Assembly: GCF_000786695.1 (NCBI RefSeq)
Contig: NZ_CP009962.1
Coordinates: 3,844,001-3,908,000 of the forward strand
Direction: 5' to 3'
Length of the DNA: 64,000 nucleotides
From: Collimonas arenae
GTDB taxonomy: Bacteria; Pseudomonadota; Gammaproteobacteria; Burkholderiales; Burkholderiaceae_D
Shown: positions 1 through 64,000 of the stretch, piece by piece
How positions within the stretch are numbered: the stretch's first letter is position 1
How the letters are laid out: each line of letters starts with the position of its first letter
The notes under the pieces: generated by a model
What the model was told of the DNA's origin: nothing
Databases searched by the model: none
The model's input: the letters and a program-made list of their open reading frames with translations, nothing else
Translations under genes and position numbers: made by a program

Positions 1-155
1 AGTGTAATCCAATTGATAAATAAACACGTAATTACTTGGGATTAATCTTAAGCGGATTTGCAGCGGCAAAAACTGCCATCCATTTAACGAAATGCTATGC
101 TCCGATCTCGCTCATCGGCAGAACACTTCAGCCGAACCGCTTTCAGTCGACAAAC

Positions 156-1937
156 ATGAACACGATCAATCTCATTCAACAGGCGTATAAGGATTTTCAA
201 AATGGAAACGTCGCACATGCCGAACGTTCCCTGAAAAACATTCTGCAAAGCCAGCCGGCGAACTTTGACGCTTTGCATATCCTCGGCGTGATTTGCACCG
301 CCACCGGCCAGCGTCCGCAGGCGATTGACCTGTTCCAGCGCGCCTTGGCGGTGGCCCCGGACAATGTCTCGCTGCACTACAAACTGGCCCGGGCGCAATT
401 CGAGTCAGGCCAGTTCGAAGCAGCTCTGGGTGCTTATGAGCGCATCCTTTCCCTAGGCTATGTCAAGCCGGAAATCTTGCTGGCCAAGACAGCGGCTTTG
501 GTCAATCTGCTGCGCTATCAAGAGGCCTTGGATTGCCTCGACCAGGCGCTGGCGCAATGGCCGGATTACGCTGAAGGCTGGGCTCATAAGGGCGCTGTGT
601 GGTACCAGTTGCAGCACTATGAAGACGCACTGGTTTGCTGCTCAAGGGCGCTTGCGCTGCAACCATCCATGGCAGACGGTTGGTACAAGAAAAGCCTGGC
701 GCTGGATAAATTGGAACGCTATCCGGATGCACTGGTTTGCGCTGACCGTGCCATAACCCTGGCGCCGGACAACGCGGCATACCGCCTGGACCGTGCTGTG
801 ATCCTGCACAAACTGGGGCGCTATGCAGAAGCGTTGAGCGACCATGAAATAGGACTGTCGCAGGCGCCGGACAACGCCGAAGCCTGGGGCGATCACGGCC
901 TGACCCTGAGTCGCATGAAGCGCCATGAGCAGGCGCTCGTTAGCTACAGCCGTGCGCTCAGCATTCAAAGCGGCTACGCCGACGTACTCTCTAACCAGTC
1001 GCTATCGCAACTGGTGCTGGGGCAATTCGAGGCTGGCTGGCTAAGTTACGAATACCGCTGGAAAAAAGGGAATGCCGACCATCCGCGCCATACGCAGATA
1101 CCGCTGTGGCTGGGACAGCTGGCGATCAGCGGCAAGCGGATTTTGCTGTGGTCGGAACAGGGCTTGGGCGACACCATCCAGTTTTGCCGCTATGCCTCGC
1201 TCGTCGCCGCACTGGGAGCCAAGGTCATTCTTGAAGTCGATCCCGCCCTGAAAAACATCGCTCAGACCATGGGAAATTTCCAGGTCATCGCCATCGGCGA
1301 GCATGTACCGGAAGTCGACTACCAGACACCATTGATGAGTCTGCCGCTGGTCTTCAAAACCGATCTCGCAACTATCCCGGCCAAGCCAGCCTATCTCAGC
1401 GCAGATAGCCGGAAGAAAGAAAACTGGAAAAGCAGGCAGGATTTCACCAACGGCAAATTGAAAGTCGGCCTGGTTTGCTCCGGGAATCCAGGCAATACCA
1501 ACGATCAAAGACGCTCCATGCCGTTACAGGATTTCGCTCCGATACTGCAATCCGGCATTGCCGATTTTTTCCTCATCCAGAAAGAAGTCAGGGAAAGCGA
1601 CCTCGCATTCCTGCAGCAAACCCCAAGCCTGCGGCTGCCGGCTACCGACATCGACGGCTTTGACGATACCGCCGCCATCGTCGCCAATCTTGACCTGGTG
1701 ATCAGTGTAGACACCTCCATCGCGCACCTGAGCGGCGCCCTCGGCGTGCCGGTCTGGATTCTCTTGCCGTGGGCGCCGGACTGGCGCTGGCTGCTGGATC
1801 GTGAAGACAGCCCTTGGTATCCGAGTGCCAGACTGTTCAGGCAGGATGAGGTCGGGAACTGGGAAGGTGTCATTACGCGGGTCACCGAAGCATTGGATGG
1901 TTTTCTCGATTCTCTGCCTGGAATCAATCCAAGATGA
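156..1937 (+). CDS. TPR-repeat protein with glycosyltransferase-like C-terminal domain
   Basis: The first ~330 residues are tandem tetratricopeptide repeats, seen as recurring A-x-x-x-x-P-x-x-A/Y periods of 34 residues. The last ~260 residues resemble the ADP-heptose:LPS heptosyltransferase fold, with a WSEQGLGDTIQF motif and a late VDTSIAHLSGALGVPVW motif typical of the nucleotide-sugar site. Proteins of this architecture are annotated as TPR-containing glycosyltransferase-family proteins and are often linked to surface glycans or protein glycosylation; the substrate here is unknown. The frame stays open upstream to a TTG at 36, but the ATG at 156 starts MNTINLIQQAYKDF, where homology-like TPR sequence begins, so I prefer it. 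No glycan cluster is visible beside it and the upstream side is cut off by the window. Confidence 0.8.
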   Translation: MNTINLIQQAYKDFQNGNVAHAERSLKNILQSQPANFDALHILGVICTATGQRPQAIDLFQRALAVAPDNVSLHYKLARAQFESGQFEAALGAYERILSLGYVKPEILLAKTAALVNLLRYQEALDCLDQALAQWPDYAEGWAHKGAVWYQLQHYEDALVCCSRALALQPSMADGWYKKSLALDKLERYPDALVCADRAITLAPDNAAYRLDRAVILHKLGRYAEALSDHEIGLSQAPDNAEAWGDHGLTLSRMKRHEQALVSYSRALSIQSGYADVLSNQSLSQLVLGQFEAGWLSYEYRWKKGNADHPRHTQIPLWLGQLAISGKRILLWSEQGLGDTIQFCRYASLVAALGAKVILEVDPALKNIAQTMGNFQVIAIGEHVPEVDYQTPLMSLPLVFKTDLATIPAKPAYLSADSRKKENWKSRQDFTNGKLKVGLVCSGNPGNTNDQRRSMPLQDFAPILQSGIADFFLIQKEVRESDLAFLQQTPSLRLPATDIDGFDDTAAIVANLDLVISVDTSIAHLSGALGVPVWILLPWAPDWRWLLDREDSPWYPSARLFRQDEVGNWEGVITRVTEALDGFLDSLPGINPR

Positions 1938-1976
1938 AATAATTACTTGGCAATTTTCCATCCAGCTCCAACAAAA

Positions 1977-2014
1977 AAAATCCTCCCTGCTTGAAGTCAA
2001 GCAGGGAGGATTTT
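1977..2014. terminator. bidirectional rho-independent terminator
   Basis: A perfect 12-bp inverted repeat (TCCTCCCTGCTT, 6-nt loop, AAGCAGGGAGGA) is flanked by an A-run on the left and TTTT on the right. It therefore works as a terminator on both strands. It sits between the convergent TPR gene and ppsA. Confidence 0.9.
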
Positions 2015-2061
2015 CTATTCAGGTTGCAACAGCAAGAAGCTGCGTACAACCGACGCAGGAT

Positions 2062-4488
2062 TTATTGCGCTGCCGCCAGCTTCTGCCAAGTATCGATCAC
2101 CGAGTCAGGATTCAGGGAAATCGATTCAATCCCCTGCTTCATCAGCCATTCGGCAAAATCCGGATGGTCCGAAGGGCCCTGACCGCAAATGCCGACGTAC
2201 TTGCCCTTGGCGATACAGGTGGCGATGACTTTTTCCAGCAACGCCAGGATAGCCGGATCGCGTTCGTCGAAATCGGCTGCCAGCAATTCCATGCCGGAAT
2301 CACGGTCCAGTCCCAGAGTCAACTGAGTCAGATCGTTGGAGCCGATCGAGAAACCGTCGAAGAACTCCAGGAACTGCTCGGCCAAGATCGCATTCGATGG
2401 CACTTCGCACATCATGATTACGCGCAAGCCGTTCTCGCCGCGCACCAGGCCGTTCTTGCCCAACAAACCGATGACCTTCTCCGCTTGCCCCAGCGTGCGC
2501 ACGAAAGGCACCATGATCTCGACGTTGGTCAACCCCATGTCGTTACGCACCCGCTTCATGGCCTGGCATTCCATTTCGAATGCCTCGGCGAAATCGCTGG
2601 CCAGGTAACGCGCTGCGCCACGGAAACCGAGCATCGGATTTTCTTCATCCGGCTCGTAGCGCGAACCGCCGATCAGCTTCTTGTATTCGTTCGACTTGAA
2701 GTCAGACAAACGCACGATGACTTTTTTCGGCCAGAACGCAGCGGCGATGGTCGCAATCCCTTCAGCCAGCTTGTCGACATAGAATGCCTTCGGCGACGCA
2801 TGGCCGCGGGCGACCGACTCGACCGCCTTCTTCAGGTCGGCGTCGATGTTCGGGTATTCCAGGATCGCACGGGGGTGCACACCAATATTGTTATTGATAA
2901 TAAACTCCAGACGCGCCAGACCAACGCCGCCGTTTGGAATCGACTGGAAATCGAAAGCCAGTTGCGGGTTACCGACGTTCATCATGATTTTCAGCGGCAA
3001 CGCAGGTAATTCACCGCGAGCCACTTCGGAGACTTCGGTTTCCAGCAGGCCATCGTAAATCTTGCCTTCGTCGCCTTCAGCGCAAGATACAGTCACCAGC
3101 GTGCCGTCTTTCAGGACATCAGTCGCGTCGCCGCAACCGACCACTGCCGGCACACCAAGTTCACGCGCAATAATCGCAGCGTGGCAAGTACGGCCGCCAC
3201 GGTTGGTGACAATCGCCGAAGCCCGCTTCATCACCGGTTCCCAATTAGGATCGGTCATATCGGCTACCAGCACGTCGCCTGGCTGCACTCTTTCCATTTC
3301 GGATGCATCGTGAATAACACGTACCGGGCCGGCGCCGATTTTCTGACCAATGGCGCGGCCGTGCGTCAACACATTGCCGATACCCTTGAGTTTGAAACGC
3401 TGCTGCGCATCGCTCGATTTTTCCTGCGACTTCACTGTTTCCGGACGTGCTTGCAAAATGTATAACTTGCCGTCACGGCCGTCTTTACCCCACTCGATGT
3501 CCATCGGACGCTCATAGTGCTTCTCGATGATGGTGGCGTATTTAGCCAGCTCGACGATTTCGGTATCGTCCAGGGAATAGCGGTTGCGCAACTCGATTGG
3601 CACATCAACAGTCTTGACCGAGCGGCCAGCCTTGGCTTCGCCGGTGAATTCCATCTTGATCAGCTTGGAGCCGATATTGCGGCGGATGATCGGCAGCTTG
3701 CCTTGTTCCAGCATTGGCTTGTGGACATAGAATTCGTCCGGATTGACTGCACCCTGCACCACTGTTTCGCCCAGGCCATAGCTCGATGTGATGAACACGA
3801 CATCCTTGAAGCCGGATTCGGTATCCAGGGTGAACATGACGCCGGCGGCACCGACATCGGAGCGGACCATGCGTTGCACGCCAGCCGACAACGCCACTTC
3901 AGCGTGGGTGAAACCCTTGTGCACGCGATAGGAAATAGCGCGGTCGTTATACAAGGATGCGAACACGTGCTTCATCGCTTCCAGCACGTTGTCGATGCCG
4001 ACCACGTTAAGGAAAGTTTCTTGCTGCCCGGCAAATGACGCATCCGGCAAATCCTCAGCAGTCGCCGAAGAACGCACGGCAAACGACATCTCGCTGGCGG
4101 AATCAGCCACCAGACGCTTGTAAAACTCGTTGATTTCCTGCTCCAGACGGGGCTGGAACGGCGTTTCCACGATCCATTGACGGATCTCGGCACCGGCTTG
4201 CGCCAAGGCCCGTACGTCTTCAATATTCAGCGTTGCCAGGCGTTCGGCAATGCGGTCGGCCAAAGCCGGCCCACCGTCGACACTATGCGACAAGAAGTCG
4301 CGGAATGCCTGCGCAGTGGTAGCGAAGCCACCCGGCACCCGAACTCCGGCGCCGGCCAGCTGGCTGATCATTTCACCCAGTGATGCGTTTTTACCGCCGA
4401 CGGATTCGACATCCGTCATCCGCAGATTTTCAAAGGAGATGACGTAAGCCGCCCCCTGGGTAGCACCCATCTGTATTGCATTGGACAT
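2062..4488 (-). CDS. ppsA: phosphoenolpyruvate synthase
   Basis: The enzyme makes PEP, AMP and phosphate from pyruvate, ATP and water, the entry step of gluconeogenesis from C3 acids. The 808-residue length is normal for the family. Order of domains: an N-terminal pyruvate/PEP-dikinase ATP-binding domain, the swivelling phosphohistidine domain with GGRTCHAA (His436 is the phosphorylated residue), and a C-terminal TIM-barrel PEP-utilising domain with the catalytic Cys768 in [11 protein letters not shown]. The ATG start opens [12 protein letters not shown]. It is divergent from ppsR, which encodes its regulatory kinase/phosphorylase; that pairing strongly supports the call. A bidirectional terminator follows the stop. 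Confidence 0.97.
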
Positions 4489-4762
4489 AACAACCTCTAG
4501 TTTGATGATAAGAAATTTTCACAATTGCCTTCGCCGCCCTTGGCTTTTTGTTATTCTTCGTCAGGTAGCTTTAAATATTCAGTTGGCTGCCATTTTATGC
4601 CAATTTAGCGCCGAAAGGCGTACAAGGCAGAAAGCTACATACTGCAAGCTAGAGTGCCTGCTCTGTTAAAAGTTTCTGTACCATGGCGCATACAGTCCCG
4701 GTTTCGTGCCGGGCTATAGCCGTTGCTGCTTTCGCCTCCCTTATTTTATTATCAACAATATT

Positions 4763-5611
4763 ATGCATGATGCTGCTCCTGCGCCGCTGGTCCCTGCCAA
4801 TCGCACCGTATTCTTTGTCTCTGACGGCACCGGCATTACCGCCGAGACGTTCGGCCATTCGGTACTAACCCAGTTCGAGCTGCGCTTCAAACAGGTGCGC
4901 CTGCCTTTCATCGATACTTTGGACAAGGCGTATGAAGCAACCCGCAAGATTAATGAGGCATTTGTTGCGGATGGCAAGCTGCCCATCGTTTTTTCGACGC
5001 TGGTGAAAGCCGACCTGTCGAAAGTGATCCAGCACGCCAAAGCCATGCATATGGATTTGATCCAGACGTTTGTCGAGCCACTGGAAAAAGAATTGGGCGT
5101 GAAGTCGACCCACACCATCGGCCGCAGCCACAACACCGCCAACACTGACGAATACAAGAACCGGATCGAGGCCATTAATTTTTCACTGGCGCATGATGAC
5201 GGCCAATCGCACAAGAACCTTGCAGATGCCGATGTGATCCTGGTGGGCGTGTCCCGCTCGGGTAAAACTCCAACCAGCCTCTACCTGGCGATGCAGTTTG
5301 GCGTCAAGGCAGCGAACTACCCTTTGATTCCGGAAGATTTTGAACGAGATAAATTGCCAAGCGGCCTGTTGCCGTTCAAGCAAAAGATTTTCGGCCTGAC
5401 GATTGCCGCCGACCGCTTATCGGAAATTCGCAACGAGCGCCGTCCGGGCAGCAAATACGCTGCGCTGACGAATTGTCGTTATGAAGTGAATGAAGCGGAA
5501 AAAATCATGCGGCGCGAGGGGATTCGCTGGATGTCGTCGACCACCAAATCGATTGAAGAAATTGCGGCGACGATTTTGCAGGATATCAAGCCGGATATAC
5601 GGACCTTTTGA
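4763..5611 (+). CDS. ppsR: PEP synthase regulatory kinase/pyrophosphorylase
   Basis: Member of the DUF299/PpsR family, cytosolic bifunctional enzymes that inactivate PEP synthase by ADP-dependent threonine phosphorylation and reactivate it by Pi-dependent dephosphorylation. Visible marks are the N-terminal [14 protein letters not shown] motif and a P-loop, [11 protein letters not shown], around residue 160. From the ATG at 4763 the protein has 282 residues, a usual length for the family; the frame is open further upstream to a GTG at 4706, but that extension ([14 protein letters not shown]) looks non-coding. The gene is divergent from ppsA, and a 274-bp spacer holds both promoters. A dispersed repeat begins five bases after the stop. 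Confidence 0.95.
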
Positions 5612-5615
5612 CGAT

Positions 5616-5707
5616 TTGCGGGACAGAGGCGGCCGGCGTTGGCTTTAAGAGTCGCCTAGGTGAATTTTGCGACGAATTACCCTATCCGGGCGGCTCGGTC
5701 CCCAACC
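5616..5707 (+). repeat. dispersed intergenic repeat, copy A (hairpin-type, ~92 bp)
   Basis: This stretch matches 44133-44216 read on the other strand. Shared blocks include TTGCGGGACAGAGGCGGCCG at one end and CGACGAATTACCCTATCCGG near the other. The two ends are themselves imperfect inverted repeats: GGGACAGAGGCGGCCGG against GGGACCGAGCCGCCCGG. The copies differ most in the middle. It fills most of the convergent ppsR / TrmH-gene spacer. It looks like a small non-autonomous hairpin (REP- or MITE-like) element. Confidence 0.75.
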
Positions 5708-5757
5708 GACCAAGCCAAGCAATACCTTCGAGTCAATTCGGAATTTTACAATTCAGG

Positions 5758-6549
5758 CTATTTAGTCTGGCGCAATTGCTCAAAGAAACAGACCGCCGCC
5801 GCAGCAGCGACGTTTAACGATTCCATCTGACCGCGATGTGGGATCACTACTTGCTGGCTTGCCAGCTGCAGCAAATCCTCCGCAACACCCTGCCCTTCAT
5901 GGCCGAACAGCCAGGCCAGCGATCCGCTGAGATCGGCCTGGTAGATGCTTTGCGTCGCATACGAACTGGTGGCCAGCACCGGTATCTGCGCCGTCGCGAT
6001 CAAGGCCGCCAGATCGACGCCCTCAAAAATATCCACGATGAAATGCGCGCCCATGCCAGCGCGCAGAACCTTGGGTGACCAGGCAGATGCACTACCTTCC
6101 GAACAATAGATTTGCTTGATGCCGGCAGCAGCGGCACTGCGCAAGACGGAGCCCAGATTTCCCGGATCCTGCAGATTGTCGAGCAACACCGCGGACTGCG
6201 TCAGTGCCGCCGGAACAGTTGTCTTCGGCGTTTCAATCACGAACAGCAGGCCGACACCGTGCTCGACCTGGCTCAGCGCCCGATACTGCCCGTCCGGCAG
6301 CACGATGCATTGAACACCCTCGGCCTGGCATTGCCTGATCAGCACTGCCGCTTCGTCATGCCCCAGCGCCGTTTCACTGGCGACGCATAAGGCCGGTTTG
6401 CCGGCATGCTGCAGATACGCTTCCGCCAGATGGATCCCGTCCAGCAAGGTACGTCCTGCTTTACGGCGCGCCTGCGCACTGGTAGCAAGCTGCTTCAGTT
6501 CTTTATACAAAGGATTGGCGTCGGAGGTGATGCTTTTCATCTGGCTCAT
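5758..6549 (-). CDS. TrmH/SpoU-family RNA methyltransferase
   Basis: A 263-residue SpoU-class 2'-O-methyltransferase using S-adenosylmethionine, likely acting on rRNA. The N-terminal ~110 residues fit the SpoU substrate-binding domain. The C-terminal half has the knotted-fold motifs: [17 protein letters not shown] (motif 1), LFGHEGQGV (motif 2) and [18 protein letters not shown] (motif 3). The ATG at 6549 overlaps the rnhB stop in ATGA, indicating translational coupling; a second Met three codons on is an alternative. I cannot tell which nucleotide it modifies; RlmB and YsgA/TsnR-type enzymes share these motifs. It ends the lpx-rnhB gene string. Confidence 0.9.
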
Positions 6550-7190
6550 GCTTTCATTGTGCCTGAACCCGCAACCAACAAAGCCCTCACCGGCGCATAC
6601 GACTTACGGTGCACAGGCGAGACGCCGTGCAGCCGCAAACGCTCCATGTGCAACGCCGTCGGATAACCTTTGTGCTGGTCGAAAGCATAGTGTGGGTATT
6701 GTTCGTGCAACACTTGCAGCGCGGCGTCGCGCGCGGTCTTTGCCAAAATCGATGCGGCTGATATGGCCTGTACTTTGTCGTCGCCCTTGACGATGGCTTC
6801 GGAGCGAATGCTCAGCGCCGGGCAGCGATTACCGTCGATCAGCGCCAACGTCGGCAGCATCGCCAAGCCTTCCACGGCGCGCTTCATCGCCAGCATCGTT
6901 GCCTGCAAGATGTTGAGGCTATCGATTTCGGCTTCGGAACATTCGGCAATCGCCCATGCAAGCGCGTTGCCTTTAATTTGCTCCGCCAGCAACTCGCGCC
7001 GTTCTGCGGTGAGCTTCTTGGAATCACGCAGACCGGTAATCGGCCGCGCCGGATCGAGAATGACGGCAGCAGCAAATACCGGGCCCGCCAAAGGACCGCG
7101 ACCGGCTTCATCGACGCCGCAAATGGTTTCGCCGTCGTAGGAAAAGAGAGAGAGATTGGGATCGGATAAGGTCACGGCAAAGCAATTCAA
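6546..7190 (-). CDS. rnhB: ribonuclease HII
   Basis: Cleaves the RNA strand of RNA-DNA hybrids and removes single ribonucleotides from DNA. The signature [15 protein letters not shown] supplies the first Asp-Glu catalytic pair, and LRDSKKL and IDGN blocks follow as expected. Length of about 210 residues is normal. The start is uncertain. The longest frame uses TTG at 7190, a GTG lies at 7175, and neither has a clear Shine-Dalgarno. It lies directly after lpxB, the common lpxB-rnhB order in Proteobacteria, and is coupled by an ATGA overlap to the methyltransferase gene. Confidence 0.95.
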
Positions 7191-7204
7191 AATAGAGGGG
7201 CAGA

Positions 7205-8398
7205 TCAGGCTCGGGCCGGCGAAAATCCAGCTGTACGTTTATGCTGTTCAATCACTTGCAACACAGCTTGCGCACTTTCGCTGGCGGTATCGCGCAGCAA
7301 AGTGTGATGCATGTCGGTAAAGCGCTGGCGCAGCATCGCCTGATGAGCCGGGTCATCCAGTTGCTTCCAAAGCGCATCCGCCAGCGCCTGCGGCGTGGCA
7401 TTGTGCTGCAACAGCTCGGGCACAAGGAATTCTCGCGCCAGTATATTCGGCAAACCGATCCACGGCTGGTAACTCATGTGCCGCATGATTTCCCAGCTGG
7501 CGCGCATCATTTTATAAGCGATCACCATGGGCTTTTTATACAGGGCGACTTCCAACGACGCGGTGCCGGAGGCTACAAGGACCGCATCGGCGGCGGCCAT
7601 GGCCGTATGCGACTGGCCATCCAGAATCTGGATCGGCAGGTCCTGCAAACCGGCCTGGGTGATCAGCTCGCTAAAGAATGCGCGCTGCTTCTGACCCGCC
7701 ATCGGCGCGATGAAGCGCATACCGGGATCACGTTGCGCCAATATCCTGGCGGCTTGCACAAAGGCGATGGTGTTGTGCTTGAGCTCGCCCATGCGGCTGC
7801 CGGGCATGATAGCCACTACCCTGCCGTCGGACGGCAGACAGAGCGCGCTACGCGCCGCCGCAACGTCCGGTACCATCGGAATCACCTGCGCCAACGGATG
7901 GCCGACATAGGTGACCGGTATTCCGGCCTTGCGATAAATCTCGGCTTCGAACGGGAAAATGACCAGCATGTGCGAGGCTGCACGCGCGATCTTCTTGATA
8001 CGACCGCCGCGCCAGGCCCAGATCGACGGACCGATAAAATGAACTGTAGGGATGCCGCCACGGCGCAACTGCTCTTCCAGGCCGAAATTGAAGTCGGGTG
8101 CATCGACGCCGATAAAGACATTGGGCTTTTGCGCCAGAAGACGATCGCGCAGGGAATTCTGGATGCCTTTTAGTTCGCGATAGTGAGCAAGTACTTCGAA
8201 CAAGCCATTGACCGACAATTTTTCCATCGGCCAATCGCTGACAAAACCATACTCAGCCATCTTGGGACCTCCGATGCCATACATGCGCGCATCAGGCAGA
8301 TGCGGACGCAATCCGGACAAAAGACGGCTCGCCAGCAAATCGCCGGAGGATTCTCCGGCGACCATGGCAATAGCTACGTTGGAATTGGTATCCGCCAT
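7205..8398 (-). CDS. lpxB: lipid-A-disaccharide synthase
   Basis: Condenses UDP-2,3-diacylglucosamine with lipid X to give the lipid A disaccharide, at the inner face of the inner membrane. The N-terminal [17 protein letters not shown] motif and the later [10 protein letters not shown] and ASGTASLE motifs are typical of this GT-B (GT19) family. The ATG at 8398 follows the lpxA stop by one base and gives 397 residues, near the family norm. The open frame extends 77 codons further up, but only through lpxA sequence read in another frame, so I reject that extension. Confidence 0.96.
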
Positions 8399-8399
8399 G

Positions 8400-9188
8400 T
8401 CAGCGGATAATGCCACGCGCAGACGACGCGATAAATTCACGCAACTGCTTGATGTATTCAGCAGAATCCGGCACCTTGGACTCTTCCAGCGCCAAAGCCG
8501 CCATCGCCTCTTCCAAAGGCAAACCAGAACGATAAATGGTCCGGTAAGCACGCTTGATCGCCATGATCTGCTCGCCGCTAAAACCGCGACGGCGCAGACC
8601 TTCGCTATTGATGCCGGCAGGTACGGCACGATTGCCGGCTGCGGTCACGAATGGAGGAACATCCTGGCTGACGGCGGCGGTGAACGCGGTCATCGCATGG
8701 GCGCCGATACGGCAAAACTGGTGCACAGTGGTAAATCCGCCGAGCAAGACCCAGTCGCCAATATACACATGTCCGGCCAGCGTGGCGTTATTCGCGATCG
8801 TGGTATTGCTGCCGATCTGGCAATCATGCGCGACGTGTACATAGGCCATGACCCAATTATCGTCACCGATACGCGTAACGCCGCCATCCTGCACGGTACC
8901 GAGATTCAAGGTGACGAATTCGCGGATAGTGTTGCGGTCGCCGATTTCCAGCCTCGTCGGTTCACCGGCATATTTCTTGTCTTGCGGTACGCCGCCAATC
9001 GAACCGAACTGGAAAATCGAATTATCGCGACCAATTGTGGTGTGGCCTTCAATCACGACATGCGGGCCGATCTTGCTGTTGGCGCCAATCGCGACATGCG
9101 GTCCGATGACCGTGTAAGCGCCGACTTCCACTGAACTGTCGAGGGCCGCCTTGGGATCGATGACGGCCGTTGGATGAATGCGCGTCAT
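8400..9188 (-). CDS. lpxA: UDP-N-acetylglucosamine acyltransferase
   Basis: First enzyme of lipid A synthesis, adding a 3-hydroxyacyl chain from ACP to UDP-GlcNAc. The N-terminal two-thirds is a left-handed beta-helix of hexapeptide repeats ([28 protein letters not shown]). HQFCRIG and GLRRRGF are conserved blocks of the LpxA C-terminal part. The ATG at 9188 gives 262 residues, matching the family; upstream in-frame sequence is fabZ in another frame. It sits in fabZ-lpxA-lpxB order, which also separates it from LpxD. Confidence 0.97.
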
Positions 9189-9192
9189 CGGA

Positions 9193-9687
9193 TCACGCAG
9201 ATGGGCTAGCGTCTGCCGGGGCGCCTGGAGTGACAGCGTCACGCATAGTACACATGAATTCGGCTTCGACTGCGAGCTCGCCATCGACGCTGGCGACTGC
9301 CTTGTACTTCCAGATGCCGCGCACCACGCGCACAATCTCGACTTGTAGCTTGATCTGGTCGCCTGGTTCGACCGGGCGGCGGAAACGCGCCTTGTCGATG
9401 CCTAGGAAATACACGACGGTATTTTCATCCGGCTTGCGGCCTTCGGTCAAAAACGACAGCAACGCAGCGGTTTGCGCCAGCGCCTCAATCGTCAACACGC
9501 CCGGCATGACCGGCTTGTTGGGGAAATGTCCGTTGAAAAACTCTTCATTGATCGTGACATTCTTGATCGCTGTGATCGATTTGCCGCTTTCCCAATTCAA
9601 TACGCGATCAACCAGCAACAGCGGGTAACGGTGCGGCAGGTAGGTTTTGATCTGATTGATATCTAGCGTTTGGTTTGGACTATTCAT
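9193..9687 (-). CDS. fabZ: 3-hydroxyacyl-[ACP] dehydratase FabZ
   Basis: Dehydrates 3-hydroxyacyl-ACP in type II fatty-acid synthesis and competes with LpxA/LpxD for 3-hydroxymyristoyl-ACP. The hot-dog-fold motif [17 protein letters not shown] carries the catalytic His and Glu. The sequence [13 protein letters not shown] near the N-terminus is diagnostic. The ATG at 9687 gives 164 residues and overlaps the end of lpxD by 8 bp, suggesting coupled translation. Length and position between lpxD and lpxA are standard. Confidence 0.96.
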
Positions 9688-10747
9688 TATCTTTTTGACT
9701 ATCTTGTACGTTAAGCTGTTTGACGGATTTTTCCAGAGACCGGATTTTCTCACGCATTGTATTCAGATTGCGCACCAGGGCGGCAGATTTTTCCCAGTCG
9801 CCGTGCTTGGCAATCGGATAAAAGCCGGTATATTGCCCCGGCTCCGAAATCGAGCGCAAGGCTAGCGTCCCCGCTGAGACATGCACGTGATCGGCGATAG
9901 TGATGTGGCCGTGGATCATGGCAGCCCCGCCTATCGAGCAATATTTTCCGATTTTGGCGCTGCCGGCGATCCCTGCACATGCTGCAATGGCAGTATGCGC
10001 GCCAATATGGCAGTTGTGAGCGATCTGGATCTGGTTGTCCAGCTTGACCCCTTCTTCAATCACGGTATCCGCCAGAGCGCCACGATCTATCGTGGTATTG
10101 GCGCCGATTTCAACGTCGTCGCCAATCAAGACCCGGCCGGTTTGCGGAATCTTGACCCATTTCCCACCATCGTTGGCAAAACCGAAACCATCGGCGCCAA
10201 TGACCACACCAGAATGAATGATCGCACGCCGGCCAATCTCGCAGCCGTGATAGACCGTGACATTGGGATAAAGACAACTTTCCGCACCAATGCTTACACC
10301 CGCGCCAATCACGCAACCTGCCTCTATACGGACATGCTCGCCGATCACTGCACCGCTGCCGATCACTACATTAGGACCAATGCATGCGCTAGCCGCGACA
10401 ACTGCAGTTGCATCGACGCTGGCGGCTGGATGAATACCGGGAATCACAGGAATGGCGTTTTTGACGGCAAAAAGCTGCGCCGCCCTGGCAAAATAGGCAT
10501 AGGGATTGACAACCACGATGCGCGCACCGTGATAATCAGCGCCAATCGCTGCATCGTCAGCCGCAGACAAGATGACCGCCGCAGCTTGCGTCTGCGACAC
10601 TTGAGGCCGGAATTTCGGATTCGAGAGGAAGGTGATCTGCGACGCAATGGCATCGCTCAATGGAGCAATGCCGGATATCAGGATATCCGCATCGCCTGTC
10701 AATTGGCCACCTAAGCTTTCGACCAATTCTTTTAGCCGAATGCTCAT
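9680..10747 (-). CDS. lpxD: UDP-3-O-(3-hydroxyacyl)glucosamine N-acyltransferase
   Basis: Third step of lipid A synthesis, N-acylating UDP-3-O-acylglucosamine. The first ~100 residues are the LpxD uridine-binding domain ([24 protein letters not shown]). A left-handed beta-helix of hexapeptide repeats follows, containing the active-site region [11 protein letters not shown] and the IAHNCHIG repeat. The 355-residue length is normal, and a short C-terminal helix ([15 protein letters not shown]) closes the protein as in known LpxD. It lies 21 bases after the skp-like gene in the conserved bamA-skp-lpxD-fabZ order. Confidence 0.96.
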
Positions 10748-10768
10748 AGTGGCCTTAACAGAATGTAT

Positions 10769-11305
10769 TTATTTATTGAGGATTTTCAATACTTTATCGG
10801 TGATATCAATACGTGGGCTTACATACACACCGCCTTCTTGAAACACCATATCGTATTTCTCCGCTTCGGCAATCTGCTTGATAGCCTTGGTGGAACGTTC
10901 AAGAACAATCGCCAGCTCTTCATTGCGGCGTTGGTTCAAGTCTTCACGGAATTCACGCTGTTTGCGCTGAAAATCCTTGTCCAGGTCGCTCAGCTCGCGC
11001 TGACGCTTGACCCGCTCGGATTCAGAAATAACTGCCGAATCCTTGTCCAGCTTATCCGCCTTGGCTTTCAAGGTCGCAGCTTGATCCTGCAGATCCTTGT
11101 CGCGCTTGGAAAACTCGGCTTCAATCTTGACTTGCGCCGCCTTGGCCGGATTAGCTTCGCGCAAAATGCGTTCGCTGCTGACGAATGCTATTTTCGAGCC
11201 TTCATCCGCATGCGCCTGCGCTACCGACAATGCCGACAAAAAGCACACCGCCAATACACTGGCCGATGTTGATGACGTAAATGATTTAATTAGAGATTTC
11301 AACAC
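10769..11305 (-). CDS. skp: OmpH/Skp-family periplasmic chaperone
   Basis: A periplasmic holdase that keeps nascent outer-membrane proteins unfolded until the BAM complex accepts them. The N-terminus has a hydrophobic signal sequence ending at about AQAHA. The mature part starts KIAFVSSERILREANPA and is rich in charged heptads (coiled-coil tentacles), ending with a YDMVFQEGGVYVSPRIDITD block typical of OmpH. I chose the GTG at 11305 because CGGAG lies just upstream at proper spacing, giving 178 residues. A longer frame to 11338 lacks a ribosome-binding site. Confidence 0.92.
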   Translation of the reverse strand: MLKSLIKSFTSSTSASVLAVCFLSALSVAQAHADEGSKIAFVSSERILREANPAKAAQVKIEAEFSKRDKDLQDQAATLKAKADKLDKDSAVISESERVKRQRELSDLDKDFQRKQREFREDLNQRRNEELAIVLERSTKAIKQIAEAEKYDMVFQEGGVYVSPRIDITDKVLKILNK

Positions 11306-11385
11306 TATTCTCCGTAGTTCAAATGATACAACTTGCACATTATGCCACTCTTGCCGGAATCTGCACGGAGCAAACCCCAGCGAGC

Positions 11386-13782
11386 TTAGAAGCCTGTACC
11401 CAACTGGAACTGGAATGACTGGGTCTTGTCGGTCGGCTTGGCGTTCAAAGGATGGCCGTAACTGATCTTCAAAGGACCGATAGGCGACACCCAGCTCAAA
11501 CCCAGACCGGTAGAGTAACGCAACTCGCTCAACTGCATCGGCGCCTTGTCTGCATAAACCTGGCCACCGTCCAGGAAGGTAAACCAGCGCAAGGTGCGGT
11601 CACTGCCGGAGCCTGGGAACGGGAATTGCAATTCCATGTTGCCAAACAAGCGCGAGGCGCCACCCATCGAGTCGCCGTACTGGTCGACGTTGGTGCCAAC
11701 GCCCAGGGTCGAACCCTCAAAGCCGCGCACGGTGCCGATGCCACCCGCGTAGTAGTTTTTGAACACAGGATACGGCTTGCCGCCGATACCGCGGCCATAG
11801 TCGATTTCACCGTTCAAGGCCAGCGTTGCCGCATTGCCCCAGAATGGCTGGAAGTACTGGTGCTGATAGCTTGCGCGATAGTAGCGCAAGGTACCAACGG
11901 CAGATACTTCAAGGCTGGCACGCTGGTAACGTCCCTTGGTAGGCACCAGTGCGCTGTCGCGGCTATCGCGCTGCCAGGCTGCGGTTAGCGGGAAACTGTT
12001 GGTAGTTGCCGTCGCCGGATTTTGCAAAATGTTATAGCTGGCGCCGTTAGGCAGGGTCTGGCCGCTTGGCACCAGGACGCCGTTACCGAAATCGCTGACA
12101 TACTGCTGATACAGCAATGGGCTAGACGCGTCGGCCTGAACGTTGGTGTTCTCCACGCCTACGCCGAAAAATACCGTATCCAGCTCAGAAAACGGTACGC
12201 CGAACTTGATGTCGCTACCGATGGTTCGCACCTTGTAGTCACCAGTCGTGTACGGTGACGGACGCACAGTACGATAGTACAGGTCATAGGTACGACTGAT
12301 ACCGTCGTCGGTAAAGTAAGGATTGGTCTGGGACAGCGCGATCACCCGCGAGTAGCTGCTGGTATTGATATCGAGACCAATGGTGTTGCCGCTACCGAAA
12401 GCATTCTGCTGCTGGATCGAACCGGACAGGCTCAGTTTATCTGTCTGCGAGAAACCGGCGCCGACCTGGATATTACCGGTAGGCTTTTCAGTGACCGACA
12501 TGTTAATGTCGACCTGGTCGGAGGTGTTTGGCACTTCCGGCGTTTCAATGGCGACATCCTTGAAATAGCCAAGGCGATCAACGCGATCACGCGACAACTT
12601 GATTTTCGAACCGTCGTACCAGGAATCTTCAAACTGACGGAATTCACGGCGCACCACTTCATCGCGAGTCTTCGTATTGCCGGCGACGTTGATGTGGCGT
12701 ACATAGACGCGCTTGCCTGGATCAACCAAGATGGTAAATGCCACTTCCTTGGTTTCGCGGTTCAGTTCCGGATTGGCGTTGACGTTGGCGAACGCATAGC
12801 CGAAATTGCCCAGGCGCTCGGACATCTTCTTGGTGCTGTTATTGAGTTTTTCGCCGTTGAACACATCGCCTTTTTTCAACTCCAGCAATGCCTTGAGTTC
12901 ATCTTCACGGCCAAACATCTCGCCTTCCATCTTGATGTCGGAAACCTTGTACTTCTCACCTTCGTTGATATTGACGGTGATGTAGATATCTTTCTTATCG
13001 GGTGTGATCGAGACCTGGGTCGATTCGACCTGCATCTCGATATAACCGCGATTCAGATAATACGAGCGCAGGGTTTCGATATCGGCCTGCAGTTTTTCTT
13101 TTGCATACTGGTCGGCCTTGGTGTACCAGGTGAACCAGCCTGGCGAACGCAGCTTGATCTGGTCGCGCAGATCGCCGTCGGAAAATGCCTTATTGCCGAC
13201 AAAGCGGATTTCCTTGATCCGCGAGACTTCACCCTCATCCACTGCAAACGTGACATTGACGCGATTGCGTTCGATAGGCGTGACAGTGGTCGTCACTTTC
13301 ATGCCATACAGTCCACGCGACAGGTACTGTTTCTTCAGTTCCTGCTCAGCGCGGTCAACCTGGGCCTTGTCGAAAATACGCGATTCGCCAACGCCGATTT
13401 CTTTCAGCGCCTTGGTCAGCTGGTCTTTATCGAATTCCTTGATACCGGAAAAGTCGACGCCGGCAATCGACGGCCGCTCTTCCACCATCACCACCAGCAC
13501 ATTGCCTTCAGCTTCGATCCGGACATCCTTGAAAAAGCCGGTGGCGTACAAAGCCTTGATCGCGTCGGTACCTTTTTCATCGGTGAAGGTTTCGCCGACG
13601 CGCACTGGCAGGTAGCTGAACACAGTGCCTGCCTCGGTGCGTTGAATACCTTCTATGCGAATATCCTTGACCACAAACGGCTGCACCGCCATCACTTGGC
13701 CCGAACACAGGGCAAAGGCGGCGGCAGCAATCAAACGACGGGGAAGAATCGACAAAGGGAAATGCTCGGAATGTAATTTCAT
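11386..13782 (-). CDS. bamA: outer-membrane protein assembly factor BamA
   Basis: Central subunit of the BAM machine that inserts beta-barrels into the outer membrane. A signal peptide (ending near GQVMA) precedes five POTRA domains, starting at FVVKDIRIEGIQRTE and spanning roughly residues 30-425. A 16-strand barrel follows with the VRGFEG signature in loop 6, and the protein ends in the aromatic residue F (FQLGTGF). I prefer the ATG at 13782 (798 residues); an in-frame GTG at 13818 adds only MADKDIDKKRSL, and neither has a strong ribosome-binding site. It lies between rseP and skp as in most Proteobacteria. Confidence 0.97.
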   Translation of the reverse strand: MKLHSEHFPLSILPRRLIAAAAFALCSGQVMAVQPFVVKDIRIEGIQRTEAGTVFSYLPVRVGETFTDEKGTDAIKALYATGFFKDVRIEAEGNVLVVMVEERPSIAGVDFSGIKEFDKDQLTKALKEIGVGESRIFDKAQVDRAEQELKKQYLSRGLYGMKVTTTVTPIERNRVNVTFAVDEGEVSRIKEIRFVGNKAFSDGDLRDQIKLRSPGWFTWYTKADQYAKEKLQADIETLRSYYLNRGYIEMQVESTQVSITPDKKDIYITVNINEGEKYKVSDIKMEGEMFGREDELKALLELKKGDVFNGEKLNNSTKKMSERLGNFGYAFANVNANPELNRETKEVAFTILVDPGKRVYVRHINVAGNTKTRDEVVRREFRQFEDSWYDGSKIKLSRDRVDRLGYFKDVAIETPEVPNTSDQVDINMSVTEKPTGNIQVGAGFSQTDKLSLSGSIQQQNAFGSGNTIGLDINTSSYSRVIALSQTNPYFTDDGISRTYDLYYRTVRPSPYTTGDYKVRTIGSDIKFGVPFSELDTVFFGVGVENTNVQADASSPLLYQQYVSDFGNGVLVPSGQTLPNGASYNILQNPATATTNSFPLTAAWQRDSRDSALVPTKGRYQRASLEVSAVGTLRYYRASYQHQYFQPFWGNAATLALNGEIDYGRGIGGKPYPVFKNYYAGGIGTVRGFEGSTLGVGTNVDQYGDSMGGASRLFGNMELQFPFPGSGSDRTLRWFTFLDGGQVYADKAPMQLSELRYSTGLGLSWVSPIGPLKISYGHPLNAKPTDKTQSFQFQLGTGF

Positions 13783-13852
13783 TAGCGATCGTTTTTTATC
13801 AATGTCCTTGTCCGCCACGATTGTCAGACAAGAGAGCCGAACTTAAAGGAGT

Positions 13853-15220
13853 TTAAAATAGGAGCCGAACGATGTCGTTAAACATAGCGACCATCATCAA
13901 CGTCATCAAAATACCGATGCCAGCGCGTTGTGCAATTGCACCAACCCGTTCAGGAATGGGGCGTCCGGTCAAAACTTCCAGCGAATAATACAGCAAAAGA
14001 CCACCATCTAGAACCGGAATGGGGAGCAAATTCATGACGCCCAGACTGATGCTGATAAAGGCAATAAAGCTCAAATAGCTGAAAGCGCCGATACTTGCGG
14101 TCTTGCCAGCGTAGTCTGCAATGGTGATCGGACCGGTGATATTCTTCCAGGAAAGCTCGCCGACAATCATTTTACCCAGCATTTTCAGGGTCAGAATGCT
14201 ACTGTCCCAAGTCCGTTTTGCACCTTTGACAAGCGCTTGCAGCGGCGGGCTGCTGGATAACACCATTTCCGGCATCATCGGCAATTCGACTTTAATCACG
14301 CCAATCGTTCCGCTTTTTGACGACTGCGCTTCCGGCGTGACATCCACAGTAAAATTATTGCCATTTCGCAATCCAGCAAGACTTAATAATTTGCCCGGCG
14401 AAGCGCTTACCTTGGCGATCAAGGCCGTCCCGTCGGCCACCGGCTCGCCATTGATGCTGGTGATCAGGTCGCCATCATGCAGACCAGCCTTCATAGCCGG
14501 CCCGTCGGGCAGGACCCGCCCGAGAACGGCTTTGCCCAGCGCCAGCTTAATGCCCAGCTTGCCGAGATAATCACCTTCCAAGTCCTTGGCAGCCAGGCTA
14601 TCGATCGGCAAAGTAACGGTATCCAGCAAATTGCCGCTTGCCGTGCCGGTCGTAGAACGCCGCACGTCGAGCTTGACCGGCGCTTTGTCGACTACGGCCT
14701 GTATCACTTTCCAACGCAATTCATTCCAGGTCTGGACCGGCTCGCCGTTCACAGCGGTAATCAATTCATCGCCGCGCAAACCGGCCTGATAGGCTGCAGT
14801 CTGCTCAGCCACCGCGCGGACTCGCGGCGTCGGCTCCATCTCGCCATAGCTGTAGAGACCTGCAAATAACAAAATAGCAAGAAGGAAATTCGCCAAAGGA
14901 CCGGCAGCAACAATCGCCATCCGTTTCCACACTGACTGGCTGGTAAATTCCCGCTTCATGTCTTGCGGCGATATGGCCGATACGTCTTGCTCCCGGGCAT
15001 CCAGCATCTTTACGTAGCCGCCCAATGGCAAGATGGAAACAGCCCATTCGGTCTGGTCGGGGCCGAAACGGCGTGAGTAGACAATCTTGCCCATGCCGAC
15101 CGAAAACCGCAGCACCTTGACGCCGCACAAACGCGCGACCCAATAGTGGCCAAGCTCGTGGATGATGACCAGGGAGCCGAGTGCGACAACAAATGCGAGG
15201 ATAGTTTGCAGGAAGGCCAT
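13853..15220 (-). CDS. rseP: RIP metalloprotease RseP
   Basis: Inner-membrane site-2 zinc protease that cleaves anti-sigma factors within the membrane and clears remnant signal peptides. The zinc motif HELGH is at residues 21-25 in the first membrane segment. Two PDZ domains occupy about residues 115-300 (PDZ-like GDELITAVNGEPV and GDLITSINGEPV). The second catalytic motif, NLLPIPVLDGG, lies in the third membrane segment. The 455-residue length is normal. It is encoded between dxr and bamA, the usual arrangement. Confidence 0.97.
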   Translation of the reverse strand: MAFLQTILAFVVALGSLVIIHELGHYWVARLCGVKVLRFSVGMGKIVYSRRFGPDQTEWAVSILPLGGYVKMLDAREQDVSAISPQDMKREFTSQSVWKRMAIVAAGPLANFLLAILLFAGLYSYGEMEPTPRVRAVAEQTAAYQAGLRGDELITAVNGEPVQTWNELRWKVIQAVVDKAPVKLDVRRSTTGTASGNLLDTVTLPIDSLAAKDLEGDYLGKLGIKLALGKAVLGRVLPDGPAMKAGLHDGDLITSINGEPVADGTALIAKVSASPGKLLSLAGLRNGNNFTVDVTPEAQSSKSGTIGVIKVELPMMPEMVLSSSPPLQALVKGAKRTWDSSILTLKMLGKMIVGELSWKNITGPITIADYAGKTASIGAFSYLSFIAFISISLGVMNLLPIPVLDGGLLLYYSLEVLTGRPIPERVGAIAQRAGIGILMTLMMVAMFNDIVRLLF

Positions 15221-15258
15221 TGCCGTATGTATTTATCCGATGAGAGCGGTGAGAACGA

Positions 15259-16428
15259 TCAGGAAATCAGAGATTCGACGGTCTCGCGCGCCAGCCGGTC
15301 TTGCTCCAGCAGCATTTCAATATCCGTCACGGCGCACAGCGGCAGGCTGTCCATGGTGCGCGCTATCAACTGATCAATCATGCGAAATCCAATTTTCTCG
15401 TCCAGGAAAGCTTGGACCGCGACTTCGTTCGCGGCGTTCAATATAGTTGCGGCCGAACCACCCGCCTCTAATGCATCATACGCGAGTTTAAGGCATGGAA
15501 AACGTTGCAGGTCAGGCTTGCCGAACTGCAATTGCCCGATCATGGCCAGATCGAGCGGGCCGACGCCGGACGCGATCCGCTCCGGATAGGCCAACGCGTG
15601 AGCGATCGGGGTCCGCATATCGGGATTGCCCAATTGCGCCAGCACCGAGCCATCGACATAAGAAACCATCGAATGAATCACGCTTTGCGGATGGATCAGC
15701 ACTTCGATCTGGCTGGCCGAGGCGCCGAACAGCCAGTGCGCCTCAATCACTTCCAGCCCCTTGTTCATCATGGTGGCGGAATCGACCGAAATCTTGCGGC
15801 CCATGACCCATTTCGGATGGGCGACCGCTTCTGCCGGCGTTACTGTGTCCAAGGTATCCACCGCCCGGGTCAGGAACGGGCCACCGGACGCAGTCAACAG
15901 GATTTTTTCCACCCCAAGCGCGGACGGCTGGCGCTGATAATTATGCGGCAGACACTGGAAAATCGCATTATGCTCGCTATCAATTGGCAGCAAGACAGCG
16001 CCGCTGTGCTTAATGGCGTCAATGAACAACTGGCCTGACATGACCAACGCTTCCTTGTTCGCCAACAGTACCTTTTTGCCGGCCTTGGCTGCAGCCAATG
16101 TCGATTCGAGGCCCGCAGCGCCAACGATTGCCGCCATCACCGCATCGCACGCGTCAGCGCTAGCGACCTGACACAAGGCAGCAGCACCATACAGCACCTC
16201 GATATGCGGGGCCTCTGCATGCAATAAGCGACTCAGCTGCTGTGCCGCTGCCGCGCTGCCGACCACAGCGACCTTAGGCATGAATTTCAGACATTGTTCC
16301 GCCAACTGCTCCACGCGGCTGTGGGCGGTCAAGGCATACACCGAATAGCGTTCGGGATGGCGCGCCAGTACATCCAGCGTCGACACACCGATCGAACCGG
16401 TGGAGCCGAGAATAGTAATATTTTGCAT
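15259..16428 (-). CDS. dxr: 1-deoxy-D-xylulose-5-phosphate reductoisomerase
   Basis: Second enzyme of the MEP isoprenoid pathway, converting DXP to MEP with NADPH and a divalent metal. The N-terminus has the dinucleotide fold [15 protein letters not shown]. Other conserved blocks are [12 protein letters not shown], the metal/substrate site [23 protein letters not shown] and the [15 protein letters not shown] motif. The 389-residue length is normal. It lies 7 bases after cdsA and feeds isoprenoid units towards the uppS product encoded two genes up. Confidence 0.97.
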
Positions 16429-16435
16429 ACCCGAC

Positions 16436-17260
16436 CTAAAACCAGAAACTCAATAGAGCAGCCAACGGCAGCACTGGGATCAGCGCATCGACGCGATCCA
16501 GCACACCGCCATGACCAGGCAGCAGATTGCTGCTGTCCTTGATGCCGGCACGGCGCTTGAGCATCGATTCGAACAAATCACCGGCGACGCTGGCGGCCAC
16601 AATGACCGTCATGACTGCCAGCAATCCGGCCCAGCCCCAGGTTGCAAGCAGGCGCATTGGAAAGGTATTCGCCAACGCTGGCGTCAGGCTAAAACCGGCT
16701 GTCATCAGCAGCACGAGGATCCAGCCGCCGATCGCGCCTTCCCAGGATTTTCCGGGAGATATGGACGGCGCAAGCTTGTGGCGGCCAAAGGCCTTGCCAG
16801 AAAAATAAGCCCCGATATCGGCGGCCCAGACGATCACCAGTACCGACAACAGATACAAAGGCGAATAATGAAACAATACAACAATCGCCAGGAAACAGCC
16901 GAAAATGGCGATAGCGTAGGTCGCTGCAATCAAGCGGTTGCCAAGGCTAGGCAAGGACGGCAGCCCAAGCGCCAGGGACGGCACAAAACGGAAGCACCAG
17001 ATCGCCACGCACAGTGTGAACAGCAGCCGTATATTCGGGCCGCCATCAAAATACATCACTGTCGCAAACAACACCAGCGCCGCCAGCCCCCAACCCAAGG
17101 CAACCTTAGCGGAGCCACCGAATATCCTGGCGCTCTCCCAGATCGCGGCGGCGAAAAACAGCCCCGAGACTACGGCGAACGCTGGAAAATAATTGAAATA
17201 CAAAATTGGCAGCAAAACTGCCAACAACAATAAGGCCGTGATAACACGAGTTCTTAACAT
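16436..17260 (-). CDS. cdsA: phosphatidate cytidylyltransferase
   Basis: Polytopic inner-membrane enzyme that makes CDP-diacylglycerol, the precursor of the phospholipids, from phosphatidate and CTP. At least seven hydrophobic segments are visible. The CDS signature is in the C-terminal part: [18 protein letters not shown], followed by [25 protein letters not shown]. The 274-residue length is typical. Its ATG overlaps the uppS stop by one base (TGATG), so the two genes are translationally coupled. Confidence 0.95.
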
Positions 17261-18042
17261 CAGGAAGCCTGTTCAAGCAGTTGCGCGCTGGTGCGTCCGA
17301 AACGCCGCTCCCGCTGCTGATAAGAAGCAATCGCCTTATCCAGCTCATCTGCGCCGAAATCAGGCCAGTAGGTATCTGTGAAGTAAAGTTCGCTGTAGGC
17401 CAGTTGCCAAAGCAGGAAATTGGAAATGCGCTGCTCGCCGCCAGTGCGGATGAACAGGTCAGGCTCCGGCGCATAGGCCATCGCCAAGTACTGCGCCAGT
17501 TCGCCTTCGGAAAACTCGCCCGCTTCTTGTCCTGTGGTTGCAGAAGTACCGCTTGCGGCGCGCGCTGCCAGCATCTTTTGCACTGCCTGCATTACGTCCC
17601 AGCGACCGCCATAGTTGGCGCAGATTGTGACCGTCATGGCCGTGTTGCCAGCGGTTTTACGCTCGGCGTTATCAATCATCTGCTGCAATTTGTCGTCAAA
17701 GCGGCTCAGATCGCCAACTACCTTCAGGCGGATGCCATTGGCGTGCATCTTGCCGACTTCGCGCTCCAGCGCCACCATGAACAAACGCATCAGCAATGAG
17801 ACTTCGTCGGCAGGCCTGCGCCAGTTCTCTGAACTGAAGGCGAACAGCGTCAGGTATTCGACGCCACGCGTGGCACAGGCTTCAACTGCCGCCCGCACTG
17901 CTTCAACGCCTTTGCCGTGACCGGCAACGCGCGGTAAAAAGCGGCTGGTAGCCCAGCGGCCATTGCCGTCCATGATAATGGCGACGTGCCGCGGTACGGT
18001 TGGGCTGGCTGGCAGCGATTGCGTGGAACTTGAATGGGCCAT
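17260..18042 (-). CDS. uppS: undecaprenyl diphosphate synthase
   Basis: Cis-prenyltransferase that elongates farnesyl diphosphate to the C55 lipid carrier for peptidoglycan and O-antigen. The signature [13 protein letters not shown] holds the catalytic Asp, and the C-terminal motifs [19 protein letters not shown] and TDTYWPDF are diagnostic. I start at the ATG at 18042 (260 residues); the frame continues upstream by 13 codons but without conserved sequence. It is followed by cdsA with a 1-bp overlap. A GC-rich hairpin separates it from frr. Confidence 0.96.
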
Positions 18043-18120
18043 AAATAATGAAATGAGAAAAATAGAGATAAAAGGCAGCATCTCTAGTCAACCGGGGAAA
18101 GGGCCGCTCGTATAGAGCAA

Positions 18121-18149
18121 ATCGCCGCCAGGGTAGTCCTGGCGGCGAT
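18121..18149 (-). terminator. intercistronic hairpin after frr (possible leaky terminator)
   Basis: A perfect 12-bp inverted repeat (ATCGCCGCCAGG, 5-nt loop, CCTGGCGGCGAT). On the minus strand it is followed only by TTTGCTC, a weak U-run. It lies between frr and uppS and may terminate part of the transcription or protect the frr transcript end. Confidence 0.6.
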
Positions 18150-18170
18150 CAAGCACTGTCCCGCAAAAAG

Positions 18171-18731
18171 TTAAACTGTCAGGATCTCTTTTTCTTTGTC
18201 GACCACTTGCTTGTCAATTTCTGCAACGAATTTGTCAGTCAGCTTCTGGATGTCATCCTGCGCACGGCGCTCGTCGTCTTCCGAACATTCCTTGTCCTTG
18301 ACCAGCTTCTTGAAGCTCTCATTGGCATCGCGGCGGATGTTGCGGATTGCAATTTTAGCATCCTCAGCTTCACCCTTGACCAGCTTGACCATTTCCTTGC
18401 GGCGCTCTTCCGTCAGTGCCGGCGTCGGCACCCGGACCAGTTCGCCCTGGGTCGATGGATTCAGGCCCAGATCGGATTCGCGGATCGCCTTTTCAACCAC
18501 TGCAATCATTTTCTTTTCGAACGGCTGTACACCGATGGTACGCGCATCGATCAAAGTCACGTTGGCAACCTGGCTCAAATTGGCAGGGCTGCCATAATAA
18601 TCGACCATGATATGGTCGAGAATGCCGGTATGAGCACGGCCGGTGCGTACCTTGGCTAGATCGGCGCGTAAAGTCTCGATCGACTTTTTCATTCTTTCAT
18701 CAGTGTTCTTCTTCACGTCAGCAATACTCAT
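18171..18731 (-). CDS. frr: ribosome recycling factor
   Basis: With EF-G, splits post-termination ribosomes into subunits. The 186-residue length, N-terminal helix region ([19 protein letters not shown]), hinge ([16 protein letters not shown]) and C-terminal helices ([18 protein letters not shown]) are all family-typical. The ATG at 18731 is preceded by GAGGAG. The gene follows pyrH, the universal order, but here a long imperfect palindrome sits between them just upstream of the ribosome-binding site. Confidence 0.97.
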
Positions 18732-18760
18732 GCTGCTCTCCTCTTCTAAAACGAGTTATC

Positions 18761-18886
18761 GGGGGAGCTCTACAAACCTACTGCGCGGCCCACTGTCCGG
18801 TCTGCGATGCTCACGGTACTTTAAAGTACAGCTGCGCTTCTCGACCAAACAGTGAATCACTCGCTACGGTTTGCAGAACTCCCCCC
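18761..18886 (-). repeat. 126-bp imperfect palindrome in the pyrH-frr spacer
   Basis: Centred on the perfect 14-bp palindrome GTACTTTAAAGTAC (18816-18829). The arms pair at matching distance over most of their length: TGTCAC, CTGG, CCAAAC and GAGGGGG blocks recur in order on both sides, and the outer ends are GGGGGAGCTCTACAAACC against GGTTTGCAGAACTCCCCC. In the pyrH-frr transcript it would fold into one long hairpin immediately before the frr ribosome-binding site. The core resembles palindromic extragenic repeats common in Burkholderiales. Confidence 0.75.
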
Positions 18887-18943
18887 TTTCTTTATTAACT
18901 AAACAATATTTTCAAAGTAAACACTACGGATTACGCAAATATT

Positions 18944-19660
18944 TTATACGTGAACCAAGGTACCTTCATCTTCACCCAGGATGACGCGCTTGAGCGCACC
19001 CGGCTTGATGATCGAAAACACCTTGATTGGCAACTTCTGGTCACGGCACAGCGCAAATGCAGTGGCATCCATGACTTGCAGGTGCTTGGTGATGGCTTCG
19101 TCAAACGTGATATGCGAATAACGGGTTGCAGTTGGATCCTTGTTTGGATCTGCGCTGTAGACGCCATCGACCTTGGTCGCCTTCAAGACGATTTCCGCGC
19201 CAATCTCCGAACCGCGCAATGCCGCTGCAGTATCGGTGGTGAAAAACGGATTGCCGGTACCTGCTGCAAAAATGACAACCTTGTCTTCTTCCAGGTATTG
19301 CAACGCCTTAGGACGCACATATGGTTCTACTACCTGTTCGATGCTGATGGCCGACATCACGCGTGCAGTGAGGCCGATCTGACGCATGGCATCTGCCAGC
19401 GCCAGGGAGTTCATCACCGTCGCCAGCATTCCCATGTAATCCGCAGTAGCGCGGTCCATGCCCTGCGCGCCTGGCGCCACACCGCGGAAAATGTTGCCGC
19501 CGCCGATGACAATCGCTAGTTCTACGCCTAATTTGGCCACTTCGGCGACGTCTGCCACCATGCGTTCGATAGTTGCCCGATTGATGCCATAGGCGTCATC
19601 GCCCATCAGGGCTTCACCGGAGAGTTTCAGGAGAACACGCTTGTAAGCTGGTTTTGTCAT
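18944..19660 (-). CDS. pyrH: uridylate (UMP) kinase
   Basis: Phosphorylates UMP to UDP; a hexameric, allosterically controlled enzyme of the amino-acid-kinase fold. Conserved blocks include [13 protein letters not shown], the glycine loop [27 protein letters not shown] and the ATP site [18 protein letters not shown]. The 238-residue length is standard and the ATG start agrees with the family N-terminus. It stands between tsf and frr. UMP is thus supplied from the translation operon, as in most bacteria. Confidence 0.97.
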
Positions 19661-19804
19661 GGTCTGGGCCCCTTGTGGCTTTCCGATTGATATTGTGTAT
19701 GGTCACGCCTAGCTGAAGCACTGCAGCGCCATTGTCAGGCCAAACTGCAGCAAAATCTACTATCAGGCTCTTTTTTAGACTACCCGGAGCCGTTTCCTGT
19801 GTTT

Positions 19805-19828
19805 CCCCGCTCCGTTTGGGGAGCGGGG
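19805..19828. other. GC-rich hairpin upstream of pyrH
   Basis: CCCCGCTCC (19805-19813) and GGAGCGGGG (19820-19828) form a 9-bp stem with a 6-nt loop in the tsf-pyrH spacer. No U-run follows on the minus strand, so it is not an ordinary terminator. It would lie in the 5' part of a pyrH transcript or in tsf read-through RNA. Confidence 0.5.
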
Positions 19829-19881
19829 GTCCAGCAAGGCAATCCTTAGTCCATGGTCTGGGAAGAAAATTCCTCAGAGCC

Positions 19882-19905
19882 AAAAAAACGGGCCTTTCGG
19901 CCCGT
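19882..19905 (-). terminator. rho-independent terminator after tsf
   Basis: On the minus strand ACGGGCC, loop GAAA, GGCCCGT is followed by an unbroken T-run. It lies 9 bases after the tsf stop codon and would end the rpsB-tsf transcript before pyrH. Confidence 0.9.
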
Positions 19906-19913
19906 ATTCTTGC

Positions 19914-20795
19914 TTACGCCTGCTTGGCCGCAGCAGTCATCGCTGCAACTTCTGCAGCGAAGTCATCCTGCTTCTTCTCGATGCCTTCACCAACCACAAA
20001 CATGGTGAACGATTTGACGCTGGAATTGGTTGCCTTCAGCATTTGTTCAACAGTTTGCTTGTCGTTCTTGACGAAAGTCTGGTTCAGCAAGGAAACTTCC
20101 TTCAGGAATTTCTGCACGGAACCGTCGATCATCTTGGCAGCGATATCGGCAGGCTTGCCGGATTCGGCCGCCTTCAACGTCGCTACCGAACGCTCTTTTT
20201 CGATCAGTTCTGCTGGCACCTGATCCGCAGACAGGGAAACCGGCTTCATCGCAGCGATGTGCATCGCCACGTCTTTACCGACTTGGTCGTCAGCGCCGTC
20301 AAATTCAACCATCACGCCAATACGTGTGCCGTGCAGGTAGGAAACCAGCTTGGCAGTAGTATCAAAACGGGTGAAACGACGGATCGACATGTTTTCGCCG
20401 ATCAGACCGATCAACGCAGCGCGGGTTGCATCAACAGTGCTGTCGCCCAGCGGCAGAGCCGACAAGGCAGCAACATCAGCCGGATTCTTTTCCGCAACCA
20501 GTTTGGCGCAATCATTAGCCAAGGCCAGGAAAGCGTCGTTCTTGGTGACGAAGTCGGTTTCGCAGTTGACTTCCACCAGGGCGCCAACGCCGCCGGCGAT
20601 GTATGCTGCAACAACGCCTTCAGCTGTCACGCGGGAAGCAGCCTTGGAAGCCTTGCCGCCCAGTTTGACGCGCAGGATTTCTTCCGCTTTGTCCATGTCG
20701 CCGCTGGCTTCGGTCAACGCCTTCTTGCATTCCATCATTGGCGCATCAGTCTTTGCGCGCAGTTCGCCTACCATTGCTGCTGTAATTGCCGCCAT
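19914..20795 (-). CDS. tsf: translation elongation factor Ts
   Basis: Nucleotide exchange factor that recycles EF-Tu from GDP to GTP form. The N-terminal UBA-like domain ([19 protein letters not shown]) and the core block [19 protein letters not shown] carry the residues that contact EF-Tu, including the TDFV motif. The 293-residue length is typical. The ATG at 20795 has a good Shine-Dalgarno (AGGAGA). It follows rpsB in one operon, separated by an internal terminator-like hairpin. Confidence 0.97.
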
Positions 20796-20928
20796 ACTAT
20801 TCTCCTAGCTCTTGGCCTGGTTCACCGATCCGGTCACTGCCTTGCAGTGCGCCCAGCGATCGGGATTCCAGCGCCATCATTCAAAATATATTCGGGTAAA
20901 AATCGGGTAATACAAATGCAGGTGATAC

Positions 20929-20958
20929 AAAAAAGGGAGCAACCTCGCCCCCTTTTTT
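20929..20958 (-). terminator. rpsB-tsf intercistronic attenuator/terminator
   Basis: On the minus strand, A6-GGGGGC, loop GAGGTT, GCTCCC-T6: a 12-bp stem with one G-T pair, ending in the T-run. It lies about 30 bases past the rpsB stop. Partial termination here would set the S2 to EF-Ts ratio, as is known for rpsB-tsf operons in other bacteria. Confidence 0.85.
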
Positions 20959-20991
20959 ATTCTGACGTATCAGAATTCAAGCTTGGAAGAC

Positions 20992-21744
20992 TTAAGCTTG
21001 GTCGTTAACTTCAACGAATTCGTCGCCAGCTGCGCCCTTGATGGCTTCAACTACGTCGTTTACTGCATTGGCGCGGCCTTCGAGGATTGCATCAGCAACG
21101 CCACGAGCGTACAAAGCGATTGCCTTGGATGAGTCATCGTTACCTGGAATGACGTATGTCACGCCGTCTGGCGAGTGGTTGGTATCAACCACGCCGATAA
21201 CCGGGATGCCCAGCTTGGCCGCTTCAGTGATCGCGCCTTTGTGGTAACCAACGTCGATCACGAAAATTGCGTCAGGAATGCCGCCCATGTCCTTGATGCC
21301 GCCGATGGCTTTTTGCAGCTTGATCAGTTCACGCTGGAACATCAGGCCTTCTTTTTTGCTCAGCTTTTCAACCGAACCGTCTTCGATCGAAGCTTCCATT
21401 TCCTTCAGGCGCTTGATAGAAGTCTTGATGGTCTTGAAGTTGGTCAGCATGCCGCCCAACCAGCGTTGGTCAACGAAAGGCGAACCCGAACGTGCAGCTT
21501 CAGCAGCCACGATTTCGCGCGCTTGACGCTTGGTGCCGACAAACAGGATGTTGCCACGATTGGACGACAATTGGCGGATGTACTTCATCGCCTCCTGGTA
21601 CATGCCCAGGGTTTTTTCCAGGTTGACGATGTGAATCTTGTTGCGGTGACCGAAGATGAACGGCGCCATCTTTGGGTTCCAGAAACGGGTTTGGTGACCG
21701 AAATGGACACCGGCTTCCAGCATTTCACGCATTGTTACGGACAT
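20992..21744 (-). CDS. rpsB: 30S ribosomal protein S2
   Basis: Small-subunit ribosomal protein needed for S1 binding and initiation. The N-terminus [23 protein letters not shown] is cut short here as [14 protein letters not shown], and the internal blocks [16 protein letters not shown] and [17 protein letters not shown] are classic S2. The ATG at 21744 is preceded by CTGGAGAAAATT, so the 13 extra upstream codons of the open frame are not used. The protein has 250 residues, normal for the family. It leads the operon; the ~155-nt untranslated leader would be the place for S2 autoregulation. Confidence 0.97.
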
Positions 21745-22099
21745 AATTTTCTCCAGGGTTGGGTCTGGAACCAGCTCAGTCACCGTCTTTCCATCAGGAA
21801 AAACAGCACCCTTTTCGAGCGGATTCGCGATTCAAAAACATTAAATTTAACTACTTGCACTTCAACATAACCCGATAACAATTCGAGCTAACCCAAGATT
21901 GTAACCCAAAACCACAGACTTCTTCAAGTACCAGGAGCCATATCTTTAAGCGCATCTTGTGCTGCTCGTTTATAATCGTTACCTGAATGAATCCCATCCC
22001 TTTTGCCCGTTTTTCCGGCTGTTTTAGGGTATCGCCAGCGGATTTGCCTTTATTTTTCGATTCTTTCTTCGAATTTCTCTTTCGCATCTCTTTTTTTAT
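21745..22099. other. divergent rpsB / map control region
   Basis: This 355-bp spacer holds no credible gene. It contains a sigma70-like promoter for rpsB on the minus strand and a consensus TATAAT at 21971-21976 on the plus strand that could serve map, although no good -35 lies 16-18 bases upstream of it. The part nearest map is T-rich. Confidence 0.6.
21898..21927 (-). promoter_or_regulatory. putative sigma70 promoter of rpsB
   Basis: Read on the minus strand: -35 TTGAAG (21927-21922), an 18-base spacer, -10 TACAAT (21903-21898). It leaves a leader of roughly 145-150 nt before the rpsB start, consistent with known S2 leaders. This is a pattern match only. Confidence 0.5.
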
Positions 22100-22921
22100 A
22101 TGACTTCTATCTCCATTAAAACCGCCGAAGACATCGCGGGCATGCGCATCGCAGGCAAACTTGCCTCCGAGGTGCTCGACTACATTACGCCTTTCGTCAA
22201 GGCCGGCGTGACGACCGGGGAGCTGGATCGCTTGTGCCATGAATTCATGACAAACGTGCAAGATTCAATTCCCGCCCCGCTCAATTATTGCCCGCCTGGC
22301 TACACGCCCTACCCGAAGGCAATTTGCACCTCGGTCAACGATGTTATCTGCCACGGCATTCCAGGCGACAAGGTATTGAAAACCGGCGACGTCGTAAATC
22401 TCGACATTACCATCATCAAAAACGGCTACCACGGCGACACTAGCCGCATGTTCTATGTCGGCGAACCGTCGATCATGGCCAAGCGCCTGGGCGACATCAC
22501 CTATGAATGCATGTGGCTGGGCATCGCCAAGATCAAACCGGGCGCACATCTGGGCGATATCGGCTTCGTCATTCAGCAGCACGCCGAGAAAGCCGGCTAC
22601 AGCGTCGTACGCGAATTCTGCGGCCACGGTATCGGCAAGGTATTCCATGAAGAGCCGCAAGTCTTGCATTATGGCCGTCCGGGTACGCTCGAGCGGTTGG
22701 AAGCCGGCATGATTTTCACGGTGGAGCCGATGATCAACGCCGGCCGCCGCGATATCCGCGAAATGGGCGACGGCTGGACCATCAAAACCAAGGATCGCAG
22801 CCTGTCCGCACAGTGGGAACATACCGTGCTGGTGACCGAAACCGGTTACGAGGTGCTGACCGTATCCGCAGGTACGCCACCTCCGCCTGCCTTCATCCAG
22901 CAAGCAACTGCCACTGCCTGA
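22100..22921 (+). CDS. map: methionine aminopeptidase, type I
   Basis: Removes the initiator methionine from nascent proteins; a dimetal pitta-bread hydrolase. The metal ligands are visible in LDITIIKNGYHGDTSRMF (two Asp), EFCGHGIGKVFHEEP (His) and MIFTVEPMIN (Glu), with a last Glu in WEHTVLV. The 273-residue length is normal. No strong ribosome-binding site is visible before the ATG, since the upstream sequence is T-rich. It is divergent from rpsB and 29 bases before glnD, the usual rpsB/map/glnD neighbourhood. Confidence 0.96.
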   Translation: MTSISIKTAEDIAGMRIAGKLASEVLDYITPFVKAGVTTGELDRLCHEFMTNVQDSIPAPLNYCPPGYTPYPKAICTSVNDVICHGIPGDKVLKTGDVVNLDITIIKNGYHGDTSRMFYVGEPSIMAKRLGDITYECMWLGIAKIKPGAHLGDIGFVIQQHAEKAGYSVVREFCGHGIGKVFHEEPQVLHYGRPGTLERLEAGMIFTVEPMINAGRRDIREMGDGWTIKTKDRSLSAQWEHTVLVTETGYEVLTVSAGTPPPPAFIQQATATA

Positions 22922-22950
22922 TAACACCCAGTAAAACTTAAAAGCCGTAC

Positions 22951-25503
22951 ATGACGACACTTGCCGCGACCCTGAAACAGCAGCTTAGAACCGAGCGGCA
23001 AGTCATCATCTCTGCATTTCTCGCCGACGGCAAACCCGGCGAATTGCTGACTGCATTGCGTCGCAGCGTCGACATCGCCCTCACCCAGGCCTGGAAAATG
23101 CTGGGCATGCCGCCCTCGACGGCGCTGGTAGCGGTCGGCGGTTATGGCCGCGGCGAGTTGTTTCCGCACTCCGACGTCGACGTATTGATCTTGCTCGGTG
23201 CAGCACCCGATGCGGAATTGAAGCCACGACTGGAGCAACTGGTCCAGCTGTTCTGGGACATCGGCCTGGAAATCGGCCACAGCATCCGCACCGTCGACGA
23301 GTGCCTGAGCGAATCCGCCGCTGACATTACGGTGCAGACCAGCCTGCTTGAAGCACGGCTGGTGACCGGCAATCAACCACTGTTCTCTCAATTACAGGAA
23401 CGTTGCAGTGCGGCGATGGATCCTTGCGCATTCTTCCAGGAAAAAATTCTGGAAATGCGCCAGCGCCATGTCAAGTATGAAGACACGCCATACAGCCTGG
23501 AGCCCAACTGCAAGGAAAGCCCGGGCGGCCTGCGCGACTTACAGGTGATCTTGTGGGTGGCCAAGGCTGCAGGTCTCGGCGAATCCTGGGCCAAGCTTGC
23601 CAAGCACGGCCTGATCACGGCCGCCGAAGCGCGCCAGCTGTCGCGCCAGGAGCGCGCCTTCAAGGATATCCGGATCCGCCTGCACATCTATACCAACCGG
23701 CGTGAAGATCGCCTGGTGTTCGACGTCCAGACCCCGATCGCCGAAGCGCTGGGTTTCCAGACTACCGAGACGCGGCGCGCCAGCGAATACCTCATGCAGC
23801 GCTATTACTGGGCGGCCAAAGCGGTGACCCAGCTCAACACCATTCTGCTGCAGAACATCGAAGTACAACTGTTTCCCCAACCGATGGTGCCGCAGCGTAT
23901 CAATGATCGCTTCAACCATCTGAACCGCCTGATCGATATTGCCTACGACGACCTGTTCAAGACCACGCCGTCGGCCATGCTGGAACTGTTTCTGTTGCTG
24001 GCCCAGCACAGTGAATTGCGCGACATGACCGCACGCACCCGGCGCGCGCTGTGGCATGCGCGGGTCAAGATCGACAACGCTTTCCGCCGCGATCCGGTCA
24101 ACCGCTCTCTGTTCATCCAGATCATCCAGGCGCCGCAAGGAATTACCCACGCGCTGCGCGGCATGAACCAGACCAGCATCCTGGGCCGCTACCTGCCTAA
24201 TTTCCGGCGCATCGTCGGCCAGATGCAGCACGACCTGTTTCACGTCTATACCGTCGACCAGCACATCCTGATGGTGGTGCGCAATGTGCGCCGCTTCACG
24301 ATGAGCGAACACGCACATGAATATCCGTTTTGCAGCCAGCTGATCGCCAATTTCCCGCGTCCCTGGCTATTGTATGTGGCCGCCTTGTTCCACGATATCG
24401 CCAAGGGCCGTGGCGGCGATCACTCCAAACTGGGCATGACAGACGCCCTGCATTTCTGCCAGCATCACGGACTGGCCGCCGAAGACACTGCGCTGGTGGT
24501 TTTCCTGGTCGAACACCACCTGACGATGTCGCAAGTGGCGCAAAAGCAGGATTTGTCGGACCCTGACGTAATCCTGCATTTTGCCGATACCGTCAAGGAT
24601 GAACGCCATCTGACGGCCCTCTATCTGCTGACCGTGGCCGACATCCGCGGCACCAGCCCCAAAGTATGGAATGCCTGGAAAGGCAAGCTGCTGGAAGATC
24701 TGTACCGCATGACCTTGCGGGTGCTCGGCGGTGAAACGCCTTCGGCCGACCGCGAGCTGAAGAACCGCCAGGAAGAAGCGCTGAAAACCCTGCGCTTGTA
24801 CGGCTTGCCGCAAGATGCCCATGAAGCCCTGTGGCAGCAACTCGACGTCGCCTATTTCCTGCGTCACGATTCTTCCGATATCGCCTGGCAAACGCGCTCC
24901 TTCTATAACCAGATCGACAGCCAGATACCGATCGTCAAGTGCCGCCTGGCGCCGATCGGCGAAGGGCTGCAAGTTGCGGTCTACACTAAAGACCGAAGCG
25001 ACCTGTTCATCCGCATCTGCAGTTATTTCGACAGCAAGAATTTCAGCATCCTGGATGCCAAGATCCAGACCACGCGGCATGGCTATGCGCTCGACTCTTT
25101 CCTGATCAGCGCACCGCTGTTCGCCAAGCATTATCGCGACATCATCAACCTGATCGAACATGAGCTGACTGCCCTGCTGCAAGCCGACAGCGCGTTGCCC
25201 CGCGCCTCGCGCGGACGCCTCTCGCGCCTGTCGCGCACCTTCCCGCTGACGCCGACAGTCGATCTGCGGCCGGACGACCGCGGCCATTATTACCTGCTGT
25301 CGATTACCGCAAACGACCGCACCGGCCTGCTCTACTCGGTCGCCAGCGTGCTGGCCAAACACAAGATCAACTTGCACACCGCCAAGATCATGACGCTCGG
25401 CGAGCGCGTCGAAGACGTATTCCTGGTCGACGGCAACGCACTCAGCCATGCGCGCCTGCAAATCCAGCTAGAGACGGATTTGCTGGACGCCTTGCATGTC
25501 TGA
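22951..25503 (+). CDS. glnD: [protein-PII] uridylyltransferase/uridylyl-removing enzyme
   Basis: Bifunctional nitrogen sensor: uridylylates PII proteins when glutamine is low and removes UMP when glutamine is high. The domains are a nucleotidyltransferase with [16 protein letters not shown] (two catalytic Asp, residues ~64-80), a helical GlnE-like region, an HD phosphohydrolase with [14 protein letters not shown] near residue 480, and two C-terminal ACT domains (from about 675 and 780) that sense glutamine. The 850-residue length is typical. It lies just after map. No PII gene is in the window. Confidence 0.97.
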
Positions 25504-25549
25504 CCTGACGACATATACGATATTTTTAATTTTATTTTTTTAGCAGCCC

Positions 25550-26296
25550 ATGACTGAACCACTACGCCTTTCCAAACGCATGTCTGAACTCGGGCTATGC
25601 TCGCGCCGCGAGGCCGATGAATGGATCGCGCGCGGCTGGGTGCGGGTCGACGGTATCGTCGTCTCCGAACTCGGCAGCAAGGTACTTCCCAGCCAACGCA
25701 TTAGCGTAGAACGCCAGGCCGCCGCCGAGCAATCGAAGCGCGTCACCATTCTGATCAACAAGCCGGTAGGCTTCGTCAGCGGCCAGGCCGAAGACGGCTA
25801 CCAGCCGGCGGTGGCATTGATCAAGGAAGCCAACCGCTGGAGCGAAGACAGCTCACCGACCCTGTTCCATCCGACCCAGCTACGTAGCCTGGTCCCGGCC
25901 GGACGCCTCGACATCGACTCGGTCGGTTTGCTCGTACTGACTCAGGATGGCCGTATCGCCAAGCATCTGATCGGCGAAGAAACCAGCGTCGACAAGGAAT
26001 ACCTGGTGCGAGTGCGCTATACCAAGGGTGACAAACTGCCCGACAGCGACCTGCGCCGTCTCAATTTCGGCCTGACGCTGGACGGCAAAAAACTCAAGCC
26101 AGCGATCGTCAAATGGCAGAACGAGGATCAGTTGAGCTTCACTTTGCGCGAAGGTAAAAAACGCCAGATCCGCCGCATGTGCGATATGGTCGGGTTGAAA
26201 GTACTGGGATTGAAACGGGTGCGGATTGGCGGAGTGAAGCTGGGGAATTTACCTGAAGGACAATGGCGTTATCTGGGCGCTGACGAGCAGTTCTAA
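25550..26296 (+). CDS. RluF/RsuA-family pseudouridine synthase
   Basis: Isomerises a specific uridine in rRNA (or tRNA) to pseudouridine. An N-terminal S4 RNA-binding domain (LSKRMSELGLCSRREADEWI) precedes the synthase domain. That domain has the catalytic Asp in PAGRLDIDSVGLLVLTQDG and a C-terminal KKRQIRRMCDMVGLKVLGL motif. The 248-residue size and NKPVGFVSGQ block best fit the RluF (23S U2604) branch, but RluB/RsuA relatives share the motifs. It follows glnD by about 45 AT-rich bases and ends at a convergent terminator hairpin. Confidence 0.88.
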   Translation: MTEPLRLSKRMSELGLCSRREADEWIARGWVRVDGIVVSELGSKVLPSQRISVERQAAAEQSKRVTILINKPVGFVSGQAEDGYQPAVALIKEANRWSEDSSPTLFHPTQLRSLVPAGRLDIDSVGLLVLTQDGRIAKHLIGEETSVDKEYLVRVRYTKGDKLPDSDLRRLNFGLTLDGKKLKPAIVKWQNEDQLSFTLREGKKRQIRRMCDMVGLKVLGLKRVRIGGVKLGNLPEGQWRYLGADEQF

Positions 26297-26303
26297 TTTG
26301 AAC

Positions 26304-26337
26304 GCGCCTCGAGTTGAGCGACGTCAACCCGAGGCGC
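26304..26337. terminator. hairpin between convergent genes
   Basis: A 14-bp inverted repeat with one mismatch (GCGCCTCGAGTTGA, 6-nt loop, TCAACCCGAGGCGC). It lies between the pseudouridine synthase and the DUF1854 gene. The flanking T-runs are short, so it is a weaker terminator candidate on either strand. Confidence 0.65.
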
Positions 26338-26344
26338 GCTATTT

Positions 26345-26815
26345 CTACAAAAACCGGTCCAGGATCTTGCGGCTGACCTTATCCAGCGCCAGCGTATCCC
26401 GAATCAAAAATTGCACGCCATGACTGTCGGCGATCAGCAAGCTGGTCGATACGATACGGCGAATATCTTCTTCGCCCTTGAGCGTAAAAGAAGCATCGCC
26501 GCGATTGGTTTCCACGTACCAGGTGCTGGGAGAGGTGTAGCTGGAAACCCTTTGTATGCGCTTGATTTCCGGCATGAACTCGCGGCTTGCCAATTCCTTT
26601 TCGACAATCTCCCTGGTGTCATCCGGCAAATCCGACAAGCGGCTGATCCAGGCCAGTTCGTGGCCGTCCGCGTTCACCAGCGATAGTCCGTCATCCGGCG
26701 CGCCGATCGGAAAGGCGCGTACCGGCACAACGCCTTCGTGCATCTCGCCATCGGCGGCGGTGTAGACCAGGCGGCCAAAAGCGTTGTGGCTTAGTGTGAA
26801 ATCATGTGTTGTCAT
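26345..26815 (-). CDS. DUF1854 protein, cyanophycin-locus partner of the ABC exporter
   Basis: A 156-residue cytosolic protein with no signal peptide or membrane segment. It matches the DUF1854 family: an N-terminal DFTLSHNAFGRLVYT block, a central DLPDDTREIVEKELASREFMPEIKRI and a C-terminal DSHGVQFLIRDTLALDKVSRKILDRFL. Members are known almost only beside a dedicated ABC transporter in cyanophycin gene clusters, and that is the context here: three bases after the ABC gene and next to two cyanophycin synthetases. Its biochemical role is not known to me. The tight spacing suggests coupled translation with the exporter. Confidence 0.88.
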   Translation of the reverse strand: MTTHDFTLSHNAFGRLVYTAADGEMHEGVVPVRAFPIGAPDDGLSLVNADGHELAWISRLSDLPDDTREIVEKELASREFMPEIKRIQRVSSYTSPSTWYVETNRGDASFTLKGEEDIRRIVSTSLLIADSHGVQFLIRDTLALDKVSRKILDRFL

Positions 26816-26818
26816 AGG

Positions 26819-29137
26819 TTACGCCACGCTCTCGTCATTCTCTTCGCTGTCTTCGTCTACCAGTTGCGGCTCGCCCTCACCATCGGCATTGCGCAACTGC
26901 GCCTGGTACAGGCGATAGTAAGCGCCCTCAGCCAGCATCAATTCGTCATGGCTGCCGACTTCAACGATCTGGCCACGGTCCAGCACCACCAAGCGGTCAG
27001 CCTTGCGCAGGGTCGACAGACGATGGGCAATAGCAATCGTGGTTCGGCCTTGCACCAGGTTGTCGAGTGCTTTCTGGATTTCTTTTTCAGTCGTGGTATC
27101 TACCGATGAAGTGGCTTCGTCCATGATCAGGATACGCGGATCGATCAGCAGCGCGCGTGCGATCGAAATACGCTGACGTTCGCCGCCCGACAACGCCTGG
27201 CCGCGTTCACCGACCAGCGAGTCGTAGCCCTGCGGCAGGCGCAAGATGAATTCATGGGCGTGCGCGGCGCGTGCTGCGGCAACGATTTCCTCCCTCGTCG
27301 CTTCCGGTTTGCCGTAACAGATATTCTCGGCAATCGTACCGAAGAACAAGAACGGCTCTTGCAGCACCAACCCGATATTACGGCGGTATTCCGAAATCGG
27401 CATTGAGCGGATATCAACACCATCGATGCGTATCGATCCTTCCGAGACATCGTAGAAACGGCAAATCAGGTTCACCAGCGTGCTCTTGCCCGAGCCGCTG
27501 TGACCGACCAGACCGATCATCTCACCCGGCCTGATGTCCAGGTTGACGCCGCGCATCACCGCCCGATTGCCGTAACGGAAACCGATATCGCGCAACGCAA
27601 TGGCGCCTTCCACTTTTTCCAGATGGACCGGATTGGCCGGCTCGGGAACGCTGGAAACATGGTCGAGGATTTCAAAGATGCGCTTGGCGCCGACTGCAGC
27701 CTTTTGCGTCACCGAGACGATCCGGCTCATCGAATCAAGACGGGTATAGAAACGGCTGATATACGCCAGGAACGAAGCCAGCACACCGACCGTGATCTCA
27801 TTCTTGGATACTTCCCAGATACCGAATATCCATACCACCAGCAACCCGATTTCTGTCAGCAAAGTCACTGTCGGCGAAAACAGCGACCATATCTTGTTGA
27901 CCTTGTCATTAACCAGCAAGTTGTGCTGGTTGGCGTCGCGGAAACGCGTGGCTTCGCGCTTTTCCTGGGCAAAGGCCTTGACCACGCGGATGCCTGGAAT
28001 AGTGTCGGCCAGGACATTAGTGACCTCGGCCCAGATACGGTCGATCTTTTCAAAACCGTGCTTGAGGCGGTCGCGCACCAGATGGATCATCCATGCGATG
28101 AACGGCAGCGGCACCAGAGTCACCAAGGCCAGCCACGGATTGATCGAGAACAGAATCACCGCAGTCATGATGATCATCAGGACGTCAATGGCGAAGTCCA
28201 GCAGATGCAAGGACAGGAACACGCAAATGCGGTCACTTTCAGAACCGATACGCGCCATCAGATCGCCTGTGCGCTTGCCGCCGAAATATTCTTGCGACAG
28301 GCGCAACAGATGTTCGTACGTAGTGGTGCGCAAATTGGCGCCGATGCGCTCGCTGACCAAGGCCAATATATAAGTACGGGCCCAGCCCAGGCTCCAGGCC
28401 ACCAACGCCGATGCCAGCAGGCCCGACAAGTAGAGTTTGACCAGGTCGACATTGATCGGTTTGCCGTTCTGATAAGGGATCAGCACATTGTCCATCAGCG
28501 GCCCCATCAGGTACGGCGGCACCAAGGTGGCAGCGGTAGAAATCAACATCAGCACGAAACCCAGCAACAGCATACCCTTGTATGGCTTGGCAAAACGCCC
28601 CAGCCGGAACAAGGCCCAGGTCGAGGACGGCGCATCGCCCTTTTCCGGACAAATCAAGCATTCGTCGCTGCCGGCCGGCAAAGGCGCTTTACATTGCGGA
28701 CAAAGCGCTTGTTCTTCACGCAGCGCCGTGAGCCCTGCCAGATGGTCGTCGCGCTGTTGATCAAATACCTTGATCAGTCGCAGCGCTTCCAGATTGAGGC
28801 CGAGCGTATACCGCCAGCTGGCCAGCTGCTGTTGATCATCATGCAACTCCAGGGTGCCGACGCCGGCATGATCGTAATGGCCAAGCTTCATGCCGGGCTG
28901 GTAACGCCATTCGCGCCAGTTGCTGTCGTCGGCCATCTTGGCCAGCACGCGCTGGCTGGTGACCAGCACCAGTCCATGCGCAAAATGCAAGGTAGCGTTA
29001 AGATCGATTGCCAAAGACGCGAGAACTTCCTCGGCGGGAGCTAGCTGAGTTATCACTTCGGCACGCAAAGTGGCTGGCAAATTATTGAGTAAATAATTAG
29101 CGGTGCTGGAAACAGGGGATAAATGGTTGCTTTTCAT
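26819..29137 (-). CDS. ABC exporter with N-terminal PH-like and zinc-ribbon modules (cyanophycin-associated)
   Basis: A 772-residue half-transporter of the MsbA/exporter type. Residues ~50-125 look like a bacterial PH-like domain (HGLVLVTSQRVLAKM, then ASWRYTLGLNLEALRL). Residues 146-163 form a CPQC-x10-CLIC zinc ribbon. A six-helix exporter membrane domain covers roughly 185-480. The C-terminal ATPase has Walker A GHSGSGKST (~545), signature LSGGERQR (~648) and Walker B ILIMDEATSSVD. Such an N-terminal extension is absent from ordinary MsbA-like proteins. The gene is divergent from cphA' and cphA and followed by its DUF1854 partner. The transported substrate is unknown; a cyanophycin-related peptide is only a guess from context. 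Confidence 0.88.
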   Translation of the reverse strand: MKSNHLSPVSSTANYLLNNLPATLRAEVITQLAPAEEVLASLAIDLNATLHFAHGLVLVTSQRVLAKMADDSNWREWRYQPGMKLGHYDHAGVGTLELHDDQQQLASWRYTLGLNLEALRLIKVFDQQRDDHLAGLTALREEQALCPQCKAPLPAGSDECLICPEKGDAPSSTWALFRLGRFAKPYKGMLLLGFVLMLISTAATLVPPYLMGPLMDNVLIPYQNGKPINVDLVKLYLSGLLASALVAWSLGWARTYILALVSERIGANLRTTTYEHLLRLSQEYFGGKRTGDLMARIGSESDRICVFLSLHLLDFAIDVLMIIMTAVILFSINPWLALVTLVPLPFIAWMIHLVRDRLKHGFEKIDRIWAEVTNVLADTIPGIRVVKAFAQEKREATRFRDANQHNLLVNDKVNKIWSLFSPTVTLLTEIGLLVVWIFGIWEVSKNEITVGVLASFLAYISRFYTRLDSMSRIVSVTQKAAVGAKRIFEILDHVSSVPEPANPVHLEKVEGAIALRDIGFRYGNRAVMRGVNLDIRPGEMIGLVGHSGSGKSTLVNLICRFYDVSEGSIRIDGVDIRSMPISEYRRNIGLVLQEPFLFFGTIAENICYGKPEATREEIVAAARAAHAHEFILRLPQGYDSLVGERGQALSGGERQRISIARALLIDPRILIMDEATSSVDTTTEKEIQKALDNLVQGRTTIAIAHRLSTLRKADRLVVLDRGQIVEVGSHDELMLAEGAYYRLYQAQLRNADGEGEPQLVDEDSEENDESVA

Positions 29138-29444
29138 CTAAACGGCATGGTGTGTCCGCCTGCACAAAGGCTTGCGGACCGGATGGAATTTTGTGTGAAA
29201 TCGCCTTAAATGGCGCACATCGTCTGCCGCAAGTATTATATCCTATCGGGTTTTCTGGAAACGTTACTCTTCGTTACTAAATAACACTATCTTTTTTAGT
29301 ATTTGTTTTTTAGTAATTCGATGTAAACCGAATCGCGCTTCAGCGCGTTAGAAGTTGTTGCAGGGTGTTGAAATCGGCACGCGCAATCGTTCCGAATCAA
29401 CTCATGGCCATTTTGGCCAACACCTATAGTCTCATTGCTGACTC
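29138..29444. promoter_or_regulatory. divergent control region between the ABC exporter and cphA'
   Basis: This 307-bp spacer contains no gene. Noticeable elements are two TTTTTTAGTA copies spaced 14 bp start to start (29292-29301, 29306-29315), the repeated GTTACT around 29262-29276, and a small CGCGC-TTCA-GCGCG hairpin near 29334-29347. Its centre is much more AT-rich than the flanking genes, fitting promoters for both directions and a regulator binding on one DNA face. I could not assign specific -10/-35 boxes. Confidence 0.5.
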
Positions 29445-31601
29445 ATGAAAAACATTGAAATTCTCCGTATCATGTCCCTCCGCGGACCAAATATATGGAC
29501 GTATAGATCAACCCTTGAGGCGTGGATCGACATCGGAGAACTGGAAGACTTCCCCTCCAACACACTACCCGGCTTTAACCAGCGCCTGACCGGCTGGCTA
29601 CCATCCCTGATTGAACACCGTTGCAGTTATGGCGAACGCGGCGGCTTTGTACAACGGCTGCAGGACGGCACCTGGCCCGGCCACATTCTCGAACACGTTA
29701 CCCTGGAATTGCAAAACCTGGCCGGAATGCCCGGCGGTTTCGGCAAAGCCCGCAGCACCTCAGTGCGCGGCGTCTATAAAGTAGCGGTGCGCGCGCGCCA
29801 CGAAGAAGTCACCCGCGCCGCCCTGCATGCCGCCCGCGACCTGGTCATGGCGGCGATTGAAGATAAACCGTTCGACGTTCCCGCCTCTATCGCCACACTG
29901 CGTGCGATGGTCGATTCGCGCTGCCTGGGGCCCAGCACCGCCTGCATCGTCGAAGCTGCGGATGAACGCCGCATCCCCTCTTTCCGTCTGACCGACGGCA
30001 ACTTGGTGCAACTCGGCCACGGCATTCGCCAGCGCCGCATCTGGACGGCTGAAACCGATCAGACCAGCGCCATCGCCGAAAGCATCTCCAGCGACAAGGA
30101 CCTGACCAAGACACTGCTGCAAGCTTGCGGCGTGCCTGTACCTGAAGGCCAACTGGTGGAAAGTCCCGAAGAAGCCTGGGAAGCCGCCGAAGACATCGGC
30201 CTGCCTGTCGTGGTGAAACCGTCCGACGCCAATCATGGCCGCGGCGTTTTCATCGACCTCAACACCCGCGCTGAAATCGAAACCGCCTACAAGCTGGCGT
30301 TGGAAGAAGGCAGCAGCGTGATTGTCGAACGTTTCATCCCGGGCAATGAACATCGCCTGCTGATCGTCGGCGGCCGCCTTGCAGCAGCCGCGCGCGGCGA
30401 GCCGCTATCGGTAATTGCCGACGGCACTTCAACCATTGAGCAGTTGATCAATAGTCAGATCAATTCCGATCCGCGCCGCGGCGAGCTGGAAGAATGTCCG
30501 CTGAGCCTAGTGCTGCTGGATCAGGAACCGGTAGTACGGGTAGAACTGGAACGCCAGGGCTTTACCGGCGCCTCGATCCCTCCTGCCGGTAAACAAATAC
30601 TGATTCAACGCAACGGCAACGTCTCGATCGATGTCACCGATCTGGTGCATCCAAGCGTCGCCGCCGCTGCGTCGCTGGCGGCGCGCGTTGTCGGTCTGGA
30701 CATTGCAGGCGTCGACCTGGTGGCGGGAGACATTTCCCGGCCGCTGGAAGAACAGCGCGGCGCTATTGTTGAAGTCAACGCCGGCCCCGGTTTGCTGATG
30801 CATCTGAAACCGGCCGAAGGCCGGCCGCGTCCGGTGGGACGAGCAATTATCGAACACCTGTTCGCCGCCGGCGACAATGGCCGCATTCCGATTGTCGGCG
30901 TCTCCGGCACCCACGGCAAAACCACCGTCTCGCGCCTGATCGCATGGCAATTGCACTTGAGCGGCAATCACGTCGGGCTGGCTTGCGGCGATGGCTTGTA
31001 TTTCGCTCAGCGCCAGGTTGAAAAAGGCGATTGCGCAAATTGGGAATCGGCGCAACGTGTGCTGATCAACCGTGCAGTGGAAGCGGCGGTATTTGAAAAT
31101 AGCCACGATACGATCCTGTCCGAAGGACTGGTCTACGATCGCTGCCAGGTCGGTGTGGTCACTAATATCGCCGCCAACGACAGCCTGCCGCAGTATTACA
31201 TCGGCGATGCCGAGGAAATGGTGAAAGTCACCCGGACCCAGGTCGATGTCGTCTTGCCGACCGGCGTCGCAGTGCTGAACGCCGCCGACAAGCTGGTGGC
31301 AGACATGGCTTCGCTATGCGACGGCGAAGTGATTTTCTTTGGCATCAATCCTGCCCTGCCGGTGATTGCAGAACACCTTGAAAAGAAAAAGCGCGCAGTG
31401 TTTGTCCGCAATGACCAGATCATGCTCGCCATCGGCAAGGATGAAATGCTGCTGGCTGACATCACGACCGTGCCGCTGATCGCCCGCAGCAAAGATAGCT
31501 TCCAGATTGAAAACGTGCTCGCAGCGGTTGCGGCGGCATGGGCACTGGACATCTCTCACGATCTGATACGTGCAGGGATCGAAACTTTCGACATGGCGTA
31601 G
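29445..31601 (+). CDS. cphA': CphA'-type cyanophycin synthetase, C-terminally short
   Basis: A 718-residue cyanophycin-synthetase homologue. The N domain (1-~165) holds an HxxEH motif (His80, Glu83, His84; GHILEHVTLELQ), a pattern I associate with the primer-making hydrolase site of some CphA1 enzymes. An ATP-grasp domain (~220-480) follows, with SDANHGRGV and EVNAGPGLLMHL. The Mur-ligase-like domain starts with GTHGKTT (488-494), where the usual Asn is His. The protein ends just after AAWALDISHDLIRAG, at the point equivalent to about residue 705 of the neighbouring CphA, so the Mur C-terminal subdomain is absent. A short CphA' paired with a long CphA is known in betaproteobacteria, so this is probably not a recent truncation. 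It is the first gene of the pair, 45 bases before cphA. Confidence 0.9.
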   Translation: MKNIEILRIMSLRGPNIWTYRSTLEAWIDIGELEDFPSNTLPGFNQRLTGWLPSLIEHRCSYGERGGFVQRLQDGTWPGHILEHVTLELQNLAGMPGGFGKARSTSVRGVYKVAVRARHEEVTRAALHAARDLVMAAIEDKPFDVPASIATLRAMVDSRCLGPSTACIVEAADERRIPSFRLTDGNLVQLGHGIRQRRIWTAETDQTSAIAESISSDKDLTKTLLQACGVPVPEGQLVESPEEAWEAAEDIGLPVVVKPSDANHGRGVFIDLNTRAEIETAYKLALEEGSSVIVERFIPGNEHRLLIVGGRLAAAARGEPLSVIADGTSTIEQLINSQINSDPRRGELEECPLSLVLLDQEPVVRVELERQGFTGASIPPAGKQILIQRNGNVSIDVTDLVHPSVAAAASLAARVVGLDIAGVDLVAGDISRPLEEQRGAIVEVNAGPGLLMHLKPAEGRPRPVGRAIIEHLFAAGDNGRIPIVGVSGTHGKTTVSRLIAWQLHLSGNHVGLACGDGLYFAQRQVEKGDCANWESAQRVLINRAVEAAVFENSHDTILSEGLVYDRCQVGVVTNIAANDSLPQYYIGDAEEMVKVTRTQVDVVLPTGVAVLNAADKLVADMASLCDGEVIFFGINPALPVIAEHLEKKKRAVFVRNDQIMLAIGKDEMLLADITTVPLIARSKDSFQIENVLAAVAAAWALDISHDLIRAGIETFDMA

Positions 31602-31646
31602 TTGTAAATTTTCAGCAAATAATTAGACAATTAGGAAATCCTGTTA

Positions 31647-34217
31647 ATGGACGTATCACGTATCCGAGTACTTCGCGGCCCCAATCTGTGGAGTCGACAT
31701 ACCGCTATTGAAGCCATTGTGTCCTGCACCGAAGCCGAGCGCGCCATCGCAGGCATCGCCGGCTTCGAAGCCAAGCTGCGTGAGCGTTTCCCACAGATGG
31801 GTTTCCTGGAGGCGACCGGCAAGAACGGCGTGGTGTCGATGGCGCACGCCCTGGAAATCGCCGCGCTCGGCCTGCAATCGGAAGCGGGCTGCCCGGTCAC
31901 CTTCAGCCGTACCGTGCCGACGCTGGATGCCGGCGTCTATCAGGTCATCGTCGAATACAGCGAAGAAGAAGTCGGCCAGCTGGCGTTTGAACTGGCGCAA
32001 CAACTGTGCCTGGCGGCGTTGACTGACCAGCCTTTCGATCTGGCCGGCGCACTGGCGCGCCTGCAAGAACTGGATGAAGATATCCGCCTCGGACCAAGCA
32101 CAGGCTCCATCGTCCATGCAGCGGTGACACGCGGCATCCCGTTCCGTCGCCTGACTGGCGGCAGCATGGTGCAATTCGGCTGGGGCAGCCGCCAGCGCCG
32201 TATCCAGGCTGCGGAAACCAACTACACCAGCGCGATCGCCGAATCCATCGCGCAAGACAAAGACCTGACCAAGAAACTGTTGAACGCCGCCGGCGTGCCG
32301 GTGCCGATGGGCCGCGTCGTCTCTACTGCGGAAGAAGCATGGGCCGCGGCGCAGGAAATCGCCAGCCCGGTAGTGCTCAAACCGCGCGATGGCAATCAAG
32401 GCAAAGGCGTCGCAGTCAACATCACTGCCCGCGAACAGGTCATTGCGGCGTTTGCCGTGGCCTCCAAAATTTGTTCGGAAGTGATCGTCGAGCGTTACCT
32501 GCCCGGCCATGATTTCCGCCTGCTGGTAGTCGGCAATCATCTGGTGGCCGCCGCCCGCCGCGATCCACCGCAAGTCATCGGCGACGGCGTGCATACCATC
32601 AGCCAACTGGTGAACCAGGTCAACAGCGATCCGCTGCGCGGCGAAGGCCACGCCACTTCGCTGACCAAGATCCGCTTCGATGCGATCGCCCTGGCGACGC
32701 TGGCAAAACAGAATTACTCCGCCGATTCGATTCCGCCGCAAGGCGTACGCGTGGTATTACGTAACAACGCCAACCTGAGCACCGGCGGCACCGCCACCGA
32801 CGTCACCGAAGACGTACATCCTGAGATGGCCGCACGCGCCGTCGCTGCGGCTCAAATGGTCGGACTGGATATCTGCGGCGTGGATGTGGTCTGCAACAAT
32901 GTCCACCAGCCGCTGGAAGAACAAGAAGGCGGCGTGGTCGAAGTCAACGCCGCACCCGGCCTGCGCATGCATATCAGCCCGTCCTACGGCAAAGGCCGTC
33001 CGGTCGGCGCCGCCATCATGTCCACCATGTTTGCCGAGGGTGACAACGGCCGCATTCCGCTGGTCGCGGTCGCCGGCACCAACGGCAAGACGACCACCGT
33101 GCGCCTGATCGCTCATCTGCTGGGCCGTAAAGGCCTGCGCGTCGGGATGACCAATTCCGATGGCGTTTACATCGAAAAACAACGCATCGACACCGGCGAC
33201 TGCAGCGGCCCGCGCAGCGCCCGCAATGTCCTGATGCATCCGGATGTTGACGCAGCCGTATTTGAAACGGCACGCGGCGGCATCTTGCGCGAAGGCTTGG
33301 GTTTCGACCGCTGCGACGTCGCCGTGGTAACCAATATCGGCATGGGCGACCATCTCGGCCTGAGTTTTATCAGCACGGTCGAAGACCTGAGCGTCGTCAA
33401 ACGCGTCATCGTTGAAAACGTCGCACCTGGCGGCCATGCCGTCTTGAACGCAGCCGACCCGATGGTCGCCAGCATGGCCAAGTCCTGCCCCGGCTCAGTC
33501 ACCTTTTTCGCGCACGATTTTCATCATCCGTTGATGACCACGCATCGCGCACAAGGTCATCGTGTGGTGTACCAGGACGGTAACGCTATTGTCGCCGCCA
33601 AAGGCAAGCAAGAGCATCGGTTCCTCCTGCAAGAAATTCCGCTCACGCGCAATGGCACAATCGGCTTCCAGATTGAAAACGCCATGGCAGCGATCGCCGC
33701 CGCCTGGGCCTTGAACCTGGACTGGGATGTCATACACGCCGGTCTTGCCAGCTTTATCAACGATGCCGCCACTGCGCCCGGCCGTTTCAACGTCTTCGAC
33801 TATCGCGGCGCCACCCTGATCGCCGACTACGGCCACAATCCGGATGCTATCCAGGCGCTGGTCAAGGCGATTGACAGCATGCCGGCCAAACGCCGCTCAG
33901 TAGTCATCAGCGGCGCCGGCGACCGCCGCGACATCGACATCCGTCACCAGACTGAAATTCTTGGCGATGCCTTCGACGAAGTAATCCTGTACCAGGACCA
34001 GTGCCAGCGCGGCCGTGCCGATGGCGAAGTGCTGGGCTTGTTGCGCGAGGGCTTGAAAAATGCCCGTCGCACCACCGCTACGGAAGAAATCAATGGCGAG
34101 TTTATCGCCATTGATACTGCGTTGTCGCATTTGTCGCCGGGAGATCTTTGCCTGATTCTGGTTGACCAGGTAGAAGAGGCGCTGGAACATATCGCCAAGC
34201 GCATAGCGGAAGTCTAA
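31647..34217 (+). CDS. cphA: cyanophycin synthetase
   Basis: Polymerises aspartate and arginine, with ATP, into the storage polymer cyanophycin. The 856-residue length is full for the family. After the N domain comes an ATP-grasp domain (~215-470; KPRDGNQGKGVAVN, EVNAAPGLRMHI) that adds Asp. The complete Mur-ligase-like domain that adds Arg follows: P-loop GTNGKTT at 477-483 and a C-terminal subdomain with DYGHNPDAI at 727-735 and SGAGDRRD. The N-domain position that is HILEH in CphA' reads HALEI here (67-71), so the second His of HxxEH is missing. AGGAAA precedes the ATG. No cyanophycinase or isoaspartyl dipeptidase lies in the window. Confidence 0.96.
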   Translation: MDVSRIRVLRGPNLWSRHTAIEAIVSCTEAERAIAGIAGFEAKLRERFPQMGFLEATGKNGVVSMAHALEIAALGLQSEAGCPVTFSRTVPTLDAGVYQVIVEYSEEEVGQLAFELAQQLCLAALTDQPFDLAGALARLQELDEDIRLGPSTGSIVHAAVTRGIPFRRLTGGSMVQFGWGSRQRRIQAAETNYTSAIAESIAQDKDLTKKLLNAAGVPVPMGRVVSTAEEAWAAAQEIASPVVLKPRDGNQGKGVAVNITAREQVIAAFAVASKICSEVIVERYLPGHDFRLLVVGNHLVAAARRDPPQVIGDGVHTISQLVNQVNSDPLRGEGHATSLTKIRFDAIALATLAKQNYSADSIPPQGVRVVLRNNANLSTGGTATDVTEDVHPEMAARAVAAAQMVGLDICGVDVVCNNVHQPLEEQEGGVVEVNAAPGLRMHISPSYGKGRPVGAAIMSTMFAEGDNGRIPLVAVAGTNGKTTTVRLIAHLLGRKGLRVGMTNSDGVYIEKQRIDTGDCSGPRSARNVLMHPDVDAAVFETARGGILREGLGFDRCDVAVVTNIGMGDHLGLSFISTVEDLSVVKRVIVENVAPGGHAVLNAADPMVASMAKSCPGSVTFFAHDFHHPLMTTHRAQGHRVVYQDGNAIVAAKGKQEHRFLLQEIPLTRNGTIGFQIENAMAAIAAAWALNLDWDVIHAGLASFINDAATAPGRFNVFDYRGATLIADYGHNPDAIQALVKAIDSMPAKRRSVVISGAGDRRDIDIRHQTEILGDAFDEVILYQDQCQRGRADGEVLGLLREGLKNARRTTATEEINGEFIAIDTALSHLSPGDLCLILVDQVEEALEHIAKRIAEV

Positions 34218-34225
34218 GCAGGTTT

Positions 34226-34262
34226 CGTAGGTCTCGAACGATTCTATCGGGAGAGACCTACG
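34226..34262. terminator. hairpin between convergent cphA and MFS genes
   Basis: CGTAGGTCTC (34226-34235) and GAGACCTACG (34253-34262) form a perfect 10-bp stem with a 17-nt loop. It covers the last bases of the MFS gene. No clear U-run is present, so it is a structural candidate rather than a strong terminator. Confidence 0.5.
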
Positions 34263-35676
34263 CGTTCACCGGTTTGTGTCCGGTCAAGGCAGCGCCGGCA
34301 TTCAACGGCAAGCGCCGGGTTACCGGAATCGATGCCATCGAGAACAAACCGATGACAATGAAAGCCGGCCAGAAATCGCCGGCCACGATAGTCGAATGCC
34401 CCTGCAGGCGACTGGAGAAATGCACCGCCAGCCCGCCGATAGTCACTCCCAGCCCCAAGGAAATCTGCTGCACCACGCTGGCCAGGCTGGTAGCGCGGCT
34501 GACGTCGGCACTGTCCAGATCGGCATAGGCCATGGTGTTGAGGCAGGTAAATTGCATCGATGGAAAAAAGCCGCCCAGCAGGACCACTACCATCATCACC
34601 AGGTAAGGCGTGGTCGGCGTGAACAGGCCGTATGAGGCCAACGCCAGGCCCGCCAGCACCGCATTCCAGATCAACACGGAACGGAAGCCGTAGCGGCGCA
34701 GCACCGAAGTGCCGATTGCTTTCATGAAGATGGCGCCAAACGCCGAGGCGCAGGTAATGGTTCCCGCATGAAATGCATTCATGCCGAAACCGACCTGCAG
34801 CGCCAACGGCAGCAAAAATGGTACGGCCCCAAGACCGATACGAAACAGCGAGCCGCCCAGCACGCTGGCGCGGAACGTCGGTATGCGCAACAGGCGCAAA
34901 TCGAGTAGCGGAAACGGTTCGCGCCGGGCGTGCTGCAGATACACATACAGAGTCAATCCGCCCAACACGCACATGGCGAATGCCCATTCAGACGCCAGCA
35001 ACTCGCCGTCGATCATGGACAAGCCCAGCATCAGCAAGGTACTGCCGACCGCCGACAGCACGAAGCCCTTCATGTCGAGCGGCTGCACATCGTCAGAGCG
35101 GTAGTTCTCGATGTATTTGCTGGCGAGGTACATGCCGAGAATGCTGATCGGCACATTGATCAGGAAAATCCAGCGCCAATGGAAATAGGTAGTGATGAAG
35201 CCGCCCAGCGGAGGTCCGATCACAGGTCCCAGTTGCGACGGAATCGTCAGGTAGCTGATGGCCTTGACCAGCTCGGTACGCGGCACCGCGCGGAAAATCA
35301 CAATGCGGCCAACCGGCACCATCATGGCGCCGCCTATCCCTTGCAAGAAACGCGCCGCGACAAATGCGGCCAGGGAACTGGAAACAGCGCACATCAGCGA
35401 GCCGCAAAGGAATACCAGGATCGCCGAGCGGAACACCGTGCGTGCGCCGAAACGGTCGGCAACCCAGCCGCTGATCGGAATAAACACGCCAAGACCGACC
35501 ACATACGAGGTCAAAGCAAGTTTCAGGGTAAGCGGATCTTGTCCGAGGTCGCGCGCCAGCACTGGCAAGGAGGTAGCAATCACCGTCGCGTCCATGTTTT
35601 CCATGAACAGCGCACAAGCAACAATCAGCGGGATGAGGAGAGTACGTTGCACTGCCGATAACCGTAGGGTAAACAA
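34258..35676 (-). CDS. DHA2-family MFS multidrug-type exporter
   Basis: A proton-driven efflux transporter of the EmrB/QacA (DHA2, 14-helix) type by sequence; the substrate is unknown. The N-terminal block VACALFMENMDATVIATSLPVLARDL and motif A in GWVADRFGARTVF are characteristic, and motif C-like SQLGPVIGPPLGGFI follows in helix 5. About 470 residues, close to the family norm. The start is uncertain: the frame begins at a TTG (35676) that sits in the T-run of a terminator-like hairpin, and a GTG at 35652 is the alternative. Neither has a clear ribosome-binding site, and all transcription must cross that hairpin. No EmrA-type adaptor is adjacent. Confidence 0.88.
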   Translation of the reverse strand: MFTLRLSAVQRTLLIPLIVACALFMENMDATVIATSLPVLARDLGQDPLTLKLALTSYVVGLGVFIPISGWVADRFGARTVFRSAILVFLCGSLMCAVSSSLAAFVAARFLQGIGGAMMVPVGRIVIFRAVPRTELVKAISYLTIPSQLGPVIGPPLGGFITTYFHWRWIFLINVPISILGMYLASKYIENYRSDDVQPLDMKGFVLSAVGSTLLMLGLSMIDGELLASEWAFAMCVLGGLTLYVYLQHARREPFPLLDLRLLRIPTFRASVLGGSLFRIGLGAVPFLLPLALQVGFGMNAFHAGTITCASAFGAIFMKAIGTSVLRRYGFRSVLIWNAVLAGLALASYGLFTPTTPYLVMMVVVLLGGFFPSMQFTCLNTMAYADLDSADVSRATSLASVVQQISLGLGVTIGGLAVHFSSRLQGHSTIVAGDFWPAFIVIGLFSMASIPVTRRLPLNAGAALTGHKPVNA

Positions 35677-35678
35677 AA

Positions 35679-35708
35679 AGACAGATGCAAGCAGCGTTGC
35701 ATCTGTCT
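35679..35708 (-). terminator. terminator-like hairpin in the MFS gene leader
   Basis: On the minus strand AGACAGATGCAA, 6-nt loop, TTGCATCTGTCT is followed by TTTTTG. It is a perfect 12-bp stem with a U-run, a strong rho-independent terminator. The U-run overlaps the most upstream possible start codon of the MFS gene. It could end the SnoaL-like transcript, or act as an attenuator for the exporter. Confidence 0.75.
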
Positions 35709-35727
35709 GGGGGTAGTTTACACCTAA

Positions 35728-35760
35728 TTATGAAAACCGGCAGGAGCTTGCATCATTCAT
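35728..35760 (-). CDS. possible 10-residue leader peptide before the MFS gene
   Basis: A short frame, ATG to TAA, reads MNDASSCRFS and lies between the SnoaL-like gene stop and the terminator-like hairpin. Codons 2-5 contain GATGCAAGC, complementary over 9 bases to GCTTGCATC inside the hairpin (35692-35684). There is no good ribosome-binding site. It is included because of its position; translation is unproven. Confidence 0.25.
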   Translation of the reverse strand: MNDASSCRFS

Positions 35761-35767
35761 CGCCGGG

Positions 35768-36136
35768 TTAAGCCGGTTTGCGCTGGCCCGGGTCGTAATA
35801 AAACTGTTCTTCCACGATCTTGTCGCCGCGCCATACCTGGTAAGCGATTTCGTCTTGCTGGAAGCTGCGGCCGTCCGGCACCGTGATCTGAAACAGCCAG
35901 TTGATGGCGACCCTGTCGCCATCGATCAGGAACGACTTGGCTGCCAGCGTCCGAATTTCCTTGACACTGGAAAGCGCCTTTTCTTCACCCGCCACCAGCA
36001 GGCGGATACCTTTGCGCGGCGGTTCCTGGTTTTCCTGCATGGAGGCATCCTCGGTGTAAAACTTCTCGATCGCCTCGACGTACTCTCCTTGCACAACCAG
36101 TTTTATAAAACTTTCAACACGTTCTCGATTTGGCAT
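35768..36136 (-). CDS. SnoaL-like / NTF2-fold protein
   Basis: A 122-residue single-domain protein of the nuclear-transport-factor-2-like superfamily. The pattern FIKLVVQGEYVEAIEKFYTED at the N-terminus, a central helix-sheet region and the aromatic-rich end (GDKIVEEQFYYDP) are usual for SnoaL-like small enzymes or binding proteins. There is no signal peptide, so it is cytosolic. AGGATCATTTC before the ATG supports the start. Neighbours (an exporter and a cupin) do not fix a function, and I cannot name a substrate. Confidence 0.75.
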   Translation of the reverse strand: MPNRERVESFIKLVVQGEYVEAIEKFYTEDASMQENQEPPRKGIRLLVAGEEKALSSVKEIRTLAAKSFLIDGDRVAINWLFQITVPDGRSFQQDEIAYQVWRGDKIVEEQFYYDPGQRKPA

Positions 36137-36180
36137 GAAATGATCCTGTGATGGTGTGTGGTCTGAGAACTATACACACT

Positions 36181-36693
36181 TCAGAAAGGACCGTTTGATT
36201 GCCGCAATTTATCCGGCAAGCCGTCATGCGGACCTAGCGATTCTTGCGGCGCATCGCTCCAGTACTGTGCGCCGATGGATGCATTGCGCTCCGGGTGCAA
36301 AGGATAGATCACCTGGTTGTCGGCGCGGAAGCATTCACCCACCACCAGCAACCGAACGTCGCTCTCGGTATTGTTGATAAAGGTATGCGCCAGCCCGGTG
36401 CCGGTGGCGAAACCGACGCCGTCCCCCGGCGCCAGCCGGTGCAGATGGCCGTCCAGCCAGACGTCAGGCGTTCCTTCAATGACGTAGACGAATTCCTCTT
36501 CGGTTTTCTCCGCATGCGGCCATGAGGTACGGCGTCCGGGCTGCAGCAATTCATGATGAATCCCGAGCCGCCGCAGGCCGAAAGTTTTACCGAAAGGAGA
36601 GCCGATCGACATCAGCTCGGCGCTGTCCGGATAATGCGAATCGTCCGCACCGCGAATCTCTTGCCAGTTCTTTATACATTCCGGTCGTGTCAT
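36181..36693 (-). CDS. cupin-domain protein
   Basis: A 170-residue protein with one cupin barrel. Motif 1 appears as WPHAEKTEEEFVYVIEG and motif 2 as PGDGVGFATGTGLAHTFIN, which supply candidate metal ligands (His, Glu, His). There is no signal peptide. GGAG lies 6 bases before the ATG. It follows kdpE by 41 bases on the same strand with no terminator between, so it may be read with the kdp operon. The family includes dioxygenases, isomerases and sugar-binding sensors; nothing here chooses between them. Confidence 0.8.
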   Translation of the reverse strand: MTRPECIKNWQEIRGADDSHYPDSAELMSIGSPFGKTFGLRRLGIHHELLQPGRRTSWPHAEKTEEEFVYVIEGTPDVWLDGHLHRLAPGDGVGFATGTGLAHTFINNTESDVRLLVVGECFRADNQVIYPLHPERNASIGAQYWSDAPQESLGPHDGLPDKLRQSNGPF

Positions 36694-36734
36694 TTTCGTC
36701 TCCGCTTGTCTGGATCTGCTTGCCTAGGTCGGTT

Positions 36735-37436
36735 TTATTGGGAAAGCAGAATCCGGTACCCCACTGCAGTCTCAGTCAGCAAATGCTTGGGCTGGGCCGG
36801 ATCGTCCTCAAGTTTCTGCCGCAAGTGCCCCATATAAATCCGCAAGTAGTGGCCGCTCTCGGAATGCGATGGTCCCCATACTTCTTTCAGCAATTGCGGG
36901 TTGGTCACCACCCTGCCCGCATTCGCTACCAGCACCGTCAACAAACGGTACTCGGTCGGCGTCAGGTGCACCTGCTGCTGCGCCTTGGTGACCAGCCTCG
37001 CCTGCAAGTCCAGCGTGACGTCGCCGAAGCGGATCAAGCCATCGTCGCCGGCCAGCGGCTGATGCTGGCGGCGCAAGGTGGCACGCACCCGCGCCAGCAG
37101 TTCGCCAACGCCGAACGGCTTGCTCAGGTAATCGTCGGCGCCGGCGTCCAACGCCTTGATCTTGTCGGCTTCGTTGACGCGTGCGGACAGCACGATGATA
37201 GGCACGCGCGACCATTTCCTCACGTCCGCGATGAAATCGATGCCGTCGCCATCCGGCAGGCCGAGATCGAGAATCACCAGGTTCGGCTTGCGGGTGCCGC
37301 AATCGATCAGGCCGCGCTGCATGGTTGGCGCTTCAAAAATCTGCCAGCCTTCATCTTCCAGGGCAGCACGTACAAAACGGCGGATCTGCGGCTCGTCTTC
37401 GACCAGCAGCGCGATTGGGGTCGGTTGCATTGTCAT
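36735..37436 (-). CDS. kdpE: KdpE response regulator
   Basis: OmpR-family activator of the kdp operon. The receiver domain has the acidic pair in VEDEP, the phospho-acceptor Asp57 in LVILDLGLPDGDG, and the conserved Lys in DDYLSKPFGVGELLAR. The C-terminal winged helix ends in LRIYMGHLRQKLEDDPAQPKHLLTE, cut here to its key part, LRIYMGHLRQKLE. It is 233 residues long and overlaps the kdpD stop by 4 bp (ATGA), giving coupled synthesis with its kinase. A candidate binding site lies upstream of the kdp structural genes. Confidence 0.97.
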   Translation of the reverse strand: MTMQPTPIALLVEDEPQIRRFVRAALEDEGWQIFEAPTMQRGLIDCGTRKPNLVILDLGLPDGDGIDFIADVRKWSRVPIIVLSARVNEADKIKALDAGADDYLSKPFGVGELLARVRATLRRQHQPLAGDDGLIRFGDVTLDLQARLVTKAQQQVHLTPTEYRLLTVLVANAGRVVTNPQLLKEVWGPSHSESGHYLRIYMGHLRQKLEDDPAQPKHLLTETAVGYRILLSQ

Positions 37437-40234
37437 GCTTTCTCCATGTTGCCAGCGCTGCCGGCATGGTCACCGGTAGCATTTACTCTCAGATCATGCT
37501 CTTCCGGGTCGGGCATGCTGGGTGGCGTTCCAAGTGGAATGGTAAAAATGAATTCGGCGCCGCTGCCGGTACTGGCGGTGCCGCTACGGGCGCGGATGGT
37601 GCCGCCATGCGCTTCCACAATTGCGCGGCAGATCGCCAGCCCCAAACCGACGCCGGGCTTGGCGGATTCCCGCTCGCCGCGCGTAAACTTCTCGAATATG
37701 GCGTCTTCCATTCCGGCCGGCAGCCCAGGCCCATCATCGGTTACCGTGACTGACAGAAAGCGGCCGTTGACCAGCGCCGCCAGCACGATATACGAACCCT
37801 GAGGCGTGTACTTGGCGGCATTTTCCAGCAGGTTGCACAACACGCGTTCGATCAGTACCGCATCGAAGCGGATCAACGGCAACTCATGCGCCACCTTGAT
37901 TTCTATCTTGTGTCCCAGCAGCGCAGAACCGCTGGCGCGCAGCGCGCTGCCGACCACTTCTTCAAACGGCTGCCATTGCAAATTCAGTTTGACCTCGCCG
38001 CTCTGGATACGCGCCATGTCCAGCAGATTGGTGACCAGCGCACTCATGCGCAACATCTCGCTATGCAATGCACTCGCCATCACCTGCTGGTTATCCTGTA
38101 ACGGCGGTTTTGAGCGCACCAGCGATTCAGACAAGCCGATCAAAGCAGTCAGCGGCGTGCGCAGGTCGTGCGACAAGGCTGACAACAAGGAATTGCGCAA
38201 ACGTTCGGACTCCATCCGCACGAGGGCGTCTTGCGCCACTTCGACATAGTGCACCCGCTCCAGCGCAATCGCGGTCAAGGTGGCGAAGGTATACAGTTGT
38301 TGCTGCTGTTCCGGGATCAGGATCCAGCGCCGATTGTGCGGCAGAATCGCCAGCACACCGCGAGTGCGCATCGGCGCCACCAGAGGCAGATACAGGTAAT
38401 TGCTGGCCGGTAGCGTATCGGTGCCGATGCCGGCGCTGCTGGCGTTATCGAAGGCCCATTGGGCGATGCCCATGTCCAGCGTTGCCGCGACATTGGCGAC
38501 ATCTTCCGGCACTACCGGTGGCAACTGCAGGCGACCTGCATCGTCCGGGATCAACAGCAAGGTCTTGGCTTGGAAACTGCGCTGCAGGAATTGCCGGCTG
38601 ATCTCGAATATCTGCTCTGTTTGCAAGACACCGGACAACGCCCTGGCGAATTCGAACAAGGCGCGCGAGCGCGCTTCACGGTTGGAGGCGATCCGAGCCT
38701 GATAGCGCAAGCCGGTGGTCAAATGGGTAATCGTCAAACCAACCGCCAGCATGACCCCGAAAGTCAGCAAATATTGAAAATCGCTGACCGCGAAAGAAAA
38801 CCGCGGCGGCACGAAAAAAAAATCGAAAGAGGCGATGCTCAGCAGCGCCACGAAAATCGCCGGCCCGCGGCCAAAGCGGATGGCAATCAACACCTCCGCC
38901 AGCAGGTACAGCATGACGATGTTGGCAAGGTCGAAGAACGGCAAGATCGGCGTCGCCAGCAATGTCACCAGCACGCATACGCCGAACGCCCAACCGTAAC
39001 CCCACCATTCGATCCGGCTTTGCTTGGGCAAGTAACGCGGCAAACTCTTCCCTGCCGCATCCTCTTCCTTGGGCCAGGTGCTTGGCGGCGGCACGCCGAT
39101 TTCGATCAGGTCGATATCGTTGGCCTGGGCCGCGATACGACCGGCGTGATTCGGCTGCCAGAAAAACTGGCGCTGGCTGCGGCCGATGATGATCTTGGAA
39201 AAATTGTGGCTGCGCGCATAGCTGGCCATGACTTCTGCAACGTCGTTACCGGCCAGCACCGCCGTGGTCGCGCCCAGATCCTGCGCCAGCTTGAGCGTCT
39301 TCAGGATGCGTTCACGCTTGACCGAGGTGAGTCGCTGCAATTTCGGTGTCTCGACATAGATCGCATGCCATTCGGCATTCAGCTGGGTCGCCAGCCGCGC
39401 CGTGCTGCGGACCACATGTTCCGCGCTTGGAGAAGGGCCGATACAAGCCAGCAGCGCGGCATCGGTTTGCCACACCGCGCCGATCGATTTTTCTATACGG
39501 TAGGCCTGGACATCGCCCTGCAAGCGGTCTGCGGTGCGGCGCAAGGCCAGTTCGCGCAGCGCGATCAGGTTGCCTTTGCGGAAAAAATTACGGGAAGCAC
39601 GCTCGGCTTGCGGCAGCTTGTACACCTTGCCGAGCTTCAGGCGATTAAGCAATTCATCGGCAGGCAAATCCACCAGCACCACTTCATCGGCCGCATCGAA
39701 GACCGTATCCGGCAAGGTTTCCGCAACCCGGATACCGGTGATGCCGCCCACCACATCGTTCAGGCTTTCCAGATGCTGGACATTCAGCGTGGTGAAGACA
39801 TCGATGCCGGCATTCAGCAATTCTTCGACGTCTTGCCAGCGTTTCGGATGACGCGAGCCCGAAGCATTCGAATGCGCCAGTTCGTCCACCAATATCAGCG
39901 ACGGCTTGCGCTGCAATGCGGCGTCCAGGTCAAACTCAGACAATTGCTTGTCGCGATAGGCGATCTGCTTCAGTGGCAGTAGTTCCAGGCCGTTCAGCAT
40001 GGCCGCAGTCTCTGCCCGGCCGTGACTCTCGATCACACCGGCCAGCACCTCGCGCCCTTCGCTATGCAATTTATGCGCGGCGCCGAGCATGGCGTATGTC
40101 TTGCCCACGCCGGCCGATGCGCCGAAATAGATGCGCAGCTTGCCGCGCCCGGCCAGGCTCTCCTGCTCCTGCAACTGGGCTAGCAGAGCATCCGGATCAG
40201 GGCGCAAGTCGCCGTTTGAATTGGGTGAAGACAT
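37433..40234 (-). CDS. kdpD: KdpD potassium-sensing histidine kinase
   Basis: A 933-residue sensor for potassium limitation and turgor. The N-terminal KdpD domain has Walker A GASAGVGKT at 38-46, followed by a universal-stress-protein-like domain. Four closely spaced membrane helices lie around residues 400-500, then a GAF-like region and a HisKA domain with SHDLRTPLTALIG, where His689 is the phosphorylated residue. The ATPase domain with GPGLPAGM and GVGLGLAICRAIVEAHGG closes it. It is transcribed behind a TorF-type porin gene, about 180 bases downstream of it. Confidence 0.97.
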   Translation of the reverse strand: MSSPNSNGDLRPDPDALLAQLQEQESLAGRGKLRIYFGASAGVGKTYAMLGAAHKLHSEGREVLAGVIESHGRAETAAMLNGLELLPLKQIAYRDKQLSEFDLDAALQRKPSLILVDELAHSNASGSRHPKRWQDVEELLNAGIDVFTTLNVQHLESLNDVVGGITGIRVAETLPDTVFDAADEVVLVDLPADELLNRLKLGKVYKLPQAERASRNFFRKGNLIALRELALRRTADRLQGDVQAYRIEKSIGAVWQTDAALLACIGPSPSAEHVVRSTARLATQLNAEWHAIYVETPKLQRLTSVKRERILKTLKLAQDLGATTAVLAGNDVAEVMASYARSHNFSKIIIGRSQRQFFWQPNHAGRIAAQANDIDLIEIGVPPPSTWPKEEDAAGKSLPRYLPKQSRIEWWGYGWAFGVCVLVTLLATPILPFFDLANIVMLYLLAEVLIAIRFGRGPAIFVALLSIASFDFFFVPPRFSFAVSDFQYLLTFGVMLAVGLTITHLTTGLRYQARIASNREARSRALFEFARALSGVLQTEQIFEISRQFLQRSFQAKTLLLIPDDAGRLQLPPVVPEDVANVAATLDMGIAQWAFDNASSAGIGTDTLPASNYLYLPLVAPMRTRGVLAILPHNRRWILIPEQQQQLYTFATLTAIALERVHYVEVAQDALVRMESERLRNSLLSALSHDLRTPLTALIGLSESLVRSKPPLQDNQQVMASALHSEMLRMSALVTNLLDMARIQSGEVKLNLQWQPFEEVVGSALRASGSALLGHKIEIKVAHELPLIRFDAVLIERVLCNLLENAAKYTPQGSYIVLAALVNGRFLSVTVTDDGPGLPAGMEDAIFEKFTRGERESAKPGVGLGLAICRAIVEAHGGTIRARSGTASTGSGAEFIFTIPLGTPPSMPDPEEHDLRVNATGDHAGSAGNMEKA

Positions 40235-40414
40235 GGGTGTATTTTGAGTGCTGGTTAAGGCTGGGATAGAAATTACCTATATTTATATATTGTCCATGAA
40301 AAACACGAACAGCACGAAAAAATCACCAATGTGCTTTTCCGCGCTGTGCGTGTATTTCATGCTTTTAATGGCTCGTTTTGTAAACAAATAAGCAATTCCA
40401 TCAAGCGCGATTTC

Positions 40415-41197
40415 CTAGAAGGTCTTGGTTGCAGATATCACCAGCGCGGTTTTGCCCAGGTTTTTACTGTCAGGCGACGGTCCGACATAGTTTTTGGTGT
40501 CGGTGCCGATCACCGCAACGCTGCCGGACAGGAAGCCGAAATCCTTGGTCAAACCGACTTTCCAGTCGTTATAGCTCAAAGCTGAATTGTTTTTGACGGT
40601 CTGGTGACCGGCGTGCAGGTTGACGGTATAGCCGTTGGTCACATCGATATTGGCGCCGATATCCAGGTAGCCGCTGCTCTTGCTGTTGGCGGCGCCGAAC
40701 AGGTTGGTCACCGATTGCGAGTACTTGATGTAGGCAGGACCGTAGCCGAGCTGGCCATAGAGTTCCGTGGTGTCTACATTCGGATGCAGATCGTTCGATG
40801 GATATACGTAGGTCAGCACGCCAAAATCGTAGCTCAGGTCTTGCGTGAAATTACCTTTTTTACCGGCATAGATGTCCCACTCGATATTGCCGTCGCCGCC
40901 GCTGTCCTTGACCCATTTCAACGTCGACAACCAGGTGCCGACATAGATGCCGGTTGGATTGTTGCTATAGTCGGCGCCGCCTTGCAATGCCGGTTTCAAA
41001 CGCGTTTGGGAAATGCCGCGGAAACGATAGTCGGACACCAGGCTGGCATTGAAAGTCAGCGAGTTGTCAGGCGTTGGGGTAGCCGCCGGAGCAGCAGCGT
41101 CCGCGGTAATAGCGTCTTCAGCCTGCGAGCAATTCGCAGCCAAAGCGGTAACGCCGATAACAGTCATCAGGCCAGCAAAATAGATAATTTTCTTCAT
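40415..41197 (-). CDS. TorF-family putative outer-membrane porin
   Basis: A 260-residue exported protein. The signal peptide ends around residues 20-26 (ANCSQAE), and the mature part matches the TorF/TIGR02001 family: SLVSDYRFRGISQTRLKPALQGG near the start (shown in part), then alternating amphipathic beta-strands ending in an aromatic F (ISATKTF), the usual barrel signal. The role is presumed to be an outer-membrane channel. Its place between kdpC and kdpD suggests it belongs to the potassium regulon, possibly letting K+ through the outer membrane. That function is inferred from position only. Confidence 0.85.
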   Translation of the reverse strand: MKKIIYFAGLMTVIGVTALAANCSQAEDAITADAAAPAATPTPDNSLTFNASLVSDYRFRGISQTRLKPALQGGADYSNNPTGIYVGTWLSTLKWVKDSGGDGNIEWDIYAGKKGNFTQDLSYDFGVLTYVYPSNDLHPNVDTTELYGQLGYGPAYIKYSQSVTNLFGAANSKSSGYLDIGANIDVTNGYTVNLHAGHQTVKNNSALSYNDWKVGLTKDFGFLSGSVAVIGTDTKNYVGPSPDSKNLGKTALVISATKTF

Positions 41198-41269
41198 GAA
41201 ATTTCCAAGTAAAACAAAGGTGTGTTGCAGTTATGTATTTCAAATCGGAGAGATACAGGCGTGGCAAAG

Positions 41270-41292
41270 CTGACCGTACGTTGTACGGTCAG
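41270..41292 (-). other. intercistronic hairpin between kdpC and the TorF-type gene
   Basis: CTGACCGTAC, a 3-nt loop and GTACGGTCAG make a perfect 10-bp stem. On the minus strand only CTTTG follows, so it is a weak terminator at best. It may stabilise the kdpFABC transcript or lower expression of downstream genes. Confidence 0.6.
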
Positions 41293-41334
41293 TCCTGCCA
41301 GCAGATAACGCTCTAAGATGAAATGGTGGAAAAC

Positions 41335-42006
41335 TTAGTTTGCAGCTGGATGTTGCCGGTCCAGTGCAAGATTCAATGCCAAGACATTGACACGCGGCTC
41401 ACCCAGGAAGCCCAGGCTAGGCATCTTTTGCAAGCTGGTGATCAGGCTATGCACGGTATCGACGTCGAGCTTGCGCTCACGTGCGACCCGTCCGGCCTGG
41501 TAATTGGCGGCGGCCAGGCTGATTTCAGGGTCAAGACCACTACCTGAGGCCGTCACCAGATCCACCGGGATCGGCAGCGTGTTGGTCGGATCGGCTGCTT
41601 TGAGGGCGTCGATCCGGCCCTTGACGGCATCAAGCAGCGCCGGATTGCTCGGACCGAAATTCGAGCCGCCGGAAGCCTGGGAATTGTACGGCTGCGGGCT
41701 GGTCGCCGACAAGCGGCCCCAGAAGTAGTTAGGCGCGGAGAACTCCTGGCCAATCAGGCGCGAGCCGATCAAAGTGCCGTTGTACATGATCAGGCTGCCG
41801 GCGGCCTGGTCAGGAAACGCCACCTTGCCGATGCCGGTGACGGCCAGCGGGTAGATCACGCCACAAAGGACGGTCAGTCCGACGAACAGCACCAGCGCCG
41901 GACGCAGTATGCCGCCCTGCACAGTTGCTTTCGAATTGACCGCCAGTTTTGCCGGCGGCAGTGTTGCCGAGGTTGTCGATTTTGTTGATGACAATGCGGT
42001 TTTCAT
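41335..42006 (-). CDS. kdpC: potassium-transporting ATPase subunit KdpC
   Basis: Single-span accessory subunit of the KdpFABC pump that raises ATP affinity of KdpB. A membrane helix near residues 33-55 (PALVLFVGLTVLCGVIYPLA) precedes the periplasmic part with FWGRLSATSPQPYN, GPSNPAL and GSGLDPEISLAAA, all KdpC hallmarks. I start at the ATG at 42006 because GGGAG lies 8 bases upstream; a TTG five codons earlier lacks one. The 223-residue form is slightly longer than E. coli KdpC because of a polar N-terminal tail (STKSTTSATLPPAK). Confidence 0.95.
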   Translation of the reverse strand: MKTALSSTKSTTSATLPPAKLAVNSKATVQGGILRPALVLFVGLTVLCGVIYPLAVTGIGKVAFPDQAAGSLIMYNGTLIGSRLIGQEFSAPNYFWGRLSATSPQPYNSQASGGSNFGPSNPALLDAVKGRIDALKAADPTNTLPIPVDLVTASGSGLDPEISLAAANYQAGRVARERKLDVDTVHSLITSLQKMPSLGFLGEPRVNVLALNLALDRQHPAAN

Positions 42007-42021
42007 TTTCAATACTCCCAA

Positions 42022-44112
42022 TTACACCAGATGCATGACCGACAGAATCATGTCGATCAGTTTGATACCGATAAAGGGCAAGATGATGCCGCCCAGGCCG
42101 TAGATCAGCAGGTTGCGACGCAACAGCGAAGCAGCGCCGACGGCACGGTAACGCACGCCCTTCAATGCCAGCGGGATCAATACAACAATAATCAGCGCGT
42201 TAAAAATAACCGCGGACATGATCGCTGACGACGGGCTGGCGAGTTTCATCACATTCAAGGCCGCCAGTTGCGGATAGGTCGTGATGAAGGCGGCCGGGAT
42301 AATCGCGAAATACTTGGCGATATCGTTGGCGATCGAGAAAGTCGACAAGGCGCCGCGGGTCATCAGCATCTGCTTGCCGATTTCGACGATCTCCAGCAGC
42401 TTGGTCGGATTGGAATCCAGGTCGACCATGTTGCCGGCTTCCTTCGCCGCCTGCGTGCCGCTGTTCATGGCAACGGCCACGTCGGCTTGCGCCAGCGCCG
42501 GTGCATCGTTGGTGCCGTCTCCGGTCATCGCCACCAACCGGCCTTCGGACTGATAGCTGCGAATCAGTTTCAGCTTGTCTTCCGGCGTCGCTTCGGCCAG
42601 GAAGTCGTCGACCCCGGCTTCGGCTGCAATCGAGGCGGCAGTCAGGCGATTATCGCCAGTGATCATGACGGTCTTGATACCCATCCGGCGCAGCTCGGCG
42701 AAACGCTCCTTGATGCCACCCTTGACGATATCCTTCAGCTCGACCACACCCATCACCACGCCATCGTCCACCACCACCAGCGGCGTGCTGCCGCGGCGAG
42801 CGACGTCGTCGACGTTATGCGCAACTTCCACCGGGAACGGCTGGCCGAGTTCGGTCATGTAGTTCTTCAAGGCTTCAGACGAACCCTTGCGGATTGCACG
42901 GATTTTTCCAGCGTCGCCGATATCGATACCGCTCATCCGCGTTTGCGCTGTGAACGGCACGAAACTGGCGTGCAAGGAAGTCATCTCGCGTTCACGGATA
43001 TTGAAGCGCTGTTTGGCCAGCACCACGATACTGCGGCCTTCCGGCGTTTCGTCAGCCAGCGACGCCAACTGGGCGACATCGGCCAGTTGCTGCTCGGTGA
43101 TGCCAGGCGCTGGGATGAATGCCGATGCTTGGCGGTTACCCAGCGTGATGGTGCCGGTCTTGTCCAGCAACAACACGTCGACGTCGCCGGCAGCTTCCAC
43201 TGCACGGCCGGAAGTAGCGATTACGTTGGCTTGCATCATGCGGCTCATGCCGGCCACACCGATGGCGGATAACAAAGCGCCGATGGTGGTTGGAATCAGA
43301 CACACCAGCAAAGCCACCAATACGGTGATGGTGATCGGCGTCCCGAACTTGGCGGCAGTCACGCTGAACAAGGAGAATGGCAGCAAGGTGACCGTCACAA
43401 GCAGGAACACGATGGTCAGCGCCACCAGCAAGATGGTCAAGGCGATTTCGTTAGGCGTCTTTTGGCGCTTGGCGCTTTCCACCATCGAAATCATGCGGTC
43501 CAGGAACGCTTCACCCGGATTGACGGTAACCCGCACCACCAGCCAGTCGGACAAGATCCGGGTACCGCCGGTCACAGCGGAAAAATCGCCGCCAGATTCA
43601 CGGATCACGGGCGCAGATTCGCCGGTAATCGCGCTTTCGTCGACCGAGGCTACACCCTCGATGACTTCACCGTCGACCGGGATCACGTCGCCGGCTTCCA
43701 CCAGCACCACGTCGCCCTTGCGCAGGTTGCTGGCAGGCGTGGCCGACCAGTTGCTCGTCGCGCCCCTGGACTTGCTGCCGGCTTCCAGCTTTTTAGCTGA
43801 AACGGTTTGCTTCAGTGCGCGCAGCGATTCAGCTTGCGCCTTGCTGCGGCCTTCTGCCAGCGCTTCGGCGAAATTGGCGAACAGGACCGTGAACCAGAGC
43901 CAGACCGAGATCGCCAGGATGAAGCCGGCACTGGCCTCGCCCTTGCCTACCAAGGCTTGGAAATACAATAGCGTGGTCAGGATACTGCCGACATAAACCA
44001 CGAACATGACCGGGTTGCGCAATTGCGTTTGCGGCGCCAGTTTTTTGAACGATGCGACGATGGCCGGGCCCATCAGCGCGGAATCGAAGAGCGTCAGATT
44101 GGTGCGAGACAT
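42022..44112 (-). CDS. kdpB: potassium-transporting P-type ATPase subunit KdpB
   Basis: Catalytic P-type ATPase subunit of the high-affinity K+ pump, in the inner membrane. The phosphorylated Asp317 is in DKTGTIT; TGES, the hinge [20 protein letters not shown] and seven membrane helices are present. The ATG at 44112 begins [15 protein letters not shown], normal for KdpB, giving 696 residues. The frame happens to stay open another 50 codons upstream, but that stretch is the dispersed repeat, not KdpB. It lies 109 bases after kdpA, an unusually long gap in this operon. Confidence 0.97.
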
Positions 44113-44132
44113 GATGTTCTTTCTTCTTAATT

Positions 44133-44216
44133 GGTTGGGAACAGAGTCGCCCGGATAGGGTAATTCGTCGCGCTGCGGCGCCTCATAAAGCCACGCCGGC
44201 CGCCTCTGTCCCGCAA
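44133..44216 (-). repeat. dispersed intergenic repeat, copy B (84 bp), inside the kdp operon
   Basis: Same element as 5616-5707, on the opposite strand. The ends are inverted repeats of each other: GGGACAGAGGCGGCCGG and GGGAACAGAGTCGCCCGG. It fills nearly all of the kdpA-kdpB spacer, so it is transcribed within the operon and would fold into a hairpin. It lies 20 bases before the kdpB start codon. Confidence 0.75.
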
Positions 44217-44221
44217 TGATT

Positions 44222-46051
44222 TTATTTTGCAAACATTTGCAGATGCTCAACCACCGGACCAAGCGCTAAGGCCGGAACATAGTTCAACACGCCCACCAGC
44301 ACCACCACACCGATCAGCAGCACAATGAACAGCGGACCATGGGTCGGCATCGTGCCGGAGTTCGGCTCGAGCCGCTTCTTGGCAGCGAACGAACCGGCCA
44401 TTGCCAGGATCGTGACGATGATGATGAAACGTCCGAACCACATCGCTATCGCCAGCATCACGTTATAGAACGGTGTGTTGGCTGACAGGCCGCCGAAGGC
44501 GCTGCCGTTGTTGTTGGCGGCCGACGAGAAGGCGTACAGGATTTCACTGAAGCCATGCGCACCAGGATTCAAGATACCGGCCACGCCGGCAGTCGCCATG
44601 ACCGCAATTGCGGTGCCGCCCAACACCAGGATCGGCGTCGCCAGGATGGCAATCGACGTCATTTTCATTTCAAACGACTGGATCTTCTTGCCCAGGTATT
44701 CCGGGGTACGGCCAATCATCAGGCCGGCAATAAACACCGCCATGATGGCGAACACCAGCATGCCGTACAGGCCGGAGCCGACGCCGCCGAACACTACTTC
44801 GCCCATCTGGATCAGGGCCATAGGCACCAGGCCGCCGAGTGCGGTGAACGAATCGTGCATGGCGTTCACTGCACCGCAAGAGGCCGCTGTCGTTACCGCG
44901 GCAAACAGAGCTGAAGCGCTGATGCCGAAACGGCTTTCCTTGCCTTCCATGTTGCCGCCGGACTGCAGCAAGCTATGCGCCTGGTCGATCCCCATCGCGG
45001 TCATGCCGGGGTGCGATTGCTGCTCGGCATACATCACTACCGAAGTCATGACGACGAAGATGAGCGTCATTGCCGCCAGCACCGCCCAGCCCTGGCGGAT
45101 ATCACCCACCATGAAGCCGAAGGTGAAGCACAGCGCGGCAGGGATCAGGAAAATCGCCAGCATTTGCATGAAATTCGACAACGGCGTCGGATTTTCATAG
45201 GGGTGGGCTGAATTGGCGTTGAAGAAGCCGCCACCGTTGGTGCCGATCATCTTGATCGCTTCCTGCGATGCCACCGGACCCATAGGCAAGGTCTGCACCT
45301 TGGTGTTCATGGTTTCCAGCACCGGCTTGCCGGCTGCATCGTTGACCGGTTGACCGTCGGCGCCGACTTTCGGTTGCTGATAGGTCAAGGGCTGGACGAT
45401 GGTTGCATCTTTGTAGGAATCGAAATTCTGGATCACGCCCTGGCTGATCAGGAACACCGAGAAAATCACTGCCAGCGGCAGCAATATGTATACGGTAGAA
45501 CGCGTAATGTCGGTCCAGAAATTACCGATCGACTGTGTCGAGTGACGCGAGAAGCCGCGGATCAAGGCAAAGGCAACCGCGATACCGGTAGCGGCAGAGA
45601 AGAAGTTCTGCACTGCCAGCACCAGCATCTGGGTCAGGTAGCTCATCGCGCTTTCGCCCGAATAACCTTGCCAGTTGGTGTTACTGATAAAACTGACAGC
45701 TGTGTTGAAGGCTGAGTCAGGGCTAAGATTAGCAAAGTGCTGCGGGTTCAGCGGCAGCCAAAGCTGAAAGCGCTGCAAGCCATAAGTCGCCAGTGCGCCG
45801 ATAGTATTGAATATCAGCAGCGCCAACGCATAAGTCTTCCAGTTCATTTCCGACTTGGCGCGGATGCCGGCGCAACGGTACAGCCATTGTTCGATCCGGC
45901 TAAAAATTGTACTAAGCCAGCCGAAACCGGTGACCGGAGCGTGATCGGAGGAGCCTGCGGCGACCTGCACGATATACTTCCCCAGCGGGTAGCTCAATAC
46001 CAGCAGCACCCCCAGGAAAGCAATCAACAACATGATGGATTGGGAGGTCAT
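44222..46051 (-). CDS. kdpA: potassium-transporting ATPase subunit KdpA
   Basis: Channel-like, potassium-binding subunit of KdpFABC, related to the SKT transporter superfamily. It shows many hydrophobic helices and the four selectivity-filter regions, including [29 protein letters not shown] and [17 protein letters not shown]. At 609 residues it is longer than the E. coli protein (~557). The extra length appears to be in the loop [20 protein letters not shown] and the following region. A GGAGG inside the kdpF end serves as its ribosome-binding site. Confidence 0.97.
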
Positions 46052-46052
46052 G

Positions 46053-46142
46053 TCAGAATTCCTCCGCTTTGATCAGCGCCACGACCAAATACACCAGCAG
46101 CGCGACGGTGACTACCGCGCCGAGTACATAAAACGGGTTCAT
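46053..46142 (-). CDS. kdpF: KdpF, small membrane subunit of the potassium pump
   Basis: A 29-codon gene reading [20 protein letters not shown] and ending ALIKAEEF. It is a single hydrophobic helix with a short polar tail, exactly the KdpF pattern; KdpF stabilises the KdpFABC complex. Its start overlaps the stop of the preceding 35-residue frame (ATGA). It ends one base before the kdpA start codon, whose ribosome-binding site lies within kdpF. Confidence 0.93.
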
Positions 46143-46246
46143 TGACCATCCTCCAGCTTTTTGCAGCCCACAGCCAGCGCCCAGGTGACGACAAACATCG
46201 CCACGATCGCGCCGACATACATTCCATCCATTACCAGGTCCATCAT
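46139..46246 (-). CDS. 35-residue single-span membrane peptide heading the kdp operon
   Basis: The frame starts ATGATG after a GAGGG ribosome-binding site and reads MMDLVMDGMYVGAIVAMFVV, then [15 protein letters not shown]. It is one predicted membrane helix followed by a positively then negatively charged tail. The stop overlaps the kdpF start (ATGA), which argues for real, coupled translation. Small membrane peptides in this position, ending in a similar short charged tail, occur in other kdp operons as I recall, but I know of no assigned function. It is too short for standard gene finders. Confidence 0.7.
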   Translation of the reverse strand: MMDLVMDGMYVGAIVAMFVVTWALAVGCKKLEDGQ

Positions 46247-46280
46247 TACCCTCATTACAGGTTAGTTTCGGTAGTGACAG

Positions 46281-46346
46281 GCTATAGAAAAGTTTCTAAA
46301 AATGTCGTAAAGAGACGGGACGTGGGTGTAAACAAAGTGTAAAAAA
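46281..46346 (-). promoter_or_regulatory. kdpFp: kdp promoter with candidate KdpE operator
   Basis: On the minus strand, TTTTTTACACTTTGTTTACA followed by CCC (46346-46324) holds two direct half-sites, TTTACAC, 11 bases apart: one helical turn, as expected for a KdpE dimer. It resembles the T-rich TTTTTACACCCC box known from the E. coli kdp promoter. Immediately downstream lie a possible -35 TTTACG (46311-46306) and -10 TATAGC (46286-46281) with a 19-base spacer. The promoter is therefore weak and activator-dependent in appearance. Confidence 0.5.
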
Positions 46347-46482
46347 GCCGTAAAAATCCTGATGGAATCTCATTCACGCGCGCCGCAAATTCATTTCATG
46401 CTTTTTTTGCCACGTCCATCTCAAATTTTCCTGGCAAACGCGGTACACTTTCAGCCTCGGCAGCTATCGCAAAAACTCCCAT

Positions 46483-48669
46483 ATGCACTACGCCCTAGAC
46501 CTGCGCACCTTTATATTCAGTCATTATTTTTATACGGGCTTGCGTATCGCCACCGGGGTGGTGGGGCTGACTTTGCTGGTGCTGCAGTTCAGCGACTTGC
46601 CGACAGCGATGACCGTCTGTATCGGCGCCTTGTCGACCAGCTTGATGGATTTGCCAAGCACCCTGCGCCATAAATTCAACGAGATGCTGTCCAGCGTACT
46701 GCTGGGTACCGTGGTGACGCTGATCATCAGCCTGTGCGCCCCCTTCCACTGGCTGTTGAGCGTCATGCTGGTGATCGTCACTTTTCTCGCCTGCATGATG
46801 GTGGTGTATGGCAAAAAAGCCATGCCTTTGCAGTTTTCCGCCTTGTTCGTGATGACCCTGGCCATGGAAAACACAACCAATGTGGAACAATCCTTCTTCC
46901 ACGCCGGCCAGTTCCTCGCCGGCGGCCTGGCCTACCTGGCGTATTCGATGGCAGTGTCATGGTTCCTGCGCAGCCGCATCAAGCAGCAGGTGCTGGCCGA
47001 AGCCCTGTTCGAGCTGGCGCGCTATATCAACATCAAGGCTGATTTCTACGACATGCATGTCGACCTCAACAGCCAGTTCAACACCTTGGTGCGCCAGCAG
47101 ATCGTACTGGCGGAGAAACAGCAGGCATCGCGCGACCTGATCCTGCGCGATCCGCGCAACCAGCAAGATGCGATTCTGGTGCAAGTCCACTTCGGCATGT
47201 TCGACCTGTATGAACACATCCTGTCGACCCATACCGATTACGCCATCCTGCGCCAGCACCTGGCCGACGCTGAAGTCCTGACCTACCTCCGCGACCTGGT
47301 CAACAAGGCCGCCAAGGATATCGAATCGATCGCCTACGCCGTTACACGCAAGCGCGCCTCCTTCGCCAGCGTCAGCTACAAGGCCGAAATGCGTTCGATC
47401 GACGCCGAATTGCAGCAGTTGCAGCAAGATTGCCTGGCAGGCAAGGTGTCGGAAGAGGCGCTGGATATCCTGCGCGCCGCCTACGGCAAGATTGTCGATG
47501 CGATCGACATGATCCAGCAATTGCATCACGCGACCCAAAGCGTGCAGGGACCGTTGCCGGTATTGCTGGGCAAGGACATGACGCCGTTCCTGACTCAGCA
47601 AAAATACCAGCTGGGCGTGCTGGTAGCCAACCTGCGCTGGCATTCGCCGACTTTCCGCTTTGCAGTGCGGGCGGCGCTGGCGATTTCCTGCGGGCTACTG
47701 GCGGCCGACGCCCTGCCCTATGCCGGCCATGGCTACTGGATCGTGCTGACGATCGCCATCATCCTCAAACCCAGTTTCAGCCAGACCAAGCAACGCCGCA
47801 GCGATCGCCTGATCGGCACCCTGATCGGCTGCGTGGCGACCGCGCTGATCCTGCGTTTCGTACATGAACCGGTAGCCTTGCTCGGGATACTATTCATGGC
47901 CACCGTGGCGGCGCCGGCTTTCATCTATGTCAAATACCGCTACACTGCGATTGCCGCCAGCATGCAGATCCTGCTGCAAATCAACCTGGTCATTCCCAGC
48001 AGTAGCCAGGTCATCGGCGAGCGGCTGATCGATACGCTGATCGGCGCGGTGATCGCTACCGCCTTCAGTTTCGTGCTGCCGAGCTGGGAATACCGGACGC
48101 TGCCACAGCTGATCAAGAACGTCCTGAAAAGCAACCAGCGCTTTCTCGACGCCAGCAACAAGCTAATGCAAGGCAAGGCGCTGGATGACTTTATCTACCG
48201 CCTTAGCCGCAAGCGCTTCCTGGACAGCATGTCGGAACTGGTATCGACACTGGTGCGCATGCTCGACGAGCCAGTCAGCAAGCATCGCGCCGTGGAAAAC
48301 CTGAACCAGTTCATCGTCCAGAATTACCTGGTCATGGCGCACGTCGCCGCGCTACGCATGCTGCTGCGACGCAACGCCGAAGGCATGCCGCAGGCTGCGG
48401 TAAATCTGGAGCTCGACGCCGCCACCACACATGTCTGCAAGACGCTGGGACTGGCGGAACTTGTGCTCGATCCGGCTGCGCCGGTGCCTGCGCCCGACGC
48501 GCCGGCAGCCTCGCCGTCCGCTCCAGTTCAACAGGAAGGCGACATCCAGGCAAAACCGGAGAACTGGCCAGCCTGGCATCCGCTGCAACAGCGGGTGGAA
48601 TTGCTGTATGAGGATAGTGAAAAGATTGCCGTCAACAGCGCCGCGATCGGACGCATTCTGGCGGCATGA
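46483..48669 (+). CDS. FUSC-family inner-membrane protein (YccS-like)
   Basis: A 728-residue protein with two clusters of about six membrane helices (residues ~20-165 and ~395-530). Each is followed by a long cytosolic helical region, the fusaric-acid-resistance/YccS-YhfK layout. The blocks HGYWIVLTIAIILKPSFSQTKQRRSDRLIGTLIG (central part HGYWIVLTIAIILKP) and GERLIDTLIGAVIA are FUSC signatures. Family members are efflux-type or aromatic-acid-export proteins; no membrane-fusion partner lies here, so the substrate is unknown. The tail is Pro/Ala-rich (APVPAPDAPAASPSAPV). It is divergent from the kdp operon. Confidence 0.85.
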   Translation: MHYALDLRTFIFSHYFYTGLRIATGVVGLTLLVLQFSDLPTAMTVCIGALSTSLMDLPSTLRHKFNEMLSSVLLGTVVTLIISLCAPFHWLLSVMLVIVTFLACMMVVYGKKAMPLQFSALFVMTLAMENTTNVEQSFFHAGQFLAGGLAYLAYSMAVSWFLRSRIKQQVLAEALFELARYINIKADFYDMHVDLNSQFNTLVRQQIVLAEKQQASRDLILRDPRNQQDAILVQVHFGMFDLYEHILSTHTDYAILRQHLADAEVLTYLRDLVNKAAKDIESIAYAVTRKRASFASVSYKAEMRSIDAELQQLQQDCLAGKVSEEALDILRAAYGKIVDAIDMIQQLHHATQSVQGPLPVLLGKDMTPFLTQQKYQLGVLVANLRWHSPTFRFAVRAALAISCGLLAADALPYAGHGYWIVLTIAIILKPSFSQTKQRRSDRLIGTLIGCVATALILRFVHEPVALLGILFMATVAAPAFIYVKYRYTAIAASMQILLQINLVIPSSSQVIGERLIDTLIGAVIATAFSFVLPSWEYRTLPQLIKNVLKSNQRFLDASNKLMQGKALDDFIYRLSRKRFLDSMSELVSTLVRMLDEPVSKHRAVENLNQFIVQNYLVMAHVAALRMLLRRNAEGMPQAAVNLELDAATTHVCKTLGLAELVLDPAAPVPAPDAPAASPSAPVQQEGDIQAKPENWPAWHPLQQRVELLYEDSEKIAVNSAAIGRILAA

Positions 48670-48827
48670 AGCTCCCGGCACAAATAAAAAAAGGATTTTT
48701 CTCGACATAAAAGCAAATTGTTTTCCCTTGCCAAGAACAGTGAAACACTGGCGCTTGTAGTTTCCATATAGTACTATTTCTACGTGGAAACGCATGTGCG
48801 GGTTTTACAATCACGGAAAGGGTAATA

Positions 48828-49217
48828 ATGAACGCCACTATTTTAAAACTCGCAGCTTTATCTGCCCTGCTGTCAGCTTCATCCTTCGCCATGGCTGGCG
48901 CCAACAGCGGCATCATTCATTTCACCGGAAGTATCGTCGAACCCCCTTGCAGCACTGGCAACTTCGATGGCGGCAAGGTCGGCATCCATTGTCCCTCCCG
49001 CAGCGCCTTCGATGTCGCATTCCAGCGTGTAGGTCCTAACGCCAGCGCAGCCAACACAACGATTACCTTGACGCGCGATGGCAAAACGCTGGACGTCAAG
49101 GAAGCCGCCGCCTACCGCATGGCGCTTCAGGGCGATGTGCAATTGGGCTTGCTTGCCAAAAAGCCGGCCGCAGGCGCCGAGCTCAGCCCGGTCATCATGA
49201 CTATCAGCTATCTGTAG
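48828..49217 (+). CDS. orphan type-1-fimbrial-like secreted protein
   Basis: A 129-residue protein with a clear signal peptide (cleavage after AMA23 or AGA25). The mature N-terminus IIHFTGSIVEPPC is the typical start of a type 1 pilin subunit. Cys41 and Cys55 would form the family disulphide. The C-terminus lacks the penultimate Tyr seen in classical pilins but ends in hydrophobic MTISYL. No chaperone or usher gene is near, so it may be assembled by machinery encoded elsewhere or be a free secreted domain. GGAAAGGG before the ATG supports the start. Confidence 0.7.
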   Translation: MNATILKLAALSALLSASSFAMAGANSGIIHFTGSIVEPPCSTGNFDGGKVGIHCPSRSAFDVAFQRVGPNASAANTTITLTRDGKTLDVKEAAAYRMALQGDVQLGLLAKKPAAGAELSPVIMTISYL

Positions 49218-49239
49218 GCCCCGGACGGGTGGCGGCGGG

Positions 49240-50145
49240 CTATCCCGGCACGCCACCAAACCGGGCTTCCGGCAAACCGCGCACGTCCGCCAGTTGATGG
49301 CGGAACACCCCGCCCGCAGCGGGTTCGGCCAGCAAGGCGGCGGCCGACATCGATTCGCGGGCGCTGGTCACATATAAAATATCCAGGTTATCGCCGCCGA
49401 AAGCAACGCAGCTAGGTTGCGCCACCGGCACATCGACCATGCGCTCAATGCTGCCGTCGGGTGCGAAACGCACTACCCGGTGACCGCCCCATTGTGCATT
49501 CCATAGATAACCATCGCTATCGATGGCCGAACCGTCAGGCTCGCCAGGCTGCGCCGACAAATCGGCAAACAGACGCGGCTTGCTAACCGCGCCGGCGGCG
49601 CTATCGTAGTCGCAGCAGTGGATCTTCTTGCTCAGCGAATCGCAGTAATACATGACGCGGCCGTCGGGACTGAAGCAAATGCTGTTGCTGATAGCTACCG
49701 GCGGCAGCGCGAGCCGTTCCAACGTCAAATCCTGATTGAGGCGATAGAACCCGGCGCAGGCGGCCATGTCGGCAGCGTCATTCTTGGTGCCGAAGACAAA
49801 ACGGCCGGCGCGGTCGCAACGGCCATCATTGACCCGGGTATGCGGCAGCTCTGCTTCAACCGCGCAAATCGGCGTGACAACGTTACTGGAAAAATTGAAC
49901 CAGGCAAGTTGCGACGCCAGCCCCAGTAACAACCGGTCGTCGTCATTGGTCAGCGCAAAAGTCGCCAGCCGTTCCGGCATCGGCCAGCTCTGCGTGACAG
50001 AGGTGGCGGGATGATGCCGCCACAAGGTGGCGCCGATAATGTCCGTCCACAGCAAGCATTGCGTGCGCTGGCACCAGAGCACGCCCTCCCCCAACTGATG
50101 TTTGCCGTCGAATACCAGGCTTGCGGTAGCGGTTGCAATGGTCAT
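49240..50145 (-). CDS. SMP-30/gluconolactonase-family sugar lactonase
   Basis: A 301-residue six-bladed beta-propeller of the SMP-30/LRE family. Landmarks are LGEGVLWCQR, where the Glu is a metal ligand, RVNDGRCDRAGRFVFGT (Asn/Asp ligands), ISNSICFSPDG and PDGSAIDSDGYLWNAQWGG. Such enzymes open aldonolactones. Here it probably opens the L-arabino- or xylono-lactone made by the dehydrogenase encoded at 52543. No signal peptide, so it is cytosolic. GAGGATG lies before the ATG. It is read behind the porin gene through a terminator hairpin. Confidence 0.88.
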   Translation of the reverse strand: MTIATATASLVFDGKHQLGEGVLWCQRTQCLLWTDIIGATLWRHHPATSVTQSWPMPERLATFALTNDDDRLLLGLASQLAWFNFSSNVVTPICAVEAELPHTRVNDGRCDRAGRFVFGTKNDAADMAACAGFYRLNQDLTLERLALPPVAISNSICFSPDGRVMYYCDSLSKKIHCCDYDSAAGAVSKPRLFADLSAQPGEPDGSAIDSDGYLWNAQWGGHRVVRFAPDGSIERMVDVPVAQPSCVAFGGDNLDILYVTSARESMSAAALLAEPAAGGVFRHQLADVRGLPEARFGGVPG

Positions 50146-50165
50146 TACACATCCTCGAAAAAAAT

Positions 50166-50193
50166 AATAACGAGGCCTTCCGGCCTCGTTATT
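50166..50193 (-). terminator. terminator between porin and lactonase genes
   Basis: On the minus strand AATAACGAGGCC, loop GGAA, GGCCTCGTTATT, followed by ATTTTTTTC. It is a perfect 12-bp stem with U-run, about 28 bases after the porin stop and 20 bases before the lactonase start. There is no room for a separate lactonase promoter after it, so lactonase expression must rely on read-through. Confidence 0.88.
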
Positions 50194-50221
50194 GTATTGC
50201 TTGTCAGTTTAAAGCAAATCG

Positions 50222-51313
50222 TCAGAAAGTATGACTGATGCCCGCATAGGCGCCGCTTTGTGCATGTCCCGGCAGCGGGTTGTCGAATTCGGTGGCGAAA
50301 TCGGCTTTGCCCTTGTTTTGCACAGTACCGACGCTTGCATACAGCAAGGTACGTTTCGACAGATTGTAGTTACCACCCAGCACAAACAGGTTGGCGCTAC
50401 CGGCGTCATGATTGAGCTTGCTGTGGTAAGCCGCGCCGATCAAGGTCAGTGCTGGTGTCACCGCGTAGTTGACGCCGAGCCAGTAGTGATTGAGCTTGTC
50501 CGGATCGGTAGCCGCTACGGTATCAGGAGCAGAAATATTCTCGTAGCCGGCAAACAGTTTCAGTTTGTCTGCTGTGTAGGTGCCGCCGACGATCAGATCC
50601 TTGGACGCCGTATAAAGATTGGTGTAAAGCCCGTTGGCGTCACGAATCACGTCATAAATACCGCGCAACTCGAGGCCGCCGGTCGTGTAGACCAGGGAAA
50701 TACCGTCTTTACGGCCAGCTTTTGTGGAACCGGCCTGTTCGCCCAGACTGGTTTGCAGCGTGGCGTTGAAGCCGCCCCAGGTCGGCGTCTGATACTCAAT
50801 CACGTTGTTCGCACCAGGCCAGCTACGGCCGTTGACCAGGCTCTGAGTACTCATGAATTGTTGTCCGGTAGGATCGAGAGACCAGACGTCATTGACGATG
50901 AACAGGTTTTTACCCAGTTTGATCGAACCGGCGCTGCCGCTCAAGCCAACATACGAACGGCGATTGAACAAAGCGGTGCCGTTGGTGGTGCCATTGGTGG
51001 CGTCAAAACCCGATTCCAGCAAGAAGAAGGCGCTGAGTCCGCCGCCCAGATCTTCATTGCCCTTGAAACCGATCATACTGGTTCCCCACTGATTGCCGGA
51101 GGCCGCGAGTTTGCTGCCGGTAGCGCCGGTCAAATTGCCGTTGGCGTCTTTGAGTGCCACGTTATTTTGATAATCGACACCGGCATCGACCCGGCCGTAG
51201 ATGGTGACATTGGTCTGTGCCTGGGTCGATACAGCGCCAAGGCCGAGCAAGCCGAATACTGCCGTTGTAGCCAGCGCCTTGAATGGCGCGCCTGTAGGTT
51301 TAGCAAAAAGCAT
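50222..51313 (-). CDS. general porin, Gram-negative OmpC-like (betaproteobacterial)
   Basis: A 363-residue trimeric-type outer-membrane porin. The signal peptide ends at about VSTQAQ. The mature start SVTIYGRVD-like sequence (NVTIYGRVDAGVDYQN) and the PEFG-type GSIKLGKNLFIVND block are typical of betaproteobacterial porins, and the chain ends in Phe (GISHTF). AAGGAGAC lies before the ATG at 51313; the open frame upstream of it is non-coding. It is divergent from the GbpR-like regulator and adjacent to pentose genes, so it probably admits the sugar. Confidence 0.92.
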   Translation of the reverse strand: MLFAKPTGAPFKALATTAVFGLLGLGAVSTQAQTNVTIYGRVDAGVDYQNNVALKDANGNLTGATGSKLAASGNQWGTSMIGFKGNEDLGGGLSAFFLLESGFDATNGTTNGTALFNRRSYVGLSGSAGSIKLGKNLFIVNDVWSLDPTGQQFMSTQSLVNGRSWPGANNVIEYQTPTWGGFNATLQTSLGEQAGSTKAGRKDGISLVYTTGGLELRGIYDVIRDANGLYTNLYTASKDLIVGGTYTADKLKLFAGYENISAPDTVAATDPDKLNHYWLGVNYAVTPALTLIGAAYHSKLNHDAGSANLFVLGGNYNLSKRTLLYASVGTVQNKGKADFATEFDNPLPGHAQSGAYAGISHTF

Positions 51314-51425
51314 GTTACGTCTCCTTGAGTTTATTTTCTTATGTGTGCGCCCGATCACCAGAATCAGGCTGGACTCATAGTAAGGATTCGATTGATATCC
51401 ATCCAATGAATTTTTACGCCACATC

Positions 51426-51443
51426 GATACTATGTTTGGTATC
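51426..51443. promoter_or_regulatory. palindromic operator candidate in the porin/LysR spacer
   Basis: GATAC, 8 bases, GATAC's complement GTATC: an interrupted palindrome of the kind LysR-type regulators bind. It lies in the 196-bp divergent spacer between the porin gene and the LysR gene, 67 bases before the latter. An imperfect second repeat (ATTCGATTG / CAATGAAT) lies nearby at about 51386-51411. Confidence 0.45.
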
Positions 51444-51509
51444 ATTTTGCGAGCTGCACCACGGCAAGACTGATAGGGCGGCATATAAAAATTAACTAAA
51501 GAGACGACC

Positions 51510-52451
51510 ATGTCCACTAACGACACCAACTGGTTTCTGCGTGCCCGACTGAAAACCCGTCAGCTGTTGTTGCTGATTGCCCTGGACGAAGAACGCAACA
51601 TCCATCGCGCGGCGGAAGCGCTCAATATGACGCAGCCGGCAGCCTCCAAGCAGCTCAAGGACCTGGAAGACATGCTGGATGTGCTGCTGTTCGAGCGACT
51701 GCCGCGCGGCATGCGGCCGACCATCTACGGCGAGGCCATGATCCGCCATTCGCGGATGGCGCTGACCAGTTTGTCGCATGCCCATGACGACATCACCGCA
51801 TTGAAATCCGGCCTGTCCGGCCAGGTCAATGTCGGCGCGATCCTGTCACCCGGCATGGTTCTGCTGCCGCCGGCGATTGCACGGCTCAAGCAACAGGCGC
51901 CGATGCTGAGAATCGGGGTCGAGGTCGAGAGCAGCAATATCCTGCTGGAACGTTTGCAGCGCGGCTCGCTGGATTTCCTGGTGGCGCGCATCATGGACCA
52001 GGACGACAACCGCAACCTTGAATATGAAGAGTTGTCCGATGAGCCGGTATGCGCGGTGGCGCGAGTCGACCACCCTCTGCGCCATGTCTCGAACCTGCAG
52101 TTGAAGGATATCGCCGATAGCGGCTGGATCCTGCCGCCCAAGGGCAGCATCCTGCGCCATCGGGTCGACATGATGTTCCACAAGGATGGCCTGGCGCCGC
52201 CGTCCAACGTAGTGGACACTACTGCCATCCTGGTGATCAGCAGCCTGCTGCAACAGACCGATTTCCTGCACGTGATGCCAGCGGAGGTGGCGCGCTTTTA
52301 TGTGCAGGTCAATGTGCTGGCGATACTGCCGATCGAACTGCCATGCAAGATGGATGGCTTCGGCATTATTACCCGTCGTTTGCAGATCCTGTCCCCGGGC
52401 GCGAAGATCTTGCAACAGACGATCCGTGACGTGGCGGCGCAAATTTACTAA
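51510..52451 (+). CDS. gbpR: LysR-family regulator, GbpR-like
   Basis: A 313-residue LysR-type transcriptional regulator. The N-terminal winged helix-turn-helix is at about residues 15-75 (RNIHRAAEALNMTQPAASKQL), followed by the periplasmic-binding-like effector domain. The extended NWFLRARLKTRQLLLL start and overall sequence resemble GbpR, which controls the ChvE sugar-binding protein in Agrobacterium and Azospirillum. The neighbouring chvE-type operon supports this. It is divergent from the porin gene and convergent with the dehydrogenase gene. The likely effector is the pentose or its lactone/acid; that is inference. Confidence 0.78.
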   Translation: MSTNDTNWFLRARLKTRQLLLLIALDEERNIHRAAEALNMTQPAASKQLKDLEDMLDVLLFERLPRGMRPTIYGEAMIRHSRMALTSLSHAHDDITALKSGLSGQVNVGAILSPGMVLLPPAIARLKQQAPMLRIGVEVESSNILLERLQRGSLDFLVARIMDQDDNRNLEYEELSDEPVCAVARVDHPLRHVSNLQLKDIADSGWILPPKGSILRHRVDMMFHKDGLAPPSNVVDTTAILVISSLLQQTDFLHVMPAEVARFYVQVNVLAILPIELPCKMDGFGIITRRLQILSPGAKILQQTIRDVAAQIY

Positions 52452-52494
52452 CGCGCCGTCGGAGTCAAGCCTTGTTCAAATCAGTAACGCAAGA

Positions 52495-52518
52495 CCTGAC
52501 ACCAGACCCGACACCAGA
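52495..52518. repeat. 12-bp tandem repeat, two units plus a partial third
   Basis: CCTGACACCAGA and CCCGACACCAGA are adjacent and followed by a partial TCTGACAT. It lies in the convergent spacer between the LysR and dehydrogenase genes. No clear terminator hairpin is seen there. Confidence 0.6.
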
Positions 52519-52542
52519 TCTGACATGACGGCCTAGAGCCGG

Positions 52543-53334
52543 TCAAGCCCAGCCGGCGTCAACAATGAATTCCTGCGCAGTACACATCGCGCTGTCATCC
52601 GCCGCCAGGAACAGTACCATGCGCGCCAGATGCCAGGGTTGCAATTTACCTGGCAGGCACTGGTTGCGCTTGATGTCTTCCTCGCCTGCCGCATCGAGCC
52701 ACAAGGCGATCTGCCGTTCCGTCATCACCCAGCCAGGCGAGACTGTATTGACGCGGATATTGTGCGGCCCGAGATCACGCGCCAACCCACGGGTTAAGCC
52801 GACCACGGCGGCCTTGGCGGTGGTGTAAACCGGATAACCGCCATTGGACAAATGCCAGCTGATGGAGCTCAGATTGATGATCGAACCGCCGCCCTTTTTC
52901 TGCATGCCGGGAGCGACTGCCTGGCAGGTAAAAAACATGGGCCGCTGATTGATGGCGATGCGATCATTCCAGTATTCAAGCGTGACCTCTTCCAACTGAT
53001 GACGCTGGTCATTGGCCGCATTGTTGACCAGCACATCAAAATCCCCCAGTTCTTGCGCCAAGGCCTGTATGGTGGCCTGCAGCGCCGGAATGTCACGGAT
53101 GTCGCAATGCCTGAATAGCGGCTTGACCAGACCCGCGTCTGCCAGGCGTTGGCACAAGGCTTCGCTTGCAGCCGTTTCAATATCGACAAAAGCCACGCGC
53201 GCGCCCTGCGCCGCAAAGGCGCTGACAATCGCCTCGCCGATGCCGCTACCGCCGCCGGTGACGAATACGTTCCTGCCTTTCAGGCTGGGAAAATGCGCCA
53301 GCTGTTCAATTCCAACATGCTTTACTGCCGACAT
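52543..53334 (-). CDS. SDR-family aldopentose (xylose/arabinose-type) 1-dehydrogenase
   Basis: A 263-residue short-chain dehydrogenase that would oxidise a pyranose sugar to its lactone with NAD(P)+. The cofactor motif TGGGSGIG is at 26-33. The NNAAN block is present, and the catalytic Ser (NLSSISWHL) and YxxxK (VYTTAKAA) follow. The SISWHL, NQCLPGKL and FIVDAGWA segments closely recall the Caulobacter D-xylose dehydrogenase. L-arabinose, D-xylose and D-galactose dehydrogenases share this family, so the sugar is not fixed. AGGAG precedes the ATG. It is the last gene of the ChvE-led string, 37 bases after the aldehyde dehydrogenase. Confidence 0.85.
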   Translation of the reverse strand: MSAVKHVGIEQLAHFPSLKGRNVFVTGGGSGIGEAIVSAFAAQGARVAFVDIETAASEALCQRLADAGLVKPLFRHCDIRDIPALQATIQALAQELGDFDVLVNNAANDQRHQLEEVTLEYWNDRIAINQRPMFFTCQAVAPGMQKKGGGSIINLSSISWHLSNGGYPVYTTAKAAVVGLTRGLARDLGPHNIRVNTVSPGWVMTERQIALWLDAAGEEDIKRNQCLPGKLQPWHLARMVLFLAADDSAMCTAQEFIVDAGWA

Positions 53335-53371
53335 GACAACTCCTGTTCAATGTGATGCGGAACGCGTCCGC

Positions 53372-54946
53372 TTATTTTTTCAGCTGCCCGTTAACACGCT
53401 GCCAGATTGCCAGCGGATTGGCGTCCTGTACTGCCACTGGCAACAGGTCCTGCGGAATATTCTGATACGAAACGGGTCGCAAAAACCGTGCGATCGCAGC
53501 AGTGCCGACTGAAGTGCTGCGGCTGTCGGAGGTCGCCGGGAACGGCCCGCCGTGCACCATCGAATAGGAAACTTCAACGCCGGTAGGAAAGCCGTTGGCC
53601 AGGATGCGCCCGACTTTACGTTCCAGGATTGGCAGCAAACCACGTACGGTTTCATGGTCGCCGTCCGTCATCTGCAAGGTCGCCGTCAGCTGGCCTTCCA
53701 GATGCTCGGCCACTTCCCGCATCTCGGCGAGATCCTTGCAGGCGACCAGCAGCGAAGCCGGACCGAATACTTCTTCCGACAATGTAGGGTCGGCCAGGAA
53801 ATCCTCGCCGCTGGCGGCAAACAACGCCGGCACACCCTTGCCAGCGCCATCAGTGGCCACGCCGTGGCTTAGCTGCCGTGCCCGTGGGTTGCCGGCAAGG
53901 CGGCCGACTCCTTGTTCATAGGCGTGATGAATACCGGCGCTCAGCATGGTGCCGGCACCGCGTTGCGCCAGCTGCAGCGCCGCTGCAGCGCGAAAACGTC
54001 CCAGATCAGCCCCCTCCACCGCCAGTACCAAACCCGGATTAGTGCAGAACTGGCCGACGCCAAGCACCAGGGAATCGACAAAACCTGTGGCGAGCGCATC
54101 GGTCTTCTCGGCCAGCGCATGCGGCAACAGGAAAACCGGATTGATGCTGCTCATTTCCGCGTAGACCGGAATTGGTTGCGGGCGAGCTGCGGCGGCGGCC
54201 ATCAGCGCCAAACCGCCCTGGCGCGAGCCGGTAAAACCGACCGCCTGGATCGCCGGATGACGCACCAGCGCGACGCCAAGCTGATTGCCGATGCCCGTCA
54301 GCAGCGAGAACACGCCTTCCGGCAAACCCGCAGCGGCAACCGCCTTCTGAATCGCCCTGCCAACCAGCTCCGAGGTGCCGGGATGGGCAGGATGGGCTTT
54401 GACGACGGCCGGGCAACCTGCGGCCAGGACTGACGCGGTATCGCCACCCGCCACCGAGAACGCCAAGGGGAAATTACTTGCGCCAAATACCGCTACCGGC
54501 CCCAGCGCAATCATGCGCAGGCGCAAATCGACGCGCGGCGGATGGCGATCCGGCAACGCAGGATCAATGCGGGCATCCAGCCATGAACCTTCGCGCAGTA
54601 CTTCGGCAAACAATCTGAGCTGGCCGACAGTGCGCCCACGCTCGCCTTCCAGCCTCGCCCTGGGCAATCCGCTTTCTTGCATGGCGCGTTCAATCAGCTG
54701 GTCGCCAAGTTCGATGATGTTGTGCGCGATGCTTTCCAGGAAACGGGCACGCGTCTCTGGATCTGTCGCGCGATATGGATCGAACGCAATCCGCGCCAGA
54801 TCGCAGGCGCAATCTATTTCGGCTTTGCCTGCGGTATGGAATGCCGGCTCCAGATTGGCACCGGTAGCCGGATTAAGCGCAAAGAAATCCGCGCCGCCAC
54901 CTTTGATGCTCGATGCGCCGATCAGCGACTCGCCTGTAATGTTCAT
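53372..54946 (-). CDS. alpha-ketoglutarate semialdehyde (2,5-dioxovalerate) dehydrogenase
   Basis: A 524-residue aldehyde dehydrogenase of the NADP-type KGSADH branch. It would oxidise 2,5-dioxovalerate to alpha-ketoglutarate as the last pathway step. Visible are [16 protein letters not shown], the coenzyme loop GFTGSRQGG, the general-base Glu in EMSSINPVF and the nucleophile Cys301 in GQFCTNPGL. The length (~525) and the wording of these motifs fit this branch better than generic ALDHs of ~480-500. The ATG at 54946 has AGGAAAG upstream; the longer open frame is not used. Confidence 0.92.
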
Positions 54947-54974
54947 GGCTTTCCTGGCAATGATTATCGAAAAA

Positions 54975-55970
54975 TTACAACTGATGAATCCGTGGCGCAG
55001 CCAAGGTCTCGACCGCCAGGCGATTGCGCAACGGCGGACCAAAAGCGGCAACGTCTATCTCAAACGTTTCGCCGTGCGCTACCTGAATACCATCGGAACA
55101 GCTCAGGGTGGCGGTGCCGAAAAAATGGATATGCACATCGCCCGGCCGGCGAAACAGCGGATACTTGAAATGGTGATATTCCAGGTTGGCGACCGTATGC
55201 GACATATTCTCCTCGCCGCTGACAAACGGCTTTTCCCAACGCACCTGGCCCTGGCTGTCGCGAATGCGCGACATGCCGGCCACATGCGCCGGCAAATCGC
55301 CCACCAGCAAGGCTGGCCCGACGGCGCATACGCGCAGTTTGGAATGCGCCAGATACAGATAGTTCTGGCGTTCGGTCACGTGGTCGGAAAACTCATTGCC
55401 GATGGCGAAACCGAGCCGGTAAGGATCGCCGTCAGGGCCGATCACATACAGCGCTGCAATCTCCGGTTCTTCGCCCCCATCCAGCGCAAAATGCGGCATC
55501 GTCAACGGCTGCTCGGCGGCGCGCACGATACTGCCATCGCCTTTGTAAAACCATTCAGGCTGGACGCCGGCTTCACCAGCAGCCGGCTTGCCACCTTCCA
55601 GACCCATCCGGAACATTTTCATGCTGTCGGTCAGCGTATCGACATCGCTGATTTTCTTATGCATGGCATCGCGGCCGTCGGCGCTGCCCAGATGCGTGAG
55701 GCCGGTGCCGGTTACGTAGCAATGCGCGCTGTCGCCGTGCTCCAGCGGCGGCAACAACTGCCTGGCTTGCGCCACTGTGTCGTAGTCCAGTACGGTATCG
55801 CCCAATCCTGCTGCTGCGAGCGCTTTTAACGTACTGTCGGCGGCAATCGCCGCTTGCGCCAGTCCGTAGGTCGAGTTGTAGCCCTCAACCACGCGGATCT
55901 TCCGGCACTCATCCTCCAGAACCCCGATCCGACGCTGGCCGTCGGCTTGCTTGAATTGAACCAACAACAT
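54975..55970 (-). CDS. gguC: GguC/AraD1-family 2-keto-3-deoxypentonate dehydratase
   Basis: A 331-residue protein of the fumarylacetoacetate-hydrolase superfamily, GguC/AraD1 branch, known beside chvE-gguA-gguB in Agrobacterium. The C-terminal domain has metal-site segments [20 protein letters not shown] and [13 protein letters not shown]. In the pathway it would dehydrate 2-keto-3-deoxypentonate to 2,5-dioxovalerate, feeding the aldehyde dehydrogenase encoded next. GGAG lies 6 bases before the ATG at 55970. The upstream open frame overlaps the IlvD-type gene and is not used. FAH relatives that cleave C-C bonds exist, so the exact reaction is inferred. Confidence 0.85.
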
Positions 55971-55995
55971 GTGCTTCTCCAATCTGACTACCGGT

Positions 55996-57741
55996 TCAGT
56001 GAGAATGTTTAGGTACGGCAGAGCCGCGGCAGCCGACCAGGAAGTCGAAATCGCAACCTTCATCGGCTTGCAATACACGGTCGATGTACAGCCGTTGATA
56101 ACCGCTGTGGGCCGTCACCGTTTCCGCGTTGAGCGCCGTTCTGGCGATCTGGCGTTGCGCCATTTCGGCATCGCTGATATCCAGATGCAAGCGTCCCGCT
56201 TCGCAATCGAGTTCGATCCAGTCGCCGTCTTCCACAACCCCCAGCGGACCGCCCGCGGCCGCTTCCGGCGCTACGTGCAAGACCACAGTGCCGTAGGCTG
56301 TGCCGCTCATGCGAGCATCGGAAATGCGCACCATGTCCTTGATGCCTTGCGCCAGCAATTTCGGCGGCAAACCCATGTTGCCGACCTCCGCCATGCCGGG
56401 GTAGCCCTTGGGACCGCAGTTCTTCATCACCAGTACCGAACTGGCGTCGACGTCGAGCTCAGGATCGTTGATACGTTCCTTGTAGTGTGCGAAGTCTTCG
56501 AACACCACTGCCTTGCCGCGATGCTTCATCAGCTCCGGCGTGGCGGCCGATGGCTTGAGCACCGCGCCGCGCGGCGCCAGGTTGCCGCGCAAGATGCAGA
56601 TGCCACCGTCGGCGATCAGCGGTTTGTCGATGACGCGGATCACTTCATCGTTGTAGATCGGCGCGTCCTGATTGTTTTCCCACAGCGATTTGCCGTTGAC
56701 CGTCAACGCATCCTTGTGCGGCAACAAGCCGGCTTCGCCGAGACGACGCAATACACCCGGCAAGCCGCCGGCGTAGTAAAACTCTTCCATCAGGAAACGG
56801 CCCGACGGCTGCAGATCGACCAGGGTCGGTGTGCCGCGACCGATGCGGGTCCAGTCTTCAAGTTCGAGCGGCACGCCGATGCGCGCGGCGATGGCTTTCA
56901 GATGAATCACGGCGTTGGTGGAACCGCCAATCGCGGCATTGACCCGGATGGCGTTTTCAAATGCTTCGCGCGTGAGGACTTTGGACAGCCGCAAGTCTTC
57001 CCACACCATGTCGACAATCCGCATGCCGGACATGTGCGCCAATACATAGCGGCGTGCATCGACTGCCGGAATCGCCGCGTTATGCGGCAACGATGTGCCC
57101 AGCGCTTCGGCCATGCAAGCCATGGTGGAAGCCGTGCCCATGGTGTTGCAGGTGCCGGCCGAGCGCGACATGCCGGCTTCGGCCGCCAGGAATTGATGCA
57201 TGCTGATCTGGCCGCCCTTGACCGCTTCGCTCAGCTGCCAGACGGCAGTGCCGGAACCGAGGTCCTTGCCTTCATGCTTACCGTTGAGCATCGGGCCGCC
57301 GGTCACCACGATCGCCGGCACATCGCAACTGGCCGCGCCCATCAACAGCGCCGGCGTGGTCTTGTCGCAGCCGACCAGCAACACCACCGCATCCATCGGA
57401 TTGCCGCGGATCGATTCTTCCACATCCATGCTGGCCAGGTTGCGCGTCAGCATGGCGGTAGGTCGCAGATTCGATTCGCCGTTGGAAAATACCGGGAATT
57501 CAACCGGGAAGCCGCCAGCCTCGGAAATGCCGCGTTTGACGTGTTCGGCGATTTTTCTGAAATGGGCGTTGCAAGGCGTCAGCTCCGACCAGGTATTGCA
57601 GATGCCGATGATCGGCTTGCCCTGGAACTCGTGATCCGGGATACCCTGGTTTTTCATCCAGCTGCGGTACATCATGCCGTTCTTGTCATTGCTGCCAAAC
57701 CATTCGGCGGAACGCAACGGGCGCTTTTTATCGACAGTCAT
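55996..57741 (-). CDS. IlvD/Edd-family aldonate dehydratase (L-arabinonate type)
   Basis: A 581-residue Fe-S dehydratase that would convert L-arabinonate (or xylonate) to 2-keto-3-deoxypentonate. Cluster cysteines lie in ICNTWSELTPCN, VGCDKTTPALLMGAASCD and GTCNTMGTAS, and the DARMSGTAYG motif near the C-terminus closes the active site. The sequence is very close in wording to the Rhizobium L-arabinonate dehydratase (AFENAIRVNAAIGGSTNAV, NCGPKGYPGMAEVGNMGLPP). The name araC is used for it in some species but invites confusion with the regulator. AGAGGAAG precedes the ATG at 57741. Confidence 0.93.
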   Translation of the reverse strand: MTVDKKRPLRSAEWFGSNDKNGMMYRSWMKNQGIPDHEFQGKPIIGICNTWSELTPCNAHFRKIAEHVKRGISEAGGFPVEFPVFSNGESNLRPTAMLTRNLASMDVEESIRGNPMDAVVLLVGCDKTTPALLMGAASCDVPAIVVTGGPMLNGKHEGKDLGSGTAVWQLSEAVKGGQISMHQFLAAEAGMSRSAGTCNTMGTASTMACMAEALGTSLPHNAAIPAVDARRYVLAHMSGMRIVDMVWEDLRLSKVLTREAFENAIRVNAAIGGSTNAVIHLKAIAARIGVPLELEDWTRIGRGTPTLVDLQPSGRFLMEEFYYAGGLPGVLRRLGEAGLLPHKDALTVNGKSLWENNQDAPIYNDEVIRVIDKPLIADGGICILRGNLAPRGAVLKPSAATPELMKHRGKAVVFEDFAHYKERINDPELDVDASSVLVMKNCGPKGYPGMAEVGNMGLPPKLLAQGIKDMVRISDARMSGTAYGTVVLHVAPEAAAGGPLGVVEDGDWIELDCEAGRLHLDISDAEMAQRQIARTALNAETVTAHSGYQRLYIDRVLQADEGCDFDFLVGCRGSAVPKHSH

Positions 57742-57885
57742 CTTTGGCTTCCTCTTGAAATTCTGAAATTCAGGCGACATCCGGCCGCATCAGGACAGAT
57801 GCCTGCTTGTGTAATGACAAAGCGTTGCTTGCAGACCGCTTACCGCTGGACGCCGCTCTGCTTACTTAATCTTTTATTTGATCTT

Positions 57886-59103
57886 TTATTTATTCTTGTT
57901 ATAAACGTCGACAAATACCGCGGCCAGCAAGACCAGGCCCTTGATCACCTGTTGATAGTCGATGCCGATGCCCATGATCGACATGCCGTTGTTCATCACG
58001 CCCATCACGAAAGCGCCGATCACGGCGCCCATGACCTTGCCGACGCCGCCCGAGGCCGATGCGCCGCCAATGAAGCAAGCCGCGATCACGTCCAGTTCAA
58101 AGCCGGTGCCGGCTTTCGGTGTGGCGGTATTCAGGCGAGCCGCAAAAATCAGGCCGGCCAATGCCGCCAGCATGCCCATGTTGATGAAGGTATAGAACGA
58201 TACGCGGGAAGTCTTGATGCCAGACAGTTTTGCTGCCTTCTCGTTGCCGCCGACCGCGTAGATGCGGCGTCCGATCGTCGTGCGGTTGGCCACGAAGGTG
58301 TACACCACCATCAGCAGGAACATGATGATCAGGACATTCGGCATGCCTTTATAGGACGCCAGCAAGTAGCTGAAGAAAATGATCACAGCAGCAAATATGG
58401 CATTTTTGATGATAAAGAACACATAAGGCTCATCTTCCATGCCGTGCTTGATTTGCTTGGCGCGCGCCCGCACTTTGACGAAAATCAGGATCGCGGCGAC
58501 CACCACGCCCAGCAGCAAGGAGGTGACGCGCAAGTTTGCGCCATTGAACATATCTGGAATGAAGCCAGAGCTGAGCATCTGGAAATCATCGGGAAACGGA
58601 CCGATCGACTGCCCCTGTAGCAGCGCAAGAGTCAGTCCCTTGAACACCAGCATGCCGGCCAGCGTGACGATGAACGAAGGAATCTTGAAGAACGCCACCC
58701 AATAACCCTGCGCCGCACCGATTACGCCACCGGCCAGGATACACAGGATACTGGCCAGTACAAAGTTCACATGCAGATTGACGATCAGCACCGCCGCCAG
58801 CGCGCCGATGAAGCCAACCACCGAGCCTACCGACAAATCGATATGGCCAGCCACGATGACCATCAGCATGCCAAGCGCCATGATGACGATGTAACTGTTC
58901 TGCAGCACCAGGTTGGTCAGGTTCAACGGCTCCATCAGGGTGCCGTCGGTCATGTACTGGAAAAATCCCATGATCACGACCAGGGAAATCAGCATGCCGT
59001 ATTCGCGCATGTTGTTTTTCAGGAAGCCGGCATATTCTTTTTTATCCTGCACAGGCTGAGCCCGGTTCTCGCTGGCTGCCGGCGCTGCAATTTCGTTATT
59101 CAT
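57886..59103 (-). CDS. mmsB: monosaccharide ABC importer permease MmsB/GguB
   Basis: A 405-residue inner-membrane permease of the ribose/xylose type (CUT2). About ten or more hydrophobic helices are visible, with GHIDLSVGSVVGF in helix 3 and GGNEKAAKLSGIKTSRV, the cytosolic EAA-like coupling loop. A short Ala/Glu-rich N-tail precedes the first helix. It begins one base after the mmsA stop, so the two are coupled. The stop lies in a 12-bp tandem repeat (ATCTTTTATTTG twice, 57869-57892), which could allow length variation at the C-terminus. Confidence 0.93.
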   Translation of the reverse strand: MNNEIAAPAASENRAQPVQDKKEYAGFLKNNMREYGMLISLVVIMGFFQYMTDGTLMEPLNLTNLVLQNSYIVIMALGMLMVIVAGHIDLSVGSVVGFIGALAAVLIVNLHVNFVLASILCILAGGVIGAAQGYWVAFFKIPSFIVTLAGMLVFKGLTLALLQGQSIGPFPDDFQMLSSGFIPDMFNGANLRVTSLLLGVVVAAILIFVKVRARAKQIKHGMEDEPYVFFIIKNAIFAAVIIFFSYLLASYKGMPNVLIIMFLLMVVYTFVANRTTIGRRIYAVGGNEKAAKLSGIKTSRVSFYTFINMGMLAALAGLIFAARLNTATPKAGTGFELDVIAACFIGGASASGGVGKVMGAVIGAFVMGVMNNGMSIMGIGIDYQQVIKGLVLLAAVFVDVYNKNK

Positions 59104-59104
59104 T

Positions 59105-60643
59105 TCAGTTGTCTCCGTTCTTCACATTCCGCACAATCGCGCGCATGATTTTTTCCTGGGATGCTTCGGCAGCCGTCAGTTCGCCGACGAATTTCCCTTC
59201 GTTCATGACATAGACGCGATCGCACATGCCTAGCAGTTCCGGCATTTCCGATGAAATCATGATGATGCACTTTCCTTCGCTCGCCAGCTGCCTGATGATG
59301 GTGTAGATCTCGTACTTGGCGCCGACGTCGATACCGCGCGTCGGTTCATCCAATATCAGCACATCCGGGTTGGAAAACAGCCATTTGCTGAGCACCACCT
59401 TTTGCTGGTTGCCACCCGACAGGTTCAATACTTTCTGGAATACGTTCGAGCAGCGGATTTTGAGCTGGCGGCGATAATCGGCCGCGACCGAATATTCCCG
59501 TCCTTCGTCGATCACAGTCTTGTCTGCCACGCCTTCGAGGTTGGCCAACGTGATATTTTTCTTGATGTCCTGGTCGAGGATCAGGCCGTAGCCTTTGCGG
59601 TCCTCGGTGACATAGGCAATGCCGTTGTCGATGGCTTTCTGCACAGTGCTGACATCGATTTCCTTGCCGCGCAAGAAAACCTTGCCGCTGATGCGCTGGC
59701 CGTAAGCGCGGCCGAAGATGCTCATCGCCAGTTCGGTGCGGCCGGCGCCCATCAGGCCGGCGATACCAACGATCTCGCCCTTTTTGACATGAAAATCGAC
59801 GCCCTTGATCACCTGCCGGTCCGGATGGATCGGGTGATGCACGTACCACTGCTTGACCTCGAAAATGGTCTCACCGATCTGCGGACTGCGTTTGGGGTAA
59901 CGGTCGGCCATCTCGCGACCCACCATGTTCTGGATGATACGGTCTTCGCTGATCGCTTCCTTGTGGCAGTCCAGCGTGTCGACCGTGCTGCCGTCGCGCA
60001 GGATCGTGATCGAATCGGCGACTTTGGAAATTTCGTTGAGCTTGTGCGAAATCAGGATCGAGGAAATACCTTGCGCCTTAAGCCCCAGCAACAACTCCAG
60101 CAGCGCGTCGCTATCACTTTCATTCAGGCTGGCGGTCGGCTCATCCAGTATCAGCAGCTTGACCTCCTTGGACAACGCCTTGGCGATTTCAATCAGTTGC
60201 TGTTTGCCGACACCGAGGTTGGTGATCAGGGTGCTAGGAGATTCCTTGAGGCCGACTTTCGCCAGCAGCTCCTTAGTCTTCGCATACGAACCGGCCCAGT
60301 CGATGACGCCATGTCTGGCCTGTTCATTGCCGAGGAAAATATTCTCAGTTATCGACAGCAAAGGCACCAGGGCCAATTCTTGGTGGATGATGATGATGCC
60401 GCATTCTTCGCTGTCGGCGATGCCTTCGAATTGTCTTGTCTGGCCTTGATAGTGGATATCGCCGGTGTAGGAACCATGCGGATATACCCCGCTCAGCACT
60501 TTCATCAAGGTTGATTTACCGGCACCGTTTTCGCCTACTACAGCGTGGATTTCCCCGCTGCGCACTACCAGATTCACATTATCTAATGCTTTGACTCCCG
60601 GGAATGTCTTCCCGATCCCGCGCATTTCCAGGATGGTTTCCAT
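59105..60643 (-). CDS. mmsA: monosaccharide ABC importer ATPase MmsA/GguA
   Basis: A 512-residue tandem-ABC ATPase driving sugar import. The N-terminal domain has Walker [10 protein letters not shown] (38-46), Walker [12 protein letters not shown] and the signature [14 protein letters not shown] region. The C-terminal domain has a degenerate Walker A ([10 protein letters not shown]) and a clear LSGGNQQKV signature, as normal for this class. GguA in Agrobacterium is the closest named relative by context. It lies 91 bases after chvE with a hairpin in between, and one base before the permease gene. Confidence 0.94.
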
Positions 60644-60697
60644 CTGCTATGACCTCGCTTACCACTATTCAACAGGACTTACGCAAATTGCCGGATT

Positions 60698-60728
60698 CGC
60701 AGGGCGGGCTTGGTTTGCCCACCCTGCG
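60698..60728 (-). other. hairpin between chvE and mmsA
   Basis: On the minus strand CGCAGGGTGGGC, 7-nt loop, GCCCGCCCTGCG: 12 pairs including one G-U in RNA. No U-run follows. It lies 6 bases after the chvE stop. Such hairpins often protect the binding-protein mRNA so that it is made in excess over the membrane subunits. Confidence 0.7.
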
Positions 60729-60734
60729 GCAACA

Positions 60735-61799
60735 CTATTTAATCTGGCTTTCTGTGTAATAACCGCTGCCGATCAGTACAGGCTTCCAGTTCGACACATC
60801 GACGCTGACCGGTTTCAACAAATAAGAAGGCACGATCTTGACGCCATTGTTATAGGTCTTGGTATCGTTAATGGTTGGCGTTTTATTGCTCAGCACCGCA
60901 TCGACCATGCCGACGGTGACCTTGGCGAGTTCGCGCGTGTCCTTGAATACCGTCTGGCGCTGCTCGCCGCGGACAATCGATTTTACCGAGGGAACCTCTG
61001 CATCCTGGCCAGTCACGATCGGCATCGGCTGCTTAGGCGTACCGTAGCCGACGCCCTTGAGCGATGACAAAATACCGATACTGATACCGTCATACGGCGA
61101 CAGCACCGCGTCGACATGGGCGTTGCCGTAATAGGCGCTGAGCAGGTTGTCCATGCGCGCCTGTGCTACTGCGCCATCCCAGCGCAAGGTGGAAACCTTG
61201 TCCATGCCGGTCTGCTTGCTGCGCACTACCAGCTTGCCTTTATCGATGTAAGGCTGCAGTACTGACATCGCGCCGTTGTAGAAAAAGAAAGCGTTGTTAT
61301 CGTCGGCCGAACCACCGAATAGTTCGATGTTGAACGGGCCTTTGCCGTCCTTCAGGCCCAGCGCTTTTTCAATGTAGCTGGCCTGCAGCACGCCAACCTG
61401 GAAGTTGTCGAAGGTAGCGTAGTAGTCAACGTTCTTGGAATTGCGGATCAGGCGATCATAGGCGATGACCTTGACGCCTTTGTCGGAGGCTTTTTGCAGG
61501 GCATTGGTCAGCGTGGTGCCGTCGATCGCCGCAATCACCAGGACTTTCACGCCCTTGGTCACCATGTTTTCAATCTGCGCCAGCTGGTTCGGGATGTCGT
61601 CTTCGGCGTATTGCAGATCGGTCTTGTACCCCTTTTCCTTGAACACCTTGACCATGTTGTCGCCATCGGCGATCCAGCGCGCCGAAGATTTGGTTGGCAT
61701 CGAGATACCGATCAGGCCCTTCTCTTGTGCGCTGGCCTGTGTCACCAGGCCGAACATGCCAATCATCAATCCAACAATCGTCGTTTTAATCATTTTCAC
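60735..61799 (-). CDS. chvE: ChvE-type periplasmic sugar-binding protein
   Basis: A 354-residue periplasmic binding protein. The signal peptide ends at QASAQ. The mature sequence is very close to Agrobacterium ChvE throughout, for example [34 protein letters not shown] and [14 protein letters not shown]. ChvE binds arabinose, galactose, glucose and related sugars, delivering them to GguAB and, in Agrobacterium, to the VirA sensor. The GTG at 61799 is the best start (AGGAG 7 bases upstream); an ATG two codons later is possible. It leads the operon chvE-mmsA-mmsB-dehydratase-gguC-aldehyde dehydrogenase-SDR. Confidence 0.95.
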
Positions 61800-62224
61800 A
61801 GCTTGTCTCCTTTAGTTATTTAGTTATTTTGATCTTCTGTCAGAACCTGGTGAAGCGACTGCTACTGCATGGAAAGTCCGGCTGCCAGCAGAAAAAAGCA
61901 CATATGGGTACGCATTTTCCAGACAGCAATTCAGAAACTATAAATATAGACCTTTCCTGGTGGATTTCCTCGCTATCTTACGAACATTACCGATACCGAA
62001 CAAATGAATTATTTAGCTATTTCGATACTTATTTAGATATTGATAAATAGAAAGGATGATTAATCCGAACAGCCTTTCGCCGCTATTCATAAGAGAATAA
62101 ATACCGAAGCCAGTGTAAAAACACTTGGCCAAGCTTACTAATCACTTTTTTAGCACAACTGATATCCATTTCAATATCAGTCATGAGATACAAACATGCA
62201 TTTTGGTGAAGTAGCGCCAGCGAT
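61800..62224. other. AT-rich spacer upstream of chvE
   Basis: This 425-bp stretch holds the chvE promoter side and the 3' end of the LysR gene. I see no convincing gene; a 73-codon plus-strand frame at 61829-62050 has no ribosome-binding site or recognisable domain. Marks are an 8-bp inverted repeat ACTGATAT / ATATCAGT (62158-62181, spacer 8), a CTATA-AA-TATAG dyad near 61938-61949 and a TTAGTTAT tandem at about 61812-61827 next to the chvE ribosome-binding site. Confidence 0.5.
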
Positions 62225-63124
62225 TCAGGACCAGCCGCGGCAAAAAGCCAGGAATTGCATCAATCGTAGCGAGAGGATTTTGTGTTTGCTATGGATCAGG
62301 TAAAAATGCCGGTGCAATCTGGGTAACGTGGTGTTCAAGGCCACCAGCCGTCCGCTTTGCAGGAAATCGGCGACAACTGCCTGCGACAGGCAACTGAGGC
62401 CGAGTCCGGCGGCAGTCGCATGCTTGATCGCTTCTGAATTACCGAATTCGCAGCTTTGCCGCAGGTGATGCAGGTGCGGCAGCAAGGCTTGCTCAACTGC
62501 TTCGCGGGTGCCGGAACCAGGTTCACGCAGCAGCCATTCAGCTTCACGCAATTGCGCCACGCCAATCTTCTTGTCGCCGCGGATATCTTTTACGATCGGA
62601 TGCTCTGGCGAACTGACGATCAGCAGTTCATCCAGTATCCATGGTTCAACCTGCAGACCAGGCGCGTGACAAGGCCCTTCAATCAGGCCGACATCAACTT
62701 CAAAGTTGACCACGGCGGCAACGATATCGGCGGTATTGGCGATCGTCACCCGCACTTGCAACTCGCTATGCTGCCCGCGATAGGATGCGATCAGCGATGG
62801 CAGCAGATAGCTGCCGATGGTGGTGCTGGAGCCAATCTGCAAACCGCCACCCTGCGCCATGCCTGGCAGCAGGAATTGCTGCTCGATGGTCTTGGCGGCA
62901 TCCACTACCTGCGCCGCCTGCGGCAACAATAAACGGCCGTTGTCGTTAAGGATCAGACGCTTGCCGACACGGTCGAACAAACGGCAATCAAGCAAATTCT
63001 CCAGCTCATTCAATGCGGCGCTGGTGGCGGATTGCGATAACGCGACCTGATCGGCTGCTGCAGTAGTGCTGCCGGATTGGGCTACCGCCAGGAATATTTG
63101 TAGTTGTCGGATGGTAAGACGCAT
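62225..63124 (-). CDS. LysR-family regulator, YeiE-like
   Basis: A 299-residue LysR-type regulator, starting MRLTIRQLQIFLAVAQSGST. The helix-turn-helix is at about residues 18-37 (TTAAADQVALSQSATSAAL), and the effector domain follows (LQIGSSTTIGSYLLPSLI). The wording and the divergent YeiH-type gene recall the E. coli yeiE-yeiH pair, in which YeiE responds to sulfite, as I recall. The upstream open frame adds 28 codons without conserved sequence. It could therefore control the neighbouring transporter; that is inferred from position. Confidence 0.82.
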   Translation of the reverse strand: MRLTIRQLQIFLAVAQSGSTTAAADQVALSQSATSAALNELENLLDCRLFDRVGKRLILNDNGRLLLPQAAQVVDAAKTIEQQFLLPGMAQGGGLQIGSSTTIGSYLLPSLIASYRGQHSELQVRVTIANTADIVAAVVNFEVDVGLIEGPCHAPGLQVEPWILDELLIVSSPEHPIVKDIRGDKKIGVAQLREAEWLLREPGSGTREAVEQALLPHLHHLRQSCEFGNSEAIKHATAAGLGLSCLSQAVVADFLQSGRLVALNTTLPRLHRHFYLIHSKHKILSLRLMQFLAFCRGWS

Positions 63125-63198
63125 CGTAGTTTGGCTTAGGTTAAGGAGACAGAGCATGGGTTTTAATCGCAGAATGCGACCTACCCACAAAACAGGTT

Positions 63199-63216
63199 GA
63201 TTATACAAAATTAATC
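63199..63216. promoter_or_regulatory. palindromic operator candidate between the YeiE-like and YeiH-like genes
   Basis: GATTA, 8 bases, TAATC: an interrupted palindrome inside an AT-rich part of the 173-bp divergent spacer. It has the same 5-8-5 layout as the candidate before the GbpR-like gene. It suits a LysR-type regulator acting on its divergent target. Confidence 0.45.
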
Positions 63217-63297
63217 TGTTTTTCTTTTAAACCTCAGTTAAATATAGTGGTTTCCATAGCGACGCATTTCAACGCCGCATCAAGATTGGAGCCCATA

Positions 63298-64000
63298 GTG
63301 AGCACCTCGACTCTGGCAAGCACAGCCCAAATTCCCAAAACAGGTTCACCACTGCCAGCCAACTTGGCAGGCATAACCCTGAGCGCCATGATCGCAGCGG
63401 CCGCCATCGCTGCAGCCAAAATCGACTGGCTGCAGGCGCATGGCTTCAGCGCCCTGACGCTGGCGATCATCATCGGCATGCTAGTCGGCAATCTAGGCTA
63501 TCGGCGGATAGCGCCGGCCTGCGGGCCGGGCGTCAATTTTTCCAAACAAAACCTGCTACGCCTGGGCATCATCCTGTATGGCTTCCGCCTGACTTTCCAG
63601 GATATCGGCCATGTCGGCCTGAGCGGCGTCCTGATTGATGCGTTGGTACTGTGCTCGACTTTTGGCATGGCGCTGCTGCTAGGCACCCGCCTGTTCAAGC
63701 TCGATCGCAATACCGCCATGCTGATCGGCGCCGGTAGTTCCATCTGCGGCGCGGCGGCGGTCATGGCAACCGAACCGGTACTGCGCGCCCAGCCGGCACA
63801 GGTGACGGTGGCTGTGGCGACCGTGGTGGTATTCGGTTCGCTGGCGATCTTCCTCTATCCGCTGTTGTATCAATTGAATCTGCATTGGCAGTTCCTGGCG
63901 TCGTCGCCGCTGGCATACGGTATATATACCGGCTCGACGGTACATGAAGTGGCCCAGGTAGTCGCTGCCGCCCGCGCCATCAGCCCCGATGCCGCCAACA
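63298..64000 (+). CDS. yeiH: YeiH-family (UPF0324) putative anion exporter, partial
   Basis: The gene starts at GTG 63298, with GGAG six bases upstream, and runs past the window end without a stop; 234 codons are visible. The protein has several hydrophobic helices, with LTLAIIIGMLVGNLGYRR, RLGIILYGFRLTFQDIG and the conserved IGAGSSICGAAAVMA and TGSTVHEVAQVVAA motifs of the YeiH/Psi (conserved hypothetical 698) family. Members are often annotated as putative sulfate exporters, but the substrate is poorly established. It is divergent from a YeiE-like LysR gene, as in E. coli. Confidence 0.9.
   Translation, partial: MSTSTLASTAQIPKTGSPLPANLAGITLSAMIAAAAIAAAKIDWLQAHGFSALTLAIIIGMLVGNLGYRRIAPACGPGVNFSKQNLLRLGIILYGFRLTFQDIGHVGLSGVLIDALVLCSTFGMALLLGTRLFKLDRNTAMLIGAGSSICGAAAVMATEPVLRAQPAQVTVAVATVVVFGSLAIFLYPLLYQLNLHWQFLASSPLAYGIYTGSTVHEVAQVVAAARAISPDAAN

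Follow-up and report, generated by a model that had tools for sequence, protein, structure and literature searches.

A tandem pair of cyanophycin synthetase homologues in Collimonas arenae with a primer-making motif and ligase residues on separate proteins

The N domain of Synechocystis CphA1 contains a zinc site of the form Cx19HxxEH (C59, H79, E82 and H83) and is described, in the accessible parts of PMC9262961, as a metallopeptidase-like endo-cyanophycinase. According to the same parts of that source, the N domain of SuCphA1, the enzyme of Synechocystis sp. UTEX2470 whose residue numbers are used here as reference, is slow and endo-acting, cuts cyanophycin mainly into (beta-Asp-Arg)4 in the tests made, and cannot support primer-independent activity once E82 is replaced by Gln. 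Supplied in trans, it frees the primer-dependent CphA1 of Tatumella from the need for a primer, and the same trans effect is obtained with a CphA1 inactivated in both G and M (H267A; D585A H586A). About one-fifth of CphA1 enzymes are without the primer-making site, and for these left-over strands or other cell molecules are thought to act as primers; the N motif is also absent from CphA2 (PMC9262961). For the remaining domains, the accessible parts of PMC9427784 list K220, K261, H267 and R309 in G, with R323, N394 and R458 beside S396 for Asp recognition and D431 and E450 for Mg, and K499, T500, T522, E558, R731 and H748 in M; CphA2 is described there as being without the M-domain P-loop and the M lid. 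Neighbouring cphA pairs without a cyanophycinase, one group of them with an ABC gene, appear in the accessible text of PMC5178258 and PMC10687191. The N-domain cutter, its in vitro action in trans and the tandem genes are thus known already.

The window, a stretch of 64,000 nucleotides from the Collimonas arenae genome, contains one such pair, cphA' and cphA (Table 1). A sequence-only reading of this DNA had described the two open reading frames, their lengths and their motifs (718 aa with His80, Glu83 and His84; 856 aa with HALEI at residues 67-71), together with a P-loop of CphA' that reads GTHGKTT, and all of these were found as described; its statement that the N domain of some cyanobacterial CphA1 enzymes is a metal-dependent, primer-making hydrolase is likewise right by PMC9262961. 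The cyanophycin synthetase profile NF010623 matches CphA' with 1098 bits and CphA with 1256.6 bits, the match ending at profile position 716 of 871 in the former and at 865 of 871 in the latter. The spacer is too short to hold any relic of the Mur lid, and the gene arrangement suggests that cphA' and cphA share one transcript. A missing loop in CphA' was reportedly noted by Adames in 2013. The closest named relative of CphA' is a protein of Collimonas humicola, to which it is 96% identical. A few kilobases ahead of the pair lies glnD (22951-25503, + strand), which encodes the nitrogen-control enzyme [protein-PII] uridylyltransferase.

Table 1 Features of the cphA'-cphA locus, in positions of the window
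Feature	Positions	Strand	Description and basis
cphA'	29445..31601	+	718-aa CphA1 homologue; NF010623 profile match and alignment
cphA	31647..34217	+	856-aa CphA1 homologue; NF010623 profile match and alignment
Cys60 codon of CphA'	29622..29624	+	Predicted third zinc ligand (Cys59 of SuCphA1); alignment
HxxEH codons of CphA', H80-I-L-E83-H84	29682..29696	+	Sequence and alignment
Gly318 codon of CphA'	30396..30398	+	Replaces Asp-binding Arg323 of SuCphA1
Leu451 codon of CphA'	30795..30797	+	Replaces Asp-binding Arg458 of SuCphA1
cphA'/cphA spacer	31602..31646	+	45 bases
HxxEH remnant codons of CphA, H67-A-L-E-I71	31845..31859	+	Sequence and alignment
ABC exporter-type protein gene	26819..29137	-	NCBIfam NF052233 'cyanophycin metabolism-associated ABC transporter', 1436.9 bits
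DUF1854 protein gene	26345..26815	-	NCBIfam NF052234 'cyanophycin metabolism-associated DUF1854 family protein'
Intergenic region between the divergent gene pairs	29138..29444	.	Coordinates

His80, Glu83 and His84 of CphA' align to H79, E82 and H83 of SuCphA1, and Cys60, 19 residues ahead of His80, completes the Cx19HxxEH endo-cyanophycinase motif; this third metal ligand had been absent from the sequence-only reading, as had the loss of the Cys-bearing loop from CphA, the altered Asp-recognition residues of CphA' and the Gln of CphA at the His267 position. Window CphA has no counterpart of Cys59 or His57 and carries Ile in place of His83. The same partition runs through the alignment: among distinct rows (collapsed where identical in the last 550 residues), some of them from loci selected for resemblance to CphA' (80 of 411 retained), a selection that favours pairs, the four residues C59, H79, E82 and H83 (CHEH) occur together in 158/158 CphA' and in 0/152 CphA, with the exact Cx19HxxEH spacing found by pattern in 154 of the 158. 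The Cys-bearing loop, residues 56-61 of SuCphA1, is deleted in 152/152 CphA rows, and a complete HxxEH is left in just two of these and in one of the nine CphA rows of a phylum-wide draw, each time without the Cys. Alignment to a CphA1 of known hydrolase activity and a survey of betaproteobacterial pairs, both proposed by the sequence-only reading, thus place the full site in CphA', leave CphA without the Cys and the second His, and give no sign that CphA proteins commonly keep HxxEH. The residues and the predicted fold of the CphA' N domain agree with an inverted zinc metallopeptidase-like domain, and we infer that its site would bind metal and cleave cyanophycin.

Even draws of genomes at the level of order, class and phylum, free of the choice by similarity, gave the same picture. 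The 200 genomes drawn from the Burkholderiales yielded 76 above the cut-off, 70 of the paired type and 6 with one copy; among rows of at least 600 aa, the motif is present in 69/69 CphA' and in 0/67 CphA. Further pairs in the phylum draw have it in 10/10 CphA' and 0/9 CphA. One-copy enzymes from these draws (6 from the order, 13 from the 370 genomes drawn from the class and 11 from the 397 drawn from the phylum) combine CHEH, H267, the Asp residues and the M residues in 30/30 cases, a count that omits G400 (class draw; a divergent partial match of 664 bits), L121 (mainly the M half aligns) and L156_S (a cut copy of the G387 CphA) and treats as exceptions a Chryseobacterium CphA and two extra copies in genome G055. 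Among CphA from plasmid records outside the draws, the motif is present in three of four, the one without it being the Chryseobacterium protein, which has Gln267. A plasmid search meant to find CphA2 showed no cyanobacterial record among the 60 of 132 matches listed. Since the Chryseobacterium plasmid CphA and the two G055 copies are all N-less, loss of the N motif needs no partner. G055 belongs to the window's own family and has a normal pair as well; these two divergent Gln267 copies (L123, C1 5334000-5351000) adjoin a strong cyanophycinase match and have no CphA' beside them.

The G domain of window CphA' retains the ATP and acyl-phosphate residues, but the residues that recognize Asp are gone, with R323 replaced by Gly, S396 deleted and R458 replaced by Leu. 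Throughout the alignment, R323 and R458 are replaced and S396 is absent in 158/158 CphA' rows, N394 being aligned as Asn in 137 of the 158; the full set of four Asp residues is found in 0/158 CphA' rows compared with 152/152 CphA rows. Addition of Asp by CphA', which the sequence-only reading had allowed for, finds no support in these residues. In window CphA, every Asp, Mg and M residue mapped is present, with Gln251 at the position of His267. Position 267 is Gln in 145/152 CphA rows and His in the other seven, and it is His in 145/158 CphA' rows. As Gln267 occurs also in the Chryseobacterium plasmid CphA and in an alphaproteobacterial CphA (G696, below), it is probably a natural variant. Since the catalytic residues of G survive in most CphA', these proteins probably do more than cut; their conserved but Asp-blind G domain could possibly bind polymer or use another nucleophile.

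A CphA2-like activity, in which the altered G domain would join beta-Asp-Arg units, as dipeptides or oligomers, in place of free Asp, fits the retention of the ATP and acyl-phosphate residues in most rows alongside the loss of the free-Asp residues R323, S396 and R458, and the M lid is mostly lost in CphA' as it is in CphA2 (PMC9427784, accessible parts). Cyanobacterial CphA2 (7ta5, 8fxh) has a shortened, lid-less M domain like that of window CphA'; however, CphA2 is without the N motif, which CphA' keeps, and the predicted model of CphA' is closer to CphA1. We rate this activity as quite unlikely. A relay between the two enzymes, with the Asp step on CphA' and the Arg step on CphA, had been prompted by H267Q in 102/102 CphA rows of a first set. 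We set it aside in view of the want of the Asp-binding Arg residues in 158/158 CphA' rows, of the presence of Gln267 in unsplit or N-less enzymes too (G696; Chryseobacterium), and of genome G277, whose CphA has Gln267 although its CphA' is without His267 and D431.

Window CphA' has no M lid, Ser580 replaces H586, and the M core is altered, including its P-loop, in which Lys492 is retained. Scored over K499, E558, D585, H586 and H748, the M set is complete in 151/152 CphA rows, the remaining row being cut by a contig end, and in 15/158 CphA' rows. Loss of the lid in CphA' is later, repeated and non-universal: the missing Mur lid on which the sequence-only reading had remarked is real in the window protein but is no universal trait of CphA'. 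Beside the one-copy cphA1 of several loci (L116-L119, L122, L144, L250, L251, L256, L288 and L289) there is a weak CphA-like second ORF of ~450-720 aa that aligns mainly to the Mur-ligase half, with the M-site residues present in those aligned.

In a tree of the G domain, 29 CphA' rows form one clade (SH-aLRT 99), 29 CphA rows form another (97), and the two unite in a single clade (98) that excludes the one-copy enzymes. A second, careful tree of 61 rows, which omits the long-branched CphA' of G277, agrees (100/99 and 99/97). On this phylogenetic evidence, CphA' and CphA come from one duplication; the partition arose once, and the pairs are therefore not independent trials. Later changes within CphA' recur on the first tree, where H267 needs at least four changes and the M site at least two, or nine losses if a lost site cannot return; CHEH is kept in 29/29 CphA' rows of the tree. 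In a gammaproteobacterial family (f128), with the pair system in 12 of its 36 genomes, the G site of CphA' is degenerating. None of the 12 CphA' has His267: ten carry Arg there, together with Ala for R323 and Pro for R458; G387 carries Leu; and in G277, where D431 is lost as well, the residue is replaced or unaligned. Most M residues are gone too, while CHEH is kept in 12/12. This family amounts to a natural test in which residues of the G site are lost and the N motif is kept, and, as far as sequences can tell, its outcome supports a division between a primer-maker and an elongase. The alphaproteobacterial genome G696 (93% complete, 8% contamination) has, at L285 2282-7783, a DUF1854-ABC gene pair divergent from one visible CphA. 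This CphA is apparently unsplit, with CHEH, Q267 and the Asp and M residues, although the contig ends inside its gene, and the second tree places it only tentatively close to the root of the pair clade (80/44).

Constraint on the two proteins is distributed in keeping with the motifs. Identity was computed over the 64 loci that have both genes in one stretch (2016 genome pairs), genes being cut or split in some other pairs (G005, G010, G029, G050, G160). For the N-site stretch 55-105 it is 0.719 in CphA' and 0.523 in CphA, and for the whole N domain 0.635 and 0.585, whereas the G domain gives 0.668 and 0.710 and the M core 0.434, the lowest value of any part of CphA', against 0.673. Compared with the nearest named species (L036), dN/dS of CphA' rises from N (0.012) through G (0.040) to M (0.047), and that of CphA falls from N (0.073) through G (0.043) and M core (0.027) to M lid (0.019). 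Over the ten species compared, for several of which dS is near or beyond saturation and for two of which some domains are not computable (L042 and L052), constraint on CphA' is weakest in M in 8/8 computable comparisons; against distant species the order in CphA is irregular, N not exceeding the M core for L043, L047 and L072. All computed values are <0.32. Alternatively, CphA' might be a scaffold without catalysis, or a duplicate in decay, that keeps the motif only for structure, as the low conservation of its M core and the degenerating G site of f128 might suggest. But dN/dS is well below 1 in every computable domain, and the motif is kept in 158/158 CphA' even though, to judge from CphA, it is dispensable to the protein; we consider such a role highly improbable.

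The pair belongs to a four-gene module, DUF1854-ABC / cphA'-cphA, that is conserved across the Burkholderiales and the gammaproteobacterial family f128 (L036-L115, L238-L249). Considering the locus stretches only, 74 of 80 named loci contain DUF1854 and 75 the ABC gene; DUF1854 is divergent from cphA' in 73 and on the same strand in L084, and of the six loci without it five have stretches that start within ~2.3 kb of cphA', L089 being the exception. In the order draw, DUF1854 is found in 70/200 genomes, exactly the 70 of the paired type (G029 being cut at a contig end), and is absent from the 6/6 one-copy genomes and from all genomes without CphA. In several genomes (for example, G137, G169, G190 and G198) it is distant from the pair or sits on a different contig. 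Of the 37 genomes with CphA in the phylum draw, 26 have DUF1854 and the remaining 11 are one-copy, no genome of that draw having DUF1854 without CphA, and in 26 chosen gammaproteobacterial genomes it is present in 12/12 of f128 and 0/14 of the others. The predicted model of the DUF1854 protein has a mean pLDDT of 91 and no match in the PDB at E<=0.001, and BLASTP gave no meaningful relation between this protein and the ABC protein. The ABC protein itself has, in its N-terminal part ahead of the membrane domain, a zinc-ribbon-like CPQC...CLIC motif, which reads CPTC...CSKC in the G696 relative.

Cyanophycinase is distributed almost inversely. Matches to TIGR02069 above the cut-off occur in 6/6 one-copy genomes of the order draw, in 5/70 paired ones and in three genomes without CphA; four of the five paired-genome matches score 136-172 bits, and the strong one is that of G055, beside its extra CphA copies. 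In the gammaproteobacterial set, 0/12 pair genomes and 13/14 others have a match. The combination of DUF1854, a three-site one-copy CphA1 and cyanophycinase occurs in no surveyed genome, G055 having the pair, cyanophycinase and extra CphA. The window genome has no Peptidase_S51 match but does have one Asparaginase_2 (IaaA-type) gene. A recognized cyanophycinase is reported for 2.8% of 903 beta-proteobacterial CphA1 genomes in the accessible parts of PMC10206079, where the missing beta-proteobacterial cyanophycinase is named an open question. CphA' could be mainly this missing enzyme, its N site mobilizing the store without CphB and primer supply being a by-product, a reading for which the findings above speak. 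However, the N domain studied so far is slow and endo-acting (PMC9262961, accessible parts), which makes it poor for full breakdown to dipeptides, and a depolymerase CphA' would probably be co-expressed with the polymerase against which it works. We regard this reading as unlikely, while giving it some weight.

Taken together, these comparisons make it fairly probable, in our judgement, that CphA' is a primer-maker and CphA an elongase, the pair being a split form of one three-site synthetase. The ancestor would have been a single cyanophycin synthetase with all three sites, its work divided after gene duplication; such subfunctionalization is the most economical account. CphA would have lost the zinc site of its N domain and become a primer-dependent polymerase in which G adds Asp and M adds Arg; in CphA', the putative zinc endo-cyanophycinase of the N domain would be the only active site kept across all rows. 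CphA' would cut long chains to short pieces, of about four beta-Asp-Arg units if it behaves like the studied enzyme, and CphA would extend these pieces, so that primer making works between two proteins. The scheme presumes that CphA needs primer and that the two proteins meet in the cell, and action in trans is plausible because it was demonstrated in vitro for other CphA1 proteins. The sequence-only reading had proposed that CphA' supplies primers and CphA elongates; the distribution of the motif (158/158 against 0/152) now bears out its sequence side, primer supply itself being what we infer. The apparently unsplit G696 enzyme, with CHEH, Q267 and a complete M site beside ABC and DUF1854 genes, likewise counts for the split on sequence grounds. 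Counting against it are the single origin of the partition, the complete M site in 15/158 CphA', the G catalytic residues still present in most CphA', the irregular order of CphA dN/dS against distant species and the loss of the N motif elsewhere without a partner. A further point comes from Ralstonia eutropha H16, whose two homologues are presumably the same pair type as the window's, with which the Cupriavidus rows (L050, L053-L055) agree. Two reviews state, in their accessible parts, that no cyanophycin was found with these genes, and one of the two extends the negative to overexpression, there or in E. coli (PMC8560796, PMC11362209). This result argues against the split and is evidence against a simple storage role.

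The failure to find cyanophycin in R. eutropha and the linkage to an ABC exporter leave room for a bolder reading, which we think improbable. The four linked genes would make up a separate, second kind of cyanophycin system that hardly ever occurs together with CphA1 and CphB. In it CphA would build chains, CphA' would trim them to short oligomers, and the ABC exporter and DUF1854 would carry these, or some related peptide based on Asp, through the membrane, no granules being stored. If true, it would explain both the absent cyanophycinase and the R. eutropha negative. The division into primer-maker and elongase, if correct, has consequences of its own. Should CphA be primer-dependent, a dedicated partner would keep the missing site, and primer would be supplied by a two-protein arrangement. 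Synthesis and cutting could then be regulated apart, which is impossible for a single-chain enzyme, and it would be explained how many related bacteria start the polymer. CphA' is also a concrete candidate for polymer processing in bacteria that are mostly without a known cyanophycinase, and its co-expression with primer-dependent synthetases is a practical idea.

Among described systems, the cphA1/cphA2 genes of Sideroxydans, the 'Group 1' clusters from activated sludge and the R. eutropha H16 homologues are tandem pairs like that of the window. The lack of cyanophycinase beside such pairs and an ABC transporter neighbour have both been published (PMC5178258, PMC10687191, PMC10206079); the accessible parts of these three sources do not describe a split of active sites for them, and in the open-licence literature we found no natural case in which the sites are divided, in a conserved way, between two proteins. 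The primer-dependent CphA1 of Tatumella morbirosei (7lgn) resembles window CphA in being without the N motif, its polymer being made by G and M. Window CphA adjoins a partner with the N site; for Tatumella the comparison covered the CphA1 protein. SuCphA1 (7lg5, 7txv) shares the three-domain layout, with an N site as in CphA' and Asp-binding and M residues as in CphA. Whereas SuCphA1 has its three sites on one chain, the window pair has the N site on one protein and the ligase sites on the other, and position 267 of its CphA is Gln.
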